The translations under genes and the position numbers were made by a program. DNA of 64,000 nucleotides from Serinibacter salmoneus (GTDB lineage: Bacteria; Actinomycetota; Actinomycetes; Actinomycetales; Beutenbergiaceae): contig NZ_PDJD01000001.1 in the NCBI RefSeq assembly GCF_002563925.1, positions 2,796,973 to 2,860,972 on the forward strand. The letters are read 5' to 3'. The notes under the pieces are model-generated. The model did not search any database. It had not been told where the DNA came from and worked only from the letters and a program-made list of their open reading frames with translations. Shown here piece by piece: positions 1-64,000 of this stretch. Numbering within the stretch: position 1 is the first letter of the stretch; each line of letters starts with the position of its first letter.

Positions 1-139
1 GCGAGGGACGCAATTCCGTCAGAACCTAGAATGAGAGGCACCCTCGCGCGGCGGCCCGACCTCCGGTCAGCGCCCCGCCACCCAGCACGTCCCCCTGACA
101 CCCAGCACGCCCCCCGACATCCAGCGAGAGTGAGGACCC
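1..139. other. Upstream region of the GAF-ANTAR gene
   Basis: No gene can be supported here. Around 78-125 there are degenerate direct repeats built on CACCCAGCACG/ACATCCAGC, immediately upstream of the GTG start at 140. The promoter of the downstream regulator probably lies here, but no convincing -10/-35 pair could be picked. Confidence 0.4.
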
Positions 140-856
140 GTGGCCCTGGACCCGACCGCGGCCGCGATGGCTGCCCTCGCCGCCGAACTCGACGGCGCGA
201 GTGAGTTGCATGCCACGCTGGATGCCCTGACCCGCGCCGCGCGCACCCTGGTGACCGGCTGCGAGGCGGCAAGCGTGACCATCAGGCGGCGCCGCACCCT
301 GGAGACGCTCGCGCCCACCGGAGACATGGCACGGGTGGCGGACCAGCTCCAGTACGACCTCGGCGAGGGGCCGTGCCTGGACGCCGCGCACGGTGACCTC
401 CTGACCATCTCCTCCGATGTGGCCTCGGACGAGCGGTGGCCGAGGTGGGGGCGGGCAGCGCACGAGCAGGCTCGGGTCAGGTCGATACTCGCCGTGCAGC
501 TCTCGAGCCGCGGGGAGGCGCAGGGCGCTCTCAATCTCTTCTCCTCGGCTGCGGACGCATTCGACGCCGACGCGGTCGCGACGGCCTCCGTGCTCTCGGT
601 GCACGCCGGGGTGGCGCTGCGCAGTTCCAAGCTCGCGGACGATCTCTCGGCGGCGATCTCGAGCCGCCTGCTGATCGGCCAGGCACAGGGACTCCTGATG
701 GAGCGGTACCGACTCGATGCGGACGCGGCTTTCTCGCTGCTGAAGCGGTGGTCCCAGACCAGTAACACGAAGTTGCGCGTGCTTGCGGAACGTGTGGTGC
801 AGGAAGGGCCGACTCCCCCTGCTGCGTCCGCCCAACCCGCATTACCCGATCCGTGA
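140..856 (+). CDS. GAF and ANTAR domain transcription antiterminator
   Basis: A 238-residue regulator with a GAF sensor domain at roughly residues 20-165 and a C-terminal ANTAR domain at roughly 167-225. The ANTAR part is recognisable from LIGQAQGLLMERYRLD followed by AFSLLKRWSQ. ANTAR domains bind two-hexaloop RNA structures in nascent transcripts and prevent termination. In actinobacteria GAF-ANTAR proteins are stress or redox sensors acting in the cytoplasm. The GAF ligand cannot be told from the sequence. GTG at 140 follows a GAGGA-like ribosome site (131-136) and gives a normal family length. The gene seems monocistronic, with a 90-base gap to the next ORF start. Confidence 0.9.
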   Translation: MALDPTAAAMAALAAELDGASELHATLDALTRAARTLVTGCEAASVTIRRRRTLETLAPTGDMARVADQLQYDLGEGPCLDAAHGDLLTISSDVASDERWPRWGRAAHEQARVRSILAVQLSSRGEAQGALNLFSSAADAFDADAVATASVLSVHAGVALRSSKLADDLSAAISSRLLIGQAQGLLMERYRLDADAAFSLLKRWSQTSNTKLRVLAERVVQEGPTPPAASAQPALPDP

Positions 857-946
857 GTCCGGGGTGCATACTCAGGGTGAGAGCAACGCTCGAGACCGGT
901 GGCGTTGGACCGTACTCGTCGGCGCTGGCGCCGAGATCGGAACACG

Positions 947-1468
947 ATGACCCTTGGTACTCATTCACATACGAACGACCCAGTTCCGAGCCCCACAGGC
1001 GGGGTGAGTGAATCCAGGTCGCGGACCTTCCCGGTGGGCACAGACCTTCCGGCGTTGGACCCCGAGGTGCGCGATCGTCTGCACCGCCTCACCACGGATC
1101 TGGCCACGGTCGGTGCCTACAAGTCCCGCCTCGTGGGATTCCGCGTGCAGGACGCCACCACCCACTGGCTGCTCGGCCCCACGCCCGACTCCATCAAGCG
1201 CAGTTACCACATCGAGGCCGACGCCGAGGCGCCCTCTCCCGAGGCCACCGAGTTGATCCTGAACCGCCTCGCCAGCCGCGGGTGGCGGGGGCTGCACACC
1301 GGCCACGGCGAGGTCTTCCGCGCGGAGGCCGAGCGCGAGGGGTGGCGGCTGTGGCTGACGGGGAAGAACGGGCGCATCAGCATGACCATCGAGACCGTCG
1401 CGGTGGTGGTGGGGGAGGACGTGGCCAAGCGCGTGCTGGCCGGTATCCACCAACCGCAGATCGGGTAG
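947..1468 (+). CDS. Hypothetical protein, 173 aa
   Basis: I do not recognise this family. The protein is soluble and mixed alpha/beta, with no signal peptide or membrane segment. A disordered N-terminus of about 35 residues precedes a compact region containing VGAYKSRLVGFRVQ and LASRGWRGLHTGHGEVFRAE. The frame is open from a GTG at 899, but the 16 extra residues are Arg-rich and unconvincing, so ATG 947 is preferred. It is convergent with the CapA-type gene, and a hairpin at 1490-1524 separates them. No function is proposed. Confidence 0.6.
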   Translation: MTLGTHSHTNDPVPSPTGGVSESRSRTFPVGTDLPALDPEVRDRLHRLTTDLATVGAYKSRLVGFRVQDATTHWLLGPTPDSIKRSYHIEADAEAPSPEATELILNRLASRGWRGLHTGHGEVFRAEAEREGWRLWLTGKNGRISMTIETVAVVVGEDVAKRVLAGIHQPQIG

Positions 1469-1489
1469 CGGGCCCGCTCGCCCCAGCCG

Positions 1490-1524
1490 GGTGCCCCGCG
1501 TTCCTCCCTCAGCCGCGGGGCACC
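1490..1524. terminator. Bidirectional hairpin between convergent genes
   Basis: GGTGCCCCGCG (1490-1500) pairs perfectly with CGCGGGGCACC (1514-1524) across a 13-base loop. It overlaps the stop codon of the minus-strand gene and lies 22 bases past the plus-strand stop. There is no U-tract, as is usual in actinobacteria. Confidence 0.6.
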
Positions 1525-2801
1525 ACCTCGGCTCCCGGTCCGCTCGGTGTCGGCGCCTCGGTGCGCTGCGGGGTCTCGCCCATCACCGCCTCGACCCGGC
1601 GCTGACGGTCCTCCAGTTCCTCGCGCTCCACCGTCAGCAGCGGGGTCTCGATCCGTTCCTCCAGCAGGTCCGGCATCGCATAGATCCGCTGACTCCCGGC
1701 GCTGTCCCCGGGCACCGCGGTCCACTCCAGCCCGCTGATGCGCACCGGGCCCTCCACGGGAACCTCCACGGTGGCCCACATGAACAGGCCCGTCCCGGTC
1801 TCCGGGCGGCAGCAGCGCCAGTCCTGGTTGGAGATGTAGTTGCCCTGCGAGTAGGCGACCCACATCCCCTCACCGCCCGGGCCGCCGTCGAGCAACTCCA
1901 TGCGCTGGGGCACGTGCGGGTGATTGCCGATCACGAGGTCGATCTCGCCGCTCGCGGCGAGTTCCTGCGCCAGGCGGGTCTGGGAGTCGATCGGGTCGTC
2001 GGTGTACTCGGTGCCCCAGTGCAGCGAGGCGAGCACGAGGTCGGCGCCGGCCTCCCGTGCGGCGCGCGCCTGTGTGATCAGGGCGGGGCCGTCCAGCATG
2101 TCCACGCTCCAGGGGGCCTGGGCGGGAACGGGGATGCCGTTGGTGGAGTAGGTCTGGGAGAGTTGGGCCACGGTCACGGTGCGCCCGGCACGCTCCAGCG
2201 TGTACAGCTGCGGGGCGGCCGCCTCCTGCTCACTGCGGGCGGTCCCCACGTGGCCCAGTCCGGCGGCGTCCAGCGCATCGAGGGTGTCCACGATGCCCGT
2301 CCAGCCCTGGTCCACGGAGTGGTTCGACGCCGTGGAGCAGCCGTCCCACCCGGCCGCGGCGAGGTCCTCGGCCAGGCTGGGCGGGGAGGCGAACACCGGG
2401 TAGCCGACCGGCTCACGCGCCTCGGTGATCGGGACCTCCAGGTGGCACAGCGCGAGATCGGCGGCCTGTACCCACGCTGTGGTGGGCTCCCAGAGCTGGG
2501 TGAAGTCCCAGCCCTCGCCGGTGTCCGCGGCCGCGAGCACGCTGTCGTGCGGGAGCACGTCGCCCGCGGCGAGGATCGTGAAGGTGGCGTCCTCGGGTGT
2601 GGGCTCGGGGGTCGGGGTGGGCGACGGCGAAGCCTCCGTGGGCGACGGCGAAGCCTCCGTGGGGGTCTGGCTCGCCGCGGTGGGGCTGCTGCCGGGTGAC
2701 GTGGCGGGAGAGGAGGCTGCGCCGTCGCTCGCCGGGCTGGAGCAGGCCGCGAGCAGGAGCGCCCCGGTGAGGGCGGCGGATACGGCGAGGACGCGGGTCA
2801 C
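1509..2801 (-). CDS. CapA-family (PGA_cap) metallophosphatase-like lipoprotein
   Basis: A 430-residue exported protein. The N-terminus has a signal peptide ending in a lipobox (LLAACSS), so it is probably lipid-anchored outside the membrane. Residues about 25-70 are a Ser/Thr/Pro linker containing a 22-base direct repeat (about 2624-2667, peptide EASPSPT twice). The rest matches the PGA_cap/CapA calcineurin-like fold: AGDVLPHD, CHLEVPI, SNHSVDQGW, LHWGTEY and GNHPHVPQ supply the usual Asp/His/Asn metal ligands. CapA proteins act in poly-gamma-glutamate capsule systems, but no capB/capC partner is nearby, so the substrate is unknown. The GTG start is preceded by CACAAT six bases upstream, so the transcript may be leaderless. 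Confidence 0.85.
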   Translation of the reverse strand: MTRVLAVSAALTGALLLAACSSPASDGAASSPATSPGSSPTAASQTPTEASPSPTEASPSPTPTPEPTPEDATFTILAAGDVLPHDSVLAAADTGEGWDFTQLWEPTTAWVQAADLALCHLEVPITEAREPVGYPVFASPPSLAEDLAAAGWDGCSTASNHSVDQGWTGIVDTLDALDAAGLGHVGTARSEQEAAAPQLYTLERAGRTVTVAQLSQTYSTNGIPVPAQAPWSVDMLDGPALITQARAAREAGADLVLASLHWGTEYTDDPIDSQTRLAQELAASGEIDLVIGNHPHVPQRMELLDGGPGGEGMWVAYSQGNYISNQDWRCCRPETGTGLFMWATVEVPVEGPVRISGLEWTAVPGDSAGSQRIYAMPDLLEERIETPLLTVEREELEDRQRRVEAVMGETPQRTEAPTPSGPGAEVVPRG

Positions 2802-2834
2802 CCGGCCATTGTGGCCCGTCCATGCCCGGCCGCG

Positions 2835-3284
2835 TCAGACGAATGGCGCGAGCATCTCCTTAATGCGCGAACCGAGCGGCTTCACCTCGAAGGTGTAGGC
2901 GGCGGAGGTGGCCGTGTCGGTCAGGGTGACGGCGAGCAGCACGCCCTCCCGGCCGAAGGTCACGTGCAGGTGCTCGCGCGGGATCCGGTGCAGCGGCGTG
3001 AGGTGCCGGAAGGAGGCCAGGGCCCCCACCCGGTGGCGGCCCAGCAGGTACAGGGCGCTGTCCGAGAGGGCGAGCACCACGGAGGCGGCCTCCTCGGTGG
3101 CGTCCATGCCCGCCTCGGCGGCGGCGCCGAGCACCTCGGCCGCTCCCCCGACGGCGTCACCCAACCCCTGGCTGAGCAGCTCGGCGGAGGTGGTGCCGGC
3201 CGGGAAGACCACCTCGACGTCGGTGATCTCGTCCTGCGGCACGGCGGCCTGGGCGCCCTTGAGGGCAGCGTGCTTGTCGAGCAT
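2835..3284 (-). CDS. Hypothetical protein, 149 aa
   Basis: A small soluble protein without signal peptide or membrane segments; family not recognised. The start at 3284 is fixed by a strong AGGAGG site a few bases upstream. The frame continues upstream to 3344, but that part lies before the ribosome site. The middle is an Ala/Gly-rich helix (GLGDAVGGAAEVLGAAAEAG). The C-terminal half is beta-rich (LYLLGRHRVGALASF, HVTFGREGVLLAVTLTD), and the overall look resembles small PH-like or lipid-binding folds. It sits 33 bases upstream of the CapA-like gene in the same direction and may be co-transcribed with it. Confidence 0.6.
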   Translation of the reverse strand: MLDKHAALKGAQAAVPQDEITDVEVVFPAGTTSAELLSQGLGDAVGGAAEVLGAAAEAGMDATEEAASVVLALSDSALYLLGRHRVGALASFRHLTPLHRIPREHLHVTFGREGVLLAVTLTDTATSAAYTFEVKPLGSRIKEMLAPFV

Positions 3285-3356
3285 CGGGGGCTCCTCCTGG
3301 GGTGACGAGGCTGTCTGTCTGACCCTAGCCCTGCCGCCCCGCACAGGCGCGGGACA

Positions 3357-4097
3357 TCACGCCCCCTCCCGCCGCGCCATCAGGTCCTCCCGCAGGTAGC
3401 CGGCGTAGCCCCCCGCGACCCTGCCGTGCAGCCGCCCGGAGGTGACGACCTCCGCCTCATTGCTCGCCACGATGCGCGCTCCAGCGCCCCGCAGCCGCTG
3501 CACCAGGTCCACGTCCTCGTGCTCGGTCATGGCGGCCACCCCGCCCACGGCCGCGTCCAGGTCGGCGCGCACCCCGAGGTTGGCGCCGTGCACGTGGCCG
3601 TTGGGGGTCGCGGAGCGGGTGGCGAGCCACGCGCGGCGGCGCCGGGGGTCGAGGCGGTCGGGCCGCACGGTCCCGATCACCACATCCGCCCCGGCGTTGG
3701 CGGCGGCGACCTGCGCCGTCAACCAGTTCGGCGGCACTCGCCCGTCGGCGTCGGTGTGGGCGATCCAGGCCCGCGCGCCCCAGTGGGTACCCAGCAGCGA
3801 GGCGGCGTGGCGCACCCCGGCGGCGCGCGCCGCGCCCACGTTGCCGGCGTCCAGGTGCACGATCGCCTCCAGCCGTCCGGCGGCGAGGTCGGCGGAGCGG
3901 TCCCGGCAGTCGTCCAGTACCAGCACGCTGACGCACTCCACCTCGGGATGACGGCGCGCGAGCGCCGCGCGCGCCGCGTCCAGTGAGGTCAGCAGCCTCG
4001 GCAGCAGGGCCTCCTCGTCCTTGGCGGGGATCACGACGGCGAGCGCCCGGATCGCCTCGATCGCGCCCGGGTCCCGGGGTGCCTCGGGCGCGGTCAC
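3357..4097 (-). CDS. Family 2 glycosyltransferase
   Basis: A 246-residue GT-A glycosyltransferase. The nucleotide-binding start is VVIPAKDEEALLPRLL, the first Asp cluster LVLDDCRDRS, the metal-binding motif HTDADGRVP and the acceptor-side motif EHEDVDLVQRL. It is compact, lacks membrane segments and resembles the cytoplasmic GT2 enzymes often found beside PIG-L deacetylases. Its ATG overlaps the stop of the deacetylase-methyltransferase gene by four bases (ATGA), so it is the third gene of a translationally coupled operon starting at 6492. Donor and acceptor sugars cannot be deduced. Confidence 0.88.
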   Translation of the reverse strand: MTAPEAPRDPGAIEAIRALAVVIPAKDEEALLPRLLTSLDAARAALARRHPEVECVSVLVLDDCRDRSADLAAGRLEAIVHLDAGNVGAARAAGVRHAASLLGTHWGARAWIAHTDADGRVPPNWLTAQVAAANAGADVVIGTVRPDRLDPRRRRAWLATRSATPNGHVHGANLGVRADLDAAVGGVAAMTEHEDVDLVQRLRGAGARIVASNEAEVVTSGRLHGRVAGGYAGYLREDLMARREGA

Positions 4098-5491
4098 AGG
4101 AGGCCGCTTCGCACGGCCACCGAGCGCGGGTCCCGGCTGTACACCTCGAGCAGCACATCGGCGTCGGCGTAGCGCGCGGTGCGCTCGATCCCCTCGCCGG
4201 CGAGGGTGCGGGCGAGCGCCTCGTGCGCATCGTCCCCGCTGCGGGCGTGGTGCTCGACGTCGTGGCGCCAGTGGCAGGCGAGGACCACGCCGTGAGGGGT
4301 GAGCTGGGCCGCGGCATCCTCGACGAGTCCGGTGAGGGCCTCGGGGCCGAGGTAGTACAGGACCTCCGAGAGCACGACCAGGTCGAAGGGGCCCGCCGGC
4401 AGGCCCTCGCGCACGTCCCGCACCTCCAGCCGCACGTGCGGGTGATCGCGGGTGGCCTGGCGCGCGGACTCGATCGCCTCCGGCACCACATCGATCGCGA
4501 GCACCTCCTCACATCGGCGGGCGAGGCGCTGCGTGAGGACCCCCACCGAGCACCCGACCTCGAGGGCGCGGCCGAAGCGTTCCTCGGGCAGCGCGGCCAT
4601 GGTGAGGTCCCGCTTGCGCTGCTCGTACCACCGGGTGCGCAGGTGCCAGGGGTCCGGGCGGCGCCGGTAGGCCGCGTGGAAGTGGTCGGCCGGGGTGCCC
4701 TCGCCCGGGGTCCCGGTCCGCGCGGGCTGGGCATGGGCCACCTGGTCGCGCTCGGGGCGCGTCACCACGAACGTCTCCGCGCCCCGACCCGTGATGCGGC
4801 GCAGGTCGTGCGGCACCACGGGCGGCTCGCCCGCGGCCGACGGCGTCACCTGGGAGGTGTGGCAGTCCACGGCGCGGGCGCGGCGCGCGGCCGCCTCGCC
4901 CTGCAGGAGGAGCCGATGCATTCGGGCCCACGGGACCTGCGGGGTCTCGGGGGTGGCCCAGTGCCACATCCACAGGGGGTACTCCCACAGGGTGGTTCCA
5001 CGCGTGGCGGCGAGCTCCGCAGCCACCTCCCCCAGGATGCGGTGGTCGCGGTGCGCATCGTCCCGCCAGGGCGCCACGATGGTCGTGATCGAGGGCTCCT
5101 GCTCCTCCAGCAGCGCGGCGAGGCGGGCGGTGAGGTCTGCGCGGTGCTCACGCACCTCGCCGTCGGGCAGCGCGAGCAGCACCGGCTCGAGGCCGGGCGC
5201 GAGCTGCTCCAGCGCCTCGCGGAGCTCCTCGGCCCTGCGTTCGGCGAGTGCGCCGTCGACCTCGCCGGCCGCGGCGGCGCCGTCGGTGGCGATGACCACC
5301 AGGGGCGGCCGGCCGAGGAGCGCGAGCTCGGCGATCAGGCCACCCGCGCCGATGGTCTCGTCGTCCGGGTGGGCGGCGAGCACGAGGGTGGGGCCCTCCG
5401 GCAGGCCGAGCCGCGGCAGGTCCTCGAGCCGGGGTTCGCTGAGCCAGACCGCCGCGGGGGTGCCGGGTTCGCGGGCGTCGAACCTCACCAC
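4094..5491 (-). CDS. PIG-L deacetylase fused to SAM-dependent methyltransferase
   Basis: A 465-residue two-domain enzyme. Residues about 1-240 are a PIG-L/LmbE zinc deacetylase with AAHPDDETIGAGG and the distal DAHRDHR histidine motif. This family removes N-acetyl groups from GlcNAc-type sugars. Residues about 270-465 are a class I methyltransferase with motif I ALEVGCSVGVLT, the acidic strand AIDVVPE and LSEVLYYLGPE. That half most resembles NodS-like N-methyltransferases. Deacetylating an amino sugar and then methylating the freed nitrogen would be a natural pair, though this order is inferred. The gene overlaps its upstream neighbour by seven bases and its downstream neighbour by four. Confidence 0.85.
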   Translation of the reverse strand: MVRFDAREPGTPAAVWLSEPRLEDLPRLGLPEGPTLVLAAHPDDETIGAGGLIAELALLGRPPLVVIATDGAAAAGEVDGALAERRAEELREALEQLAPGLEPVLLALPDGEVREHRADLTARLAALLEEQEPSITTIVAPWRDDAHRDHRILGEVAAELAATRGTTLWEYPLWMWHWATPETPQVPWARMHRLLLQGEAAARRARAVDCHTSQVTPSAAGEPPVVPHDLRRITGRGAETFVVTRPERDQVAHAQPARTGTPGEGTPADHFHAAYRRRPDPWHLRTRWYEQRKRDLTMAALPEERFGRALEVGCSVGVLTQRLARRCEEVLAIDVVPEAIESARQATRDHPHVRLEVRDVREGLPAGPFDLVVLSEVLYYLGPEALTGLVEDAAAQLTPHGVVLACHWRHDVEHHARSGDDAHEALARTLAGEGIERTARYADADVLLEVYSRDPRSVAVRSGLL

Positions 5492-6492
5492 GGTTCCTCA
5501 CCCTCGGCGACCGCCCGGCCCAGCGAGACCGCCTCACGCCAGGGGTGATGCTGCCGCAGGTAGACCGCCAGATCGGCCTGCGTCTTGGCGTAGTCCTCCT
5601 CCTGGGTCAGGGGCGCGGGCCCGAGGGCCTGCGCGGCGGTGCGCATCACGTCCTCACACGCCTCGGCCACGGTGGTGCGCACCAGTTTCGCCACCAGGCG
5701 CCCGGGCATCCGGGGCGTGCCGTCCACGGCGTCGGCCCCCTCCTCCAGGGCGCGGCGCGCCTCGGCGAGGCGGGCGGTCACGCGCCCGAGGGCGTGCTCG
5801 AGCATCTCGGTCCCCGGCCGCGCCAGCGCCTCGGCCCGCACCCGACGGGCGATCCCGGCGGCGCCCCCGTACCAGCAGGCCGCTACGCCGATGCCGCCCC
5901 ACCAGAAGCCGGGCCGGGTGAGGTACCAGCCCGCCTCTCCCACCGGGAGCGCGGGCGCCTGGTGGAAGCTGACGCCGAGGGAGGGGATCTCCTGCAGGCC
6001 GCGCGAGACCCAGGTGCCGCTCGCGGGCTCCACCTCCGGCTGGCACAGGTCGACGGCGAAGAGCCGCCGCTCGCCGTCGTCCAGGTGGGCCGTGACCAGC
6101 GCGCCCTCGAGGTCGGCTGCGAGGGAGCACCACGGCTTGGTGCCCTTCAGCTGCCACCCGCGCCCGCTGCGGTGGGCGCGCAGCGGTTCCCCGGGGCCTT
6201 CCGCGGCGAACACTCCCCAGGTGCTGGCGATCTCCAGGTCGCCGGGGAGGTCGTCGTCGGCCAGGCCCGCCTGATCGAGGATGGCGCGGGCGTCGAGCAC
6301 GGGCTCCACGGCGCGGGCGACGGCGACGTCGCAGGCGGCGGTGGCCGCGAGCAGGCTCCACAGCGCCGCGGTGTTGCCGCCACCGGGAAGGTAATCGGGT
6401 CCCACCCAGTCGCGGGTGTGGTCCAGAGCGCGGGCGATCTGCTTCGGGGGGAGATCGCCGGCTCGCGGGGGGTCGAGTCGGATCAAGCTCAT
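5485..6492 (-). CDS. Acyl-CoA dehydrogenase-like flavoprotein
   Basis: A 335-residue protein with acyl-CoA dehydrogenase features: an alpha N-domain, a middle beta-domain (LEIASTWGVFAAEG, GWQLKGTKPWCSLA) and a helical C-domain ending in QTQADLAVYLRQHHPWREA-like sequence. It is shorter than classical family members (about 380 residues), and I cannot place a catalytic Glu with confidence. It may act on a carrier-bound or sugar-linked substrate rather than free acyl-CoA. The frame stays open far upstream to 7974, but ATG 6492 begins the conserved part. It is the first gene of a three-gene operon with the deacetylase-methyltransferase and the GT2. No clear ribosome site precedes the ATG. Confidence 0.8.
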   Translation of the reverse strand: MSLIRLDPPRAGDLPPKQIARALDHTRDWVGPDYLPGGGNTAALWSLLAATAACDVAVARAVEPVLDARAILDQAGLADDDLPGDLEIASTWGVFAAEGPGEPLRAHRSGRGWQLKGTKPWCSLAADLEGALVTAHLDDGERRLFAVDLCQPEVEPASGTWVSRGLQEIPSLGVSFHQAPALPVGEAGWYLTRPGFWWGGIGVAACWYGGAAGIARRVRAEALARPGTEMLEHALGRVTARLAEARRALEEGADAVDGTPRMPGRLVAKLVRTTVAEACEDVMRTAAQALGPAPLTQEEDYAKTQADLAVYLRQHHPWREAVSLGRAVAEGEEPW

Positions 6493-6600
6493 GGGGTCAG
6501 TTTGAGCAGCGGGTGATCCCGGGCGGAAGAGGGTCGCGAAGATTGCTCCGTTCCGCGCGATACCGGTGATCCCCGGCTGTGGCGGACGGGGTGGTGGCCG

Positions 6601-6658
6601 GGTGGCGGCCGGGGTGGTGGCCAGGGTGGCGGCCGGGGTGGTGGCCAGGGTGGCGGCC
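6601..6658. repeat. 24-bp tandem repeat, about 2.4 copies
   Basis: The unit GGTGGCGGCCGGGGTGGTGG plus CCAG is repeated at 6601-6624 and 6625-6648, with a partial third copy to 6658 and a degenerate partial copy before 6601. It lies between two divergent genes. No start codon and ribosome site support translation of it. Confidence 0.75.
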
Positions 6659-6711
6659 GATTCCCGGCGACCCCCTTCACGTGTGGCGGGGCACGTGCTT
6701 AGCGTGGAGAG

Positions 6712-7839
6712 ATGCTTCCAGTTGATCTCCCCAGCATCACGGACATCACCACGCTCAGCACCGCACGCAGCGACGCGAGCGTCAGCATCTACCTGCGCTC
6801 CTCCCCGCAGCCGGCGCAGCACGAGGCCGTGCGGATCGAGTTGCGCAACGCGATCGACGAGGCGCGGCGCCACCTGGAGGCCGCGGACCTGGACCACGAG
6901 CGCATCGAGACCACGCTGGCGCCGCTCCACGCCGTGCCGGAGGACACCGACTTCTGGGACCACCAGTCCACCTCCATGGCCCTGTTCGCCGCCGACGGTG
7001 AGCTGCACGCCTTCCGCCTGGCCAACCGCGTGCAGGCGCGGGTGCGGGTGAGTGACCGATTCGACGTCGGGGCGCTGCTGCGCGCCCGCACCTTCCCGCA
7101 CGGCGGCTACGTGCTCGGGCTCGCGGAGGACCACCAGCGCCTGTGGCAGGTCCACCCGGACGCCCCGGCGCAGGAGATCCCGCTCGATCTGCCCCACGAC
7201 CTCCACCTCGCGCTGGAGCACGCCCACAACCACGGGCAGGCCGATGCGCCCCGCGGCCGCGGCAACCTGGGTGACCAGCCCGGCCGCGAGCGGTTGGCGG
7301 CCCGGGTGCAGGAGGAGGTGCTGCGCCATCTCGACGGCGAGCATCCGCTGATCCTGGCCGCCACCCCCGATCTGGACCCGGCCTATCGGGCGATCAACAC
7401 CTATCCCCGCCTGCTGGAGGGTCGCATCGAGGCGCACCCCACCGCGCTGGACTCCGAGGCGGCCGAGGCGCACGCCCGCGACCTCCTCGACGCCGCCTAT
7501 GCCGCGCAGATCGACGCCTGGCGCGAGCACTTCGGTACGCGCCGCAGCAACGGGTTCGCCACCAGTTCCCTGCGGGAGGTGGCGGTGGCCGCGACCCTCG
7601 GCCAGGTGGAGGACCTGCACTTCGACATGGACGAGGAGACGCAGGGCACGATCGACGAGTTCGGTGCGATCCAGCGTGCGGACTCCCCCGGGCCGCGCAC
7701 CTACGGGGTGGTGGACGAGATCGCGGCGCGTGTGCTGGCCGCGCACGGCAGCGTGTACGCCGTCCGCAACGCCGACCTGCTCGACGGCTCCCCGGTCGCC
7801 GCGCTGCTGCGGGTCCCGAAGGACACGCTCGGGCTGTAG
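6712..7839 (+). CDS. baeRF-family protein (bacterial archaeo-eukaryotic release-factor-like)
   Basis: A 375-residue soluble protein matching the baeRF group, bacterial relatives of eRF1/Pelota that lack the stop-codon-reading domain. Seen here: an N-terminal segment with VSIYLRSSP, a central region with FWDHQSTSMALFAADGE, a middle domain with LILAATPDLDPAYRAINTYP, and a C-terminal domain ending AALLRVPKDTLGL. The family's roles in ribosome rescue or hibernation are predictions. The start ATG 6712 follows a GGAGAG site. It is a single gene transcribed away from the acyl-CoA-dehydrogenase operon. Confidence 0.75.
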   Translation: MLPVDLPSITDITTLSTARSDASVSIYLRSSPQPAQHEAVRIELRNAIDEARRHLEAADLDHERIETTLAPLHAVPEDTDFWDHQSTSMALFAADGELHAFRLANRVQARVRVSDRFDVGALLRARTFPHGGYVLGLAEDHQRLWQVHPDAPAQEIPLDLPHDLHLALEHAHNHGQADAPRGRGNLGDQPGRERLAARVQEEVLRHLDGEHPLILAATPDLDPAYRAINTYPRLLEGRIEAHPTALDSEAAEAHARDLLDAAYAAQIDAWREHFGTRRSNGFATSSLREVAVAATLGQVEDLHFDMDEETQGTIDEFGAIQRADSPGPRTYGVVDEIAARVLAAHGSVYAVRNADLLDGSPVAALLRVPKDTLGL

Positions 7840-7844
7840 CGGGT

Positions 7845-8507
7845 CTACTTCCCGGCCCGGCCCGCCGCCGAGGCGAAGCCGAGCCAGGTGTGCCGGTTGC
7901 GCCACCAGCACCAGCCCACCTTCGGTGCACCCCGGCGAGCGGCGCCGTCGCGCCCGGTGCCGCCGCTGATCCACAGCGCGGGGGTGCGCGAGTCGTAGCC
8001 GCCGCGCGGTTTGGGGCGGCGGGTCGCGATGGTCATGAAGCAGTGGTTGGGTTCGAGGCGGCCGGGTTCCTGCAGCAGCCAGCTGATGCCCTCGTGCAGG
8101 GTGAGCGGGCTGCGCTCGTCCCCGGCGAGCGCGGTGAGCGCTTCCTCGGGCGAGGCGCCGCGCAGGTGGTCGCCCCGGTCGATCCCGTGCACCAGGTACA
8201 GCGGCGCGGGCGGGAGTTCGACGGTGGGGACGGTGGTGAAGTCCTCCAGGTCGCTCCAGTCCTCCACCACGAATCCCGGCCTGCCCTCGCGTGCCAGGAG
8301 CGGGGCGAGGGCGCGCGCCGGAATCAGGTCCGGGTGCAGCGCGAGGAGCGGTGTGCCCGACGGCGCCGCCTGGCTCTGGAGGTCAGCGGCAGCGTCCCCC
8401 AGGTCGCCTTCCGTGACGCCCGCCAGCGCGGGGATGCCGAGCTCGAAGTAGCGCTGGAGCTGGCTCGCGAGGTCCGGGAGCGGTTCGGGGTGGGCGGATG
8501 CGGTCAT
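7845..8507 (-). CDS. Conserved hypothetical protein resembling DUF5701
   Basis: A 220-residue soluble protein that resembles the actinobacterial DUF5701 group. Visible markers are YFELGIPALAGVTEGDL, APLYLVHGIDRGDHLRGA, EGISWLLQEPGRLEPNHCFM and a C-terminal WWRNRHTWLGFASAAGRAGK. No catalytic motif is apparent and the family has no established function. ATG 8507 has a GAGAGGA ribosome site. It converges with the baeRF gene, leaving only five bases between the stops. Confidence 0.6.
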   Translation of the reverse strand: MTASAHPEPLPDLASQLQRYFELGIPALAGVTEGDLGDAAADLQSQAAPSGTPLLALHPDLIPARALAPLLAREGRPGFVVEDWSDLEDFTTVPTVELPPAPLYLVHGIDRGDHLRGASPEEALTALAGDERSPLTLHEGISWLLQEPGRLEPNHCFMTIATRRPKPRGGYDSRTPALWISGGTGRDGAARRGAPKVGWCWWRNRHTWLGFASAAGRAGK

Positions 8508-8568
8508 GGATGTCCTCTCACGTGCCGGGAACCGATCAACGCCCGCGGGGTGCTGGGTGTTCCCGGGG

Positions 8569-8961
8569 TCACGTGAGGATGTCGCCGTCCACGTAGACCC
8601 AGGCGCCGTTCTGCCGTGTGAAGCGGCTGATCTCCTCGAGCACGTCGCGGCCGGTCGGGGTGCGGAAGGACGCGCGGAAGTGCACCGTACCGGTGTCGTC
8701 GCTCTCTCGGCCCGCGGTGGTCTCGACGATCTGCAGGGCGACCCAGGTGGTGTCGGGGTCCGGGCTCAGGTCGGCCGGCCTGGTGCTCGGGTGCCAGGTG
8801 CGGGCGACGTAGGCCAGGTCGCCGAGGGCGTACGCGGTGAACCGCGACCGCATGAGAGCCTCAGCGGTGGGGGCGTTCTGCTCGCCGGTGAGGTAGGGAG
8901 CGCAGCAGTCGGCGAACGGACGGCGGCTGCGGCATGGGCACGGCGGCGGGCCACTACCCAC
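8569..8961 (-). CDS. YchJ-family SEC-C motif protein
   Basis: A small protein of the YchJ/UPF0225 family, 130 residues from the chosen start. The N-terminal SEC-C zinc motif reads CPCRSRRPFADCC, giving a CxC...CC ligand set, and is followed by the SNTF2-like domain (LMRSRFTAYALGDLAYVARTWHP) and the C-terminal FRASFRTPTGRDVLEE. SEC-C motifs bind zinc and often mediate protein contact, but the role of YchJ is not settled. GTG 8961 is preferred because it is one base past the stop of the broken HNH gene and gives the usual length. A GTG at 8985 adds eight residues and overlaps that gene. Confidence 0.8.
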   Translation of the reverse strand: MGSGPPPCPCRSRRPFADCCAPYLTGEQNAPTAEALMRSRFTAYALGDLAYVARTWHPSTRPADLSPDPDTTWVALQIVETTAGRESDDTGTVHFRASFRTPTGRDVLEEISRFTRQNGAWVYVDGDILT

Positions 8962-8962
8962 G

Positions 8963-9180
8963 CTAGACGAGGTTCTCGAAGTCACGTCGCACAGTCTTCC
9001 ATCGCTCCTTGGCGGAACTCACGTGCGTCTCTAGGAGGGCGAGGTCAGGCAGGGACTGTATGGCGACCTGCAGCGGCTGACCATCCAGGACTTCCAGCGC
9101 CGGAAACGCCTCGACCATGACGGGAGCGACATGGGACCGCACGTCGCCCGGATCAATGGTGAGCAGCATGGCATCAAAGA
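8963..9180 (-). pseudogene. HNH endonuclease, C-terminal fragment cut off by ISL3 copy 1
   Basis: This is the last 72 residues of a minus-strand HNH endonuclease, reading LFDAMLLTIDPGDVRS at its start and ending RRDFENLV. LFD..L..IDP is the conserved tail of the HNH_2-type nuclease fold, normally following LLLRRDxH. The fragment begins exactly at the IS border (9180/9181). The 8-bp duplication ATCAAAGA occupies 9173-9180 and recurs at 10642-10649. It has no start of its own, although the IS end supplies an open frame upstream. Confidence 0.85.
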
Positions 9181-10641
9181 GGCTCTTCGGACATCCGGTG
9201 GGGGTCAGGGGGTGAGTCCGCCGGCGGCGAGGAGCATGCGTAGGCGGTAGTTGTCGCGGTTGCGGTAGCCGCGGGCGAGGCGGCGTGCGAGCTCGACGAT
9301 CCCGTTCACGGCTTCGGTGCCGCCGTTGTTCGCGCGGCCGGTGGTGAAGTAGGCCAGGAACGCCTCGCGCCATTTGCGTAGCGTGCGGCCCAGGCGCGCG
9401 ATCTCCGGGATCGGGCAGGTGTGGAACGTGGCCAGGATCTTCTCGGCCAGTGCCCGGCCGTGGGTGGTGTCCCTGGCCTGGTAGGCGGCTCGGAGGTCCT
9501 GGGCGCAGCGCCAGGCGATGTAGACGGCTTCGTGGGCGGGGTCGGCCTCGATCGCGGCCGCGAGGCGGTTCAGCTGCTTGTCGGTGAGGTTCTCTGCCCC
9601 GGCTCGCAGCAGGCGCTGGATGCCGTAGAGCGGGTCGCCCTTGCGGCCTCGATGCCCGGTGGTGTCTTGCTGGACCCTTCGTCGGACTTCGTCCACGGCC
9701 TGGGTGCCGAGCTTCACGACGTGGAAGGCGTCCAGGACCGCGACGGCGTCGGCGAGCTCGTCATCGATCGCGCTCTTGTAGCCCCCGAACGGATCCAGTG
9801 CCGCGATCTGGATCCCGGACCGGAAGACCTCTCCGCGCCCGGTGAGCCAGTCGGCGTAGGCCTTCTTCGACCGTCCTGGCACCAGGTCCAGCAGTCGGGC
9901 GTGGAGGCGGCCCTTCTCGTCGCGGGTCAGGTCGACCATCCCGGTCAGCTCCTTGGGTCCCTTCCTACGGGGGTCGCCGTGGTGCCAGATGTGTTCATCG
10001 ACCCCGAGCGAGGTGACCCCGGCGAACCGGGACTCATCAGCGTCCAGCCGCTCCAGTTCGGGTCTGATCGCGCGCCAGGCCGTCTTCCACGCGATCCCGA
10101 GCTGGCGTCCCAGCCCGCTGATCGTGGCGTGCTCACGCCGTAGCTGATCGATCGCCCACCCGATCGCGCGAGTCGTGACCGATCCCCGCGCCGCGACCAG
10201 GCCCGGGACCTGCTCGCTGAACATTCCGCGCGGGCACCCCGGATCAGGGCAGCGCCACAATCGTTGCCGCCAGAGCAGTTCCACACGTGCCCCGGCGTGG
10301 GGAACATCGTGGAGGCGCCGCATCCGACGGCCGCGGCTCGCAGCCACGACACCGCAGTCGGGACAGCCCATCAGACGCCACGGCGTCGAGACCGTCACCG
10401 CGAGCAGGTCCGCCTCGCGCTCCACCGCCTCGACCTGCACGCCCGGCAAGCCGAGCAGCACGTCACAGCGCGAGCATGGATCCGTGGTCGCGGGTCCCGC
10501 AGGGCACCCCGTAGCGTTGGTCAACGTCGAGGTCTCCGGAACGAACAGTTGCTTGGTCGCTACTGATCATCGGGGACCTCGACCCCTACCCCCGGACTAC
10601 CGCGCCGACACCCTTACTCCCCACCGGATGTCCGAAGAGCC
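9181..10641 (-). mobile_element. ISL3-family insertion sequence, copy 1 (1,461 bp)
   Basis: A complete element bounded by inverted repeats of about 23 bp beginning GGCTCTTCGGACATCCGGTG, with an 8-bp target duplication ATCAAAGA (9173-9180 and 10642-10649). It carries a single transposase gene on the minus strand, 24 bases from the left end and 117 from the right. Eight-base duplications and one long DDE transposase are typical of ISL3. It is nearly identical to the copy at 11357-12817. The one difference I found is 10496 versus 11502, which changes residue 10 of the transposase (Gly here, Ala there). Confidence 0.95.
9205..10524 (-). CDS. ISL3-family transposase (copy 1)
   Basis: A 439-residue full-length transposase. 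The N-terminus has a zinc-finger-like region (CSRCDVLLGLPGV, then CPDCGVV and CPDPGCPRGMF). A helix-turn-helix region follows (HATISGLGRQLGIAWKTAWR), then the DDE catalytic core with SLGVDEHIWH, ALDPFGGYKSAI, DAFHVVKL and the late acidic motif NNGGTEAVNGIVELARR. No stop or frameshift is present, so the element looks active. The start is TTG with a GGAG site nine bases upstream; no in-frame ATG lies nearby. Confidence 0.95.
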   Translation of the reverse strand: MTNATGCPAGPATTDPCSRCDVLLGLPGVQVEAVEREADLLAVTVSTPWRLMGCPDCGVVAASRGRRMRRLHDVPHAGARVELLWRQRLWRCPDPGCPRGMFSEQVPGLVAARGSVTTRAIGWAIDQLRREHATISGLGRQLGIAWKTAWRAIRPELERLDADESRFAGVTSLGVDEHIWHHGDPRRKGPKELTGMVDLTRDEKGRLHARLLDLVPGRSKKAYADWLTGRGEVFRSGIQIAALDPFGGYKSAIDDELADAVAVLDAFHVVKLGTQAVDEVRRRVQQDTTGHRGRKGDPLYGIQRLLRAGAENLTDKQLNRLAAAIEADPAHEAVYIAWRCAQDLRAAYQARDTTHGRALAEKILATFHTCPIPEIARLGRTLRKWREAFLAYFTTGRANNGGTEAVNGIVELARRLARGYRNRDNYRLRMLLAAGGLTP

Positions 10642-11356
10642 ATCAAAGAGGCGTGAACATCTTTGCGAAGGAGCAGCCCACCTCGCTCGCGATGCACTGG
10701 AGTCTCGGCGTAGGAATACAGATGCGCGGCATCGAGAACGTCCGCGGGATGACTTCCCGTAACAGCGCACACCTCCCCGTACCGGTCCAGCAGCTTGCGC
10801 CGGAAGGCACCTTGCATTCGTCGCACCTTTGCTCTTGCCTCCGCAAACCCGCCAGAATGAACCCACTCATCACCCACCTCCACGGCCAACCCCCCGTCAA
10901 GTCCCTGATGACGTGCGATGAATGAGCGCGCTCGCGATGCGTCGAGCCGGCGAATCGCATTCCGCACATCGCCGTGCACATACGCAACTTGCAGATCACC
11001 CACCGGCGCTGGGGCAACAAACTCGAGCCACGTCTCTGCGTAGATCGCAGAGAACTTCTGAATCCGCGAATCCCTCCGGACCAGTTCGGGAAACTCGTTC
11101 CCGCACTTTGAGCAGCGATACTTTAGGGCCCGAGACTTGCGGGCCTTCCATTTAGATTCCGACCCGCAAAACGGGCATGCCCACCCCGCCTTGACGCCCT
11201 CGCTCGTCTCAATCTGCGCGACAACCGCCCAGCCATAGGCAAGGTGCATATCGCGAAGTATCAAGACGTCGCCACGCTTTACCTGCCGACAGTTTGGCAC
11301 CTTCGAGTCGAAGTCATAATGCACGCCGACGGCATCGTTGTAGCGGTTCGCAAAGG
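10642..11356 (-). pseudogene. HNH endonuclease, central fragment between two IS copies, frameshifted
   Basis: The middle piece of the broken nuclease, read right to left. It begins NRYNDAVGVHYDFDSK (a fold resembling the EVE/SRA-like N-domain of modification-dependent nucleases) and continues through a CxxC zinc ribbon (WACPFCGSESK...YRCSKCGNEF). It ends in the HNH core CAVTGSHPADVLDAAHLYSY and LLLRKDVHASL. The expected continuation is LFDAM, but joining the flanks puts the C-terminus in another frame. One C is missing in GTTCACGCCTC near 10652-10653; restoring it gives DVHRLFD and makes the reconstructed gene 969 bases, 323 codons. A GTG at 11324 opens a spurious start inside this fragment. 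Confidence 0.85.
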
Positions 11357-12817
11357 GGCTCTTCGGACATCCGGTGGGGAGTAAGGGTGTCGGCGCGGTA
11401 GTCCGGGGGTAGGGGTCGAGGTCCCCGATGATCAGTAGCGACCAAGCAACTGTTCGTTCCGGAGACCTCGACGTTGACCAACGCTACGGGGTGCCCTGCG
11501 GCACCCGCGACCACGGATCCATGCTCGCGCTGTGACGTGCTGCTCGGCTTGCCGGGCGTGCAGGTCGAGGCGGTGGAGCGCGAGGCGGACCTGCTCGCGG
11601 TGACGGTCTCGACGCCGTGGCGTCTGATGGGCTGTCCCGACTGCGGTGTCGTGGCTGCGAGCCGCGGCCGTCGGATGCGGCGCCTCCACGATGTTCCCCA
11701 CGCCGGGGCACGTGTGGAACTGCTCTGGCGGCAACGATTGTGGCGCTGCCCTGATCCGGGGTGCCCGCGCGGAATGTTCAGCGAGCAGGTCCCGGGCCTG
11801 GTCGCGGCGCGGGGATCGGTCACGACTCGCGCGATCGGGTGGGCGATCGATCAGCTACGGCGTGAGCACGCCACGATCAGCGGGCTGGGACGCCAGCTCG
11901 GGATCGCGTGGAAGACGGCCTGGCGCGCGATCAGACCCGAACTGGAGCGGCTGGACGCTGATGAGTCCCGGTTCGCCGGGGTCACCTCGCTCGGGGTCGA
12001 TGAACACATCTGGCACCACGGCGACCCCCGTAGGAAGGGACCCAAGGAGCTGACCGGGATGGTCGACCTGACCCGCGACGAGAAGGGCCGCCTCCACGCC
12101 CGACTGCTGGACCTGGTGCCAGGACGGTCGAAGAAGGCCTACGCCGACTGGCTCACCGGGCGCGGAGAGGTCTTCCGGTCCGGGATCCAGATCGCGGCAC
12201 TGGATCCGTTCGGGGGCTACAAGAGCGCGATCGATGACGAGCTCGCCGACGCCGTCGCGGTCCTGGACGCCTTCCACGTCGTGAAGCTCGGCACCCAGGC
12301 CGTGGACGAAGTCCGACGAAGGGTCCAGCAAGACACCACCGGGCATCGAGGCCGCAAGGGCGACCCGCTCTACGGCATCCAGCGCCTGCTGCGAGCCGGG
12401 GCAGAGAACCTCACCGACAAGCAGCTGAACCGCCTCGCGGCCGCGATCGAGGCCGACCCCGCCCACGAAGCCGTCTACATCGCCTGGCGCTGCGCCCAGG
12501 ACCTCCGAGCCGCCTACCAGGCCAGGGACACCACCCACGGCCGGGCACTGGCCGAGAAGATCCTGGCCACGTTCCACACCTGCCCGATCCCGGAGATCGC
12601 GCGCCTGGGCCGCACGCTACGCAAATGGCGCGAGGCGTTCCTGGCCTACTTCACCACCGGCCGCGCGAACAACGGCGGCACCGAAGCCGTGAACGGGATC
12701 GTCGAGCTCGCACGCCGCCTCGCCCGCGGCTACCGCAACCGCGACAACTACCGCCTACGCATGCTCCTCGCCGCCGGCGGACTCACCCCCTGACCCCCAC
12801 CGGATGTCCGAAGAGCC
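11357..12817 (+). mobile_element. ISL3-family insertion sequence, copy 2 (1,461 bp)
   Basis: The second complete copy, inverted relative to copy 1. It has the same inverted repeats and its own 8-bp target duplication CGCAAAGG at 11349-11356 and 12818-12825. Intact separate duplications mean this copy and copy 1 inserted independently. The outer duplications of the pair do not match each other, so the pair did not move together as a composite transposon. Confidence 0.95.
11474..12793 (+). CDS. ISL3-family transposase (copy 2)
   Basis: A full-length 439-residue transposase, identical to the copy 1 product except Ala instead of Gly at residue 10. All features listed for copy 1 (paired CxxC motifs, helix-turn-helix, DDE core) are intact. 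It is read in the direction opposite to copy 1, pointing toward the lipoprotein gene at 13016. Its TTG start and GGAG site are the same as in copy 1. Confidence 0.95.
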   Translation: MTNATGCPAAPATTDPCSRCDVLLGLPGVQVEAVEREADLLAVTVSTPWRLMGCPDCGVVAASRGRRMRRLHDVPHAGARVELLWRQRLWRCPDPGCPRGMFSEQVPGLVAARGSVTTRAIGWAIDQLRREHATISGLGRQLGIAWKTAWRAIRPELERLDADESRFAGVTSLGVDEHIWHHGDPRRKGPKELTGMVDLTRDEKGRLHARLLDLVPGRSKKAYADWLTGRGEVFRSGIQIAALDPFGGYKSAIDDELADAVAVLDAFHVVKLGTQAVDEVRRRVQQDTTGHRGRKGDPLYGIQRLLRAGAENLTDKQLNRLAAAIEADPAHEAVYIAWRCAQDLRAAYQARDTTHGRALAEKILATFHTCPIPEIARLGRTLRKWREAFLAYFTTGRANNGGTEAVNGIVELARRLARGYRNRDNYRLRMLLAAGGLTP

Positions 12818-12868
12818 CGCAAAGGGATCGCTGAGCTCTCTGGTGAAGCAGCTCCAGAACGTGGACAC
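12818..12868 (-). pseudogene. HNH endonuclease, N-terminal fragment
   Basis: The first 17 codons of the broken nuclease, from a GTG at 12868: MSTFWSCFTRELSDPFA, which runs into NRYNDAVGVHYDF once ISL3 copy 2 and one CGCAAAGG repeat are removed. The frame is closed by a TGA just upstream, so the true start must be within this stretch. GTG 12868 is the only reasonable candidate. Any promoter of the original gene would lie at 12869-13015. Confidence 0.6.
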
Positions 12869-13015
12869 CTGGGCAGCTTCTCACCATTCGAGTCCGCAGG
12901 CCACCCACGCTCAGATCGAGACGTCGCGTCCCCGCGCACCAACAACGTCCACGCCCTACCCTGGAGACCACGGCGCGCCGCGGCCGGCGCGGCGCCCATG
13001 AGCCCGGGAGTCACC

Positions 13016-13966
13016 GTGGCCCAGACGCTCCGCCCGGCCCGCGCACTGGCCGGAATCACGCTCTCCACCGCGCTGCTCGCCGCGTGCTCGACCACGGCGG
13101 GAGGCGACGTCGGGAGCGATCTGGAGGCTGCGCCGTCGGACACCCCGACCGCGGCCGCCCAGACCGAGGCAGCCCAAACCGACGCCACCGGGGCCGAGAC
13201 CACCTCGGCCGCCACGACTCCCGAGCCGACCCCGACCACTCCGGACCCGCAGGCGATCCGGCAGGTGGACCCGGCCACGCTGGAGTGGATCTGGTGGCAG
13301 GACTTCGCCGCCCAGGAGCCAGTGGACGTCACCGCGGCCGACGAGTTCGGCCGCACCTACACGATCGGCGATCCCGCCTACTCCGATGCGGACGGCGATG
13401 GCCTGGAGGACATGGTCGTCAGCCTCGCCCAGCTGGACGGGAACGGTTACCGCGAGCAGTGGTTCCTCTGGCTCGCCGAGGCCGAGGGCGCCCCCACCCA
13501 GGTGCTGCCGCCCGTCACGGGCATGGCGCGGTGCGGGGACGCCGTCGAGTCCGTGGAGCCCACCGAGGGCGGCTTCCTGGTGCGGGAGTTCCTGAGGGAG
13601 CCGATCATTGACGATCACCTGGACTGCGCCGCGACGGGCACCTACGAGGTCACGCGCCGGGTGGGCGCGGTGCGCGACGGCGATACCACCCTGCTCGTGG
13701 ACCTCGCCGATCCGCGGGGGTACGGCGGGCTGTGCCCCACGCACCCACGCACCGAGATCGCACCGGTCACGGTCTGGGGCGGCCTCACGCCGCGGATCGA
13801 CGCAGCCCTCACGATCGACGGCGAGGAGCGCTTCCTCATACCCACCCACGGCCACACGATGACCGCCGGAGCCGAGCCGATGCTCCTGGCCTCGACCTGG
13901 GCCGTGGGCGAGAGCTTCGGGGATCGGATCTGCGTGTGGATCGACCCGGTGCGGTACGAGGGCTGA
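13016..13966 (+). CDS. Putative lipoprotein with DxDxDG motif, unknown function
   Basis: A 316-residue exported protein. The signal peptide ends in LLAACST, a lipobox, so the mature protein is probably lipid-anchored on the outer face of the membrane. A Thr/Pro/Ala-rich linker runs to about residue 80. The folded part has a calcium-loop-like DADGDGLED, a Trp-rich segment (LEWIWWQDFAAQE) and a few cysteines that could form disulfides. I do not recognise the family. GTG 13016 is preferred over ATG 12998 because GGGAG lies five bases before it, and the shorter form still has a normal signal peptide. Confidence 0.7.
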   Translation: MAQTLRPARALAGITLSTALLAACSTTAGGDVGSDLEAAPSDTPTAAAQTEAAQTDATGAETTSAATTPEPTPTTPDPQAIRQVDPATLEWIWWQDFAAQEPVDVTAADEFGRTYTIGDPAYSDADGDGLEDMVVSLAQLDGNGYREQWFLWLAEAEGAPTQVLPPVTGMARCGDAVESVEPTEGGFLVREFLREPIIDDHLDCAATGTYEVTRRVGAVRDGDTTLLVDLADPRGYGGLCPTHPRTEIAPVTVWGGLTPRIDAALTIDGEERFLIPTHGHTMTAGAEPMLLASTWAVGESFGDRICVWIDPVRYEG

Positions 13967-13983
13967 GCAGCGTCAACCCCGCT

Positions 13984-14022
13984 GCGGTGACCTGCCCGCG
14001 GACTCCACGGGCAGGTCACCGC
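13984..14022. terminator. Strong bidirectional hairpin
   Basis: GCGGTGACCTGCCCG (13984-13998) pairs perfectly over 15 bases with CGGGCAGGTCACCGC (14008-14022) across a 9-base loop. It sits between the stops of the convergent lipoprotein genes and probably terminates both. Confidence 0.8.
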
Positions 14023-14024
14023 CG

Positions 14025-16307
14025 CTACGGGATCGGCGTGGCGGCCGCTACCAGGGCTGCGAGGTCCGGGATGTGCCACGCCTCGGGCCCCGCGTCGCTC
14101 CCACCCAGGAGGTAGGCGCCGTCGTCCACCAGCGTGAGAGACCCGTCATACCCATACGCCGAGACGGGGACGGGGAGCCAGGACCACGTGGCGCCGTCCG
14201 CTGAGGTCAGGAGTGCCGGGCCGTCGTACGCCGGGGTGTTCACGGTGCCGACCGCCAGAAGACCGTCCGCGGCGTTCAGGCTGCCGATGCTCACGCCGTC
14301 GGGCAGTTCACCGACCTCGGTGAGCCCACCGTCCGCATCCAGCGCCAGGACCGCCTGCCCGCCCGACACCGAGCCCACGATGTAGGTGGCCTCGCCCATC
14401 AGCGCACACGCACCGAAGCTCGAGACGTCGCCCGGCGCGGTGACATCCAGGCGCTCCACGCCGGCCGGGTCTCCACGCCACAGCGCCGGGATGGGCTCGG
14501 GCAATGCCGAGTCCACTTCCCCGGTCACGAGGAAGGTGTCGCCAGGTGCGCTACAGATGGTGTTGGCGCCCGAGCCTGCCTCCGAGGAGGCACCGATCTG
14601 GTCGGGACTCCAGCGGTCGAACGCATTTCCGTCCGCAGAGGTGAGGATCGCCAGCTCGGCGCGACCATCGTTGAGCGTGAAGGACGGGCGAGCGCTGGCC
14701 GCGAGGACCCATCCGCCATCAGTGGGTCGAAGGAAGCCGCCATAGAGGCCGTCCAGGTCGCCCTGTACGGGCCCCCATTCACTACCGTCCGTCATCCGCT
14801 CCGCGGTCCATCGCCACTGATCGCCCTCCCCGTCCGACACGTCAACGCGCAGCGCCGAGGCCCCGTCACCTACGGTCCACAGGGGGGCGGGTTCGGAGGC
14901 GGTGACAGCGCCCGGGGTCACCTCCACCGGCCGGAAAGCCGCGCGTGTCTCCCACGCGCCGTTCAACTCGACCCTCAGTTCGCTCCGGATCGCCGTGGTC
15001 AACAGCGGCATCGTCCCCTCCGCAACCCGATCGATCAGGCCATATGCGGGGTCAACGCGATTGAGCGGCGGGCGGTTCTCCCAGGATTCGCCGGTGAGCG
15101 CCGAGACCTGGAACAGGCCCCTACTCCACCGCACCACATCGGCGGACGATTCACGATCCGGCACGAGCAGGCTCGACGCGCCGGGTCCCCCGTTGAACGG
15201 CTGCCCGGCACAGGCGCCGGACTCGGCCCACCAGCCATCGTCGGCCAGGGCGTACACGCACCCATGAACGCTGGTGCTGGCCGTGACGTACACCGCCGCC
15301 CTGCCGTCGGCGAGCAGGCCGGGGGCGCCGACCACGGCACTGCTCACGCCCTCGCTCCTCCACGGCGTGTACTCCCGGTTCTCGCGGTGCGTGAAGCGCC
15401 CGTCCTCCACCCACACGGCGCCATCGGGCGAGGTCAGCGCGAGCGGGCGCCTGTTCCCGGAGCCCTCGACGCGCGTGCCGAGGATGGTCCACTGACCCTC
15501 GGCGAACACCGCGCCGGAGGCATCCTCCAGGGACGTCTCGGCCACGCCGCTCTGCTCCGTGAAGGTCTCACCGCCGTCGCCGGAGAGCCAGGCGGCGGTC
15601 TCGGTGCCCTTGGCGAGCACGAGGATGCCCTCCTGCGTGGCGGCCAGCCCCTTCGCGGACCACGAACCCTCGTCGGCGACGGACAGCAGGCGGGCTCCCT
15701 CGGCGTCGACCACCAGGAGCACCAGGCCCTCGGGGGTACCGCCGGCGGCGTAGACGGTCTCCCCCACCACGGCGACCTGCCACAGCCGCATGTCGTCGGC
15801 CTCGGGAGGAAGGGCAACCTGGTCCCACGACTCGCGATCGAGGGAGGTCGCCACGAACGGCCGCCGCAGGCCCTCGGACCAGGTGGTCCCGACCACGGCG
15901 GTCAGCTCGGGCGAGGACCCCGCGGCGAGGGTCAGGACCTCTCCCTCCAGCCCGAGGTCCATCTCGACCTGCGAGGCGGCGCCGTTGCTCACCGACCAGG
16001 CCATGAGGTGCGCGTTCTCGGGGCCCGGGCCGTAGGCACGGGCGAGCACCATCGCATCGAGGTCGTCTGTGGCGCCCGCGGCCGCGATCCCGAGCACCTG
16101 CGGCGAGCCCGCATAGAGGTCCTCGCTCACCGTGAGGGCCTCGAAGAACTGCGTCGGGTCCACCGGCGTGCTCTCAGTGGAGGACCCCGCTCCGGCCTCG
16201 GTGTCGGACGAACCGTCACCGCCGTCGGGAGTGCAGGCAGCGATAGCGACCGCCAACGCTGAGATCATCGCGGCGACGGCGGACCATCTCCTGGTCGAAC
16301 GTGGCAA
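14025..16307 (-). CDS. Large exported lipoprotein with Asp-box-like beta-propeller repeats
   Basis: A 760-residue protein with a lipobox signal peptide (AVAIAACTP) and a short acidic linker. The remainder consists of repeated beta strands with Asp-box-like turns: SPDGAVW, SADGATW, SADGNAF, SGDGGETF and SLDRESW. This spacing suggests one or two beta-propellers on the cell surface, as in sialidase-like or BNR proteins, but no sialidase catalytic set (Arg triad, Tyr/Glu) can be identified. The role may be binding rather than catalysis. The start is TTG 16307 with a GGAGGG site; upstream, a nested inverted repeat at 16324-16358 (core CGTTGA/TCAACG) may be regulatory. Confidence 0.7.
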   Translation of the reverse strand: MPRSTRRWSAVAAMISALAVAIAACTPDGGDGSSDTEAGAGSSTESTPVDPTQFFEALTVSEDLYAGSPQVLGIAAAGATDDLDAMVLARAYGPGPENAHLMAWSVSNGAASQVEMDLGLEGEVLTLAAGSSPELTAVVGTTWSEGLRRPFVATSLDRESWDQVALPPEADDMRLWQVAVVGETVYAAGGTPEGLVLLVVDAEGARLLSVADEGSWSAKGLAATQEGILVLAKGTETAAWLSGDGGETFTEQSGVAETSLEDASGAVFAEGQWTILGTRVEGSGNRRPLALTSPDGAVWVEDGRFTHRENREYTPWRSEGVSSAVVGAPGLLADGRAAVYVTASTSVHGCVYALADDGWWAESGACAGQPFNGGPGASSLLVPDRESSADVVRWSRGLFQVSALTGESWENRPPLNRVDPAYGLIDRVAEGTMPLLTTAIRSELRVELNGAWETRAAFRPVEVTPGAVTASEPAPLWTVGDGASALRVDVSDGEGDQWRWTAERMTDGSEWGPVQGDLDGLYGGFLRPTDGGWVLAASARPSFTLNDGRAELAILTSADGNAFDRWSPDQIGASSEAGSGANTICSAPGDTFLVTGEVDSALPEPIPALWRGDPAGVERLDVTAPGDVSSFGACALMGEATYIVGSVSGGQAVLALDADGGLTEVGELPDGVSIGSLNAADGLLAVGTVNTPAYDGPALLTSADGATWSWLPVPVSAYGYDGSLTLVDDGAYLLGGSDAGPEAWHIPDLAALVAAATPIP

Positions 16308-16553
16308 TACTCGGCCCTCCGGTGCACGTTGATCGTTGAGCCTTCAACGTAAGCGTGCAGATTCCCGCTCGCATTCCAGGAAAGGCGGCAAGAAGCAGCT
16401 CCCGGGGTCATCAATAGGGCCAAATGCGTCCAACTGCCGGGCAACAATGGCGGACCACGCTCTCGCATCATCGGAAGTGACGACGCATCGGAAGCGGAAG
16501 TGCCTCAGCAATCCAGCCGGCCACGCCTGGAGTATGCAAGGCGCCAGGCGCGC

Positions 16554-16940
16554 TCAGGTGCTGACGTCCTCGGCGGACTCTCCGACCACGTTGGCGGCAC
16601 GGTTCCCGCGGGCGGCCCCCACGAGCACCGAGGCGAGCACCAGGCCCGTGCCCGCGAGCGCGACCACGGCGAGCGCCACATCCGCAGCCGGGTCCGCGAT
16701 GCCCACCGCGAGCGCGGCAAACCCGGTCACCACGGCGAGGACGCCGCCGAGCCGGGTGGGCCCGGCGGCCGCGGTCTGCGCCGCCGCCCACGCCTCGTCG
16801 CTCGCGAGGGTGGCCGTGGTGCGCACCCCGGCGATCCCGTTCCGCGTCAGCGTGCCGCGCACGCTCGCGCCGGCGATCCACAGCATGGCGCCGCCGCCGG
16901 CCACCAGGCTGACGCAGAGCAGGATCGCGGTCACGAGCAT
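16554..16940 (-). CDS. SdpI-family membrane protein
   Basis: A 128-residue protein with three predicted membrane segments (about residues 3-25, 60-82 and 86-108). The cytoplasmic loop NGIAGVRTTATLASDEAWA matches the conserved G(I/V)RT...TL.S.EAW signature of SdpI/YfhL proteins. SdpI protects Bacillus from the SdpC toxin. In actinobacteria most members stand alone and their role is unknown; no toxin gene is seen beside this one. ATG 16940 has a GGAGG-like site with suitable spacing. Confidence 0.8.
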   Translation of the reverse strand: MLVTAILLCVSLVAGGGAMLWIAGASVRGTLTRNGIAGVRTTATLASDEAWAAAQTAAAGPTRLGGVLAVVTGFAALAVGIADPAADVALAVVALAGTGLVLASVLVGAARGNRAANVVGESAEDVST

Positions 16941-17125
16941 GGCGGAGCCTCCGGGCTGGCGATCACGACCACCCTCGAGGCCGGACCTCGCTGGGGACGG
17001 AGAATCTGCCGACGACTCGGCGCGATCCCGGAGGCAGGGTGCCGCTCACCTGGGCAGACGCTCCGCCGCGGGTGGACGGCCACACGGATTCTCCGTCGAG
17101 AGCGAGGCATTCTTTCAACCTACCC

Positions 17126-17407
17126 TTAGGCGTCGCTCTCCCAGGGCTCGAGTTTCCCTCGCTCCTTGCCGCCGGCGAGCTCACGCCGGGTGTGCTCGGC
17201 GCGGTCCCGGTCCGCGGCGTCGGTATCGGCGTCGTTGTGGGAGGAGTCCGGCCCCATCCCGGGTTCGGACACGCCCGACTCCCCGAACGCCTCGGTGTAC
17301 TCCTCCGCGACGGCGCCACCGACGCGCGGGGTCGGCGCCTTCACCTCGGCCGGGTCCGTGAGCTGCGTCTCGGGGTTCTGGTTCTCCTCGTAGTAGGTGC
17401 CACCCAT
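17126..17407 (-). CDS. Small acidic hypothetical protein, 93 aa
   Basis: A short hydrophilic protein rich in Asp, Glu and Gly, probably disordered (GPDSSHNDADTDAADRDRAEH), with no cysteine, signal or membrane segment. ATG 17407 has a GGGAG site six to eight bases upstream. Similar short acidic proteins are common and unnamed in actinobacteria. It lies between the SdpI-like gene and the His-rich protein without evidence of co-transcription. Confidence 0.6.
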   Translation of the reverse strand: MGGTYYEENQNPETQLTDPAEVKAPTPRVGGAVAEEYTEAFGESGVSEPGMGPDSSHNDADTDAADRDRAEHTRRELAGGKERGKLEPWESDA

Positions 17408-17504
17408 GGGCCTGCTCCCTTCGCTCGAGTCCGTCCAGTCTCACGCGGGAGGCGGGCCACCCACCAGGGGTACGGGCGGATCCGTCGCGCCCCGCATACG
17501 CGAA

Positions 17505-17532
17505 GCGGCGGCACGGGTATCCGTGCCGCCGC
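17505..17532 (-). terminator. Terminator hairpin after the His-rich/ArsR operon
   Basis: GCGGCGGCACGG (17505-17516) pairs perfectly with CCGTGCCGCCGC (17521-17532) around a 4-base loop GTAT. It lies 59 bases beyond the stop of the His-rich gene on the minus strand. Confidence 0.8.
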
Positions 17533-17590
17533 CCCTGAGCGCGCCATTCGAGTGCGCTCCGTGATTGCTCCCCCGTGGGGAGCGGGTCAC

Positions 17591-17884
17591 TCAGTGCTCG
17601 TCGTAGTGCTCACCGTGTGCGGCGTGCTTGTGGCCGTTGTGCACGTAGTCGGTGTGGTCACCGTGCGCCACGGCCTCGTGACCGCAGTCCGCGCCGTGCG
17701 CGTGCTCGGCCGGCGTGTGCTCCGCCACGTCGCCGTGCTCGTCGTAGTGGTCACCATGCGGGGCGTGGTGGTGCCCGTCGTGCACGTAGTCGGTGTGGTC
17801 ACCGTGCGCCACGGCCTCGTGACCGCACTCGGCGCCGTGCGCGTGCTCGGCGGTGGTGTGCTCGGCCTTCATCTCGATGCTCAT
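17591..17884 (-). CDS. His-rich metal-binding protein with an internal tandem duplication
   Basis: A 97-residue cytosolic protein (no signal) made of two near-identical blocks of about 45 residues, each reading approximately AEHAHGxxCGHEAVAHGDHTDYVHxGHxHAxHGxHYDEH. Each block has one Cys and about a dozen His, arranged like a zinc or nickel store or chaperone. ATG 17884 has an AAGGAG site and overlaps the stop of the ArsR-type sensor by four bases, so sensor and binder are co-translated. Single-block relatives occur in other actinobacteria and proteobacteria, sometimes labelled as zinc transporter components, though nothing here is membrane-spanning. Metal identity is inferred from the neighbouring sensor. 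Confidence 0.75.
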   Translation of the reverse strand: MSIEMKAEHTTAEHAHGAECGHEAVAHGDHTDYVHDGHHHAPHGDHYDEHGDVAEHTPAEHAHGADCGHEAVAHGDHTDYVHNGHKHAAHGEHYDEH

Positions 17885-18225
17885 CGTGGGTCTCCTTCGG
17901 GGGTGCTGACTGTCTCGTGGTGGGCGTGTCCCTCGCGGACGTGGTCGAGCGCATCGGCGACCACGTGCGTCACGTGGGTATCGACGACCCGATAGAGCAC
18001 GGACCGACCCTGCCGGTCCGCCTCGACCAGCCCCGCCTGGCGCAGCGTTCGCAGGTACTGGGACACCAACGGCTGGGACAGGCCCGTGGTCTCCACCAAC
18101 GCGCTCACCGTGGTCGGTGCGCGGTCGATGAGGATCAGCAGGCTGAGCCGACCGGGTGAACCCAGGACCTTGAACAGCTCCGCCGCCTGCGCGATGCCGG
18201 TCTCGTCGTCCACGCACACCACCAT
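17881..18225 (-). CDS. ArsR/SmtB-family zinc-type metal sensor repressor
   Basis: A 114-residue winged-helix repressor. The recognition helix region reads VSALVETTGLSQPLVSQYLRTLR and the wing VEADRQGRSVLYRVVD. The C-terminal alpha-5 helix carries D82, H84, H95 and E98, exactly the Asp-x-His-(10)-His-x-x-Glu zinc site of SmtB/CzrA sensors. Such repressors leave DNA when zinc binds. The frame is open to a start at 18294, but ATG 18225 is preferred because the palindromic operator at 18235-18258 would otherwise lie inside the coding region. It likely represses its own operon, which includes the His-rich protein. Confidence 0.85.
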   Translation of the reverse strand: MVVCVDDETGIAQAAELFKVLGSPGRLSLLILIDRAPTTVSALVETTGLSQPLVSQYLRTLRQAGLVEADRQGRSVLYRVVDTHVTHVVADALDHVREGHAHHETVSTPEGDPR

Positions 18226-18234
18226 GCCAGACTC

Positions 18235-18258
18235 ATGCAGATATTGCAATGTTTGCAT
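18235..18258. promoter_or_regulatory. Putative ArsR/SmtB operator
   Basis: A 24-bp imperfect palindrome, ATGCAGATATTGCAAT followed by GTTTGCAT, with the perfect core ATTGCAAT centred at 18246.5. AT-rich against the local GC, it lies 10 bases upstream of the preferred repressor start. The form matches the 12-2-12 type operators of zinc-sensing ArsR proteins. Confidence 0.7.
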
Positions 18259-18298
18259 GTTAGTGGGAAGGGTTCTCGGACTCAGTACCAGCACGGAC

Positions 18299-19369
18299 TC
18301 AGGCCATCGTCACCGCGTGCGCGCGCCGCACCACCTCGGCGAGGTCACCGGACCCATCCCACCAGGTGAGTTGCCGGCGGGCACCGTCCCGCCCCGCCAG
18401 CAGATCGGCCACCCCGCCGCGCACCCGGTCCCGGTCCGGGCCGAGCGCGTCGTCCACGTGGGCGAGCAGTTCCTCGACCACCGCGGCCGCGGGCGCCGGC
18501 CGCAGGTCCCGCGGGGAGATGAGGTCACCGGTCAGGCCGCTGCGCGCTGCCCGCCAGCCCATGATCCGCAGTAGCTCGATGCGGGTGTCTGCCGGTGGTC
18601 CCGTCTGCTGCGCCGCGGTCTCCACCAGGGCACGGACCAGGCCCGCGAGCGCCACGGCGTGCTCCACCTCGAGCGTCACATCGCACACCCGTACCTCCAC
18701 GGTCGGGTAGCGGGCGGACAGCCGCGCGTCGAAGTACACCATCCCCGTATCCAGCAGGGCGCCGGTCCCCACCAGCGCCCGGACGGTGCGGTGGTAGGCC
18801 TCGGGGGTGCCGAACGGTGCGGTGGGACCGGCGCTCGGCCAGCGGCGGAACACCAGCGATCGGTAGCTGGCGTACCCGGTGTGCTCGCCCTGCCAGAACG
18901 GGGAGTTGGCACCGAGCGCCACGAGAACCGGGAGCCACGGCCGGATCCGGTCCAGCACGTGGACCCCCTCGGCGTCGTCCGCCACCCCCACGTGCACGTG
19001 CGCACCGCACGTGAGTTGCTCACGCGCCGTGGCCGCCACGAGCTCGCGGATGCGCTCGTACCGCTCCCCCGGGCTCAGCACGGGCGTGCCCGGCAGGGGC
19101 GAGGACCCGAGGGCCACGATGTCGGCCCCGGCGCACTGCGCCGCCTCCTGGGCACGACGGCGCGCGGCACGCAGGTAGGTCGCCATCTCATCGAGGGTGG
19201 TCGCCACAGGTGTGGAGATCTCGACCTGCTGCTCCTGCAGCTCGCCCTCCAGGGTGATCCCGTCCGCCCCACGGCCCTCACCCGAATCGAGGACCATGCG
19301 CGAGACCGCCACGGGTTCCCCACCGCCGCCGACGAGCAGGTACTCCTCTTCCACACCGAGTGTGCGCAC
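18299..19369 (-). CDS. YbdK-type carboxylate-amine ligase (GCS2 family)
   Basis: A 356-residue member of the glutamate-cysteine ligase 2 family. Visible motifs: N-terminal TLGVEEEYLLV (acidic metal ligands), VEISTPVATTLDEM, CGAHVHVGV and the arginine-containing YPTVEVRVCDV. YbdK proteins are ATP-dependent and have only weak glutamate-cysteine ligase activity, so the true substrate is uncertain. In mycothiol-making actinobacteria a glutathione role is unlikely. GTG 19369 begins the conserved region; the frame extends to 19429 with unconvincing Arg/Pro-rich sequence. It is transcribed toward the metal-sensor operon. Confidence 0.85.
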   Translation of the reverse strand: MRTLGVEEEYLLVGGGGEPVAVSRMVLDSGEGRGADGITLEGELQEQQVEISTPVATTLDEMATYLRAARRRAQEAAQCAGADIVALGSSPLPGTPVLSPGERYERIRELVAATAREQLTCGAHVHVGVADDAEGVHVLDRIRPWLPVLVALGANSPFWQGEHTGYASYRSLVFRRWPSAGPTAPFGTPEAYHRTVRALVGTGALLDTGMVYFDARLSARYPTVEVRVCDVTLEVEHAVALAGLVRALVETAAQQTGPPADTRIELLRIMGWRAARSGLTGDLISPRDLRPAPAAAVVEELLAHVDDALGPDRDRVRGGVADLLAGRDGARRQLTWWDGSGDLAEVVRRAHAVTMA

Positions 19370-19430
19370 AGTCGGCAGTATGCGCCCGCGCGGTGCCGTG
19401 CGGGGGGATCGGGGCCAAACCCGCGCCACC

Positions 19431-19436
19431 TACCCT
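19431..19436 (+). promoter_or_regulatory. TACCCT -10 box, leaderless start
   Basis: TACCCT ends six bases before the GTG at 19443. This is the spacing expected when transcription begins at the start codon. Confidence 0.5.
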
Positions 19437-19442
19437 GGAGGG

Positions 19443-19877
19443 GTGCGACCCTCCCCCGACACCAACGATCAGCCCACCACCGCCGAGACCACCGCGACCG
19501 GCGTCGGAGCCGAGCCGCGGCGCCGCGTGGCAGCGGGCGCGATCGCGGACACCCTCGCCGTGCTGCTCTTCGTGCTGATCGGGCGGGACACCCACCACGA
19601 CTCCGGCGTGCTGGCCGGGCTGCTGGGCACCGCGTGGCCGTTCCTCCTCGCGGCGACCCTCGGGTGGGCCGTGACCCGCGCGTGGCGCGCCCCGGCACGG
19701 GTGTGGCCCACGGGCGTGATCGTGTGGGCGGTCACGGTGCTCGGTGGCCTCGCCCTGCGCGGCGTCACCGGCGGCGGCCTGTCCGGTGGGTTCCCCCTGG
19801 TCACCGCGATCGCGCTGGCCGTGCTCCTGCTGGGCTGGCGAGCGATCGTCGCGCTGGCCACGCGCCCCCGCCGCTGA
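19443..19877 (+). CDS. DUF3054 membrane protein
   Basis: A 144-residue integral membrane protein with four predicted helices after a Thr/Ala-rich cytoplasmic N-terminus. The pattern DTLAVLLFVLIGRDTHH, GTAWPFLLAATLGW and VTVLGGLALRGVTGGG matches the actinobacterial DUF3054 family, whose function is unknown. It is predicted to be leaderless (TACCCT six bases upstream). It diverges from the YbdK-type gene and converges with the symporter gene, separated by the hairpin at 19951-19994. Confidence 0.8.
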   Translation: MRPSPDTNDQPTTAETTATGVGAEPRRRVAAGAIADTLAVLLFVLIGRDTHHDSGVLAGLLGTAWPFLLAATLGWAVTRAWRAPARVWPTGVIVWAVTVLGGLALRGVTGGGLSGGFPLVTAIALAVLLLGWRAIVALATRPRR

Positions 19878-19950
19878 CCTGGCCCGAGCAGGTCGCCGCG
19901 CGCGACACCCCGCGCGCCTCACCCGGCAGGAGGACCACCCGAACGCGGGA

Positions 19951-19994
19951 CCACCCCGGCTCGCGCCCGAGGGGCAAGGCGCGAACCGGGGTGG
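19951..19994. terminator. Bidirectional hairpin between DUF3054 and symporter genes
   Basis: CCACCCCGGCTCGCGCC (19951-19967) pairs with GGCGCGAACCGGGGTGG (19978-19994), 15 of 17 positions, around a 10-base loop. It lies 16 bases before the symporter stop codon region and likely serves both convergent genes. Confidence 0.7.
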
Positions 19995-20010
19995 CCGGTA
20001 TGGGAGGGAC

Positions 20011-21813
20011 TCAGGCCGGTTCGGTCAGCGCTGCCTGCTCCGGCTCGGCGCCGCCGGCGTCCTCACCGCCCTCGGCGGGCGGGCGCGCCGCGGGCCAGCG
20101 GCGGTCGGCCCACACCCCGATCAGGGTGCCGCCGGCGATGAGCGCGGCGATGGTGGCCACGGCGGAGAGGGAGAGTCCGTGGCCCGAGGCGATGCCGAAG
20201 GTGCTGAACAGCACGTACATCGAGATCATCGTGCCCATCACGAACCCCGCCATCCGGTAGCGGTAGGGCCACGGGTACATCTCCACCACGTGGTTCTCCG
20301 GCAACTGGTAGGGCGTCTCGCGCGGCCAGAGGCGCCCGAGGGCGAGGATCAGCAACGAGGTGATCACGAACAGGATCGCCGAGACGTGCATGAAGTGCAG
20401 GCCGGCGTCGGCCACCTGGGCGGAGAAGACCGTCTGGGAGAGTCCGTAGCAGACCACGAAGAACGCCAGCCCGATGTTGGCGGCGCGGGAGGAGACCCGC
20501 TTGGTCACGTACCCGAGCAGGATGATGGTGAAGATCGGCACGTTGAAGAAGCCGTTGACCATCTGCAGCCAGGTGAACAACCCGGTGCCGGTGTACATCA
20601 GGAACGGGGAGGCGAACAGGCCGATCAGCGCCACGACGATCGCGAACCACTTCCCGGACCTCACCACCTTCGCCTCGGGGGCGTTCTTGCCGAAGTACGG
20701 CTTGTACACGTTGGTGGCGTACAGCGTGGAGGCGGAGTTCAGCACCGAGTTGAACGTGGACAGGATCGCGCCCATCAGCGCCGCGGCCACGAACGCCAGC
20801 AGCGGCACGGGCAGCACCTGAGCGGCGAACAGCGGGTAGATCGAGTCGCTGGTCTGCCCCTCGGGCACCTCGATGAGGGCCTGCGCGGCCATGATCCCGG
20901 GGATGATCAGCATGAACGGTGTGAGCACCTTCAGCAGGCCGGCGATCAGCACGCCCTTCTCGGCCTGCGCGAGGTTCTTGGCGCCCAGCGCCCGCTGGAT
21001 CACGGACTGGTCGGTGCCCCAGTAGTACAGGTTCACCAGGATCAGCCCGGTGATGGCGGCCGTGAAGGGCAGGTTCGGGTCGTCCGCGGCGCCGAACGCG
21101 TTGAACTTCTCCGGATCGGTGGTCAGGAACCGGTCCAGTCCGGCGGAGAACCCGCCGCCGTCGATCCGGCCGAGGAACCAGAAGCCGAGGACGGGCACCA
21201 GCAGGCCCCCGATGATCAGCGCGATGCCGTTGATGGAGTCCGAGATCGCCACGGCCTTGAGCCCACCGAAGATGGCGTAGGCGCCGCCGACGACGCCGAT
21301 CAGCCACACGAAGATCGTCACCGAGGCGAACTGGGAGATCCCGAACAGCTCCGGCACGTTGAACATGCCCGAGAGCGCCACCGCGCCCGCGTAGAGCGTG
21401 ACCGGCACGAGGTTCACCACGTACAGCACGAGGAAGAGGATCGTGACGAAGTTGCGGGTGCCGGGACCGAACCGGCTCTCGATGAAGTCCGGGATGGTGG
21501 TGATGCCCTGCTTGAGGTAGCGGGGCACCAGGAAGAGGGCCACCACGATGAGGGTCACGCCAGAGAAGACCTCATACCCCATCACCGCCATGTTGACGTC
21601 GTAGGCGTTCGCGGACATCCCCACGAAGTTGGAGGCCTGCAGGTTGGTCAGCAGCAGGGAGCCGGCGATCACCCAGCCGGAGAGGGACCGGCCGGCCAGG
21701 AAGTAGCCGTCGCTGGAGTCGAACTTGGTGCCCCGCACCCGCATCACGGTGATGACCGCCACGATCACCATGAACAGCAGGAACAGGGATACGAGCCAGG
21801 CTGTCTCGCTCAT
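20011..21813 (-). CDS. Sodium:solute symporter (SSS/SLC5), probable galactoside or sugar carrier
   Basis: A 600-residue transporter with about 14 membrane helices. Family signatures include DGYFLAGRSLSGWVIAGSL, TNLQASNFVGMSANAY, FIESRFGPGTRNF, the central GLKAVAISDSINGIAL and NLYYWGTDQSVIQRALGAKN, which is typical of SGLT-type sugar carriers. Transport is sodium-driven uptake across the cytoplasmic membrane. It diverges from a LacI regulator and a GH36 alpha-galactosidase, so an alpha-galactoside (melibiose- or raffinose-like) or galactose is the likely substrate by context. The ribosome site AGGGGGAT precedes ATG 21813. The C-terminal 35 residues are a hydrophilic Pro/Glu-rich tail. Confidence 0.88.
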   Translation of the reverse strand: MSETAWLVSLFLLFMVIVAVITVMRVRGTKFDSSDGYFLAGRSLSGWVIAGSLLLTNLQASNFVGMSANAYDVNMAVMGYEVFSGVTLIVVALFLVPRYLKQGITTIPDFIESRFGPGTRNFVTILFLVLYVVNLVPVTLYAGAVALSGMFNVPELFGISQFASVTIFVWLIGVVGGAYAIFGGLKAVAISDSINGIALIIGGLLVPVLGFWFLGRIDGGGFSAGLDRFLTTDPEKFNAFGAADDPNLPFTAAITGLILVNLYYWGTDQSVIQRALGAKNLAQAEKGVLIAGLLKVLTPFMLIIPGIMAAQALIEVPEGQTSDSIYPLFAAQVLPVPLLAFVAAALMGAILSTFNSVLNSASTLYATNVYKPYFGKNAPEAKVVRSGKWFAIVVALIGLFASPFLMYTGTGLFTWLQMVNGFFNVPIFTIILLGYVTKRVSSRAANIGLAFFVVCYGLSQTVFSAQVADAGLHFMHVSAILFVITSLLILALGRLWPRETPYQLPENHVVEMYPWPYRYRMAGFVMGTMISMYVLFSTFGIASGHGLSLSAVATIAALIAGGTLIGVWADRRWPAARPPAEGGEDAGGAEPEQAALTEPA

Positions 21814-21871
21814 TGCTCATCCCCCTTTGGATGGTTGCGGCCCCCATCGTCGGGGACTCGGTGACCGGGAA

Positions 21872-21885
21872 TCTACACGAGTAGA
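21872..21885. promoter_or_regulatory. LacI-type operator O1
   Basis: TCTACACGAGTAGA, a near-perfect palindrome with half-sites TCTAC/GTAGA, centred at 21878.5, nearest the symporter start. Confidence 0.7.
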
Positions 21886-21905
21886 GTTCACCCAGGCAAG
21901 AGTCA

Positions 21906-21919
21906 TCTTCTCGAGTAGA
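21906..21919. promoter_or_regulatory. LacI-type operator O2
   Basis: TCTTCTCGAGTAGA, the same palindrome with one weakened half-site and the CTCGAG centre, centred 34 bp from O1. The three operators are spaced about three helical turns apart. Confidence 0.65.
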
Positions 21920-21937
21920 CCGTTGGCATCTCAACGC

Positions 21938-21951
21938 TCTACTCGGGTAGA
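21938..21951. promoter_or_regulatory. LacI-type operator O3
   Basis: TCTACTCGGGTAGA within CTCTACTCGGGTAGAG, the best-matching site, centred at 21944.5, 32 bp from O2 and 57 bases before the regulator start codon. It probably mediates autoregulation. Confidence 0.75.
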
Positions 21952-22008
21952 GTCTCGGCACTGGTACCGCCCCACGCGGAACCGGTCCACGCATGCAAGG
22001 AGGCAGCG

Positions 22009-23025
22009 ATGCAGACGGCCAGGGTGACCCGAGCGGATGTCGCGCGCGCGGCGGGGGTGAGCACCGCCGTCGTCAGCTACGTGGTCAACGGCGGCCCGCG
22101 GCCGGTCGCCGCGGAGACCGCCACGCGGGTCCGGGAGGCCATGGCCACCCTGGGTTACCAGCCTGACCTCACCGCCCGGGCCCTCAAGCGCGGCTCCAGC
22201 CAGACGCTCGGCCTGATCCTCATGGACACCCTCAACCCCTTCTTCGCCGAACTGCACCAGGAGCTCCAGCGCGCCGCCGCCGCGCACGGCTTCCACCTCG
22301 TCGTCGGGGAGTCCCACGGCGATGCGCAGGTGGAGCAGGAGCTCATCACCGAGCTCATCGGGCGCCGCGTGGACGGCCTGCTGCTGATGAGCTCCGGGGA
22401 GCGCTGGCGCTCCGAGCCCGTGCCCCACCCGGGCGCGCCGGTCACCGTGCACCTGGACACCGCCGGCGCGCTGGCCGGCCGACACACCATCGGACCGGAC
22501 GCCCAGACCGGGGCGCGCGACGCCGTCGCCCACCTCGCCGACCACGGCGCCACCCGAATCGGCCTGGTGATCGGCCCGGAGGGGCTGGCCACCCCCGACC
22601 CGCGCCTCGCCGGCTGGCGCGCCGAACTCGCCGAACGCGGCCTGACCGAGGGACCCATCGTGATCGAGGAGTGGAGCAACGCCGGCGGCTACCGCGCGGT
22701 GCGGGACCTCCTGGCCCGCGGCGACTTGCCCGAGGCTCTGCTCGTGGCCTCCGACGCCCAGGCGATCGGCGCCCTGCGCGCCCTGCACGAGGCCGGGATC
22801 GACCTGCCCACCGGCTGTCGGGTGGCGAGCTTCGACGGCACCCACGCCGGCGGGTACACCTGGCCCGCGCTCACCTCCGCCCGCCAGCCCACCGCCGCCA
22901 TGGCCGCCGCGGCGCTCGAGGTGATCACCGACCCCGGCCGCGAGAGCGCCCACCGCAGTTTCCCCGTCGACCTCGTGATCCGCGAGTCCTGCGGCTGCCC
23001 CGCCACCCCTCCCCGCAACGCCTGA
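22009..23025 (+). CDS. LacI-family transcriptional regulator of the alpha-galactoside locus
   Basis: A 338-residue repressor. The N-terminal helix-turn-helix reads VTRADVARAAGVSTAVVSYVV followed by the hinge helix ALKRGSSQTLGLILMD. The remainder is a periplasmic-binding-protein-like sugar sensor (NPFFAELHQELQRAA, GRRVDGLLLMSSGE, DAQAIGALRALHEAGIDLP, FDGTHAGGYTWPALTS). It sits between the symporter (divergent) and the alpha-galactosidase (31 bases downstream, same strand). It is expected to bind the three palindromes upstream and to release them on binding a galactoside. ATG 22009 has an AGGAGG site. Confidence 0.92.
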   Translation: MQTARVTRADVARAAGVSTAVVSYVVNGGPRPVAAETATRVREAMATLGYQPDLTARALKRGSSQTLGLILMDTLNPFFAELHQELQRAAAAHGFHLVVGESHGDAQVEQELITELIGRRVDGLLLMSSGERWRSEPVPHPGAPVTVHLDTAGALAGRHTIGPDAQTGARDAVAHLADHGATRIGLVIGPEGLATPDPRLAGWRAELAERGLTEGPIVIEEWSNAGGYRAVRDLLARGDLPEALLVASDAQAIGALRALHEAGIDLPTGCRVASFDGTHAGGYTWPALTSARQPTAAMAAAALEVITDPGRESAHRSFPVDLVIRESCGCPATPPRNA

Positions 23026-23056
23026 GCACGATGACACCCGCCCCGGAAGGACCCCG

Positions 23057-25342
23057 ATGACCACTGCGACGCCCCCCACCGAGGCGCCCCTCACCGCGGC
23101 GTCGACCCGCACCCTCGCCATGCGCGCCGCCGGCGTGGGCCTGGTGCTGGACCTGAGCGAGCGCCATCTGCCCGCGATCGTGCACTGGGGCGCCGACCTC
23201 GGCCCCCTCACCGCCGCCGACGCCGCCACCCTCGCCGCCACCCAGGTGAACCCGACCGGCCTCAATCAGGTGGACGAGCCGGTGCGCCTCGCGCTGCTGC
23301 CCGAGGCGCACGCCGGGTGGCCCGGCCGCCCCGGCCTCGCCGGCTCGCGGGCGGGCCGGGCCTTCTCGCCCCGGTTCACGGTCACCGAGACCCTCCTCGA
23401 CGGCGCAGCCTGGCGGAGCGAACACGCCGACGTGGGTGCGGCGCACCTGCGGGTGGAGGCGCGGGACGAGCGCAACCATCTCGCCCTGACGCTCGAGATC
23501 GAACTGCTGAGCGACGGTGCACTGCGCACCCGTGCGCGGGTCACCAACACGGCCGCCGACACGAGCACCGACTCGGCCAGCGGGGACTACCACCTGGACG
23601 CCCTCGCTCTGGCCCTCCCCGTGCCGCGGGAGGCGAGCGAGATCCTCGACTTCGCCGGACGCTGGGCCCGCGAGCGCACCCCGCAGCGCTCCCCCTTCGG
23701 CGTCGGCACGCACCTGCGGGAGAACCGCCGCGGTCGCACCGGCGCGGACTCCGCCTACCTGCTGCACGCCGGCACACCCGGATTCGACTTCGCCACGGGT
23801 GAGGTCTGGGCCGTGCACACCGCGTGGAGCGGGAACCACGTGCACTACGCCGAGCACCTCTTCTCCGGGGAGCGGGTGCTGGGCGGTGGCGAACTGCTGC
23901 TGCCGGGCGAGGTGGTGCTCGCGCCGTCGCAGTCCTACACCTCCCCCTGGCTGTACGGCTCCTACGGCGGAGGGCTGGACGCCGTCGCCCACCGCTTCCA
24001 CCGCTACCTGCGCTCCCGGCCGCAGCACCCGGCCACGCCCCGACCGGTCACGCTGAACGTGTGGGAGGCGGTGTACTTCGACCACTCGCTGCAGCCGCTG
24101 CTGGACCTCGCGGACCTCGCCGCACAGATCGGGGTGGAGCGCTACGTGCTGGACGACGGCTGGTTCGGCGCCCGCCGCGACGACACCGCCGGACTGGGCG
24201 ACTGGGTGGTCTCCGCCGAGGTGTGGCCGGACGGACTGACCCCACTGATCGAGCACGTCACGGGCCTGGGCATGCAGTTCGGGCTCTGGTTCGAACCGGA
24301 GATGGTCAACCTGGACTCCGACATCGCGCGGGCGCACCCGGAGTGGATCATGACCGCCGACCCCGACCGGCTCCCGGTCGCCAGCCGGCACCAGCAGGTG
24401 CTGAACCTGACGATCCCGGAGTGCTACGCCCACATCCGCGACGCGATGGTGGCCGTACTCGAGGCCAACGACATCGCCTACCTCAAGTGGGACCACAACC
24501 GCGACCTCGTGGAGGCCGGGACCGCCGCGACCGGTCGGCCCGCGGTGCACGAGCAGACCCGGGCGTTCTACCGGCTGGTGGACGAGCTCAAGGAGCGCTT
24601 CCCCGGGCTGGAGATCGAGTCCTGCGCCTCCGGTGGCGCCCGCATCGACCTGGGGGTGCTGGAGCGCACCGACCGGGTGTGGACCTCGGACTGCATCGAC
24701 CCGCTGGAACGCCAGCTCATGCACCGCTGGACCTCCTCGCTGATCCCGCCGGAACTCATGGGGGCACACATCGCCTCCGGGGTCTCCCACACCACCGGGC
24801 GCTGGCACACCCTGGGGTTCCGGGCGGCCACCGCGATGTTCGGGCACCTGGGGATCGAGTGGGACCTGCGCGCCGCCTCCGCCCAGGAACTGGCGGAGCT
24901 GACGGCGTGGATCGCCTTCCACCGCGCGCACCGGGACCTGCTGCACGGCGGCGACCTGGTGCGGCTGGACACCGGCGAGGAGACCCTGATCGGGCAGGGC
25001 GTGGTGGCACCGGATCGCACCCGTGCGCTGTACAGCCTCGCGAGCGTGGCGGGCGCCGTGACGAGCATGCCGGGGCGGGTGCGGCTTGCGGGGCTGGACC
25101 CGGCGCGGCGCTACCGGGTGCGGCCGGTGTTGCCGGCCGGTGAGGCGGTGGGGGTGCTGCCGCCGCCGTGGTGGGGCATCGGCTCCGGCGGCTTCGGGGC
25201 GCTCGGCGCCATGACCGCCGAGCAGATCGCGGCCGCCCCCGGCGTGGAGCTGAGCGGCGCGGCGCTGGGGAGCGTGGGCGTGGTGCACGCCCCGGGGATT
25301 CCCGAGACGGCGGTGCTGTACGAGGCGGTGGCCGTGGACTGA
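23057..25342 (+). CDS. Alpha-galactosidase, GH36
   Basis: A 761-residue glycoside hydrolase releasing terminal alpha-1,6-galactose from melibiose or raffinose-type sugars. The order is an N-terminal beta-sandwich (about 1-330), a catalytic barrel (about 340-650) and a C-terminal beta domain. In the barrel, YVLDDGWFGARRDD, LWFEPEMVN and YLKWDHNRD are clear. Asp479 in KWDHN is the nucleophile by family alignment and Asp545 in SDCIDP the acid/base. A CASGGARID motif supports the tetrameric long GH36 type. No signal peptide, so it acts in the cytoplasm on sugar brought in by the divergent symporter. It is probably co-transcribed with the LacI gene. Confidence 0.93.
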   Translation: MTTATPPTEAPLTAASTRTLAMRAAGVGLVLDLSERHLPAIVHWGADLGPLTAADAATLAATQVNPTGLNQVDEPVRLALLPEAHAGWPGRPGLAGSRAGRAFSPRFTVTETLLDGAAWRSEHADVGAAHLRVEARDERNHLALTLEIELLSDGALRTRARVTNTAADTSTDSASGDYHLDALALALPVPREASEILDFAGRWARERTPQRSPFGVGTHLRENRRGRTGADSAYLLHAGTPGFDFATGEVWAVHTAWSGNHVHYAEHLFSGERVLGGGELLLPGEVVLAPSQSYTSPWLYGSYGGGLDAVAHRFHRYLRSRPQHPATPRPVTLNVWEAVYFDHSLQPLLDLADLAAQIGVERYVLDDGWFGARRDDTAGLGDWVVSAEVWPDGLTPLIEHVTGLGMQFGLWFEPEMVNLDSDIARAHPEWIMTADPDRLPVASRHQQVLNLTIPECYAHIRDAMVAVLEANDIAYLKWDHNRDLVEAGTAATGRPAVHEQTRAFYRLVDELKERFPGLEIESCASGGARIDLGVLERTDRVWTSDCIDPLERQLMHRWTSSLIPPELMGAHIASGVSHTTGRWHTLGFRAATAMFGHLGIEWDLRAASAQELAELTAWIAFHRAHRDLLHGGDLVRLDTGEETLIGQGVVAPDRTRALYSLASVAGAVTSMPGRVRLAGLDPARRYRVRPVLPAGEAVGVLPPPWWGIGSGGFGALGAMTAEQIAAAPGVELSGAALGSVGVVHAPGIPETAVLYEAVAVD

Positions 25343-25462
25343 GCGGACCCACCGGCGCCGGCCTGGGTGGCAGGTGTACCCGACGCGCGGTGATCCCGCC
25401 AGAGCCGTAGGCTCGGGACAGCAGTGGAGTTCCCCCCGACCCCTCGCCTGTGAGAGTTGCGA

Positions 25463-25867
25463 ATGAGCGACGCACCACCCAGAGACTGGCGCACCGTCGT
25501 GGTGGACGACGACCCCGACATCCGCCACCTCATGGAGCTCGCCGCACAGCGCGCAGGCACCACGGTGATCGCTACCGCCGAGGACGGCCCGGGCGCCCTG
25601 GCCACGATCCTGGAGCACGCCCCCGATCTGGTGCTGCTCGACGTCTCCCTGCCCGGCATGTCCGGCCTCGAGGTGCTGTATCACCTCGTCTCCGCGTTGG
25701 GGGGAAGCACCGCACCACGCCCGCGCGTGGTGGTGGTCTCCGCGAGCGTGGGCCCGATCGACCGGGAACGCACCACCGCCGCGGGGGCGGATGCGTTCGT
25801 ACCGAAGCCGTTCCGGGTCCGGGACCTCGCCAGCACCCTCGCCGGCCACATCGCGGCCTGGAGATGA
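25463..25867 (+). CDS. Stand-alone response regulator receiver protein
   Basis: A 134-residue single receiver domain without an output domain. Acidic residues D15-D17, phospho-acceptor D60 (LVLLDVSLPGMSGLE), the switch Ser in VVVVSAS and K115 (FVPKPF) are all present. It is the first gene of a seven-gene overlapping operon, and its stop overlaps the histidine kinase start (ATGA). Such stand-alone receivers often relay phosphate or act as allosteric switches. TAGGCT about 45 bases upstream (around 25409) may be the operon's -10 box. ATG 25463 is chosen over an in-frame TTG at 25457 because a GAGAG site fits it. Confidence 0.88.
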   Translation: MSDAPPRDWRTVVVDDDPDIRHLMELAAQRAGTTVIATAEDGPGALATILEHAPDLVLLDVSLPGMSGLEVLYHLVSALGGSTAPRPRVVVVSASVGPIDRERTTAAGADAFVPKPFRVRDLASTLAGHIAAWR

Positions 25868-27663
25868 CCGCCTCCCCCAGCGCCGGCTCAACCGGCTCAA
25901 CGGGCTCGACGGGCTCCACCGGCTCCCGCACCGGCCGTGCCGTCTCCACCCTGCTCTCCATCGGTACCACCCCGCGCCGGCGCCAACTCTCGGTCACGGC
26001 CACGATGGCCCTCGCTCTGCTGCTGGCGTGGGCGCTCCCCGGCAATCCGATCGAGGAACCGGGCCTCGTGATCGCGGCCGGTGCCGTCATCGCGGTGCCG
26101 ACGGTGCTCGCACTGACCATGGACTGGGATCGTCACGACGACGCCGTGGAGGCCGTGCTGCCGCTGCTCACCCTCGCGGCCTTCGCCCTGCTGCGGGCCG
26201 GCACCGGTGGCGTGAGCTCGGTGTTCGGAGCGATCGTGCTGCTCCCGGTGTTCTGGATCGCCTCGCTCTCGGGCCGCCGCTGGCTCTGGCTCGTGGTGGT
26301 CGGAATCGCCGTGGTGGTGGGGCTGCCCTACGCGCTCGGCGTGGACACCTTCTCTGCGGCCAGCCTCACCCGCGTGCTGTTCACCCCAGCGATGTACGTG
26401 CTGCTCGCAGCCAGCGTGAACGCCCTGTCCAACCAGCTGCGCAGCTACGGGCAGGAGATGGCCGAACAGGCGAGCTTCACCACCGGGGTGCTGGACTCCA
26501 TGGTGCACGTCGCCCTGATCGTGACCGACGCCCGAGGCGGCGTGGTGCTCCTGGGCCCGGGTGCCCGCACCATGCTCGGGCTCCCCGCGCAGCCCGGGCC
26601 CTGCGATCCGCGGCTGGTCACGGAGATCATCGCGGTCGACACCGCCTCCCAGCCCCCGGAGATGGGGCCCGAGCCCCGGGCGCTGCTCGCCCGGATCGAC
26701 GGCACGCACGACGTCACCACCGGCCTGCGCCTGCTGCCCCGCGGCGGTCCTCCCCTGCCGATCCACCTCTCCAGCACGGCGCAGCGGGACTCCTCGGGGC
26801 GCGTCATCGGGCACATCCTGCTCGCCACCGACATGAGCGACCAGGTCAAGCTCGACCGGATGAAGGACGAGTTCATCGGCACGGTCTCCCACGAGCTGCG
26901 CACCCCGCTCTCCTCGATCCTGGGCTACCTCGAACTGCTCGGGGAGGAGGACGAGCCCCTCACCCCCACCCAACGTCGCTACCTGGAGGTCGCCGAACGC
27001 AACGCGCAGCGGCTGCTCGCCCTCGTGGGAGACCTGCTCTTCGTGGCGCAGGTGGACGCCGACCGGATCCCGCTGAACGTCGAGGACGTGGACCTGGTCC
27101 GGGTGGTGCGTGCCGCCGCGCAGTCCGCGCAACCCGCCGCTGTGCGCACCGGTGTGCACCTGGTGGTCGAGGCGCCCGACACCCTCCCCTTCCACGGCGA
27201 CCCCCGCCGACTGGGTCAGGTGTGCGACAACCTGCTCGCCAACGCGCTGAAGTTCACCCCGACGGGTGGCACGGTCACCCTCATCCTGCGTCGCGACGGC
27301 GTCGACCCCGCGGCGGCCCCGGAGGACACAGGGCCCGCACGGGCCGCACCTCCGAGCGACGCCGTCGTGCTCGAGGTCACCGACACCGGGATCGGGATCC
27401 CCGCCGAGGAACTCGACCACCTCTTCACCCGGTTCTTCCGTGGCTCCACCGCCACCGCCCGCGCCATCAAGGGCGTCGGGCTCGGCCTGCACATCACCCG
27501 CGCCATCGTGCTGGCACACGGCGGTGCCCTGGGCGCCCGCTCGCAGGTCGGCATCGGGACGACCTTCACGGTCACGCTGCCCATCGGCGGCGCCGAGCCT
27601 GCCCCCGACGCCGATGCCACCCCCGTTCCCCGCATCCCTCACGAGAGCGTGGCCACCTCATGA
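25864..27663 (+). CDS. Membrane histidine kinase with PAS domain
   Basis: A 599-residue sensor kinase. A flexible repeat GSTGSTGSTGSTGS (residues 8-21) precedes five or six membrane helices (about 44-190). A PAS-like domain follows (about 205-325, SMVHVALIVTDARGGVVL), then HisKA with the phosphorylated His at about 343 (GTVSHELRTPLSSILGYLE) and an ATPase domain with DNLLANALKFTPTGG, VTDTGIGIP and GVGLGLHITRAIV. It overlaps both neighbours by ATGA, tying it to the stand-alone receiver before it and the receiver-deacetylase after it as its likely partners. The signal is unknown; the membrane part may itself be the sensor. The frame is open upstream, but ATG 25864 is the coupled start. Confidence 0.9.
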   Translation: MTASPSAGSTGSTGSTGSTGSRTGRAVSTLLSIGTTPRRRQLSVTATMALALLLAWALPGNPIEEPGLVIAAGAVIAVPTVLALTMDWDRHDDAVEAVLPLLTLAAFALLRAGTGGVSSVFGAIVLLPVFWIASLSGRRWLWLVVVGIAVVVGLPYALGVDTFSAASLTRVLFTPAMYVLLAASVNALSNQLRSYGQEMAEQASFTTGVLDSMVHVALIVTDARGGVVLLGPGARTMLGLPAQPGPCDPRLVTEIIAVDTASQPPEMGPEPRALLARIDGTHDVTTGLRLLPRGGPPLPIHLSSTAQRDSSGRVIGHILLATDMSDQVKLDRMKDEFIGTVSHELRTPLSSILGYLELLGEEDEPLTPTQRRYLEVAERNAQRLLALVGDLLFVAQVDADRIPLNVEDVDLVRVVRAAAQSAQPAAVRTGVHLVVEAPDTLPFHGDPRRLGQVCDNLLANALKFTPTGGTVTLILRRDGVDPAAAPEDTGPARAAPPSDAVVLEVTDTGIGIPAEELDHLFTRFFRGSTATARAIKGVGLGLHITRAIVLAHGGALGARSQVGIGTTFTVTLPIGGAEPAPDADATPVPRIPHESVATS

Positions 27664-28736
27664 CCGCACCCGACCCCCCGCACCGCGTGCTCGTGGTGGA
27701 GGACGACGCCGATATCGCCGACTACCTCGCGATCGTGCTGGAGCGCCGAGGGTTCGAGGTGGCCACTCGCCACGACGGCGCCGCCGGACTGGCCGCCGCG
27801 CGCGAACTGCGCCCCGAGGTGCTGGTGACCGACGTGGAGATGCCCGGCATGAACGGACTCGACCTCGCCGAGGCGGCCCGGCGGGAGGACCCCACCATCG
27901 CGGTGGTCGTGATCACCGCGCACGCCTCGGTCGACTACGCCGTGCGGGCTCTGCGGGGCCGGGCCGATGAGTTCCTCACCAAACCGATCACCTCCCAGGC
28001 ACTGCTGCACGCCGTCGCCCCGCTCGCTGCCCGGGCGCGCGGTGAGCGTGCACGGCGCAGCGCCCGCACCGTCCTGGCGATCGGCGCCCATCCCGACGAC
28101 GTCGAGATCGCGGTCGGTGGCACGCTGGCCGCGCACGCCGACGCCGGCGACCCCGTGGTGATCCTCACCCTCTCCCGTGGCGCCCGCGGCGGCGGCACCA
28201 CGAACCGGCAGAACGAGGCGATGGCCGCGGCAGAACGACTCGGCGCGCGACTCTTCCTGGAGGACCTCCCCGACACGACGATCCCCCCGGCCGACCCCAC
28301 GGTGGGGATCATCGAGCGGGTGGTGGCCGAGGTGCGCCCCGCCATCGTCTACACCCACTCCGGTCGCGACCGTCATCAGGACCACCGCGCCGTCGCCTCC
28401 GCCAGCCTCGTGGCCACCCGGCGGGTCGACACGGTCGCCTGCTTCCAGACCCCCTCAGCCACCGTGGACTTCGCGCCCTCCCGGTTCGTGACGATCGACC
28501 GGTACATCGACGCGAAGCTCCACCTCATCGCGGCATTCGCGTCCCAGACCGCCATCCGCGACTACCTCGAACCGGACTTCGTGCGCGCCACCGCCCGGTA
28601 CTGGTCCCGGTTCGGCACGGGCCGCTACGCCGAACCGCTGGAGATCGTGCGGGATGCCTCCGGGGTGGGCGTGCCCGACGGCGCAGCGCACCTGACCGCG
28701 CCGGTCACCACCGCAGAACTGACCAGGGAGTCCTGA
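27660..28736 (+). CDS. Response regulator receiver fused to a PIG-L deacetylase
   Basis: A 358-residue fusion. Residues 1-125 are a receiver domain with E14/D15/D16, phospho-acceptor D58 (LVTDVEMPGMNG), T86 and K108 intact. After a short linker, residues about 136-330 are a PIG-L/LmbE zinc deacetylase: IGAHPDDVEIAVGG gives ligands H144 and D147, and YTHSGRDRHQDHRAV gives H242. Both halves retain their key residues, so phosphorylation probably controls deacetylation directly instead of transcription. The likely substrate class is an N-acetylated amino sugar or glycolipid. Start and stop overlap the kinase and ATP-grasp genes. I know of no characterised example of this fusion. Confidence 0.9.
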   Translation: MTAPDPPHRVLVVEDDADIADYLAIVLERRGFEVATRHDGAAGLAAARELRPEVLVTDVEMPGMNGLDLAEAARREDPTIAVVVITAHASVDYAVRALRGRADEFLTKPITSQALLHAVAPLAARARGERARRSARTVLAIGAHPDDVEIAVGGTLAAHADAGDPVVILTLSRGARGGGTTNRQNEAMAAAERLGARLFLEDLPDTTIPPADPTVGIIERVVAEVRPAIVYTHSGRDRHQDHRAVASASLVATRRVDTVACFQTPSATVDFAPSRFVTIDRYIDAKLHLIAAFASQTAIRDYLEPDFVRATARYWSRFGTGRYAEPLEIVRDASGVGVPDGAAHLTAPVTTAELTRES

Positions 28737-29710
28737 TGCCTGCACGTGTTCTCGTGACCGGGGCCGGTGGGCCCGCCGGGGTCGCCGTCATTCGCTCCCT
28801 GCTGCGCCGGGAGGCGCAGGAGGGCGACATCGAGGTGTTCGCGGCCGATATGGACGGCTGGGCGAGCGGCCTCTACCTCGTGGCCGCGGACCGACGCCTG
28901 CTCGTGCCGCCGGGCGCCTCCCCCGCGTTCGTGCCGACCGTGCGGCAACGGGTGGCCGACCTCGGGATCGCGGTGGTGATCTCCACCGTGGACGTCGAAC
29001 TCCTGCCCCTGGCACGTGAGCGTGACAGCCTCGGCGCGGAACTCGCCGCACCGTCGCTCGCCGCGCTGGAGACGTGCCTGGACAAGTGGCGCCTGGTCCA
29101 GGCATGCCGGACCGCCGGCGCCGCGGTACCCCGCACCATGGTGCTGGAACCCGCCGCGATCAGCGCCGACTGGGACTACCCGGTGATCGTCAAGCCGCGC
29201 TCGGGCGCGGGCTCGCGCGGCGTGCGGCTGGTCGCCAACCCGGCCGATCTCGCGGCGATCGGCTCCGACTCCACGCTGATCGTGCAGGAGAACCTGCCCG
29301 GCGAGGAGTACTCCGTGGACACCGTGATCGGGCCCACCGGCGTGATCGCCGCGGTGCCGCGCCTGAGGGCCCGGGTGGACTCCGGCGTGGCGATCGCCGG
29401 GCGCACCGTGGCCGACCCCGAGTTGGTGGAGGTGGCCGCCGCCTGCGCCCGCGCCGCCGGGCTGCTCGGCGTGGTCAACGTCCAACTGCGGCGCCGCGCC
29501 TCCGGCCGACCGGCCCTGCTCGAGATCAACCCCCGGTTCTCAGGGGCGATGCCGCTCACGATCGCCTCCGGCGTGGACATGCCCTCCCTCGCGGTGGACA
29601 TAGCCCTGGGACTGCCGCTGCCGGAGCGGGTGCCGTTCGCGGAGGTCGCGGCGGTGCGGTTCCTGGAGGACGTGGTGGTGCCGGTCGAGGAGATCGAGGC
29701 ACTCACGTGA
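28736..29710 (+). CDS. ATP-grasp ligase
   Basis: A 324-residue ATP-grasp enzyme of the carbamoyl-phosphate-synthase-like type. Features: pre-ATP-grasp Rossmann segment RVLVTGAGGPAGVAVIRSLL, ATP-binding strands YPVIVKPRSGAGSRGV and LIVQENLPGEEYSVD, and metal-binding ALLEINPRFSG. Family enzymes activate a carboxylate as acyl-phosphate and join it to an amine or thiol. In this operon a free amine made by the deacetylase could be the acceptor, but that is a guess. The start shares one base with the previous stop (TGATG). Confidence 0.88.
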   Translation: MPARVLVTGAGGPAGVAVIRSLLRREAQEGDIEVFAADMDGWASGLYLVAADRRLLVPPGASPAFVPTVRQRVADLGIAVVISTVDVELLPLARERDSLGAELAAPSLAALETCLDKWRLVQACRTAGAAVPRTMVLEPAAISADWDYPVIVKPRSGAGSRGVRLVANPADLAAIGSDSTLIVQENLPGEEYSVDTVIGPTGVIAAVPRLRARVDSGVAIAGRTVADPELVEVAAACARAAGLLGVVNVQLRRRASGRPALLEINPRFSGAMPLTIASGVDMPSLAVDIALGLPLPERVPFAEVAAVRFLEDVVVPVEEIEALT

Positions 29711-30456
29711 GCACCGCACCGGGCGGGTGGCAGGCGGAGTTGCTCACCGGGGACTTCCACGTGCACACCGACGTCTCCGACGACGCCCACTCGCCCCTGG
29801 CGGACTGCCTCGCGGCCGCGATCGCCCGGGGCCTGCGGGTGGTGCGGATCACCGACCACGTGCGGGTGGACTCCACCTGGCTGCCGCGCCGCGCCGCGCT
29901 GCTGGCGGCGGCCGCCCAGAGCGGCATCGCATCCGAACTCCAGGTGCTGCCGGGGTTCGAGACGAAGCTGCTCGACGTCGTCGGGCACCTCGACGCCCCA
30001 CCCCACCTCCTGCTCACCGCGCCGCAGCACCTGGTGATCGCCGATCATCAGGTGCCGACCCCCACCGGCCCGTGGAGCCCGCGGCACACCCGGGAGGCCA
30101 TGGCGGCCGGGCTGCCGCCCGCCACGGTGCTGGCGTGGCTGATCGGGTCCTACCTCGCCGTCATGCACCGCCACCCCGGCGCTCAGCTCGCGCACCCGTT
30201 CTCGATCCTGCCGAAGATCGGCCTGGCCGAGTCCGACCTCACCGCGCAGCAGGTGGCCGACTGGGCCGGCACCGCTGCCCGGACCGGCACCACGATCGAA
30301 GTGAACGAGAAGTGGGGGTGCCCTGCGCCGTCGACCATCGCGGCAGCGCGGCGCGCAGGAGCGAGGCTCGTGGCCTCCTCCGATGCGCACGAGGCCGGCG
30401 ACGTCGGGCGCTACGCGCGGGTGCCGGCGCTGCTGGCCGAGGCCGCCGATGCGTGA
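29707..30456 (+). CDS. PHP-domain phosphoesterase
   Basis: A 249-residue polymerase-and-histidinol-phosphatase-type metalloenzyme. Metal motifs visible: DFHVHTDVSDDAH (HxH), VRITDHV, FETKLLDVVGHL, AHPFSILPK and SSDAHEAGDVGRY. The family hydrolyses phosphate esters such as histidinol phosphate or nucleotides. Here it probably removes phosphate from a pathway intermediate; the true substrate is unknown. It starts with GTG overlapping the ATP-grasp stop (GTGA) and overlaps the GT2 gene by eight bases. Confidence 0.87.
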   Translation: MSTAPGGWQAELLTGDFHVHTDVSDDAHSPLADCLAAAIARGLRVVRITDHVRVDSTWLPRRAALLAAAAQSGIASELQVLPGFETKLLDVVGHLDAPPHLLLTAPQHLVIADHQVPTPTGPWSPRHTREAMAAGLPPATVLAWLIGSYLAVMHRHPGAQLAHPFSILPKIGLAESDLTAQQVADWAGTAARTGTTIEVNEKWGCPAPSTIAAARRAGARLVASSDAHEAGDVGRYARVPALLAEAADA

Positions 30457-31999
30457 GGCCCTCGAGATCGTACTGGTGGCGTTCGTGGTGATCGGGGCCG
30501 TCCCGGCCGTGACGATGGGGCTCCAGTTCCTCCTCGTGCCCGTGCACGCCTGGCGCAACCACTACGGGGCGGCCGGTGTGGCCCTGCCGCGCGTCGCCGT
30601 CGTGATCCCCGCCTGGAACGAGGGCGCGGTGATCGGGGCCTCGATCGAGCGGCTGCTCGCCCTGGACTACCCGCGCGAGTCGCTGCGACTGTACGTGGTG
30701 GACGACGCCTCCACCGACGACACCCCGGCGGTGGTGCTCGACTGGGCCGCGCGCCACCCCGGCCGGGTGATCCACCTGCGACGGGAGAAGGGCGGACAGG
30801 GCAAGGCGCACACGCTCAACCACGGGCTCGTGCACGTGCTCGGTGAGCCGTGGGCGCAGGCGGTGCTGATCATGGACGCCGACGTGATCTACGCCCCGGA
30901 CTCCCTGCGGCGCATGGCGCGGCACCTCGCCGATCCGCAGGTGGGCGCCGTGACGGCCTACATCCGCGAGGGGACGCGCCGCACCGCGTACCTGAACCGG
31001 TTCGTGGGCGTGGAGTACGTGCTCGCCCAGCTCGCCGCACGCCGGGCGCAGAACGTGCTCGGGGCCATGGCCTGCCTGGCCGGCGGGGCGCAGCTGCACG
31101 CCCGGGCGAACCTGGAGGCGCTCGGCGGACGCATCGACACCGCCACGCTCGCCGAGGACACGGTGACCACGCTGCTCACGCAGATCGACGGGCGACGCGT
31201 GGTGTTCGAGCCACACGCCGTGGTGCTGGCGGAGGAGCCCCGGGCGATCGACGCGCTGTGGAAGCAGCGACTGCGGTGGGCGCGTGGGAACGTGCAGGTG
31301 ACCCGGCGGTTCCGGCGGATCTGGTTCCGGCCGCGGTGGTGGGGGTCCGGTGAGGCGGCAGATGGCGCGGCGGGCGACGGCGGGCGGCACCGTCTCGGGT
31401 CGCTCACCTTCGGCGCGATCTGGTTCTCCGTGCTCCTGCTGCCGGTGTTCATGGTGCTCGCCTCGGTGGGGCTCGTGGGCCTGTACCTGCTGGAGTCCTC
31501 GCTGCTGTGGCGGGCGTTCCAGTGGCTGTGGATCTCGATCGGGCTGATCTACCTGTACTCGATGCTCATCGGGGTGCAGTTGGACGGGCCGGTCACTCGG
31601 CGCGGGTGGCGCGAGGTGATCCTGTTCCCCGGGGCGATTGCGATGGTGGTGATGCTCTCGGCATTCTTCCCCGGGCTCTTCGACGAGCGGGTGCCGGCGC
31701 TGTTCGGCCTGCACCTGACGGCTACGGGCGAGCGGATCTGGGTGCTGTTCACCTTCGTGTGGATCTCGGCGTGCATGCTCGGGGCGTGGTTGTGCCGGGT
31801 GGTGGACCGGGCCCTGCGGCGCAGCGGCGAGGGCTCGCGCGGGGACGGCGTGGCGAACTGGCTCTCCCCCGTGCTGGTGGGCCTCGTGGGGTACGGGCCG
31901 ATCCTGTGCGCGATCACCCTGGACTCCTACGTGAAGGAGGCCCGGGGCGCGGCGATGGTGTGGGACAAGACGGAGAAGACGGGACGGGTGCTGTCATGA
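30449..31999 (+). CDS. Processive-type membrane family 2 glycosyltransferase
   Basis: A 516-residue membrane GT2 of the IcaA/NodC/BcsA shape. One N-terminal helix is followed by the catalytic domain (VVIPAWNEGAVIGASIE, VVDDASTDD, the metal-binding MDADV and the AEDTVTT acid). The acceptor-site motif QRLRWARG comes next, then four or more C-terminal helices. The QxxRW motif marks polymerising enzymes, so the product is probably a beta-linked polysaccharide or short oligosaccharide exported across the membrane. With the PIG-L deacetylase upstream, a partly deacetylated aminoglycan is the simplest reading (inference). The stop overlaps the small membrane protein start. Confidence 0.9.
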   Translation: MREALEIVLVAFVVIGAVPAVTMGLQFLLVPVHAWRNHYGAAGVALPRVAVVIPAWNEGAVIGASIERLLALDYPRESLRLYVVDDASTDDTPAVVLDWAARHPGRVIHLRREKGGQGKAHTLNHGLVHVLGEPWAQAVLIMDADVIYAPDSLRRMARHLADPQVGAVTAYIREGTRRTAYLNRFVGVEYVLAQLAARRAQNVLGAMACLAGGAQLHARANLEALGGRIDTATLAEDTVTTLLTQIDGRRVVFEPHAVVLAEEPRAIDALWKQRLRWARGNVQVTRRFRRIWFRPRWWGSGEAADGAAGDGGRHRLGSLTFGAIWFSVLLLPVFMVLASVGLVGLYLLESSLLWRAFQWLWISIGLIYLYSMLIGVQLDGPVTRRGWREVILFPGAIAMVVMLSAFFPGLFDERVPALFGLHLTATGERIWVLFTFVWISACMLGAWLCRVVDRALRRSGEGSRGDGVANWLSPVLVGLVGYGPILCAITLDSYVKEARGAAMVWDKTEKTGRVLS

Positions 32000-32175
32000 C
32001 CGGTCGGCACGCGGGAGCCCCGGGACCCGAGCGCTCGCCCGAGGAGTGGGCGGAACTCACCGCGCACGAGATCGCGACGGACCGGCGAGCCGAGCGGCGG
32101 CTGCCGTGGCAGGCCCTGACGACGATCGCCGTCGTGACCCTCGTGGCCTGGTTCCGCCAGGTCATCTACCTCTAG
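31996..32175 (+). CDS. Small single-span membrane protein, last gene of the glycan operon
   Basis: A 59-residue protein with a charged N-terminal half (ERSPEEWAELTAHEIATDRR) and one C-terminal membrane helix (PWQALTTIAVVTLVAWFRQV). It overlaps the GT2 stop by ATGA, so it is translationally coupled. Small partners at the ends of synthase operons (IcaD/PgaD-like in position only) often stabilise the synthase; no sequence match is claimed. Its stop is followed directly by a 22-bp repeat array. Confidence 0.8.
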   Translation: MTGRHAGAPGPERSPEEWAELTAHEIATDRRAERRLPWQALTTIAVVTLVAWFRQVIYL

Positions 32176-32241
32176 CAGCCACCGCGAGGCAGTTCTGCAG
32201 CCACCGCGAGGCAGTTCTGCAGCCACCGCGAGGCAGTTCTG
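32176..32241. repeat. 22-bp repeat family, locus A, three exact copies
   Basis: CAGCCACCGCGAGGCAGTTC plus TG is repeated head to tail at 32176, 32198 and 32220, beginning at the base right after the TAG stop of the small membrane protein. The units are contiguous, so this is not a CRISPR array. The same family recurs at 35511, 39508 and (inverted) 58641. Confidence 0.9.
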
Positions 32242-32248
32242 CAGCCAC

Positions 32249-32284
<36 letters not shown>

Positions 32285-32336
32285 ACCAGGGCACTCCTCG
32301 CGGGGGACCCCGGCCCGTCGCCGTCCTGCTATGACC

Positions 32337-34172
32337 TCAGTCCAGCGCCGGGTACAGCTCCGGCGTGGTGCGGGCCTGGGTGGCCTGCTCGAACGCATAG
32401 GTCAGCCCGAAGAGTTCACCCTCGGAGAAGTCCGCCCCGAGGAACTCCAGGTTCACCCCGGCGCCGGTGATCGTGCCGTCGGCCTCGATCGCCTGACCCA
32501 TCGGGACCGTGACCGAGGGCATCCCGGTGTTCGGGCTCAGCCGCAGGTTGCGCCCCTGGGTGCCGTAGGTGTTGCCGGAGGGGTAGACCAGGGCGTCCAG
32601 ATCGGCGTCGGCCAGCATCTGGTGCACCAGCACCTTGCCCGCGGCCAGCTGCAGCGTGTGGCTGCCCTCCGGCCCGGCCCAGGCCTCGTACTCCTCCTCG
32701 GTCACGGCGGCGCGCCGCTCGTAGGTGCCCTGACGGGAGGTGACGAACATCCCGGTCTCGATTATCTCGGTGATCGTGCGGGCCTCGACCTCGGGAGCCA
32801 AGAAGTCCTCCACGTACTCCTCCAGGTCGTGGCGGAACTCGTTGGTGCTCCCCGAGCCCTCGCCGAGCACATCGGCGAACCCGTCCGGCTCCGTCAGCTC
32901 CACGACTGTCGCGCCCTGAGCCTCGAAGGTGGCCTTGGCCTCCTCCCACAGCCGCAGCGTGGTCGGGTTGTCCCCGAGCATCGAGGGGACGTAGCCGATC
33001 CGGGCGCCCTCCAGGGAACCCTCGTCGAGGTAGGCGGTGTAGGACTCCGGCACCTGGCCGGCCTGGGTGGAGGTGATCGGGTCGGCCTCGTCCACCCCGA
33101 CCACGGCATCCAGCGCCACGGCGGCATCGGTCACCGACCGCGCCATCGGGCCGCCGGTGTCCTGCGAGAGCGCCAGCGGGATGATCCCGGAGCGGCTCGC
33201 CAGGCCCACCGTGGGGCGCACCCCGACGAGCTGGTTGTAGGAGGAGGGCACGCGGATCGAACCCCCGGTGTCCGTGCCGAACCCAATCCCGACGAGGTTC
33301 GCCGCGATCGCCGCACCGGTGCCGCCGCTGGAGCCGCCCGCGGTGTAGGCGGTGTTGTACGGGCTGGCCACGTACAGCGTCTCCCCCGCCGGCTGCCCGG
33401 CGGAGAACTGGGAGTTGAAGCCGTAGGCGAACTCGTCCAGGCTCAGCTTCGCCAGGATGATCGCGCCATCTTCCCGCAGCCCCTCCACCATCGTGGCGTC
33501 GGTCTCGGTCTGGTTGGCCTCCCACGCGCCGGCGCCGCCAGTGGTGGGCATGTCGGCGGTGTTGTAGTTGTCCTTCAGCCCCACGGGCACTCCCAGCAGC
33601 ATGCTGGTCATGCCCTGCTCGGCGCGGATGGCGTCCGCCTGAGCCGCGGCCTCGAGCGCCACATCGGAGGTGGCGATCACCGAGTTGAGCTCGCGCCCGC
33701 CCTCGCTGGTGTCCACGAGCACGCGGTCGTAGGCGGCGATGCGGGCGAGGTAGTCCTCGGTGAGTTCCACCGACGTCGTGACGCCGGCGTTCATCGCGGA
33801 CTGCATGGCGATCACGTCGGCCTCGATGAGCTCGAAGGGACCGTCGTCGTAGATCATCCGAGAGGAGACCTCCGCGAGGTCGGCCACGGTGATCTCGCCG
33901 TCCTCGTTCACATCGGCCTCGGCCACGAAGGCCTCCTCGCCGACGGCGGAGCCGAGGGCCCCGGCCACCACGTCCAGATCGGCGGTGGTGACCTGGCGAT
34001 CAGCCGTGAGGTCGAGTTCGGTGTAGTACGGCGCCAGGAAGACGCCCTCGGCCGGCTCGGTCACGGTGGAGGCCGCCGGGACGGCCGCAAGGGTGGTGGC
34101 GCACGCGACGGCGATGGCCGAGACCGCGCAGACGCGCCGCGTGCTGCGGGAGATGCTCTGGGTGGCGCTCAT
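32337..34172 (-). CDS. Secreted amidase-signature enzyme with N-terminal dockerin-like module
   Basis: A 611-residue exported enzyme. A signal peptide (about 1-35) is followed by a dockerin-like pair of calcium loops at about 52-106 (DLTADRQVTTADL and DVNEDGEITVADLAEV). The amidase signature domain fills the rest: GVPVGLKDNYNT with the catalytic Lys, the Gly/Ser-rich TAGGSSGGTGAAIAA and the nucleophile region GTDTGGSIRVPSS. The Ser-cisSer-Lys triad is therefore present. Substrate unknown; the family hydrolyses carboxamides or peptide-like amides. Its ATG overlaps the stop of the cohesin gene upstream, making a coupled cohesin-dockerin pair. Confidence 0.88.
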   Translation of the reverse strand: MSATQSISRSTRRVCAVSAIAVACATTLAAVPAASTVTEPAEGVFLAPYYTELDLTADRQVTTADLDVVAGALGSAVGEEAFVAEADVNEDGEITVADLAEVSSRMIYDDGPFELIEADVIAMQSAMNAGVTTSVELTEDYLARIAAYDRVLVDTSEGGRELNSVIATSDVALEAAAQADAIRAEQGMTSMLLGVPVGLKDNYNTADMPTTGGAGAWEANQTETDATMVEGLREDGAIILAKLSLDEFAYGFNSQFSAGQPAGETLYVASPYNTAYTAGGSSGGTGAAIAANLVGIGFGTDTGGSIRVPSSYNQLVGVRPTVGLASRSGIIPLALSQDTGGPMARSVTDAAVALDAVVGVDEADPITSTQAGQVPESYTAYLDEGSLEGARIGYVPSMLGDNPTTLRLWEEAKATFEAQGATVVELTEPDGFADVLGEGSGSTNEFRHDLEEYVEDFLAPEVEARTITEIIETGMFVTSRQGTYERRAAVTEEEYEAWAGPEGSHTLQLAAGKVLVHQMLADADLDALVYPSGNTYGTQGRNLRLSPNTGMPSVTVPMGQAIEADGTITGAGVNLEFLGADFSEGELFGLTYAFEQATQARTTPELYPALD

Positions 34173-34924
34173 CGGTCGCTCACCGCCTTTCGACGCAGGA
34201 GGAAGACACCGACCGCCACGGCGGCGGCAGCCAGGGCCGCGAGGATGCCGACCTGCGCACCCGTGGTGGCCAGGCCGCCCGAGCTGCCGGAGCCGGAGGT
34301 GTCACCGTCCGTGCTGGACTCACTGGGATCCGTGGTGGGCTCCTCCGACTCGCTCGGGTCGGGGTCGGTGGGGTCCTCCGTCGGGTCCTCGGTGGGGTCC
34401 TCGGTCGGCGTCTCGGTGGGGGTCTCGGTGGGGGTCGGCTCCGGAGCGGAGACCGCGACCGTCAGCTCGTCGCCCGGCCCCTCGGCCAGCGCCTCGTCCG
34501 CCCCGACCAGGGAGGTCGTGGCGACCAGGGAGGCGTCGCCGTCGGCCACCGCGGTGAAGGTGAGCGATCCCAGCGCGAGGTCACCGGCCAGGCCGGGCGA
34601 GGTGCCCAGGCGGGTGTGGGTCACGGTGACGACGCCCTCCTGCGGGGCTGCGGCGTCGTACCCGCCCTCGAGGCCGGGTGTGGCCGAGACGTAGGTCAGC
34701 AGCGCCGGGTCGTAGGCGATCTCGACGGCGTAGGAGTAGAGGTCCTCAGCCGCGACAGCGGCCAGATCGAGGGTGATCTCCTCGCCGACCATCACCTCGG
34801 TGGGGCCGGCGAGGGTGAGTTCCTCGGCGGCGGGAGCGGCGAGAGCGGCGGGCGCGAGGGCGCCGACGAGCAACGCCCCACCCCCTGCCGTGGCCACCGC
34901 ACGCAGTGTGGAGCGTGAATGCAC
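34169..34924 (-). CDS. Surface-anchored cohesin-domain protein
   Basis: A 251-residue exported protein. The signal peptide is cleaved after LAPAALA. A cohesin-type beta-sandwich spans about 33-155 (EVMVGEEITLDLAAVAAEDL, SYAVEIAYDPALLTYVSAT, LGSLTFTAVADG). A Pro/Thr/Glu-Asp repeat linker follows (PTETPTEDPTEDP type), then a sortase-like LATTG signal, a membrane helix and a positive tail RRKAVSDR. The cohesin would display on the cell wall and could capture the dockerin-bearing amidase encoded directly downstream with an ATGA overlap. The start is GTG 34924 with AAAGGA nine bases upstream; the longer frame to 34969 adds an Arg-rich stretch. Confidence 0.82.
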   Translation of the reverse strand: MHSRSTLRAVATAGGGALLVGALAPAALAAPAAEELTLAGPTEVMVGEEITLDLAAVAAEDLYSYAVEIAYDPALLTYVSATPGLEGGYDAAAPQEGVVTVTHTRLGTSPGLAGDLALGSLTFTAVADGDASLVATTSLVGADEALAEGPGDELTVAVSAPEPTPTETPTETPTEDPTEDPTEDPTDPDPSESEEPTTDPSESSTDGDTSGSGSSGGLATTGAQVGILAALAAAAVAVGVFLLRRKAVSDR

Positions 34925-35210
34925 GCGCGTACGTCCTTTCCGGTGGGGTCCACGCACACGCCTGCACACGCTGCATGCACGGAACCGGGGGAGCCCCTTG
35001 CATTGAGCAGACTTTCAAGCCCGCATTGCGTGCCCGTGAGTCTCGCGTTACGCCTGCGTTGCGGTCGACGGGCGGGGGCTGTGTGTCGGGGCGGGACGGG
35101 GCACCTACGCCCAGCGAGCGTCGACGAAACCCGCGAGCGACGACGCCGGGCGGACCATCTCGCGGGCTTCGTCGTCTCTCGCGGGGCTGCGCACGGCCGG
35201 GAACGACAAA
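34925..35210. other. Gene-free stretch upstream of the cohesin operon
   Basis: About 285 bases that probably hold the cohesin-amidase promoter. Short AT-richer patches occur near 34985-35045 (TTGCATTGAGC, TTTCAAGC, GTTACGCC), but no confident -10/-35 pair or operator could be defined. No RNA gene or supported ORF is seen. Confidence 0.4.
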
Positions 35211-35237
35211 GCCCGGAACCACAAGGGTTCCGGGCTG
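35211..35237 (-). terminator. Terminator after tRNA-Ser(GCT)
   Basis: AGCCCGGAACC (35211-35221) pairs perfectly with GGTTCCGGGCT (35227-35237) around five bases. On the minus strand it is followed by TTTGT, and it lies 22 bases past the tRNA 3' end. Confidence 0.85.
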
Positions 35238-35259
35238 TTGACCGTGAGAATCACGACGC

Positions 35260-35347
35260 GGAGACGGTGGGATTTGAACCCACGGACGGGTTGCCCCGTC
35301 ACGGCCTTAGCAGGGCCGCGCACTAGACCTGACTATGCGACGTCTCC
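35260..35347 (-). tRNA. tRNA-Ser (anticodon GCT)
   Basis: An 88-base class II tRNA. Acceptor stem GGAGACG pairs with CGTCTCC plus discriminator G, the anticodon loop is CTGCTAA, there is a long serine-type variable arm, and the T-loop is GGTTCAAATCC. CCA is not encoded. It reads codons AGC/AGU. Confidence 0.95.
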
Positions 35348-35510
35348 AAGACCAGTCCCGGCCGAGGCCCGAGGGCATCTGCCACGACGGCTCCGAGCAG
35401 GGTACCCGCTCGCGGGGCGTGATCCAAACCCCGGTGGGCCCGAGGAGGTGAGCCACACCTGCAGAACCCTCTCGCGGTGGCTGCACAAGGACCTCGCGAA
35501 GCTCCGGGTG

Positions 35511-35576
35511 CACCGCGAGGCGGTTCTGCAGCCACCGCGAGGCGGTTCTGCAGCCACCGCGAGGCGGTTCTGCAGG
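35511..35576. repeat. 22-bp repeat family, locus B, three copies
   Basis: CACCGCGAGGCGGTTCTGCA plus GC at 35511, 35533 and 35555. The array ends eight bases from the stop codon (35585) of the minus-strand gene at 35585-36088. A degenerate related half-unit (GCAGAACCCTCTCGCGG) lies at about 35461-35477. Confidence 0.9.
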
Positions 35577-35584
35577 CCGCGAGG

Positions 35585-36088
35585 TCAGCCGAGGACGGCG
35601 CCCGAGCCCGAGGCGCGCGGGCCGAGCACCAGGAAGGGCCAGGTCCAGATCCGGGAGGCATCGCCGTCGAGCATCAGCCGCCACTGGAACACCTCGCCCG
35701 GCGGGAGCGGGATGCCCTGCCCGAAGTCCATGATGATGCGGGTGCGTCCCCGCATCACCGCGCGCCCCTCCCCGCCCACGCCAGCGGGGATCTGCGGCTG
35801 CTCCACCCGGGCGATCTTCGCCAGGCGCATCGCGCCGCCACCCCGCGGTGACACCAGGTCGCCGGTGGCGGTGGTCAGCGCGACCTCCACCGGGAAATCG
35901 ACGGGCAGCATGGGGTAGGGCAGCTCGACGTCCGCCACCACGGAGAACCGCGCCGTCGCGGAGCGTTCCTGCACGTAAGGGAGAGCGGAGAGACCGGCGC
36001 CGACCAGGGCGGCCTTGCCCGCGCCCTCGGCCTGCGCGAAGTCCGCCATCTGGATCCAGGCCACGGCGGCCTGAGCGATCTCGCTCAC
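35585..36088 (-). CDS. Conserved hypothetical protein, possibly DUF6941-like
   Basis: A 167-residue soluble beta-rich protein. The opening MADFAQAEGAGKAALVGAGL and the later FSVVADVELPYPMLPVDFPVEVAL are reminiscent of the DUF6941 group (ADYAxVxGGKLxVIG type starts); this is a weak match from memory. No catalytic residues are recognisable. GTG 36088 has a GAGGAG ribosome site. The frame extends to 36160 but with an unrelated Arg/His-rich leader. Its stop is followed by repeat locus B. Confidence 0.6.
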   Translation of the reverse strand: MSEIAQAAVAWIQMADFAQAEGAGKAALVGAGLSALPYVQERSATARFSVVADVELPYPMLPVDFPVEVALTTATGDLVSPRGGGAMRLAKIARVEQPQIPAGVGGEGRAVMRGRTRIIMDFGQGIPLPPGEVFQWRLMLDGDASRIWTWPFLVLGPRASGSGAVLG

Positions 36089-36287
36089 GGACAGCTCCTC
36101 ACGTCGGGTTCCCCCACTGTAGGCATGCCGCACGTGCCGCCAGCACCTCCGGCACCGCAAACACCGCCAGCACCGCGAGCCCGTTCACTCCTCGTTCACC
36201 CGCTCCCAGGAAAGCCACAGCCTCCTGCCAGCCCCACCCCATGTCCATCCGGTTCTCTTTCTCTTGAACGCAACGAAGGAGAACGAG

Positions 36288-36941
36288 ATGTCCATCGATC
36301 CCACGATCACCCTGATCCTCGCCGACCTGATCGCGGCTGCCGTGCTGACGTTCGGCCTCTACTTCCCGCGACACCGGCGCCGTGACCTGGTGGTGGCCTA
36401 CCTCGGGATCAACGTGGGCGTGTTCGCTGTCTCGGCCGCGCTGGCCAGCAGCTCGGTGGGCGCCGGCCTCGGCCTCGGTCTCCTCGGTGTGCTCTCCATC
36501 ATCCGGTTGCGCTCGGACGAGCTGAGCCAACGTGAGGTCGCCTACTACTTCGCTGCCCTCACGATCGGCCTGCTGGGCGGACTCGCCCCCGACCCGACCT
36601 GGCTCGCGATCGCCGGGATGGCGCTCGTGGTGGCCGTGATGTGGTTCGCCGACCACCCCGCGCTGCTGAGCCGGGCCCGGCAGCAGGTGATCGTCGTGGA
36701 CCGCGCGATCGCGAACGAGGACGACCTCACCTCACACCTCGCCGCCCTGCTGGACGCCAACATCCGCACCGTGAGCGTGCAGAAGCTCGACACCGTCAAC
36801 GACACCACCACGGTGGACGTGCGCTACCAGTTGCGCCGCGCACCCCGGCTCGGCGAGGCCATCGAGGCCCCGGGCAGGGCGGGCGCGGCGAGCACGGTCG
36901 CAGCAGCAACCCCCGGCCACGGAACGGAGATGACCCGATGA
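36288..36941 (+). CDS. DUF4956 membrane protein
   Basis: A 217-residue protein with four membrane helices in the first 130 residues (ITLILADLIAAAVLTFGL, VVAYLGINVGVFAVSAAL, LGLGLLGVLSIIRLRSDEL, ALTIGLLGGLAP) and a soluble ferredoxin-like tail. The LSIIRLRSDEL segment with ISQREVAYYF-like sequence matches DUF4956, a family repeatedly found with VTC polymerase-domain and CotH proteins. The start ATG 36288 follows AGGAG. It overlaps the VTC gene by ATGA. It may form the membrane part of a surface polyphosphate or phosphorylation system (inference from conserved context). Confidence 0.87.
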   Translation: MSIDPTITLILADLIAAAVLTFGLYFPRHRRRDLVVAYLGINVGVFAVSAALASSSVGAGLGLGLLGVLSIIRLRSDELSQREVAYYFAALTIGLLGGLAPDPTWLAIAGMALVVAVMWFADHPALLSRARQQVIVVDRAIANEDDLTSHLAALLDANIRTVSVQKLDTVNDTTTVDVRYQLRRAPRLGEAIEAPGRAGAASTVAAATPGHGTEMTR

Positions 36942-37726
36942 GCACCACCACCACGACCCTCGACCTCGGCGCCATGCTCCCGCAGCCCTCCATCGCCCTG
37001 CCGGATCTCATGGCGGCCGCCTCCCTCCAGGCCCGCACCGACCGCAAGTACCTGCTGCCGCTGGCCGACGCGATCGACCTGCTCACCCTCGACCTGCGCT
37101 CCGCGGAGCCGGACGCGCGGGTGCTGGAGATCGGCGGGCTGCGGACCTTCGGCTACTCCTCGCGCTACCTGGACACACCCGATCTGGAGGCCTACCGTCT
37201 CGCGGCCCACGGCCGCGGCAACCGGTACAAGGTGCGCACCCGCACCTACCTGGACTCCGGCGAGGAGTGGCTCGAGGTCAAGACCCGCGATCCGCGCGGC
37301 ACCACGATCAAGGACCGGCTCGCCCTCGGGCAGGCCGACCGGCGGGAGACCCGCACGTTCGCGCCGCGCACCGTGCAGGAGCGCACCGGCCACCGGGTCG
37401 AGGCGCTGCAGACCGCACTGGACGTGACCTACCGGCGCACCACGCTGTTCCTGCCCGGCTCGGGCAGCCGCGTGACCGTCGACACCGACCTGGCGTGGCG
37501 GGACCCGGACGGCGTGCGTCGCCGCCTGCCCGACCACGCGATCGTCGAGACCAAGACGACGGGGCGAGCCTGCGCCGTCGACCACCTGTTGTGGCGCAGC
37601 GGCATCCGCCCGCGCCGCCTGTCGAAGTACACCTGCGGCCTTGCGCTGCTGCGGCGGGAGGACCTCCCGACCAACCGCTGGCACCGCACGATCACCGCCC
37701 TCGACACCCTGAGCACCTGGAGCTAA
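36938..37726 (+). CDS. VTC-domain polyphosphate polymerase-like protein
   Basis: A 262-residue tunnel-fold (TTM/CYTH superfamily) protein with the VTC domain. Basic and acidic signature motifs: ARTDRKYLLP, YSSRYLDTPDLEAYRLA, NRYKVRTRTYLDSGEEWLEVKTR, TVDTDLAWRD and AIVETKTTG. In yeast Vtc4 these residues polymerise polyphosphate from ATP. Bacterial members are cytoplasmic, and their activity is mostly inferred. It is coupled to DUF4956 upstream and lies two bases before the Cthe_2159-like gene. Confidence 0.87.
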   Translation: MSTTTTTLDLGAMLPQPSIALPDLMAAASLQARTDRKYLLPLADAIDLLTLDLRSAEPDARVLEIGGLRTFGYSSRYLDTPDLEAYRLAAHGRGNRYKVRTRTYLDSGEEWLEVKTRDPRGTTIKDRLALGQADRRETRTFAPRTVQERTGHRVEALQTALDVTYRRTTLFLPGSGSRVTVDTDLAWRDPDGVRRRLPDHAIVETKTTGRACAVDHLLWRSGIRPRRLSKYTCGLALLRREDLPTNRWHRTITALDTLSTWS

Positions 37727-37728
37727 CG

Positions 37729-39504
37729 ATGCGATCCGTCCGCACCACCACCCGCCGGCTGAGCGCCGCGGCTGCCGCCGTCGCCGCAGCCGCCGCCCTG
37801 ACCGCCTGCACCGCGACCGAGACCACCGAGGAGGCCACCGCGAGCTCCGCAGCCGCGGAGGTCGCCGCCGCGGAGGCAACCGAGGCGGCCGAGGCGACCG
37901 AGGAGGACGACGTCGAGGAGGAGGACTCCGGGGTCGTGGCCGCCGAGGCCGTGGCCGGGGAGGACGTCGCGGCCGCGATGGCCGCCAACCTCGCCTACGA
38001 GGCCGGCGAGATCAGCGAAGAGGCCGACACCACCATCACCCTGACCGGCGACGGCGCGAGCGTGCAGGGCGAGGGCGTGAGCGTAGAGGGCTCCACGATC
38101 ACGATCACCTCCCCCGGCAGCTACCGGGTGACCGGCACCCTGCAGGACGGCGCGATCGTGGTGGACTCCGCCGCGGAGGGCGCCGTGAGCATCGTGCTCG
38201 ACGGCGCAGACCTGACCTCCTCCACCACCTCCCCCCTGCAGGTCACCGAGGCGGACAGCGTGGTGGTGGTGCTCGCGGACGGCACCAGCAACTCCCTGAC
38301 GGATGCCACCGAGTACGTCTACCCGGACGCCGAGACCGACGAGCCGAACGCGGCGCTGTTCTCCACCGCCGACCTCACCATCGGTGGCACCGGGTCGCTG
38401 ACGGTGACCGGCAACAGCAACGACGCCATCGCCTCCAAGGACGGCCTGGTCATCGCCGGGGGCGACATCACCGTGGACGCGGTGGACGACGGCGTGCGCG
38501 GCAAGGACTACCTCGTGATGACCGGCGGGTCGCTGACGGTGACCTCCGGCGGCGACGGCCTCAAGGCCGACGACGACGAGGACGCCACGGCCGGCTACAT
38601 CGCCCTGCTCGGGGGCGCAGTCGAGGTGACCGCCGGGGACGACGCGCTGACCGCCGTGACCGACGTGATCGTGGGGGCGGCGTCGCTGACCGCCACGGCG
38701 GACGACGGCGCAGCCTCCGACTCCGGGGCCAAGGGCCTGGTCGGGGACGTCAGTGTGGTCATCGGTGAGGGTGCCGAGGTAGCCGTCACCGCCACCGACG
38801 ATGCCGTGCACGCCGGCGGCGCCGCCACGATCGGCGGCGGCACCGTGACTCTGGCCAGCGGCGACGACGCGATCCACTCCGACGGCTCCGTCACCCTCTC
38901 GGGCGGCACGGCCACCGTGACCGAGGCCTACGAGGGCGTCGAGGGCGCGACGATCGCCTTCACCGGGGCCGAGGTGTCGATCACGGCCACCGACGACGGC
39001 GTGAACGCGGCCTCCGACACCGCCGCCGAGCGGTGGATCGAGATCACCGGGGGAACACTGGAGGTGCTCAGCGAGGGCGACGGCATCGACGCCAACGGGT
39101 CGATCACGATGACCGGCGGCGACGTGCTGGTGTTCGGGCCGACGACGGACCGCGAGGGCGCCCTGGACGCCGACGACGGCCTGGTGGTCGAGGGCGGCAC
39201 GCTGCTGGCGATCGGTGCGGCGGGGATGGCGGTGGCGCCGACCACCGACTCGGCGCAGGGCTGGCTCTCCGCCGAGGTGGCCGCCGCGGCCGGGTCCACG
39301 ATCACGGTGCTCGACGCCGAGGGGTCGGAGCTGGTGAGCGTCCAGACCCCGAAGACCGCGGGCTCGGTGGTGTACTCCGCCGCGGACGTGGAGTACTCCG
39401 CGACGTACACGGTGTCGGTGGACGGCGCCGAGACCACCGTGACCGCGGGTGAGCACACCGGCGGGACGGGTGGCGGCGGGATGGCCGGCGGCGGCCGCCC
39501 CTGA
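37729..39504 (+). CDS. Cthe_2159-like beta-helix carbohydrate-binding lipoprotein
   Basis: A 591-residue lipoprotein (signal peptide ending ALTACTA) with an acidic Ala/Glu-rich linker to about residue 75. The rest is a right-handed parallel beta-helix matching the Cthe_2159 (formerly DUF4353) family: repeats of the type GGDITVDAVDDGVRGKDYLV, GGSLTVTSGGDGLKADDDED and GGTVTLASGDDAIHSDGSVT. Family members bind acidic or cellulosic polysaccharides and calcium. Third gene of the DUF4956-VTC operon; the CotH kinase usually seen in such clusters is absent. The tail is Gly-rich (TGGGGMAGGG). Repeat locus C starts three bases after the stop. Confidence 0.85.
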   Translation: MRSVRTTTRRLSAAAAAVAAAAALTACTATETTEEATASSAAAEVAAAEATEAAEATEEDDVEEEDSGVVAAEAVAGEDVAAAMAANLAYEAGEISEEADTTITLTGDGASVQGEGVSVEGSTITITSPGSYRVTGTLQDGAIVVDSAAEGAVSIVLDGADLTSSTTSPLQVTEADSVVVVLADGTSNSLTDATEYVYPDAETDEPNAALFSTADLTIGGTGSLTVTGNSNDAIASKDGLVIAGGDITVDAVDDGVRGKDYLVMTGGSLTVTSGGDGLKADDDEDATAGYIALLGGAVEVTAGDDALTAVTDVIVGAASLTATADDGAASDSGAKGLVGDVSVVIGEGAEVAVTATDDAVHAGGAATIGGGTVTLASGDDAIHSDGSVTLSGGTATVTEAYEGVEGATIAFTGAEVSITATDDGVNAASDTAAERWIEITGGTLEVLSEGDGIDANGSITMTGGDVLVFGPTTDREGALDADDGLVVEGGTLLAIGAAGMAVAPTTDSAQGWLSAEVAAAAGSTITVLDAEGSELVSVQTPKTAGSVVYSAADVEYSATYTVSVDGAETTVTAGEHTGGTGGGGMAGGGRP

Positions 39505-39507
39505 CCC

Positions 39508-39573
39508 CACCGCGAGGCAGTTCTGCAGGCACCGCGAGGCGGTTGTGCCCCCACCGCGAGGCAGTTCCGCAGG
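39508..39573. repeat. 22-bp repeat family, locus C, three diverged copies
   Basis: Units at 39508, 39530 and 39552 vary around CACCGCGAGGCAGTTCTGCA plus GG. The middle one is changed to GGTTGTGCCCC. The array begins three bases after the TGA of the beta-helix gene. A diverged inverted half-unit (GGCACAACCACCTCGG) is near 39842-39857. Confidence 0.88.
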
Positions 39574-39627
39574 CGGCGTGCCCGGCACGGAGGCCGTGAG
39601 GTTTCCGGACCGGGCGTCGTCGCGCCG

Positions 39628-39667
39628 CTTCGCGCACGGCGGGTCGGCTTGGCGCACGGCGGCTGTG
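39628..39667. repeat. 20-bp repeat family, locus 1, two copies
   Basis: CTTCGCGCACGGCGGGTCGG and CTTGGCGCACGGCGGCTGTG in tandem. The same family occurs at 44484-44523. The rest of the gene-free interval 39505-39923 holds locus C, the terminator at 39889 and no supported gene. Confidence 0.8.
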
Positions 39668-39888
39668 TGAACGGCCCGCTCCGCCGACGCCTCTCTGACC
39701 TGCAGCGATCGCGCCGCCAACTCCGGCAGCGCTCTCAGAACCGCCGCGCGCGAAGCCGATCCGCCGTCAGCGAGCGGCGGCGGAGGGACCCCTGGTGGTC
39801 ATCGACGGCACTCGGCGGGGCTAGGGAGGCGACGGCGGCACCGGCACAACCACCTCGGCACAGGGACGGGGGGACCTCGCGAAGCCGA

Positions 39889-39919
39889 AGGGCCGGGACG
39901 CTGCGCGCGTCCCGGCCCT
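39889..39919 (-). terminator. Terminator after tRNA-Ser(TGA)
   Basis: AGGGCCGGGACG (39889-39900) pairs perfectly with CGTCCCGGCCCT (39908-39919), 7-base loop, four bases past the tRNA 3' end on the minus strand. Confidence 0.85.
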
Positions 39920-39923
39920 GAAG

Positions 39924-40008
39924 CGGAGAGGAGGGGATTCGAACCCCTGGTGGCTTGCACCACAACGGTTTTCAAGACCGTCACATTCGGCCGCTCTGTC
40001 ACCTCTCC
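39924..40008 (-). tRNA. tRNA-Ser (anticodon TGA)
   Basis: An 85-base class II tRNA. Acceptor GGAGAGG pairs with CCTCTCC plus discriminator G, the anticodon loop is CTTGAAA, the variable arm is long and the T-loop is GGTTCGAATCC. CCA is not encoded. It reads UCN codons (UCA and, by wobble, UCG). Confidence 0.95.
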
Positions 40009-40145
40009 CAGCCCCACCAGCGCCAACGCTCCAGCACAAGGCAGCGAGCCGCGCGGCGGGCGCCCCCATTCTGCCAGGCGACGACCCGGCCGCAGATCCT
40101 CCCCCGGCCCGGCCGACGCCCCCGACAGATGGCGTCCGGAACCGC

Positions 40146-40580
40146 TCAGATCTCCGCGAGCAGGAACAGCGGGATCAGCCGGTCGGTCTTGGTCTGGTAC
40201 TCGGCGTAGTCCGGCCACGCCTCCACGGCGCGCGCCCACCAGATCTCGCGCTCCTCACCGCTGAGTTCGCGCGCCTCGTAGTCCTTGACCACGGGACCGT
40301 CCTGCAGCATCACCTCGGGGTTGGCCACGATGTTGTGGTACCAGGCGGGGTGCTCGGGGGCGCCGCCCTTGGAGGCGACCACCACGTACTCGCCGTCGTG
40401 CTCCACGCGCATCAGCGCCGTCTTGCGCAGCTTGCCGGACTTCGCGCCGACGGTGGTCAGCACGATCACGGGCTTGCCGCGCATCTCCAGGCCCTCCTTC
40501 CCGCCGGAGGCCTCGATGAGCTCGGCCTGCTGACGGGCCCACTCGGACGTGCTCGGTGCGTACTCTCCCTGAAGTGGCAT
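40146..40580 (-). CDS. Ddn-like deazaflavin (F420)-dependent nitroreductase-family protein
   Basis: A 144-residue split-barrel protein of the Ddn/F420H2-dependent quinone reductase family. Signature segments: [39 protein letters not shown] and NPEVMLQDG. Members use reduced F420 to reduce quinones or nitro compounds near the membrane. This supports an F420-making actinobacterial host. ATG 40580 is the natural family start. It diverges from a small membrane protein gene. Confidence 0.88.
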
Positions 40581-40611
40581 GGCACGAGCCTACGACTGCC
40601 AGGATGGGTGC

Positions 40612-40908
40612 GTGTCCTCCGACGTCTCCGCCCTCGCGATCGCGGTCTACCTCGCGGTGGGCGTGTTCGCGGCCTGGGTGGTGGCGAGCAGTCTCGCGCG
40701 GCGAGGGCGCATCCGCCGCAGCCCCGGGCCGGCGCTGCCCTACCTCTACTCCGCGGCGAGCGTGCTCGTGGTCGGCGTGGTGCTGATGGCGCTGCGCTCC
40801 CCCACCGGCCGCTGGGTGCTGCTGGCCGGCATCGCGTTCGCCGCCTACGCGCTCTACCGCGCCCTGCGGCTGCGCCGCTGGAACCGCGAGCGCCGCGGCG
40901 CGGCCTGA
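40612..40908 (+). CDS. Small membrane protein, 98 aa
   Basis: A protein with three predicted helices (about residues 5-24, 41-60 and 64-82) and a basic C-terminal tail (RLRRWNRERRG). No family recognised; similar small actinobacterial membrane proteins are unnamed. GTG 40612 begins the hydrophobic domain; the frame reaches 40579, which would overlap the divergent gene's start. It converges with the PadR gene. Confidence 0.6.
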   Translation: MSSDVSALAIAVYLAVGVFAAWVVASSLARRGRIRRSPGPALPYLYSAASVLVVGVVLMALRSPTGRWVLLAGIAFAAYALYRALRLRRWNRERRGAA

Positions 40909-40925
40909 GGGCACGACGACGCAGC

Positions 40926-41450
40926 TCACATTCCGTCCGCGACCTCGCCCAACCACTCCAGGGCCAGGGCGTGCGAGCGCAGCCCGTACTCCAGCGTGGC
41001 GCGCTGGTAGCGGAAGATCTCGGCGTGCCTCTCGCCGACCTCCTGCGCGTCCAGGTCCCGAGCGAATGCCTGGAGGTCGGCGAGCGCGGCGGCCGCGTGC
41101 TCGCGCAGCACGCCGAGCACCTCGGCCCGCCCCTCGGCCGGCAGCAGGCCCGCGAGGTAGACCTTGGCGAGCATCGCCGTCTCCGCGCCGGCACCGGTGA
41201 GCGGTTCGCGCATCCACGCCTCCCACGCCGCGCGCCCCTGCGGCGTCACGGTGTGCACGCGGCGCCCGCGCGCCGAGCCGGGCACGGCCTCGGCCGTGAC
41301 CAGCCCGCGCTCCACCAGACCCGCGAGGGCGCGCTGGAGGCTGCCGTAGCTCGCGGCGTAGAACAGCGAGGCCCCGCCGGTGAACTGCTTGTGCAGGTCG
41401 TACAGGGACATCGGCGCGAGCATCAGCAGGCCGAGGATCACGTGCTGCAT
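40926..41450 (-). CDS. PadR-family transcriptional regulator
   Basis: A 174-residue winged-helix repressor. The N-terminal PadR signature VILGLLMLAPMSLYDLHKQF, the recognition region LFYAASYGSLQRALAGLVERGLV and the wing ARGRRVHTVTPQGRAAWEAW are clear. The C-terminal dimerisation helices span about 95-174. It diverges from the serine hydrolase gene and probably controls it. ATG 41450 has a GAGAGGA site. Confidence 0.9.
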   Translation of the reverse strand: MQHVILGLLMLAPMSLYDLHKQFTGGASLFYAASYGSLQRALAGLVERGLVTAEAVPGSARGRRVHTVTPQGRAAWEAWMREPLTGAGAETAMLAKVYLAGLLPAEGRAEVLGVLREHAAAALADLQAFARDLDAQEVGERHAEIFRYQRATLEYGLRSHALALEWLGEVADGM

Positions 41451-41470
41451 CTGGACATCCTCTCGCACGC

Positions 41471-41513
41471 CGTGGCAATATCCCTCACAGATATATCTCA
41501 AGAGAGTATAGCC
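41471..41513. promoter_or_regulatory. AT-rich divergent promoter with palindrome
   Basis: An AT-rich patch in a high-GC context, containing the perfect 10-bp palindrome AGATATATCT (41489-41498) and further ATAT/GTATA elements (CAATATCC, GAGTATAG). It is a plausible promoter and PadR operator between the regulator and the serine hydrolase; the exact site is not certain. Confidence 0.5.
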
Positions 41514-42605
41514 ATGACCGCACGCACCGTCCGCGACCCCGAGGCGCTCGCCCGCGCACTGCGCCGGGCCACCGACAACGCCACCCACCACCGCGCCCGC
41601 CGAGCCGCCGGGCTCCCCGCCCCGCAGGTGCTCGTGGACGCCCCCGGCCTCACCTTCACCAGCGGCGAGACCGACCGCCGCTTCCACGCCGCGAGCGTGG
41701 GGAAGATGATGACCGCCACCCTCGCCTTCGACCTGGCCGAGCGCGGCCGGCTCGACCTGGACGCCCCCGTCACCGCTCTGGTGCCCGAGCAGGAGGCCCG
41801 CGGCCTGTTCGCCGGCCCCGGCGTCACCCCGCGCCACCTGCTCACCCACACCAGCGGCGCGGCCGACTACTTCGAGGACCCCGCCGCCGGCATCCCCTTC
41901 CCCGAGCGTCTGCGCCGCGACCCCGAGCACCGCTACACGCCCGAGAAGCTCCTCGCCATCACCCGCGAGCACCAGCACCCCGTCGCCGCCCCCGGCGAGC
42001 GCTTCCACTACTCCGACACCGGGTACGTGCTGCTCGCGCGCATCCTGGAGGAGGCGGGCGGCGCGGGCCTCGGCGCCCAGCTGCACGAGCGGATCTTCAC
42101 CCCCGCCGGGATGGGCGAGACCTGCCTGCTGTTCCACACCCTGCCGGGTGGGGCGCCCAGCACGAGCCCCACCCCGGGCGCGGACCTCGACCTGGCGCCC
42201 CTCGTCGTCGACGGCCTCGACCTCAGCCGCGCGTCCGCGTTGAGCTGCGACTGGGGCGGCGGTGGCGTGGTCACCACCCTGGCGGACCTGCGCGCCTTCG
42301 CCGCCGCCTGGCGCGCCGGTGCCCTCATCGGCGAGGCGTCCCGCGCCGCAATGACCGAGACGACCCACCGTTTCCGTGCCGGCATCCGCTACGGCGCCGG
42401 CGCCATGCGGTTGCGCTACCGGGAGTTCTTCCCCCTGTTGTTCGGGATGCCGAGCCCGGTGGGGCACCTGGGCGTGACCGGCGCACACCTGTTCTTCGAC
42501 GAGCGCGTGACCCTCGTGCTGAACGCGCACAGCACCGCCGAGATGACCCGCAGCTTCCGGCTGCACATCCGCCTGATGCAGGCCACCGTCCGCGCCCTGC
42601 GCTGA
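41514..42605 (+). CDS. Serine hydrolase, beta-lactamase/PBP4* class
   Basis: A 363-residue class C-like serine hydrolase. The catalytic Ser-x-x-Lys is AASVGKMMTATL and the Tyr motif is HYSDTGYVLLARILEE; supporting motifs are HLLTHTSGAADYF and the C-terminal GHLGVTGAHLFF, which plays the KTG-like role. There is no signal peptide, so it is probably cytoplasmic and acts on small esters or amides, not on peptidoglycan. It diverges from the PadR gene, with a shared AT-rich control region. ATG 41514 follows AGAGAG. Confidence 0.85.
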   Translation: MTARTVRDPEALARALRRATDNATHHRARRAAGLPAPQVLVDAPGLTFTSGETDRRFHAASVGKMMTATLAFDLAERGRLDLDAPVTALVPEQEARGLFAGPGVTPRHLLTHTSGAADYFEDPAAGIPFPERLRRDPEHRYTPEKLLAITREHQHPVAAPGERFHYSDTGYVLLARILEEAGGAGLGAQLHERIFTPAGMGETCLLFHTLPGGAPSTSPTPGADLDLAPLVVDGLDLSRASALSCDWGGGGVVTTLADLRAFAAAWRAGALIGEASRAAMTETTHRFRAGIRYGAGAMRLRYREFFPLLFGMPSPVGHLGVTGAHLFFDERVTLVLNAHSTAEMTRSFRLHIRLMQATVRALR

Positions 42606-42636
42606 GGGCTGTCGTTGCCGAGGCCGGCCGACGACG

Positions 42637-42642
42637 TAGCCT
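42637..42642 (+). promoter_or_regulatory. TAGCCT -10 box, leaderless start
   Basis: TAGCCT ends seven bases before the GTG at 42650, within the 44-base gap after the serine hydrolase. Confidence 0.45.
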
Positions 42643-42649
42643 GAGCCGG

Positions 42650-43639
42650 GTGGAGATCCTGGAGATTCACGAGGGCCACCTGCGCCCCGCGACCCGCCCG
42701 ACGCCCCAGCCCGGGCCAGGCGAGGTCCTGCTCGAGGTGGCGGCCGCGGGAGTGAACCGCGCGGACCTGCTGCAGGTGGCCGGGCACTACCCGCCGCCCC
42801 CCGGCGAGCCGGACCATCCGGGCCTCGAGGTCGCCGGGCGCGTCCTCGCCGTCGGCCCGCCCGAAAATGCCGCACCGACCCTCGCCGTCGGGGACCGGGT
42901 CGCGGCCCTGTTGGCAGGTGGCGGGTACGCGAGCCACGCCGTCGTCCCCGCCGCCCAGACCATGCCCGTGCCGGACACCCTGACCGACGCCGAGGCCGCC
43001 GCCCTGCCCGAGGCGCTGGCCACGGTCTGGTCCAACCTGGTCGGGGTGGGCCAGACCCCCGTCGGGGCCCTGCGGCGCGGCGAGACCCTCCTGGTGCTCG
43101 GCGGGTCCGGCGGCGTGGGCAGCACGGCCGTCCAGATCGGCCGCCTCCTCGGTGCCCGGGTGATCGCCACCGCGGGCGGTCCCGAACGCGTCGCCGCCGT
43201 CGAGGCGCTCGGCGCGGAGGCGGTCCTGGACCACCGCGCCCTGGACGCCGCTGCCCTCACCGACGCCGTCAGGGGCCTCGGGGGCGCCGATGTGATCCTC
43301 GACGTGCTCGGCGGCCCCGCCCTCGCGCAGAACGTGCGCCGGCTGCGCACCGGCGGACGACTCGTGGTGATCGGCACCCAGGCGGGGCGCGCGGGCGAGG
43401 TGGACGTGCTCGCCCTGATGAAGCGCCGCGCGAGCATCCACGGCACCACGCTGCGTGCCCGCCCTGCCGCGGAGAAGGCCGCGATCATGCGCGACGTCGT
43501 CGCGCACCTCGGTGGACCCCTGGCCTCCGGGGAGGTGCGACCGACACTGCACGCCGCAATGCCACTGGCCGAGGCGGAACGGGCGCACGCGATGCTGCGC
43601 GACGGCGTGGCGCTCGGCAAGGTGGTCCTGCTCCCGTGA
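42650..43639 (+). CDS. NAD(P)H:quinone oxidoreductase (PIG3/QOR-type zinc-free MDR)
   Basis: A 329-residue medium-chain reductase of the quinone oxidoreductase type. The N-terminal catalytic domain has VAAAGVNRADLLQVAGHYPPP and LEVAGRVLAVG. The Rossmann motif is LVLGGSGGVGSTAVQIGRLL, with the loop ATAGGPERVAAVEALGA. The cysteine and histidine zinc ligands of alcohol dehydrogenases are missing, as in QOR/TP53I3. It likely reduces quinones or enones with NADPH in the cytoplasm. It starts with GTG and overlaps the luciferase-like gene by four bases. Confidence 0.9.
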   Translation: MEILEIHEGHLRPATRPTPQPGPGEVLLEVAAAGVNRADLLQVAGHYPPPPGEPDHPGLEVAGRVLAVGPPENAAPTLAVGDRVAALLAGGGYASHAVVPAAQTMPVPDTLTDAEAAALPEALATVWSNLVGVGQTPVGALRRGETLLVLGGSGGVGSTAVQIGRLLGARVIATAGGPERVAAVEALGAEAVLDHRALDAAALTDAVRGLGGADVILDVLGGPALAQNVRRLRTGGRLVVIGTQAGRAGEVDVLALMKRRASIHGTTLRARPAAEKAAIMRDVVAHLGGPLASGEVRPTLHAAMPLAEAERAHAMLRDGVALGKVVLLP

Positions 43640-44472
43640 CCGCGGCCCCACCTGGGCATTCGCCGCGGCCTGTGGCCCTCGATGTGGTCCTCAACCCGTT
43701 CCGCACGGATGCGGCCACCCTGGTCGAGGCGGCGGTGCGCGCGGAGGCGGAGGGCGCCGACGGCGTGTGGACCTTCGACCACGTCTCCTCCCTCGCCTCC
43801 CCCACCGCACCGGGCGAGGGCGCCGCACGTGAGGTGTTCACCGTGCTCGGCGCCATCGCGGCCCGCACCGAGCGAGTGCGCGTGGGGCCCCTGGTGGCCA
43901 ACATCCACAACCGGCACCCCGCGCAGCTCGCGCTCGCCCTGGACACCCTCGCGGACCTCGCGCCCGGGCGCGTGGTGTGCGGGATCGGCGCGGGGGCGGG
44001 GCCCGGTTCCCCGTTCGCGCGGGAGGACGCAGCCTTGGGGCGCGTCCCCGAGCCCGCGGCTGCACGCCGGGCGCTGCTCGCCGAGCACATCGGCGCGCTG
44101 CGGGCCCTCGGTCGTGGCGAGGACGCGACCGGGAGCGTCGCGACGCACGGCCTGCGCGGCGTGGTGCGCCATCCCACGCCGCCGATCGTGGTGGGCGGTG
44201 GGGCGTGGCGGACCCTGGAGCTCGCGGCACGGACGGCGGACGGGGTGAACATCGTCACCGGGCTCACCCCCGGGCTCGCGGACACGGTGGCACGCCTGCG
44301 GGAGATCACCGCCGCACGCCCCTTCGAGATCAGCGTGTTCGTGGCGGACCGGTTCGTGGCGGACCGGCCGGCCGGCGGCCTCGCCGACCTCGACCTCGAG
44401 GCGCTCAGTGCGGCGACGCCCCCGGGCGTGGACCGCCTCACCGTGCTGGTCCAGTCGCCCGCCCGTCGCTGA
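43636..44472 (+). CDS. LLM-class (luciferase-like) flavin/F420 oxidoreductase
   Basis: A 278-residue luciferase-like monooxygenase-fold protein. Motifs include AEGADGVWTFDHVS, VRVGPLVANIHNRHPAQLA, LAPGRVVCGIGAGAGPGS and TPPIVVGGGAWRTLELAA. The family uses FMN or F420; in this F420-type organism the latter is plausible. The GTG start overlaps the quinone-reductase stop (GTGA), indicating an operon, and both probably act in redox metabolism of small molecules. A 20-bp repeat array starts within 12 bases of its stop. Confidence 0.85.
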   Translation: MTAAPPGHSPRPVALDVVLNPFRTDAATLVEAAVRAEAEGADGVWTFDHVSSLASPTAPGEGAAREVFTVLGAIAARTERVRVGPLVANIHNRHPAQLALALDTLADLAPGRVVCGIGAGAGPGSPFAREDAALGRVPEPAAARRALLAEHIGALRALGRGEDATGSVATHGLRGVVRHPTPPIVVGGGAWRTLELAARTADGVNIVTGLTPGLADTVARLREITAARPFEISVFVADRFVADRPAGGLADLDLEALSAATPPGVDRLTVLVQSPARR

Positions 44473-44483
44473 CGGCGGACCGG

Positions 44484-44523
44484 CTTCGCGCACGGCGGAC
44501 CGGCTTCGCGCACGGCGGATCGG
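44484..44523. repeat. 20-bp repeat family, locus 2, two and a half copies
   Basis: CTTCGCGCACGGCGGACCGG and CTTCGCGCACGGCGGATCGG in tandem, with a partial unit from 44471 that overlaps the stop of the luciferase-like gene. A perfect 15-base inverted copy (CCGCCGTGCGCGAAG) lies at 44596-44610 and could form a hairpin with it. No gene is seen in 44473-44758. Confidence 0.85.
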
Positions 44524-44758
44524 TGAGCCCCTGCGGCGCACCCGCCGGCATCCGCGCAGGTCACAGACTCGCAGCGACAGATCGCCGTCACGCATCCGCC
44601 GTGCGCGAAGGCGACCCGCCCCGAGCGAAGGCACTGACGACGCCGCGATAGGTGAAGTCGGGACTTTCGGCCCGCGAGAATCCTCGTCCGAGCCGGAAGT
44701 CTGGCTACCACACCGCCCGGCGCACGGGCGCCCCCCACCAACGAAGGAGTTGGACGCC

Positions 44759-45331
44759 ATGAGCACGACCGCCAACCGTCCCGCCGCGAGCGCGGGAGGC
44801 ATCACCACCCAGGAAGACATCGTCACCCGGCCTTTCGCGCGCAAGGTCCTCGCCTTCTCGCGCATCCTCATCGGGTTCTTCTTCCTGTGGCCGTTCCTGG
44901 ACAAGATGTTCGGGCTCGGCTTCTCCACCGCGAGCGAGAGCGCCGTGATCAACGGCGGCACGCCCGCGCAGGGGTACCTCAACTTCGCGGTGGAGGACTC
45001 CCAGCCGCTGAAGCAGACCTTCATCGACCTGTTCGCGAACGGCTTCGGCGACTTCCTGTTCATGTTCGGCCTGTTCGGCATCGGGGTCGCGATGATCGCC
45101 GGCGCCGGGCTGCGGATCGCGGCCGTCGGCGGCAGCCTGCTCATGCTGTTCATGTACCTGGTGAGCCTGCCCTGGGCAGCAGAGAGTGCCACCAACCCGA
45201 TCTTCGACTCCCACTGGCTCGAGGCGATGCTCCTGATAATCCCCGCCGTCACCCTCGCGGGCGACACCTGGGGCCTGGGCAAGTGGTGGGGCAACCTGGA
45301 GTTCGTCCGCAAGAACCCCTGGCTGCGCTGA
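44759..45331 (+). CDS. DoxX-family membrane protein, paralogue 1
   Basis: A 190-residue protein with four membrane helices. DoxX-like features: RILIGFFFLWPFLDKMFGLG, the extracytoplasmic TPAQGYLNFAV loop, and the helices GIGVAMIAGAGLRIAAVGGS and LEAMLLIIPAVTLAGDTWGL. DoxX proteins act in respiratory or redox homeostasis, but this subgroup is uncharacterised. ATG 44759 has an AAGGAG site. A 15-bp-stem terminator follows. A second copy begins 246 bases downstream. Confidence 0.85.
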   Translation: MSTTANRPAASAGGITTQEDIVTRPFARKVLAFSRILIGFFFLWPFLDKMFGLGFSTASESAVINGGTPAQGYLNFAVEDSQPLKQTFIDLFANGFGDFLFMFGLFGIGVAMIAGAGLRIAAVGGSLLMLFMYLVSLPWAAESATNPIFDSHWLEAMLLIIPAVTLAGDTWGLGKWWGNLEFVRKNPWLR

Positions 45332-45384
45332 GCCTGCACTGAGGCTGCGCTGAGCACCAGCCTCGCGGTAGCACCGCAGTCCCG

Positions 45385-45419
45385 AGAACCCCGGCTCCAT
45401 CCCCTGGAGCCGGGGTTCT
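45385..45419 (+). terminator. Terminator between the DoxX paralogues
   Basis: AGAACCCCGGCTCCA (45385-45399) pairs perfectly with TGGAGCCGGGGTTCT (45405-45419) around five bases, 53 bases after the first DoxX stop. Confidence 0.9.
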
Positions 45420-45577
45420 CCCATGCCCGGGCCAGCAGCCGCAGCGACAGCCGCACCCCGCCCACCACCGCCCTGTGACCGCCCCCACACAAGGTCGGGA
45501 CCTTGTTCCCGCGTTATGTCACAAACCGGGGAGCAGAGTTATGTCATCACCGGCGACCCGAGGAGAACCCGACCACC

Positions 45578-46147
45578 ATGACCGCCCCCGCAGGCCACGC
45601 CGTCGCCGCCGCGGGCTACCGCACCCAGGCCGACGTCGTCACCAGCCGCCTCGCCCGCAAGGTCCTCGCAATCGCCCGTATCCTCATCGGGTTCTTCTTC
45701 CTGTGGCCGTTCCTGGACAAGATGCTCGGGCTCGGCTTCACCACCGCGAGGAAGGACGCGGTCGTCAACGGCGGCACCCCCGCGCGCAGCTACCTGCAGT
45801 ACGCGGTCGCGGACTCCCAACCGCTGAAGCAGACCTTCGTCGACCTGTTCGCGAACGGCTTCGGCGACTTCCTGTTCATGGCCGGTCTGGCAGGGATCGG
45901 CATCGCCATGATCACCGGTGCCGGGCTGCGGATCGCGGCCGTCGGCGGCAGCCTGCTCATGCTGTTCATGTACCTGGTGAGCCTGCCCTGGGCAGCGCAG
46001 GGCGCCACCAACCCGATCGTCGACTCCCACTGGCTCGAGGCGATGCTGCTCATCATCCCCGCCGTCACCCTCGCGGGCGACACCTGGGGCCTCGGCACGT
46101 GGTGGGGCGGGTTGGAGGTGGTGCGCAGCAACCCCTGGCTGCGCTGA
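45578..46147 (+). CDS. DoxX-family membrane protein, paralogue 2
   Basis: A 189-residue near-duplicate of the gene at 44759 with the same four-helix layout. The two agree over most of their length; the clearest differences are in the N-terminal 20 residues and in the loops (KDAVVNGGTPARSYLQ here, ESAVINGGTPAQGYLN there). DNA identity is high through the second half, suggesting a recent tandem duplication or gene conversion. ATG 45578 has a GAGGAG site. It has its own terminator, so the copies appear to be separately transcribed. Confidence 0.85.
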   Translation: MTAPAGHAVAAAGYRTQADVVTSRLARKVLAIARILIGFFFLWPFLDKMLGLGFTTARKDAVVNGGTPARSYLQYAVADSQPLKQTFVDLFANGFGDFLFMAGLAGIGIAMITGAGLRIAAVGGSLLMLFMYLVSLPWAAQGATNPIVDSHWLEAMLLIIPAVTLAGDTWGLGTWWGGLEVVRSNPWLR

Positions 46148-46179
46148 ACCTCCCCGCCCGCGGCAACGACGCCGCCACA

Positions 46180-46213
46180 GGACCCCGGGTCTACCCCCTT
46201 GGACCCGGGGTCC
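46180..46213. terminator. Hairpin after DoxX paralogue 2
   Basis: GGACCCCGGGTC (46180-46191) pairs perfectly with GACCCGGGGTCC (46202-46213) around ten bases. It separates the convergent AGE-type gene (stop at 46235) and may serve both. Confidence 0.8.
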
Positions 46214-46234
46214 ATCTCTGCCCGACGGCGCCGC

Positions 46235-47566
46235 TCACCGATCCAGCAGGCCCGCCTTGACGGCGCTGGCCAGGGCGGGCCACAGCGGCAACCGCGGGAT
46301 GAGGGAGGCCTGGATGGCGTGATAGATGTCGGGTTTGCCGGGCCACACGGTGTCCGCGGGCTCGTTGCGCTCGTCGAGTTGGTGGATCCAGGAGCCCGAC
46401 CCGTCCAGCATCGCGACCTGGGCGTAGTCCCACCACGTCTGGTACAGCTCCGCGTACCGGGCCACGCTCGGGTGGGTGGGGGCCACGCCGTCGTCCAGGC
46501 TCGCCCGCCACAGGGCGGCCGCCGCCCCAAGGGCCTCGGTCACCACCCAGTGCATGCGATCGCGCACCACCGGCTCGCCGGCGAAGTCGACCGTGTAGAC
46601 GAAGCCGTCCTCACCGTCCACCGCCCAGCCCTCGGCCACCCCGGCGTCGAACAGCGCCACGGCGGACTCGTGCAGCCACGCGACGTCCTCGGCCGCAGTG
46701 CCGTGCGCGAGTTCGGCGGCGCGCGCGTGCAGCGCGAGGCGCGCCCACTCGAACCAGTGCCCCACCGTGGCGCCGTACGGGCGGAACGGGTGGGCACGGT
46801 CATCGGTGTTGTACTCCGGCAGGGGCTCCCACGTGGTGGAGAAGTGCTCCGGGATCCGCCAGGAGAAGTCCTTCGCGTAGCCCATCACGCGGCGCAGGAT
46901 CCGCAGTGCGCGCTGCCGCCAGACGTCCTCGCCGGTCGCATCCGCCACCGCCAGGTAGGACTCCACGGTGTGCATGTTCGCGTTGACGCCGCGGTAGTCC
47001 TCGCACTGGGTCCAGGCGGCGTCCCAGGACTCCACCGCCATGCCCTCCTCCTCGCTCCAGAACCGCTCGGAGTGCACGGCCTTGGCCTGCTCGAGCAGTT
47101 CGGCGGCGCCGGGGCGGCCCGCGAGGGTGGCGCTGGAGGTGGCCAGCAGCACGAAGGCGTGCGCGTAGGCCTCCTTGATCGGCGCCGTCGGGCCCTGCGG
47201 TGTGACCTTGGAGAACCAGCCGCCGTACTCGCGGTCCGCGAAGGACTCCCGCAGGGCGAGCAGGCCGTGGTCCACCAGCACGGCGCACCCGGGCCGCCCG
47301 AGCATGGCGCCCAGGCTGTAGGAGTGGGTCATCCGGCAGGTGATCCACAGCTCGGCCTCGCCGGTGATCGCGGCGGCACCGCCGCGCAGGTCACCCTCGC
47401 CGTCGAGGTACCCGAAGCCGGCCTCGATGGAACTCGCGGAGGCGAAGGAGATCAGGTCGTCGGTGTGCATCTCGAGCCAGCGGGCGTGCGCCGGGGAGCC
47501 GAGCCAACTCGGCGGGGCGTCGATGCGCGTGCGGATGGCCTGGGCGGAGACGTCGTCGGTGCTCAC
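46235..47566 (-). CDS. AGE-family (N-acylglucosamine 2-epimerase-like) sugar epimerase/isomerase
   Basis: A 443-residue alpha/alpha-barrel enzyme. Family features: EAGFGYLDGEGDL, GLLALRESFADREYGGWFSKV, EAYAHAFVLLATSSATLAG, NANMHTVESYLAVADATG (catalytic His region) and GHWFEWARLALH. The sequence is closest in style to the YihS/mannose isomerase branch, which interconverts aldoses and ketoses, but the substrate cannot be fixed. It acts in the cytoplasm. The GTG at 47566 is preceded by GAGAAT six bases upstream, suggesting a leaderless message. The frame is open further upstream into the next gene's antisense. Confidence 0.87.
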   Translation of the reverse strand: MSTDDVSAQAIRTRIDAPPSWLGSPAHARWLEMHTDDLISFASASSIEAGFGYLDGEGDLRGGAAAITGEAELWITCRMTHSYSLGAMLGRPGCAVLVDHGLLALRESFADREYGGWFSKVTPQGPTAPIKEAYAHAFVLLATSSATLAGRPGAAELLEQAKAVHSERFWSEEEGMAVESWDAAWTQCEDYRGVNANMHTVESYLAVADATGEDVWRQRALRILRRVMGYAKDFSWRIPEHFSTTWEPLPEYNTDDRAHPFRPYGATVGHWFEWARLALHARAAELAHGTAAEDVAWLHESAVALFDAGVAEGWAVDGEDGFVYTVDFAGEPVVRDRMHWVVTEALGAAAALWRASLDDGVAPTHPSVARYAELYQTWWDYAQVAMLDGSGSWIHQLDERNEPADTVWPGKPDIYHAIQASLIPRLPLWPALASAVKAGLLDR

Positions 47567-47607
47567 CCGGCCATTCTCCCACCCGGGCACCGCGCGGCGG
47601 GAGGACC

Positions 47608-48501
47608 TCAGGGCAAGGCGGCGCGCAGCACAGGGACCACGCCGTTCTCGTCCACGTGCCCGGTCACCACGTCCGCCACCGCGATCGTGCCGGCATCCGC
47701 CGAGCCCATCGCCACGCCGAGCGCCGCCCACTGCAGCATCTCGCGGTCGTTCTGCCCGTCCCCGGCGGCCAGGGTGGCACCGGCGGGCACCCCGTACGTC
47801 TCGCGCACCACGTCCAGCGCGGAGGCCTTGGACACCCCGGGCGGGGTGAGGTCGAGCCACGCGGTCCACCCGACGGCGTAGGTCACCCCGTGCAGGCCGG
47901 CGCGCGCCACCATCTCGCTGAAGTGGTCCGAGGTGCGCGTGGGTGCCCGCAGCACCACGCGGGAGACCGGTTCGGCGAGCAGTTCCTCCAGGTCCACGAG
48001 TTGGGTGGGTGCGGACAGTTCCCCGGCCGGGAAGTGCCGGGTGGCCTTGAACCCCTGCCCGAGGTCCTCCACCGCCACGATCACCTCCGGGTCCTCCGCG
48101 AGCATCGCCCGCACGGCCGGCCCGGCGTCGAAGGTCACTTCGGAGACCAGGTCGTAGCCGCCGTCGCGCCGCAGCGTGATGGTCACCGCCCCGTTCGAGC
48201 AGACCGCGTACCCGGAGTCCAACCCCAGCCAGTGCGCCACCGGGAGCAGCGCGGGCACCGAGCGCCCGGTCGCCAGGACCACATGCACCCCCGCCTCACG
48301 CAGGCGAGCCACGCCGTCGATCACCTCGGGGGCGAGGGAACCGTCGTGACCCAGCAGGGTGCCGTCGATGTCGAGCGCCACGAGCGGCGCAGTGTCGGCC
48401 TCACGCGCGGCGGCCAGCACCCGCTCCACCGCGGCGGCAGTGAAACGCGGCACGTCCTCCCACGCGATGGCCGATCCGCCGGCGGGGTCCGCGGCGCTCA
48501 T
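47608..48501 (-). CDS. HAD-superfamily Cof-type phosphatase
   Basis: A 297-residue HAD hydrolase. Motif I is [13 protein letters not shown], motif II LATGRSV, and motifs III/IV are [10 protein letters not shown] with the catalytic-metal [13 protein letters not shown]. The C2b cap lies between. Cof-type enzymes dephosphorylate sugar phosphates or nucleotide cofactors in the cytoplasm. It overlaps the serS stop by four bases, a conserved serS-HAD arrangement in actinobacteria. Confidence 0.9.
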
Positions 48502-49766
48502 GCGCGCAGTTCCTCCAGGCCGCCCAGGTAGCCGCGCAGCCCCTGCGGGACCCGCACACTGCCATCGGCCTGCTGATGGTTCTCCAGGATCGCCGCGATC
48601 CACCGGGTGGTGGCCAGCGTGCCGTTCAGGGTGGCCACGGGGCGGGTGGTGCCCGACGGCGTGCGCTCGCGAATGTTCAGGCGCCTGGCCTGGAACGTGG
48701 TGCAGTTGGAGGTGGAGGTCATCTCCCGGTAGACGCCCTGGCTGGGCACCCACGCCTCGCAGTCGAACTTCCGGGCGGCGGAGGAGCCCAGGTCGCCCGC
48801 GGCGGTGTCGATCACGCGGTAGGGCAACTCGGCCTTGGCGAGCATCTCCTCCTGCCATGCCAGGAGGCGCTCGTGCTCCGCGGCGGCGTCCTCGATCGGC
48901 ACGTAGGAGAACATCTCGACCTTGTTGAACTGGTGCACGCGCACGATGCCGCGGTTGTCCCGGCCGGCGGCGCCCGCCTCCCGGCGGTAGCAGGAGGACC
49001 ACCCGGCGTAGCGCAGCGGGCCGCCCGCCAGGTCGAGGATCTCCCCGGCGTGGTAGCCGGCGAGCGCCACCTCGGAGGTGCCCACGAGGTACAGGTCGTC
49101 CGCCGGCAGGCGGTAGATCTCGTCCGCGTGCGCCCCGAGGAACCCGGTGCCGGCCATGATCTCCGGCTTGACCAGCGTGGGGGTGATCACCGGGGCGAAA
49201 CCAGCCGCGACCGCGGTGTCCATCGCCGCGTTCAGCAGGGCGAGTTCGAGTCGGGCCCCGAGGCCCACGAGGTAGGAGAACCGGGAACCGGAGACCTTCG
49301 CCCCGCGGGTCATGTCGATGGCGCCCAGGCCCTCACCGATCTCGAGGTGGTCGCGCACGGTGACGCCCTCGGCGGTGAAGTCACGCGGGGTGCCCTCGTG
49401 ACGCAGCACCACGAAGTCGTCCTCGCCGCCGGTCGGCACGCCGTCGATCACGAGGTTCGGCATGGCGGCCAGCAGGGAGTCCAGGTGCTCACGCGCCTCG
49501 GCCGCCTCGGCCTCGGCGTCCTTGACCTGCTGCGCCATCGCCTTGGCGCGCGCCAGCACCGCCTGCCGCTCCTCGGGGGCGGCCTTGCCGACCGACCGGG
49601 AGAGCTCCTTCTGCTCGGCGCGCAGATTCTCGAAGGTGGTCAGCAGGGCGCGCTGACGCTCGTCCGCCGCGAGGATCTCGTCCACCAGGTGCTCACCGGC
49701 GCCGCGGGATCGCTGACTGGCTCGTCCGACGTCGGGATTCTCGCGCAGTGCCTTGATGTCGATCAC
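48498..49766 (-). CDS. serS: Seryl-tRNA synthetase
   Basis: A 422-residue class II synthetase charging the serine tRNAs. The N-terminal coiled-coil arm (about 30-105) is followed by the catalytic core with motif 2 [20 protein letters not shown], then [25 protein letters not shown] and motif 3 [20 protein letters not shown]. Length is normal. The GTG start has TAGGCT six bases upstream, so it is probably leaderless and no T-box leader is possible. Two tRNA-Ser genes lie about 10-14 kb away. Confidence 0.97.
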
Positions 49767-49772
49767 ACCTCG

Positions 49773-49778
49773 AGCCTA
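49773..49778 (-). promoter_or_regulatory. TAGGCT -10 box of serS, leaderless
   Basis: On the minus strand TAGGCT ends six bases before the serS GTG at 49766. Confidence 0.55.
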
Positions 49779-49838
49779 CCGGCCGGGACCCACTCGACTT
49801 CTTCTGGGCGCAGTGGGCCGGTCGCGCCCGCCAGCGCC

Positions 49839-49844
49839 TAGGCT
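49839..49844 (+). promoter_or_regulatory. TAGGCT -10 box of the lipid kinase gene, leaderless
   Basis: TAGGCT ends six bases before the GTG at 49851, mirroring the box of divergent serS. Confidence 0.55.
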
Positions 49845-49850
49845 GAGGGG

Positions 49851-51005
49851 GTGTTGACCGCCGCCCTTGCGATGTCCATTGTGGGATTGGCGCTCGCCTC
49901 CGTGGCCCTGGTCATCGCGGTGGTGGTCTACCGCGAGCACCGCGCCCGCCTCACCTCGCCGGCGCTGCGGGCACCTCGCACCGTGCTGCCGGCACCCACC
50001 GAACCTGCCCAGGACCCCGCCTCGACGGGCCCGGCCGCGTTCGTCATCAACCCCTCCAAGGTCGCGGACGTGGAGGGCCTGGAGGCCGACGCCCGAGTGG
50101 TCTCCGACGAGCTCGGACTCCCGGCGCCGATCTTCCTGCGCACCACCGTGGAGGATCCGGGCGCGGGCCAGGCGCGCGAGGCGGTGGAACGCGGCGCGAG
50201 CGTGGTGGTGGCCGCGGGGGGCGATGGGACGGTGCGCGCCGTCGCGACCGCGCTGGCCGGGGGCGGAGTGCCGATGGCGCTGCTGCCCTCGGGCACCGGG
50301 AACCTGCTCGCTCGCAACCTCGACATCCCCGTGGAGAGCCGCAGTCAGCAGTTGCAGGCGGCGCTCGGCGGCCGGGAGATGGCGATGGACCTGGGCTGGT
50401 TGACCCCGATCGGCCCCACGGACTCCACCGGGGAGGAGATCGAGCCCGGCGGGCAGGACATGCCCCAGGTGGGCCGCGAACACCTGTTCCTCGTGATGGC
50501 CGGTGTCGGCTTCGACGCCGCGATGGTCGCCGACGTGAACCCGGACATGAAGCGCCGCGTGGGGTGGGTGGCCTACTTCATGGCGGGGGCACGCCACATG
50601 CACTCCACGCGCCCCTGGCTGGAGATGCAGGTGGGCAACGGCGCGTGGAACCGGCGCCGGGTGCGCACCCTGCTGTTCGCCAACTGCGGCCGGCTCCCCG
50701 CCGGTCTCGTGCTGCTTCCCGATGCCGAGATCGACGACGGCTACCTCGACGTGGCGGCCCTGGACACCCGCAGCGGGATCCTTGGGTGGAGTTCCCTGCT
50801 GTGGCGCGTGCTCATCCAGGGCCTGGGGTACCGCTCCTCCAACGGGCTGAACCCCAGCAAGATGGATTTCTGGCGCGCCCGCGCCGTCTCGGTCCGGTTG
50901 GACGAGCCGCAGGCGGTGCAGGTGGACGGGGACATCGTGGGCGACGCCGTGGAACTGCACGTGCGGGTGCAGCCCAATGGCCTGCGGGTACGCGTGCGCC
51001 GCTGA
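49851..51005 (+). CDS. Diacylglycerol kinase-family lipid kinase
   Basis: A 384-residue DagK/YegS-type kinase with an N-terminal membrane helix (LAMSIVGLALASVALVIAVVV), unusual for the family, then the kinase fold. Motifs: FVINPSKV, the nucleotide-binding VVVAAGGDGTVRAVATALAGG, PLGTGN-like LLPSGTGNLLARNL and the C-terminal DGYLDVAAL. It phosphorylates diacylglycerol or a related lipid at the membrane. The C-terminus VDGDIVGDAVELHVRV is typical. The divergent serS arrangement with paired TAGGCT boxes is compact. Confidence 0.9.
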   Translation: MLTAALAMSIVGLALASVALVIAVVVYREHRARLTSPALRAPRTVLPAPTEPAQDPASTGPAAFVINPSKVADVEGLEADARVVSDELGLPAPIFLRTTVEDPGAGQAREAVERGASVVVAAGGDGTVRAVATALAGGGVPMALLPSGTGNLLARNLDIPVESRSQQLQAALGGREMAMDLGWLTPIGPTDSTGEEIEPGGQDMPQVGREHLFLVMAGVGFDAAMVADVNPDMKRRVGWVAYFMAGARHMHSTRPWLEMQVGNGAWNRRRVRTLLFANCGRLPAGLVLLPDAEIDDGYLDVAALDTRSGILGWSSLLWRVLIQGLGYRSSNGLNPSKMDFWRARAVSVRLDEPQAVQVDGDIVGDAVELHVRVQPNGLRVRVRR

Positions 51006-51017
51006 CAGTGGCCTACC

Positions 51018-51112
51018 CCGGGGCGGTCGATGGGGACCTGCTCCGGAGTGGCTGGGCGTGGGGCGCGAGGGACGAGCGCCCGGGCAGAGCGGGTCCCCAT
51101 CGACCGCCCCGG
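51018..51112. repeat. 21-bp perfect inverted repeat with 53-base spacer
   Basis: CCGGGGCGGTCGATGGGGAC plus C (51018-51038) pairs exactly with 51092-51112. It lies between the convergent lipid kinase and prephenate dehydratase genes. It may be a large bidirectional terminator or a small palindromic element. The spacer has only weak inner pairing (GGGCG/CGCCC). Confidence 0.85.
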
Positions 51113-51134
51113 CCACCCCTGCCCCTGCGCGCCG

Positions 51135-52106
51135 CTAGCCGCGCAGCCCCCGCACCCAGGCCCGCGCGGCCTCGAAGTCCTCGTCGCGCATCCCCGGCGG
51201 CACGTGCGTGGGCGTGCGGTCCGCCCGCGGGTAGGAGCCGAGGAACACCACGTGCGGGCACACCCGGTGCAGGCCGATCAGGGCGGCGGCCACGCGGGCG
51301 TCGTCGATGTGCCCCTCGGCGTCCATCGAGAAGGCGTACCGGCCCAGGGCATCGCCGATGGGGCGCGACTCGATCCGGGAGAGGTTCACCCCGCGGGTCG
51401 CGAACTGCTCCAGCATCGTGACCAGGGCGCCGGAGGCGTTGTGGGGCAGATGCACCAGCAGCGTGGTCTTGTCCGCGCCGGTGCGCTCGGGGACCACACC
51501 GGGGCGGGCGACGACCACGAACCGGGTGACGGCGCCGGGATTGTCCTCCACGCCGTCGGCCAGGACCTCCAGCCCGTAGTCGGCGGCCGTGTGCGGGGCC
51601 ACCAGCGCCGCCTGGAAGGCGAGCCCCGCCTCCCCGGGAGCCGAGCCGCCCGCGGGGGCTGCGCCCTCGCCCGCGAGCGCCGCCCCGGCGGCGGCGGTGG
51701 AGGTGGCGGGCACGTGCACGGCGCCGGGCACCAACTCGCTCATGGTGCGCCGGCACTGCGCCCAGGCGTGCGGGTGGGTGGCCACGGAGCGCACGTCCGC
51801 GAGGGCCGTACCCGGGCGCGCGGCGAGCACGAAGGAGATCTCCACGAGGACCTCGGCGACCACCACGAGGGGGGCGCCGGAGGCGAGGGTGTCCAGGGTG
51901 GCGGCCACCCCGCCCTCCACGGAGTTCTCCATCGGCACGATCGCGCGGTCCACCGCGCCGGTGCGCACCGCCTCCAGGGCGCTGACGACGTCCGGCATCG
52001 CCTGGCGGCTCGCTCCGGGGGCGTAGCGCGCGAGGGCGGCCTCGGTGAAGGTACCGACCGGCCCGAGGAAGGCGTATGTGATCTGGTCCTGCTCCACCTG
52101 CATCAT
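51135..52106 (-). CDS. pheA: Prephenate dehydratase
   Basis: A monofunctional prephenate dehydratase making phenylpyruvate for phenylalanine synthesis, 323 residues from the chosen start. The catalytic domain shows FLGPVGTFTEAALARY, VPMENSVEGGV and the Thr-Arg-Phe motif AVTRFVVVARPG. The C-terminal ACT domain (DKTTLLVHLPHNASGALV, then RGVNLSRIESRPIG) binds phenylalanine for feedback control. An insertion of Ala/Gly-rich sequence lies near 165-185. ATG 52106 is chosen, with GGAG just upstream; a GTG at 52136 would add ten residues. Start choice is uncertain by a few codons. Confidence 0.93.
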   Translation of the reverse strand: MMQVEQDQITYAFLGPVGTFTEAALARYAPGASRQAMPDVVSALEAVRTGAVDRAIVPMENSVEGGVAATLDTLASGAPLVVVAEVLVEISFVLAARPGTALADVRSVATHPHAWAQCRRTMSELVPGAVHVPATSTAAAGAALAGEGAAPAGGSAPGEAGLAFQAALVAPHTAADYGLEVLADGVEDNPGAVTRFVVVARPGVVPERTGADKTTLLVHLPHNASGALVTMLEQFATRGVNLSRIESRPIGDALGRYAFSMDAEGHIDDARVAAALIGLHRVCPHVVFLGSYPRADRTPTHVPPGMRDEDFEAARAWVRGLRG

Positions 52107-52177
52107 CTCCACAGTTCTCTTGCGAACTCCGCCCACGGCCGCGAACCGGACCGTCGGGGCGGAGACTGTCGCTCACC

Positions 52178-52183
52178 TACGCT
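52178..52183 (+). promoter_or_regulatory. TACGCT -10 box, leaderless start
   Basis: TACGCT ends six bases before the GTG at 52190. Confidence 0.55.
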
Positions 52184-52189
52184 AGCGGG

Positions 52190-54817
52190 GTGCACGATCC
52201 CACCAGGCCAAGCGCCGACCGACGAGAGACCACGCCGAGGCAACGGCGACGCCGCACCGCCCAGGTGGTCGTGGCGCTCCTCGCCCTCGTGGGGATGCTC
52301 GCGACGGCCGTGCTGGCGCTCGCGCCGATCGCGCTCGCGGCGCCTGCCAACGCTGCGACGCCCCAAGGCACGCCGGTCCAGGCCACCGGAGGCGACCAGG
52401 CACCACTGCTCACGGCCCCGGATGCCGGGGTGGTCGACGGCGACGCCTCCCTGGTCATCATCGGCACCTCGGGTCTGACCTGGCAGGACGTGACGCCCGA
52501 GAACGCCCCGACCCTCTACGAGGCGGGGCTGAGCGGCGCGATCGCCAACCTCGTGGTGCGCTCGGTGCGGCCGACCACCTGCCCCGCCGACGGCTGGCTG
52601 GCGTTGTCCTCCGGTGCCCGCGCCGCCGACCTGCAGTGGAACCAGCGGACCACGGACTCCTCCACGCTCACCTGCCGCCTGCTGCAGCAGCCCACGGGCG
52701 AGTCCGTACCCGGCTGGGCGGACTACGAGGCAGCGGCGAGCACCTCCAGCTACGCCTCGCACCTGGGACTGTTCGGCGACGAGGTCGCTGCCGCGGGCCT
52801 GCAGGCCACCGCGATCGGCCCCGGTGCGGCGATCGCGCTGGCCACCTCCGACGGCACGCTGCCCGGCGGGGGCGAACCGCTGGCCGGCAGCGCCGAGGCC
52901 GTCACGCAGCAGGTGATCACCGCGACGACCGACTCCGAGGTGGTGGTGGTGGACGCCGGCTCGATCCAGACCCACATCGTGCCGCAGAGCGTGGTGGCCG
53001 ATTCGGCGCAGGGCGCGGGAACGACGGACGGCGAGAGTCAGTCCGCGGACGAGGGCGCGGGTGCCCCCAGCGCCCTGCCCACCGAGCAGGTGGCCCTGAC
53101 CCCTCCCGAGGACGTCGAGGCCTACCGCGCCGAGCAGGTGGCGCAGCTCGACGCACGCGTGGCCGCGATCCTGGAGGGCACCGCCCACCTGGACGACGCC
53201 ACGATCATGATCGCCTCGCTCGCGGATGCGGGCTCCACCTCGGCCCCCGCGATGCAGGTGCTGATCACGCACGGTGAGCCGTTCGTGGCGGGCGGTGCGC
53301 CCCTGCGGGACGCCCTGCTGGTCACCAGTTCCACCCGGCAGGACGGGTACGTGCTGGCCACCGATCTCCTGCCCGCCGCCCTGGACTCCCTGCAGTTGCG
53401 ACCCCTCGCGACCGCCTCCAGCGCCGCCCTGGTGGGCGCCGCGCCTCGCGCCGTCGAGCAGGGCGAGGCGAGCGGCACGGTGCGGATCGCCACGCTGCAG
53501 GACGACGAGGTGCACGCCCAGGCGCAGCGGCCGCTGGTGGCACCCTTCTACCTGCTGCTCGTGATCGCGAACGTGACCCTGTACGCCGTGGTGGCGTTCG
53601 GGCTGAGCCAACCCGCCCGCAACCGGGTGGCCCGCGCCGTGGCACGCTGGCTACGGCTGGACCACATGCAGCCCGCGGAGGGTCGCCCCCGGGTGCTGCG
53701 CGCGCTGCGCACCGTCTCGGTGGCGCTGGCCGCCGTACCCGTCTCCACGATGCTCGCCAACCTGCTGCCCTGGTGGCGTCTGGCCTCCCCCGCGCTGGGT
53801 CTGGCGCTGACGACCGCCGCGTTCGTGGCCGCGGTCACCCTGATCGCGCTCGCCACCCCGTGGCGGGACCGGATCCTGGCGCCCATGGGCGTGGTGGGCG
53901 GCATCACCGCGCTGACCTACGCCGTCGACATCGTCACCGGGGCGAGCCTGCAGCTCTCGGCCGTGATGGGCGTGCCGGTCCTGGTCGCCGGGCGGTTCTA
54001 CGGGTTCAACAACACGGCGTTCTCGATCTTCGCCTCGGCCACGATCCTCACGCTGATCGCCGTCACCAACCCGCTCGTGCGCGCGGGGCGGCGGCTGCTC
54101 GCTGCGGCGATCATCGCCGTCGTGGGTCTCGTGGCCACCTTCCTGATCGGTTCACCCACCATCGGCGCGGACTTCGGCGGCCCGCCCGCGATCGTGCCGG
54201 CGTTCCTGCTGCTGGTGCTCCTGGCGGCGGGGGTGCGGCTCACCTGGCCACGCATCCTGCTGGTGCTGGCGGCAGCGGTCGCGGCCGTCACGGCCTTCGC
54301 GATGGCCGACTACCTGCGCCCGGAGGACGAGCGCTCCCACCTGGGGCGGTTCGTGGAGACGGTGCTCGACGGCGGCGCGTGGGATGTGGTGGCCCGCAAG
54401 CTCGAGGCGAACCTGCGGATCCTCGCGAACAACCGGCCCCTGACGATCCTGGCGATCACGGGCGTGGCGCTCGTGGTGCTGCTGCTCGCGCGGCCGCTGC
54501 GCAGTGCGATCAACGCGCCGCGGGGCGGGAAGTTCGGGTGGCTCTCCTCGGGAGCGCCGCTCTCCCAGATGGGGCAGGTGGCGCCCATGCTGCGGCCGGG
54601 GCTGCTCGCGCTGGCGGTGTGCCTGGGCATCGGGTTCCTGGTGAACGATTCCGGGATCGCGATCCCTGCCTACGGGGTCACGCTCGCTGTGCCCCTGCTA
54701 CTGGCGGCGTGCGCGAACTGGATGCTGACGCTGGATCCGGAGCGTCCCACCGAGCAGGTGGAGGGCTCGGGGCCTGCGGACGCTCAGTCCTCGGGGACCT
54801 CGGGGAAGTCGGAGTAG
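52190..54817 (+). CDS. Large multi-pass membrane protein with extracytoplasmic N-domain
   Basis: An 875-residue membrane protein. An N-terminal helix (about 25-50) is followed by an outside domain of about 400 residues. Its order (SLVIIGTSGLTWQDV, TPENAPTLYEAGLSGAIANL, DGWLALSSGARAAD) resembles the opening of alkaline-phosphatase-superfamily folds, though metal ligands look incomplete. About ten helices follow (475-800), with a hydrophilic tail. Actinobacterial homologues lie beside glycosyltransferases and are unnamed; a role in envelope glycan assembly is possible. The GTG has TACGCT six bases upstream. The end overlaps the convergent GT2 gene by 34 bases. Confidence 0.75.
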   Translation: MHDPTRPSADRRETTPRQRRRRTAQVVVALLALVGMLATAVLALAPIALAAPANAATPQGTPVQATGGDQAPLLTAPDAGVVDGDASLVIIGTSGLTWQDVTPENAPTLYEAGLSGAIANLVVRSVRPTTCPADGWLALSSGARAADLQWNQRTTDSSTLTCRLLQQPTGESVPGWADYEAAASTSSYASHLGLFGDEVAAAGLQATAIGPGAAIALATSDGTLPGGGEPLAGSAEAVTQQVITATTDSEVVVVDAGSIQTHIVPQSVVADSAQGAGTTDGESQSADEGAGAPSALPTEQVALTPPEDVEAYRAEQVAQLDARVAAILEGTAHLDDATIMIASLADAGSTSAPAMQVLITHGEPFVAGGAPLRDALLVTSSTRQDGYVLATDLLPAALDSLQLRPLATASSAALVGAAPRAVEQGEASGTVRIATLQDDEVHAQAQRPLVAPFYLLLVIANVTLYAVVAFGLSQPARNRVARAVARWLRLDHMQPAEGRPRVLRALRTVSVALAAVPVSTMLANLLPWWRLASPALGLALTTAAFVAAVTLIALATPWRDRILAPMGVVGGITALTYAVDIVTGASLQLSAVMGVPVLVAGRFYGFNNTAFSIFASATILTLIAVTNPLVRAGRRLLAAAIIAVVGLVATFLIGSPTIGADFGGPPAIVPAFLLLVLLAAGVRLTWPRILLVLAAAVAAVTAFAMADYLRPEDERSHLGRFVETVLDGGAWDVVARKLEANLRILANNRPLTILAITGVALVVLLLARPLRSAINAPRGGKFGWLSSGAPLSQMGQVAPMLRPGLLALAVCLGIGFLVNDSGIAIPAYGVTLAVPLLLAACANWMLTLDPERPTEQVEGSGPADAQSSGTSGKSE

Positions 54818-55605
54818 CCGCGCATCCGCCGCATCGCTATCGCGTAGGTGATGTCGCGGTACTGCGCGGCCCGGTGCAGGTACCCCTTGAGGTCCTTCCC
54901 GGAGGGCCGGTGGGTGAGGTCGCAGGGCACCTCCACCACGGCGAACCCGTGCCCGAGCAGGTCCATGGTCATGCCGGTCTCCACGCCCCAGCCCCGCGCC
55001 AGCGGCATGGCGGCGGTGAACGCCTCCCGCGTCAGGCACCGCTGACCCGACAGCGGCGCCTTCGGGGTCCATCCCGACAGGTCGTGGATCGCCTTGCGGG
55101 CGGTGCCCACCACGAGTCCGTGACCGCCCGCCCCGCGTTGCGGCGGGAGCACGGCGATGGACAGGTCCGCCTTGCCCGCCAGGACGGGTGGCACCAACGG
55201 GGCTGTGTTCACGGCCGTGTCACCGAGGTCCGCGTCGATGAACAGCAGCATCCGCGGCGGTTCGCCGTCGGCGTCACGCATCGCCACGATCGCGGCGCCG
55301 GTCTCCATCGCCGAGGCCTTGCCGCGGTTGACGGCGTGGCGCACCACGACCGCGCCGGCGGCCCGGGCCACGTGCTGGGTGTCGTCGTCACTGCCGTCGT
55401 CCACCACGAGCACGAGGTCCACGTTCGGGATGCTGCGAGCAGAGCGCACCGTGGCGGCGATCCGCTCCGACTCGTTCTTGGCCGGAATGATCGCTGCTAC
55501 GCGCTGCGAGCGAGCGGATGATCCGGACGCGCGAGCGCCGGATCCGGCGCCCCGGGCCCGCACCACTCGCAACGGATCGCGACCGCCTGCTGCCTGAGCC
55601 TCCAC
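54784..55605 (-). CDS. Family 2 glycosyltransferase (cytoplasmic)
   Basis: A 273-residue GT2. A basic/Ala-Gly-rich leader of about 35 residues precedes VAAIIPAKNESERIAATV, LVLVVDDGSDDDTQHVA, the metal motif LFIDADLGD and the acceptor region GWGVETGMTMDLL with CDLTHRPSGKD. It resembles polyprenyl-phosphate or phosphoglycerate glucosyltransferases (GpgS/DPM1-like) in layout. Its gene ends overlap convergently with the membrane protein at 52190, suggesting co-selected envelope functions. The true start may be an internal Met or Val after the leader. Confidence 0.85.
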   Translation of the reverse strand: MEAQAAGGRDPLRVVRARGAGSGARASGSSARSQRVAAIIPAKNESERIAATVRSARSIPNVDLVLVVDDGSDDDTQHVARAAGAVVVRHAVNRGKASAMETGAAIVAMRDADGEPPRMLLFIDADLGDTAVNTAPLVPPVLAGKADLSIAVLPPQRGAGGHGLVVGTARKAIHDLSGWTPKAPLSGQRCLTREAFTAAMPLARGWGVETGMTMDLLGHGFAVVEVPCDLTHRPSGKDLKGYLHRAAQYRDITYAIAMRRMRGYSDFPEVPED

Positions 55606-55632
55606 GGGTCTTACTCTACGTTGCGCAGCGCT

Positions 55633-56574
55633 TTAGCGGAGATTGACCTGGCGAGAAATGAGACCTGCCCGCGCGCGTCGCTCCTGCGGCGAGAGTGCGT
55701 CGGTCGTCGCGAACGCCGCCTGGAGCTTCTCGGCCATCGCGGCCACGGCGTCCGGCAGTTCGTCGGCCTCGGTGCCCCGCACCAGTTCCCACACCGGGAT
55801 GAGCACACCGCACGTGCGGAACGCCCCGATCAGCCTGGCGCCCTCCTCCAGCTCGGACTCCCGCCGGGCATGCACTCGTGCGAGCGCGTCCAGGGTGGCC
55901 TCGTCCTCCTGCGGCACGGACCACCGCAGGAACTCCTTGCCGTTCATGCGGCACCAGTACGCGGTGCCGAGGTCGGTCTCGCCGTCGGGGACCGCCACCG
56001 GCTGGGTGGGCACGATCAGTTCGTTCGCGCTGTCCAGGGCACCGGCGATCTCCGGGTCGGAGTCCTGTCCGGGGGCGAGCCAGTAGCCGAAGTCGCTGAG
56101 CACCTCCACCTCGAACCCACCGGAGAGGTCCAGCACGTCCTGCAGCCGCGGGCCGGGCTCGGGGGCGTCCAGGGACCCCAGCGCTTCACCCGGTTCCAGC
56201 TCCAGTGCGGCGAGCAGGGCGTGGGCGATGTCGCGGCTGGCGTCCCCGCTGCCACCGACGGTCTGCAGCGCCACCTGCACCACGCCGTCGGCCCGGTGCA
56301 GGGCGGGCAGCAGGTCCGGCAGCAGGCTGACGATCTGCACCTCACGGGAGCCGTACTCGGCCGTCGTGGTGACGGGGGCGACGGCGGAGGGCACGACCTC
56401 GCGCAGCGCCACCCAGTCGGACTCACCGGGCAGGCCCTCGAACGGCCGCGCCACGAACGGCACGACGGCGCGGCGCGGCTTCGGCGGGGTCGGCGCGTCG
56501 GGGCGCTCCCCCGGGCGGGTGGAGTCGGCCGCGCGTGCGGCGGGGCCGTTCTTGCGACGGTTCTTCTTGCCCAT
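55633..56574 (-). CDS. DUF5926 family protein
   Basis: A 313-residue soluble protein with a basic start (MGKKNRRKNGPAARAAD) typical of the actinobacterial DUF5926 group. Conserved-looking stretches are RAVVPFVARPFEGLPGESDW, SREVQIVSLLPDLLPAL and YWLAPGQDSDPEIAGALDS. Function unknown. ATG 56574 is preferred over the longer frame to 56634 because the MGKK start is characteristic. It is 27 bases upstream of the GT2 gene on the same strand. Confidence 0.8.
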   Translation of the reverse strand: MGKKNRRKNGPAARAADSTRPGERPDAPTPPKPRRAVVPFVARPFEGLPGESDWVALREVVPSAVAPVTTTAEYGSREVQIVSLLPDLLPALHRADGVVQVALQTVGGSGDASRDIAHALLAALELEPGEALGSLDAPEPGPRLQDVLDLSGGFEVEVLSDFGYWLAPGQDSDPEIAGALDSANELIVPTQPVAVPDGETDLGTAYWCRMNGKEFLRWSVPQEDEATLDALARVHARRESELEEGARLIGAFRTCGVLIPVWELVRGTEADELPDAVAAMAEKLQAAFATTDALSPQERRARAGLISRQVNLR

Positions 56575-56720
56575 GAGCGGCAAGCCTAGTCGCCACGCAC
56601 GCCCCTGGGCACCGCGCCCTGCCTCCCTGCGCACCGTCGCGGAGGCCTGAGGTCGACGTGCCGGCTCGGCTCGCGAGATTGGGCCTGCCCATCGGGCCTC
56701 GCCAGTGGCAGGATCAAGGT

Positions 56721-58400
<1,680 letters not shown>

Positions 58401-58433
58401 CCCGCCCGGGGCTGCGCTGCACCCCCACCCGCC

Positions 58434-58468
58434 GAACGCCCTGGAGCCCGCGGGAGCCCGGGGCGTTC
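58434..58468 (+). terminator. Terminator after pgm
   Basis: GAACGCCC (58434-58441) pairs with GGGCGTTC (58461-58468), with partial inner pairing of the GC-rich arms. It starts 33 bases after the pgm stop. Confidence 0.65.
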
Positions 58469-58500
58469 TGCCGCGCCCTGCCGTGCGGCCCTCCCCCCGC

Positions 58501-58583
58501 CGAGCGTGTGCTTACGCCGCCCCTCCCCCGCCGAGCGTGTGCTTACGCCGCCCCTCCCCCGCCGAGCGTGTGCTTACGCCGAG
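58501..58583. repeat. 31-bp tandem repeat, 2.7 copies
   Basis: Units start at 58501, 58532 and 58563 and contain CGAGCGTGTGCTTACGCCGC followed by CCCTCCCCCGC. It is part of the gene-free interval 58401-58789, which also holds the pgm terminator and 22-bp repeat locus D. No supported gene. Confidence 0.9.
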
Positions 58584-58640
58584 TTTCCGCGCGCGGAGCC
58601 TGCACAACCCATCGCTCGGCGGCCCGGCAGCGGGGCTCCG

Positions 58641-58728
58641 CCTGCAGAACCACCTCGCGGCACCTGCAGAACCACCTCGCGGCACCTGCAGAACCACCTC
58701 GCGGCACCTGCAGAACCACCTCGCGAAG
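58641..58728. repeat. 22-bp repeat family, locus D, four copies, inverted
   Basis: CCTGCAGAACCACCTCGCGG plus CA at 58641, 58663, 58685 and 58707. Reverse-complemented it matches loci A-C. This array sits about 60 bases upstream of the MFS start, unlike the others, which follow stops. Confidence 0.92.
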
Positions 58729-58789
58729 GAGACGGAGAACACAACCGACCGGCTCGTCGGTTAGCGCGTTCCGGTGCCACAATCGTCGT

Positions 58790-60025
58790 GTGTTCGCTCC
58801 GTACCGCCAGATCCTGACGAAGCCCGGGGCCTGGAAGTTCTCACTCTCCGGGTTGCTGGGTCGCTTCCCCATGTCGATGGCCGGCATCGGCATCGTCCTG
58901 ATGGTCTCCGACGCGAGCCTGTACGGCTCCTACGCGCTCGCCGGCCAGGTCTCGGCCGCCTTCATCGCCGCCCAGGCGATCGCGGCGCCGCTGATCGCCC
59001 GCCTCGTGGACTGGTACGGGCAGGCCCGCATCATGCGCCCGGCCATCATCGTGTCGATGAGCTCGATGGTGCTGCTCGGCATCGCCGCCACCCGGCTGGC
59101 GCCGGAGGTCGTGATCTTCGGCCTCGCCATCCTCGTGGGCGCCACCATGGGAAGCCTCGGGTCGCTCGTGCGCACCCGCTGGAACCAGGTGGTCGACAAT
59201 CCGCGCGAACTCCACACCGCCTACTCCCTCGAGGGCGCGTTCGACGAGGTCGTGTTCGTGCTCGGCCCCATTCTCGCCACCGTGCTCGCCACCACGCTGC
59301 ACCCGACCGCCGGCATCGCGCTGACCGTGCTGACCGCCGTCGTCGGTGGGTTCTGGTTCCTCGCCCAGCGCGAGTCCGAGCCCACCCCGACCCCCCGCGT
59401 GGCGGGGCAGAAGCGCAGTTCCCTGCTGCGTATCCCCGAGATGCTGCTGCTGATCGTCGTGTTCGTGTTCCTCGGCATGATCTTCGGCGGGACCGACGTC
59501 TCGACCGTCGCCTTCGCGGAGGAGTCCGGCAACAAGGCGCTCGCGGGCGCCGTCCTGGCCTGCTTCGCCAGCGGTTCCCTGGTCGGGGGCCTGCTGTACG
59601 GCGCGCGGGAGTGGCGCACCGCGCCCTGGACGCGCTTCGCCGTGGGCACCCTGGCCCTGGCCGTCGGCGTCTCCCTGTTCTTCTTCACCACGCACCTGTG
59701 GATGCTGGCCGTGGTCATGGTGGTGGTGGGCGGCGCGATCGCTCCCACGCTCATCACCGGCAATGCCCTGGTCCAGGTCACCGTGCCGCGCGAGCGACTC
59801 ACCGAGGGGCTGACCTGGGTCGGTACCGCCCTGGGCATCGGCGTGGCGGCGGGGTCCGCCGTGGCGGGCCCTCTCATCGACGCGTACGGCTCCCACGCCG
59901 GGTACCTGGTGTGCCTCGGGGCCGGCATCGTCATGGCCGTGCTGACCCTCGTGAGCGTGCTGTACCGGCGGCGCCGGGCCCGCGAGGTCGAGGCGCTCGC
60001 CGAGTCCGTCCTCCCCGTGGCCTGA
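58790..60025 (+). CDS. MFS transporter
   Basis: A 411-residue major facilitator with 12 predicted helices in two six-helix halves and a cytoplasmic loop near 195-215. Helix-2/3 loop sequence RLVDWYGQARIMRPA fits the MFS loop motif, and helix 7 onward begins after RSSLLRIPEMLLL. Actinobacterial relatives are labelled drug or sugar effluxers; the substrate is unknown. GTG 58790 is supported by the domain start (FAPYRQILTKPGAWKFS) and a CACAAT box six bases upstream (possible leaderless start). The frame is open through the upstream repeats but that is not coding. Confidence 0.85.
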   Translation: MFAPYRQILTKPGAWKFSLSGLLGRFPMSMAGIGIVLMVSDASLYGSYALAGQVSAAFIAAQAIAAPLIARLVDWYGQARIMRPAIIVSMSSMVLLGIAATRLAPEVVIFGLAILVGATMGSLGSLVRTRWNQVVDNPRELHTAYSLEGAFDEVVFVLGPILATVLATTLHPTAGIALTVLTAVVGGFWFLAQRESEPTPTPRVAGQKRSSLLRIPEMLLLIVVFVFLGMIFGGTDVSTVAFAEESGNKALAGAVLACFASGSLVGGLLYGAREWRTAPWTRFAVGTLALAVGVSLFFFTTHLWMLAVVMVVVGGAIAPTLITGNALVQVTVPRERLTEGLTWVGTALGIGVAAGSAVAGPLIDAYGSHAGYLVCLGAGIVMAVLTLVSVLYRRRRAREVEALAESVLPVA

Positions 60026-60074
60026 CCGCACTGGGCGCCCGGGGCGTTCACCCACGCGAGCGCACGACGGCGTG

Positions 60075-60096
60075 GGGCCGGGAATCTTCCCGGCCC
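60075..60096 (+). terminator. Terminator after the MFS gene
   Basis: GGGCCGGGAA (60075-60084) pairs with TTCCCGGCCC (60087-60096), a nearly loop-less strong hairpin 50 bases after the MFS stop and upstream of trxA. Confidence 0.75.
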
Positions 60097-60147
60097 ACCT
60101 GGCGTTGGCCCCTGTGAACCACCAATCAACCCCAGGGAGAGACACAG

Positions 60148-60537
60148 ATGGCCACCATCGAGCTCACCGCCCAGAACTTCGGCGAGACCATCCAGCAGAA
60201 CGGCACCGTCGTGGTGGACTTCTGGGCCGAGTGGTGCGGCCCGTGCAAGCAGTTCGCCCCCACCTTCGAGAAGGCCGCGCAGGAGAACCCCGACATCACG
60301 TTCGGGAAGGTGGACACCGACGCCGAGCAGCAGCTCGCCGGCCAGGCGCAGATCACCTCGATCCCCACGCTCATGGTCTTCCGTGACCAGATCCTCGTGC
60401 ACCGTTCCTCCGGTGCTCTTCCCCCCGCGCAGTTCAACCAGCTCCTGACCGCGGTCAACGACCTGGACATGGACCAGGTCCGCAAGGAGATCGCCGAGCA
60501 GGAGGCCGCCAAGGCCGCCGACGGCGCCGAGGTCTGA
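60148..60537 (+). CDS. trxA: Thioredoxin
   Basis: A 129-residue thioredoxin with the WCGPC active site in VVDFWAEWCGPCKQFAPTF and the cis-Pro loop ITSIPTLMVFRD. It reduces disulfides in the cytoplasm with thioredoxin reductase (not in the window). An extra acidic C-terminal helix (VRKEIAEQEAAKAADG) extends the usual 105-residue fold. ATG 60148 has a GGGAGAG site. It is a single gene between two terminators. Confidence 0.96.
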   Translation: MATIELTAQNFGETIQQNGTVVVDFWAEWCGPCKQFAPTFEKAAQENPDITFGKVDTDAEQQLAGQAQITSIPTLMVFRDQILVHRSSGALPPAQFNQLLTAVNDLDMDQVRKEIAEQEAAKAADGAEV

Positions 60538-60567
60538 GACCACGCTCCCGCCACCGGCGGGAGTCCG

Positions 60568-60616
60568 AAGGCCCCGAGGCCGCGTGACCGCAACCGGTCA
60601 CCCGCCTCGGGGCCTT
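60568..60616 (+). terminator. Terminator after trxA
   Basis: AAGGCCCCGAGGC (60568-60580) pairs perfectly with GCCTCGGGGCCTT (60604-60616), with an inner GTGACCG/CGGTCAC stem, followed by CGTCGT. Confidence 0.9.
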
Positions 60617-60746
60617 CGTCGTGCGCGAGTCAGGGTCACCTGCGCAGCAGGGTCGTTCGCCCAGCAGCCATGCAACGGCGCCGGCCCGAACGAGTCGGAC
60701 CGGCGCCGCCGATCGTGCTAGGCGCTCAGGCGCCCCTGATCAGCCC

Positions 60747-63700
60747 TCACTCCATGTGGTCGAAGCGGTAGAGGAAGGCGGCCATGGCGTCGCGGGCGAC
60801 GTCGTTGAGTGGCTTGTACTCCGAGGTGCCGTTGTTGCCGACCCAGCCGGTGGCGATTCCGGTGGCCTGCATCCAGGTGATCTCGGTGTAGAACATGTTG
60901 CTGGTGGACACGTCCACGAACGGGGAGACCGTGGGCGGGGTGAACTCCGGCTCATCGGCCATCCGGTACAGGAACGCGGCCATCGCATCACGCGCGATCG
61001 GCTCCAGCGGACGGAACTCGCGGCCAGCAGAGGTCATCCACCCGGTGGAGATCCCCTCCTCATACAGCCACGCGATCTCGGTGTAGAACATGTTGCTGGT
61101 GGACACGTCCACGAACGGCGACGTGGCCGGCGGGGTGTAGTCCTCCACGTCCGCCATCCGGTACAGGAACGCCGCCATCGCATCACGGTTGATCGGCTCC
61201 AGCGGACGGAACTGCGCGCCCTGGGGCGTCATCCACCCCGTGGAGATCCCCTGCTCATACAGCCACAGGATCTCCTCGTAGAACATGTTGCTCGGCGCCA
61301 CATCGATGAACGGCGAACCGATCACCTCCACCGGCATCGTGACCGTGGTCCCCGAAGGCTGGGCCACCAACACCAACTCACTGGCACCCGCCTGGCCTGT
61401 GGCCGGCAGGACCAGGTCCACCACGGCCTGACCATCGACCACGGGCACCTCACCCACCTCGGTCTCACCCAGCCACACCGTGGCCGTGGTGTTCTCCGGA
61501 GAGTTCAGGCTCGTGAGGTTCAGCATCGAGGCCGTGAACACCACCTGCTCACCCAGGGTGACCTCCTCCGGCTGGTCCTGGACGGCCACGGCCTGGCGGG
61601 CGAAGTCCGGGGAGACCGGGGAGGCCTCGGTGAGGTAGTCGATCCACGCATCCCGGTCCACCAGACCCGTATCGCGCGTATCGCTGCCCTCGGTGAACAC
61701 CCGGAAGTTGTCCCCACCCTGCAGCAGGAAGGAGAAGGACCCCACCGTGTAGGACCCAGCCGGGTCCAGCGGCTCACCATCGATCATCACCGAGGTGATG
61801 TGCCGACCCTGATCATCGGCGTCACCCAACAGCACACCATCCCCATCAGGGTCCACCTCATAGGTGTAGGTGACATTGGAGGACAACCCCAACTGCAGAT
61901 AAGGCCGCGAGGGGACCTCACCCTCACTGGTGGTCTGCCACTGCTGCTCCAGCATCTCCACCACCTGCTCACCCGTCAACGTCGTGGTCCACAGGTTGTT
62001 CAGGAACGGCAGCACCGCATTGGCCTCGGCGTAGGTGATCACACCGTCCTGGTCGTAGTACAGCTCCGCGCGCAACCCACCCGGGTTGACCACACCGATA
62101 TCCGCACCACCACGCAACTCATCCGACAGGGACGCCAACAGCGCATCACCCACCAACGCGCCCAGCGTGGACTCACTGGCCCGGTCATCACCCTTGGTCG
62201 GCAACGCACCCTCCACCAGGTCCCACTCATAGAACCCATCCACGAACGACCCCGCAGCATTCGCCGTGGTGATGTCCGCCGTCACCTCACCGATCGGCTC
62301 ATCACCGATCTCCGCAGCAACCTCCAACGCGGCCTGCACGATCTCATCGACCTCAGCCACCATCGGGAACTCGGCGATCAACTCCGCATCCGGCGTGGTG
62401 GAACGCGCAATGTTCTCCGCACTGGCCGAGACCACCTCACCCGTGGCCGGATCGAACTCCAACAGCACCTTCCCCAGGAACTCCCCATAGGAACCGGTCT
62501 GCACAATCGGACGCTCCCGACCCGGCTCACCAGGCACCGGAGCCATCCACGCATACTCCTTGTGCGTGTGACCCGTGAAGATCGCATCCACCACCGGGGA
62601 GGTCTCCTCCACGATCTGCGCGAACACACCACCCGCAGCAACCTCCTGCTCCAAGGTGGAACCATCCGGAGTCCCCGCACCAGCACCCTCGTGGAACTCC
62701 GCCACGATGATGTCCGCCTCACCATTGCCCTCATCACCATCAGAGAGCTGCGCCGCCACACGGTTGGTCGCCTCCACCGGATCACCGAAGGTCAACCCCT
62801 CGATCCCACCCGGGGACACCAACGCCGGAGTCTCCTCCGTCACCGTCCCGATCACCGCCACCGAGACCCCACCAGCATCCAAGATCTCGTACTCCGGCAA
62901 CACCGGAACACCAGCAGCGTCATACACATTCGCACCCAGATACGGCCAGGCAGCGTTCGCGCCACCCTCCATCACCCGATCGATCAGATCATCCAACCCC
63001 TGATCGAACTCATGATTCCCCACCGCCGACGCAGCAAGGCCCAGCGCGTTCAACACATCAATCGTGGGCTGATCACCCTGCGAAGACGACGCGAACACCG
63101 ACGCACCAATGTTGTCACCCGCCGACAAGAACAAGAACGACCCACCAGCATCGGAGATCAACTTCTCCTGCTCAGCAACCGTCCCCGCAAACGCCACCGT
63201 ATTCCCATCAATACGACCATGGAAATCATTGATGTTCAACAGACCCACCAACTCGGTCTCGCTCTCCTCGCCTGCGGTCAGGCCGACCACGATCGGGTCG
63301 TGGTCGCTGGAACGGTAGGCGGAGTCGTCGTAGAACAGCGTGCCGTGGTTGTTGTACCGGCTGTACTCCAGCGCCACGGACTCCGGGGCGTTGATGTTCC
63401 AGATGTCGGCACCGGTGGCGCGGTCCATTGCTGCCTCGTTCAGCAGCACGTGGTCGAGCGAACCCGACAGACCCGAGAAGCTGTAGCTGTAGGACTCGGG
63501 GTCCAGTTCGGCGCCCGCGTTGTGGAAGCCCTCCGCGTAGAAGACCTGCAGCGGGTCCTCCATCGTGTAGGAGTTGAAGTCACCGATCAGGGCGACGGCG
63601 TCGCCGTCCTCGGTCACCTCGGGCAGCCAGTCGCGCAGGGCCTCGGCCTGGGCCACGCGGGAGGCGTTGGAGCTGCCCTGGCCGTCACCGGCGTCCTCGT

Positions 63701-64000
63701 CGCCGGGCAGCGGCCCGGCCGAACCCTTGGACTTGAAGTGGTTCACGACCACGAACACGCTCTCGCCGCCGTCGGCAGGCTCGAAAGCCTGACCGATCGG
63801 CTCACGGGCGTTCACGAACGGCTCACCGGATCCGCTCTGGTCGCCCAGAGCGCGCGACTCACCGACCGGGGTCGCCTCGGCGACCTGGTAGATGATCGCG
63901 TTCGTGATCACGTCCTGCTCATCGAGCGGGGGCAGGTCCGCGGAACTGGGCACGTAGGCCCACACGTCGGAGCCCTCGGCCGCGTTCAGTGCGTCCACCA
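60747..64000 (-). CDS. ExeM/NucH-type extracellular nuclease with 5'-nucleotidase and SLH-type repeats (5' end outside window)
   Basis: At least 1,084 residues of a surface enzyme whose start lies beyond the window. Order seen: the C-terminal half of an endonuclease/exonuclease/phosphatase domain (VNHFKSKG, LIGDFNSY, SSDHDPIVVGL), a calcineurin-like metallophosphatase (NINDFHGRIDG, SAGDNIGAS, VGNHEFDQG, TGHTHKEYAW), a 5_nucleotid_C domain (NPGGLRAELYYDQDG, LNNLWTTTLTGEQ, LQGGDNFR) and a beta-sandwich. Three SLH-type repeats end the protein (SPF(I/V)DV...FYxEIxW...GISTGW...AMAAFLYR). It probably salvages phosphate and nucleosides from extracellular DNA while held at the wall. Codon use inside the metallophosphatase and nucleotidase parts differs from the flanks. 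Confidence 0.9.
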   Translation of the reverse strand, partial: VDALNAAEGSDVWAYVPSSADLPPLDEQDVITNAIIYQVAEATPVGESRALGDQSGSGEPFVNAREPIGQAFEPADGGESVFVVVNHFKSKGSAGPLPGDEDAGDGQGSSNASRVAQAEALRDWLPEVTEDGDAVALIGDFNSYTMEDPLQVFYAEGFHNAGAELDPESYSYSFSGLSGSLDHVLLNEAAMDRATGADIWNINAPESVALEYSRYNNHGTLFYDDSAYRSSDHDPIVVGLTAGEESETELVGLLNINDFHGRIDGNTVAFAGTVAEQEKLISDAGGSFLFLSAGDNIGASVFASSSQGDQPTIDVLNALGLAASAVGNHEFDQGLDDLIDRVMEGGANAAWPYLGANVYDAAGVPVLPEYEILDAGGVSVAVIGTVTEETPALVSPGGIEGLTFGDPVEATNRVAAQLSDGDEGNGEADIIVAEFHEGAGAGTPDGSTLEQEVAAGGVFAQIVEETSPVVDAIFTGHTHKEYAWMAPVPGEPGRERPIVQTGSYGEFLGKVLLEFDPATGEVVSASAENIARSTTPDAELIAEFPMVAEVDEIVQAALEVAAEIGDEPIGEVTADITTANAAGSFVDGFYEWDLVEGALPTKGDDRASESTLGALVGDALLASLSDELRGGADIGVVNPGGLRAELYYDQDGVITYAEANAVLPFLNNLWTTTLTGEQVVEMLEQQWQTTSEGEVPSRPYLQLGLSSNVTYTYEVDPDGDGVLLGDADDQGRHITSVMIDGEPLDPAGSYTVGSFSFLLQGGDNFRVFTEGSDTRDTGLVDRDAWIDYLTEASPVSPDFARQAVAVQDQPEEVTLGEQVVFTASMLNLTSLNSPENTTATVWLGETEVGEVPVVDGQAVVDLVLPATGQAGASELVLVAQPSGTTVTMPVEVIGSPFIDVAPSNMFYEEILWLYEQGISTGWMTPQGAQFRPLEPINRDAMAAFLYRMADVEDYTPPATSPFVDVSTSNMFYTEIAWLYEEGISTGWMTSAGREFRPLEPIARDAMAAFLYRMADEPEFTPPTVSPFVDVSTSNMFYTEITWMQATGIATGWVGNNGTSEYKPLNDVARDAMAAFLYRFDHME

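Follow-up and report, generated by a model that had tools for sequence, protein, structure and literature searches.

A receiver-linked de-N-acetylase in a probable synthase-dependent exopolysaccharide cluster of Serinibacter salmoneus

In Serinibacter salmoneus, a run of seven overlapping genes most likely serves to make and modify a sugar polymer that is secreted, with a signalling relay acting directly on the process. The reading that we favour, and regard as likely, is that of a novel synthase-dependent exopolysaccharide system in which a cytosolic de-N-acetylase is placed directly under phosphorelay control. The enzyme core is found again in unrelated bacteria and corresponds to none of the known secreted-polymer machines that a literature search turned up, so the cluster probably represents a biofilm or capsule machinery of a new kind.

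Organization of the seven-gene locus

The seven ORFs lie on the forward strand at positions 25463-32175 of the window, the 64,000-nucleotide stretch of DNA that was analysed, which belongs to a genome assembled as a single contig of 3.27 Mb; their domains were assigned with Pfam. The first ORF (25463-25867) encodes a stand-alone CheY-like receiver of 134 residues (Response_reg, 2.5e-22), and the second (25864-27663) a sensor histidine kinase of 599 residues (HisKA, 9e-21; HATPase_c, 9e-27). Downstream of the kinase, the third ORF (27660-28736) fuses a receiver (Response_reg, 1.4e-27) to a PIG-L/LmbE de-N-acetylase (PIG-L, 1.7e-23). The three following ORFs encode an ATP-grasp ligase resembling PRK12767 and 2PN1 (28736-29710; ATPgrasp_Ter, 2e-31; 2pn1, 2e-22), a ycdX-like PHP-domain metallo-phosphoesterase with a GTG start (29707-30456; PHP, 1.5e-7), and a GT2 membrane synthase (30449-31999; Glyco_tranf_2_3, 9e-32). 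Lastly, an ORF overlapping the GT2 stop (31996-32175) encodes a 59-residue protein with one C-terminal membrane helix, for which Pfam returns no match. The successive junctions overlap by 4 (ATGA), 4 (ATGA), 1 (TGATG), 4 (GTGA), 8, and 4 (ATGA) bases, and the same -4/-1/-8 junctions occur in most of the 45-58 loci examined per junction. The overlaps are not a matter of chance, since relatives share these junctions and repeatedly place the last gene at the stop codon of the GT2. The preliminary description of this DNA, which claimed seven overlapping genes, is confirmed in its coordinates, overlaps, intact catalytic motifs, and Pfam domains. As a scan of 25.0-32.6 kb found neither a sigma-70-like promoter nor a terminator-like site, the seven genes would be transcribed as a single unit.

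The upstream neighbour of the cluster, separated from it by a gap of ~120 bases, is a GH36 alpha-galactosidase (P0008), the gene of which nothing ties to the cluster. At the other end, a 22-bp tandem repeat (GCAGCCACCGCGAGGCAGTTCT, 3.5 copies) starts at the last base of the operon and covers window positions 32175-32250, followed by a (CGACGG)6 array at 32249-32284. Genome-wide, the 22-bp repeat returns 72 matches with at most 3 mismatches versus 0 in a reversed control, and its CCACC-GCGA-GGTGG variants would form small hairpins.

The membrane synthase, its small partner, and the export proteins

The GT2 protein displays the DDAS, DAD, AEDT, and QRxRW motifs, with membrane helices at its N- and C-terminal ends. 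The catalytic motifs are conserved in 57 homologues and belong to the ~80 columns that are invariant among 25 diverse members of the family. The AlphaFold (AF2) model of the protein (pLDDT 89.7) matches PcManGT best (Z 29.6), followed by BcsA (Z 24) and hyaluronan synthases (Z 22-24), and it aligns with BcsA and the hyaluronan synthases over most of its length. Its DXD, TED-like, and QxxRW motifs, its helices, and its modelled fold point to a processive-type inner-membrane GT2, in keeping with the synthase-type membrane enzyme that had been proposed earlier. A non-processive GT2 is nonetheless possible, because the closest solved fold, PcManGT, is a mannosyltransferase outside the polymer synthases. 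The best NCBIfam match is the PgaC_IcaA equivalog, which the protein fails with 122.1 bits versus a cut-off of 422.3, as do two proteobacterial members of the family (140.2 and 121.5 bits).

In 49 out of 57 loci, the stop of the GT2 gene is overlapped by an ORF that encodes 35-110 residues and includes a hydrophobic segment, whereas such an ORF is found at the end of the control genes in 0/63 (ATP-grasp), 3/52 (PHP), and 0/80 (PIG-L) cases. This difference argues that the 59-residue protein is a conserved partner of the GT2 and not noise. It carries a D-x3-E-R-x-L motif, and a motif like D-x3-E-[RK] preceding the helix is common to partners from Actinomycetota to Rhodothermales. Eight of the 57 GT2 loci yielded no such partner, among them L069, L074, L075, and L079. 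A conserved protein of ~110-130 residues (cluster c78) is encoded near the cluster in these four loci and in L097 and L145, all within one GT2 clade. Together, the GT2 and its single-helix partner would polymerise an activated sugar, probably an amino sugar, on the inner membrane face and extrude the chain.

Proteins combining TPRs with a C-terminal β-barrel were found in 14 loci or genomes, all diderm, and in none of the monoderm loci, where none is expected. The AF2 model of the L097 protein has 14 strands, and its best Foldseek match in the PDB is the cellulose exporter BcsC. In VIA-align, the barrel is aligned with OmpG, a 14-strand porin (Z 20.6); the top rows do not include BcsC and split into TPR-only and barrel-only matches, so that the likeness to BcsC rests on Foldseek and on the architecture. 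Moreover, BcsB-like proteins (PF03170, 1e-13 to 2e-9) are encoded near the cluster in L068, L075, L079, and L097. The modelled L097 protein is consistent with the TPR and outer-membrane barrel exporter of synthase-dependent systems, and in the diderm relatives this BcsC/PgaA-like protein would carry the polymer through the outer membrane. It is mainly on account of these export proteins that the product is called a secreted polymer. On the side of the diderm relatives, these proteins lend support to the polymer proposed earlier, and, as monoderm loci have no export protein, the claim of a polymer for the window rests on these relatives. The polymer is putatively amino-sugar-based; in L074 and L073, GlmS is encoded next to the cluster, which may be a hint in the same direction.

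Other secreted proteins are encoded in the vicinity. Large ones adjoin the receiver-PIG-L gene in L063 (1-1994), L068 (9393-12695), L073 (5042-8680), and L097 (10101-12557), those of L063, L068, and L097 sharing a motif like GLES[ND]GxxA; they are possible matrix or surface partners. A secreted protein of ~600-760 residues, resembling by eye an alpha/alpha toroid glycosidase, lies near the GT2 or PIG-L gene in L084, L089, L090, L092, and L068, and Pfam returned no match for the two that were tested (L090 and L068).

The fold of the GT2 also bears on an alternative in which the product is an amino-sugar glycolipid or a lipid-linked head group, the GT2 adding one sugar, PIG-L freeing the amine, and the ATP-grasp capping it, following the logic of HpnI/HpnK or of GPI. 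PcManGT as closest solved fold and a weak NCBIfam similarity to HpnI are in line with this scheme, as is the action of other PIG-L enzymes on conjugates of GlcNAc that are small. However, the alignment with BcsA and hyaluronan synthase over most of the length and the conserved QRxRW motif argue for a polymer synthase, and a glycolipid would not need the TPR-barrel and BcsB-like proteins of the diderm loci. We therefore consider it unlikely.

Sugar-editing enzymes and phosphorelay control

The kinase comprises hydrophobic N-terminal segments, a weak PAS domain, HisKA, and HATPase_c, and the stand-alone receiver that precedes it is present in several relatives too. In the fusion protein of the window, the receiver residues D15, D16, D58, T86, and K108 (DD.D.T.K) provide the acidic pair, the phospho-acceptor Asp, the Thr, and the Lys, which, together with the adjacent kinase gene, mark it by sequence as a two-component response regulator. 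The PIG-L part exhibits the motifs AHPDD, H233, and HQDH, and the zinc motifs (AHPDD and HxDH) are kept in 79-80 of 81 homologues, as befits the PIG-L/LmbE family. Among 75 full-length homologues, the receiver is intact in 59 and degenerate in 16. A homologue of the window kinase is encoded nearby at 46 of the 59 loci with an intact receiver (the window included), as compared with 2 of the 16 with a degenerate one. Three gammaproteobacterial loci (L065, L074, and L076) show another arrangement, an H-NOX protein (PF07700, about 1e-31) and a hybrid kinase lying divergently beside the receiver-PIG-L gene. The hybrid kinase was checked with Pfam in L076, those of L065 and L074 being its homologues, and all three score below the level at which window-kinase homologues were counted and are left out of the 46. 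H-NOX proteins form a family of nitric-oxide sensors. The gene order would have H-NOX act on the receiver-PIG-L protein, and the pairing suggests nitric oxide as an input.

The PIG-L, ATP-grasp, and receiver proteins have no evident export signal, and QxxRW synthases extrude the chain while making it. Hence, the amino-sugar substrate from which the deacetylase takes N-acetyl groups would be cytosolic, in all likelihood the precursor or the start of a chain. The kinase would phosphorylate the receiver fused to PIG-L and thereby change the deacetylase directly, with no transcription step, the direction of this control being putative. Response regulators with enzymatic output, such as PorX and PleD, likewise have a receiver fused to an enzyme and a kinase alongside, but the output is here a de-N-acetylase, and no paper on a receiver-PIG-L fusion as response-regulator output was found in the open-licence literature searched.

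The ATP-grasp residues G9, G11, G12, D38, D116, K117, K153, and P154 are present in 65 out of 65 homologues. The enzyme would then couple an amine, perhaps the one freed by PIG-L, with a carboxylate, for which an amino acid is the probable source, although this product chemistry is putative. The metal-binding set of PHP (D16, H18, H20, D25, H51, E85, H114, H163, D226, and H228) is invariant in 53 homologues, as would be expected of a PHP phosphoesterase. Across the loci, the phosphatase slot is occupied by PHP (53), histidine phosphatase (8), or LMW-PTP (3), never by two together, while 20 loci have none of the three in the stretch examined. That three unrelated phosphatases share one slot suggests a real dephosphorylation step, in which PHP would take phosphate off an intermediate or a regulator.

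Mycothiol and bacillithiol are made by a similar set of step types (MshA-MshA2-MshB-MshC; BshABC), namely a glycosyltransferase, a phosphatase, a PIG-L deacetylase, and a ligase, the last of which would be ATP-dependent in a small soluble metabolite pathway of this kind. Each step type has its counterpart in the cluster, BshB1 is the best NCBIfam match of the PIG-L protein, and loci of Leifsonia keep PIG-L, ATP-grasp, and PHP without an adjacent GT2. Yet PIG-L fails the BshB1 equivalog (87.4 bits versus a cut-off of 182.5), the glycosyltransferase is a membrane GT2 and not a GT4, and the same Leifsonia genomes hold the GT2 elsewhere. The cluster further differs from these pathways by its export proteins, its ATP-grasp ligase, and its phosphorelay control, and a soluble product appears improbable. 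A Nod-factor-like signal would be a short chito-oligosaccharide made by the GT2 as NodC, deacetylated by PIG-L as NodB, and N-acylated by the ATP-grasp as NodA. The similarity of the GT2 to NodC (86.8 bits in NCBIfam) and the placing of a deacetylase and a ligase, both cytosolic, next to a QxxRW synthase fit this scheme, but the score is far below the NodC cut-off of 550, no NodA-type acyltransferase was identified, and the TPR-barrel export points to a polymer, leaving such a signal very improbable.

Distribution of the core and relation to known systems

Named genomes were scanned with the receiver-PIG-L protein, which yielded 80 loci that were then searched with the seven proteins. PIG-L, ATP-grasp, PHP, and GT2 are neighbours in Microbacterium, Leucobacter, Salinibacterium, Cellulomonas, Blastococcus, Frigoribacterium, Serinicoccus, and Occultella, among others. 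In Proteobacteria, Myxococcota, Thermoleophilia, and Rhodothermales, PIG-L is accompanied by ATP-grasp and/or GT2. Searched for in other genomes, the complete seven-gene order of the preliminary description is not conserved, though the core is. The receiver-kinase pair lies upstream in the window and in Blastococcus, but Microbacterium, Cellulomonas, and Leifsonia have it downstream of GT2; where the fusion receiver is degenerate, it is mostly missing. PHP can be replaced by other phosphatase families. The core that recurs in Actinomycetota, Proteobacteria, Myxococcota, and Rhodothermales consists of receiver-PIG-L, ATP-grasp, (PHP), and one strict GT2 family.

The cluster is sparse. Among 248 evenly sampled Micrococcales genomes, 9 hold the GT2 family, each with PIG-L next to it and all of them among the 13 with receiver-PIG-L (~1e-13, hypergeometric, a value that ignores relatedness, related genomes not being independent samples), and the genes for PIG-L, ATP-grasp, PHP, and GT2 are adjacent in the relatives that were fetched. 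Two of the 4 genomes with receiver-PIG-L and without the GT2 have a sister GT2 that is ~32-38% identical. Phylum-wide, 2 of 346 genomes have the GT2, and in the class of L077 it is present in 1 of 289 genomes, which is L077's own. At the divergent PIG-L loci, mostly diderm, 10 of 11 genomes hold exactly one GT2. Where the two genes are not neighbours, the GT2 usually lies elsewhere in the genome, as it does in a Streptosporangiales MAG, in Cellulomonas algicola, and in two Leifsonia. The distances in the family trees correlate at 0.84-0.95. A mere chance neighbourhood, or shared regulation only, could be read from the varying position and presence of the receiver-kinase pair, but it is contradicted by the 9/9 co-occurrence, the conserved overlaps, and the similar trees and is hardly credible; co-localisation adds to these in upholding the earlier view that the enzymes belong together. 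A plasmid search with the GT2 returned no match and that with receiver-PIG-L a single partial one, on a 1-Mb replicon of Arthrobacter, so that the cluster looks chromosomal. A sister cluster of PIG-L, ATP-grasp, and a more distant GT2 (32-38% identical) is found in L057, L058, L114, and L120; in L057 and L120 it also encodes a secreted protein that is conserved and for which Pfam returned nothing. As this sister cluster exists, the combination of PIG-L, ATP-grasp, and GT2 may be a broader theme.

PNAG and cellulose machineries are among the closest known systems. The PNAG systems (PgaABCD/IcaADBC) likewise pair a QxxRW GT2 with a small membrane protein and include a deacetylase for amino sugars and, in diderms, a TPR and β-barrel exporter. 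However, the PNAG deacetylase is of the NodB type and extracytoplasmic, whereas here it is a cytosolic PIG-L fused to a receiver, the partner, of about 50 residues, has a single membrane helix, and the genes for ATP-grasp and phosphatase come in addition. Bacterial cellulose synthase (Bcs) shares the synthase fold, and its BcsC-like TPR-barrel and BcsB-like proteins are found in some of the loci, but the cluster adds the amino-sugar editing genes, no PilZ domain is seen in the GT2 by Pfam, and the BcsA/CelA call of NCBIfam stays below its cut-off (53.4 versus 699.1 bits). A 2020 survey counts five synthase-dependent systems, namely cellulose, acetylated cellulose, PNAG, alginate, and Pel, and its main text does not mention PIG-L or ATP-grasp (PMC7112194). 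EmbRS of Rubrivivax (PMC3684757) was also examined and is unrelated. The earlier statement that no described pathway has this gene set agrees with the open-licence literature, in which none was found, an absence that is not proof of novelty.

Beyond the exopolysaccharide system that we favour, a more specific proposal can be put forward tentatively: a sixth synthase-dependent class, sparse over several phyla, whose polymer is a de-N-acetylated and re-aminoacylated amino sugar, and in which a sensor kinase, with H-NOX beside it in some lineages, would switch polymer chemistry by phosphorylating the deacetylase. If true, this would represent another synthase-dependent system with its own synthase family, a tiny membrane partner, and a cytosolic sugar-editing step. 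The fusion of deacetylase and receiver would then give a direct switch from kinase to polymer chemistry, beside the better known routes through transcription and c-di-GMP.
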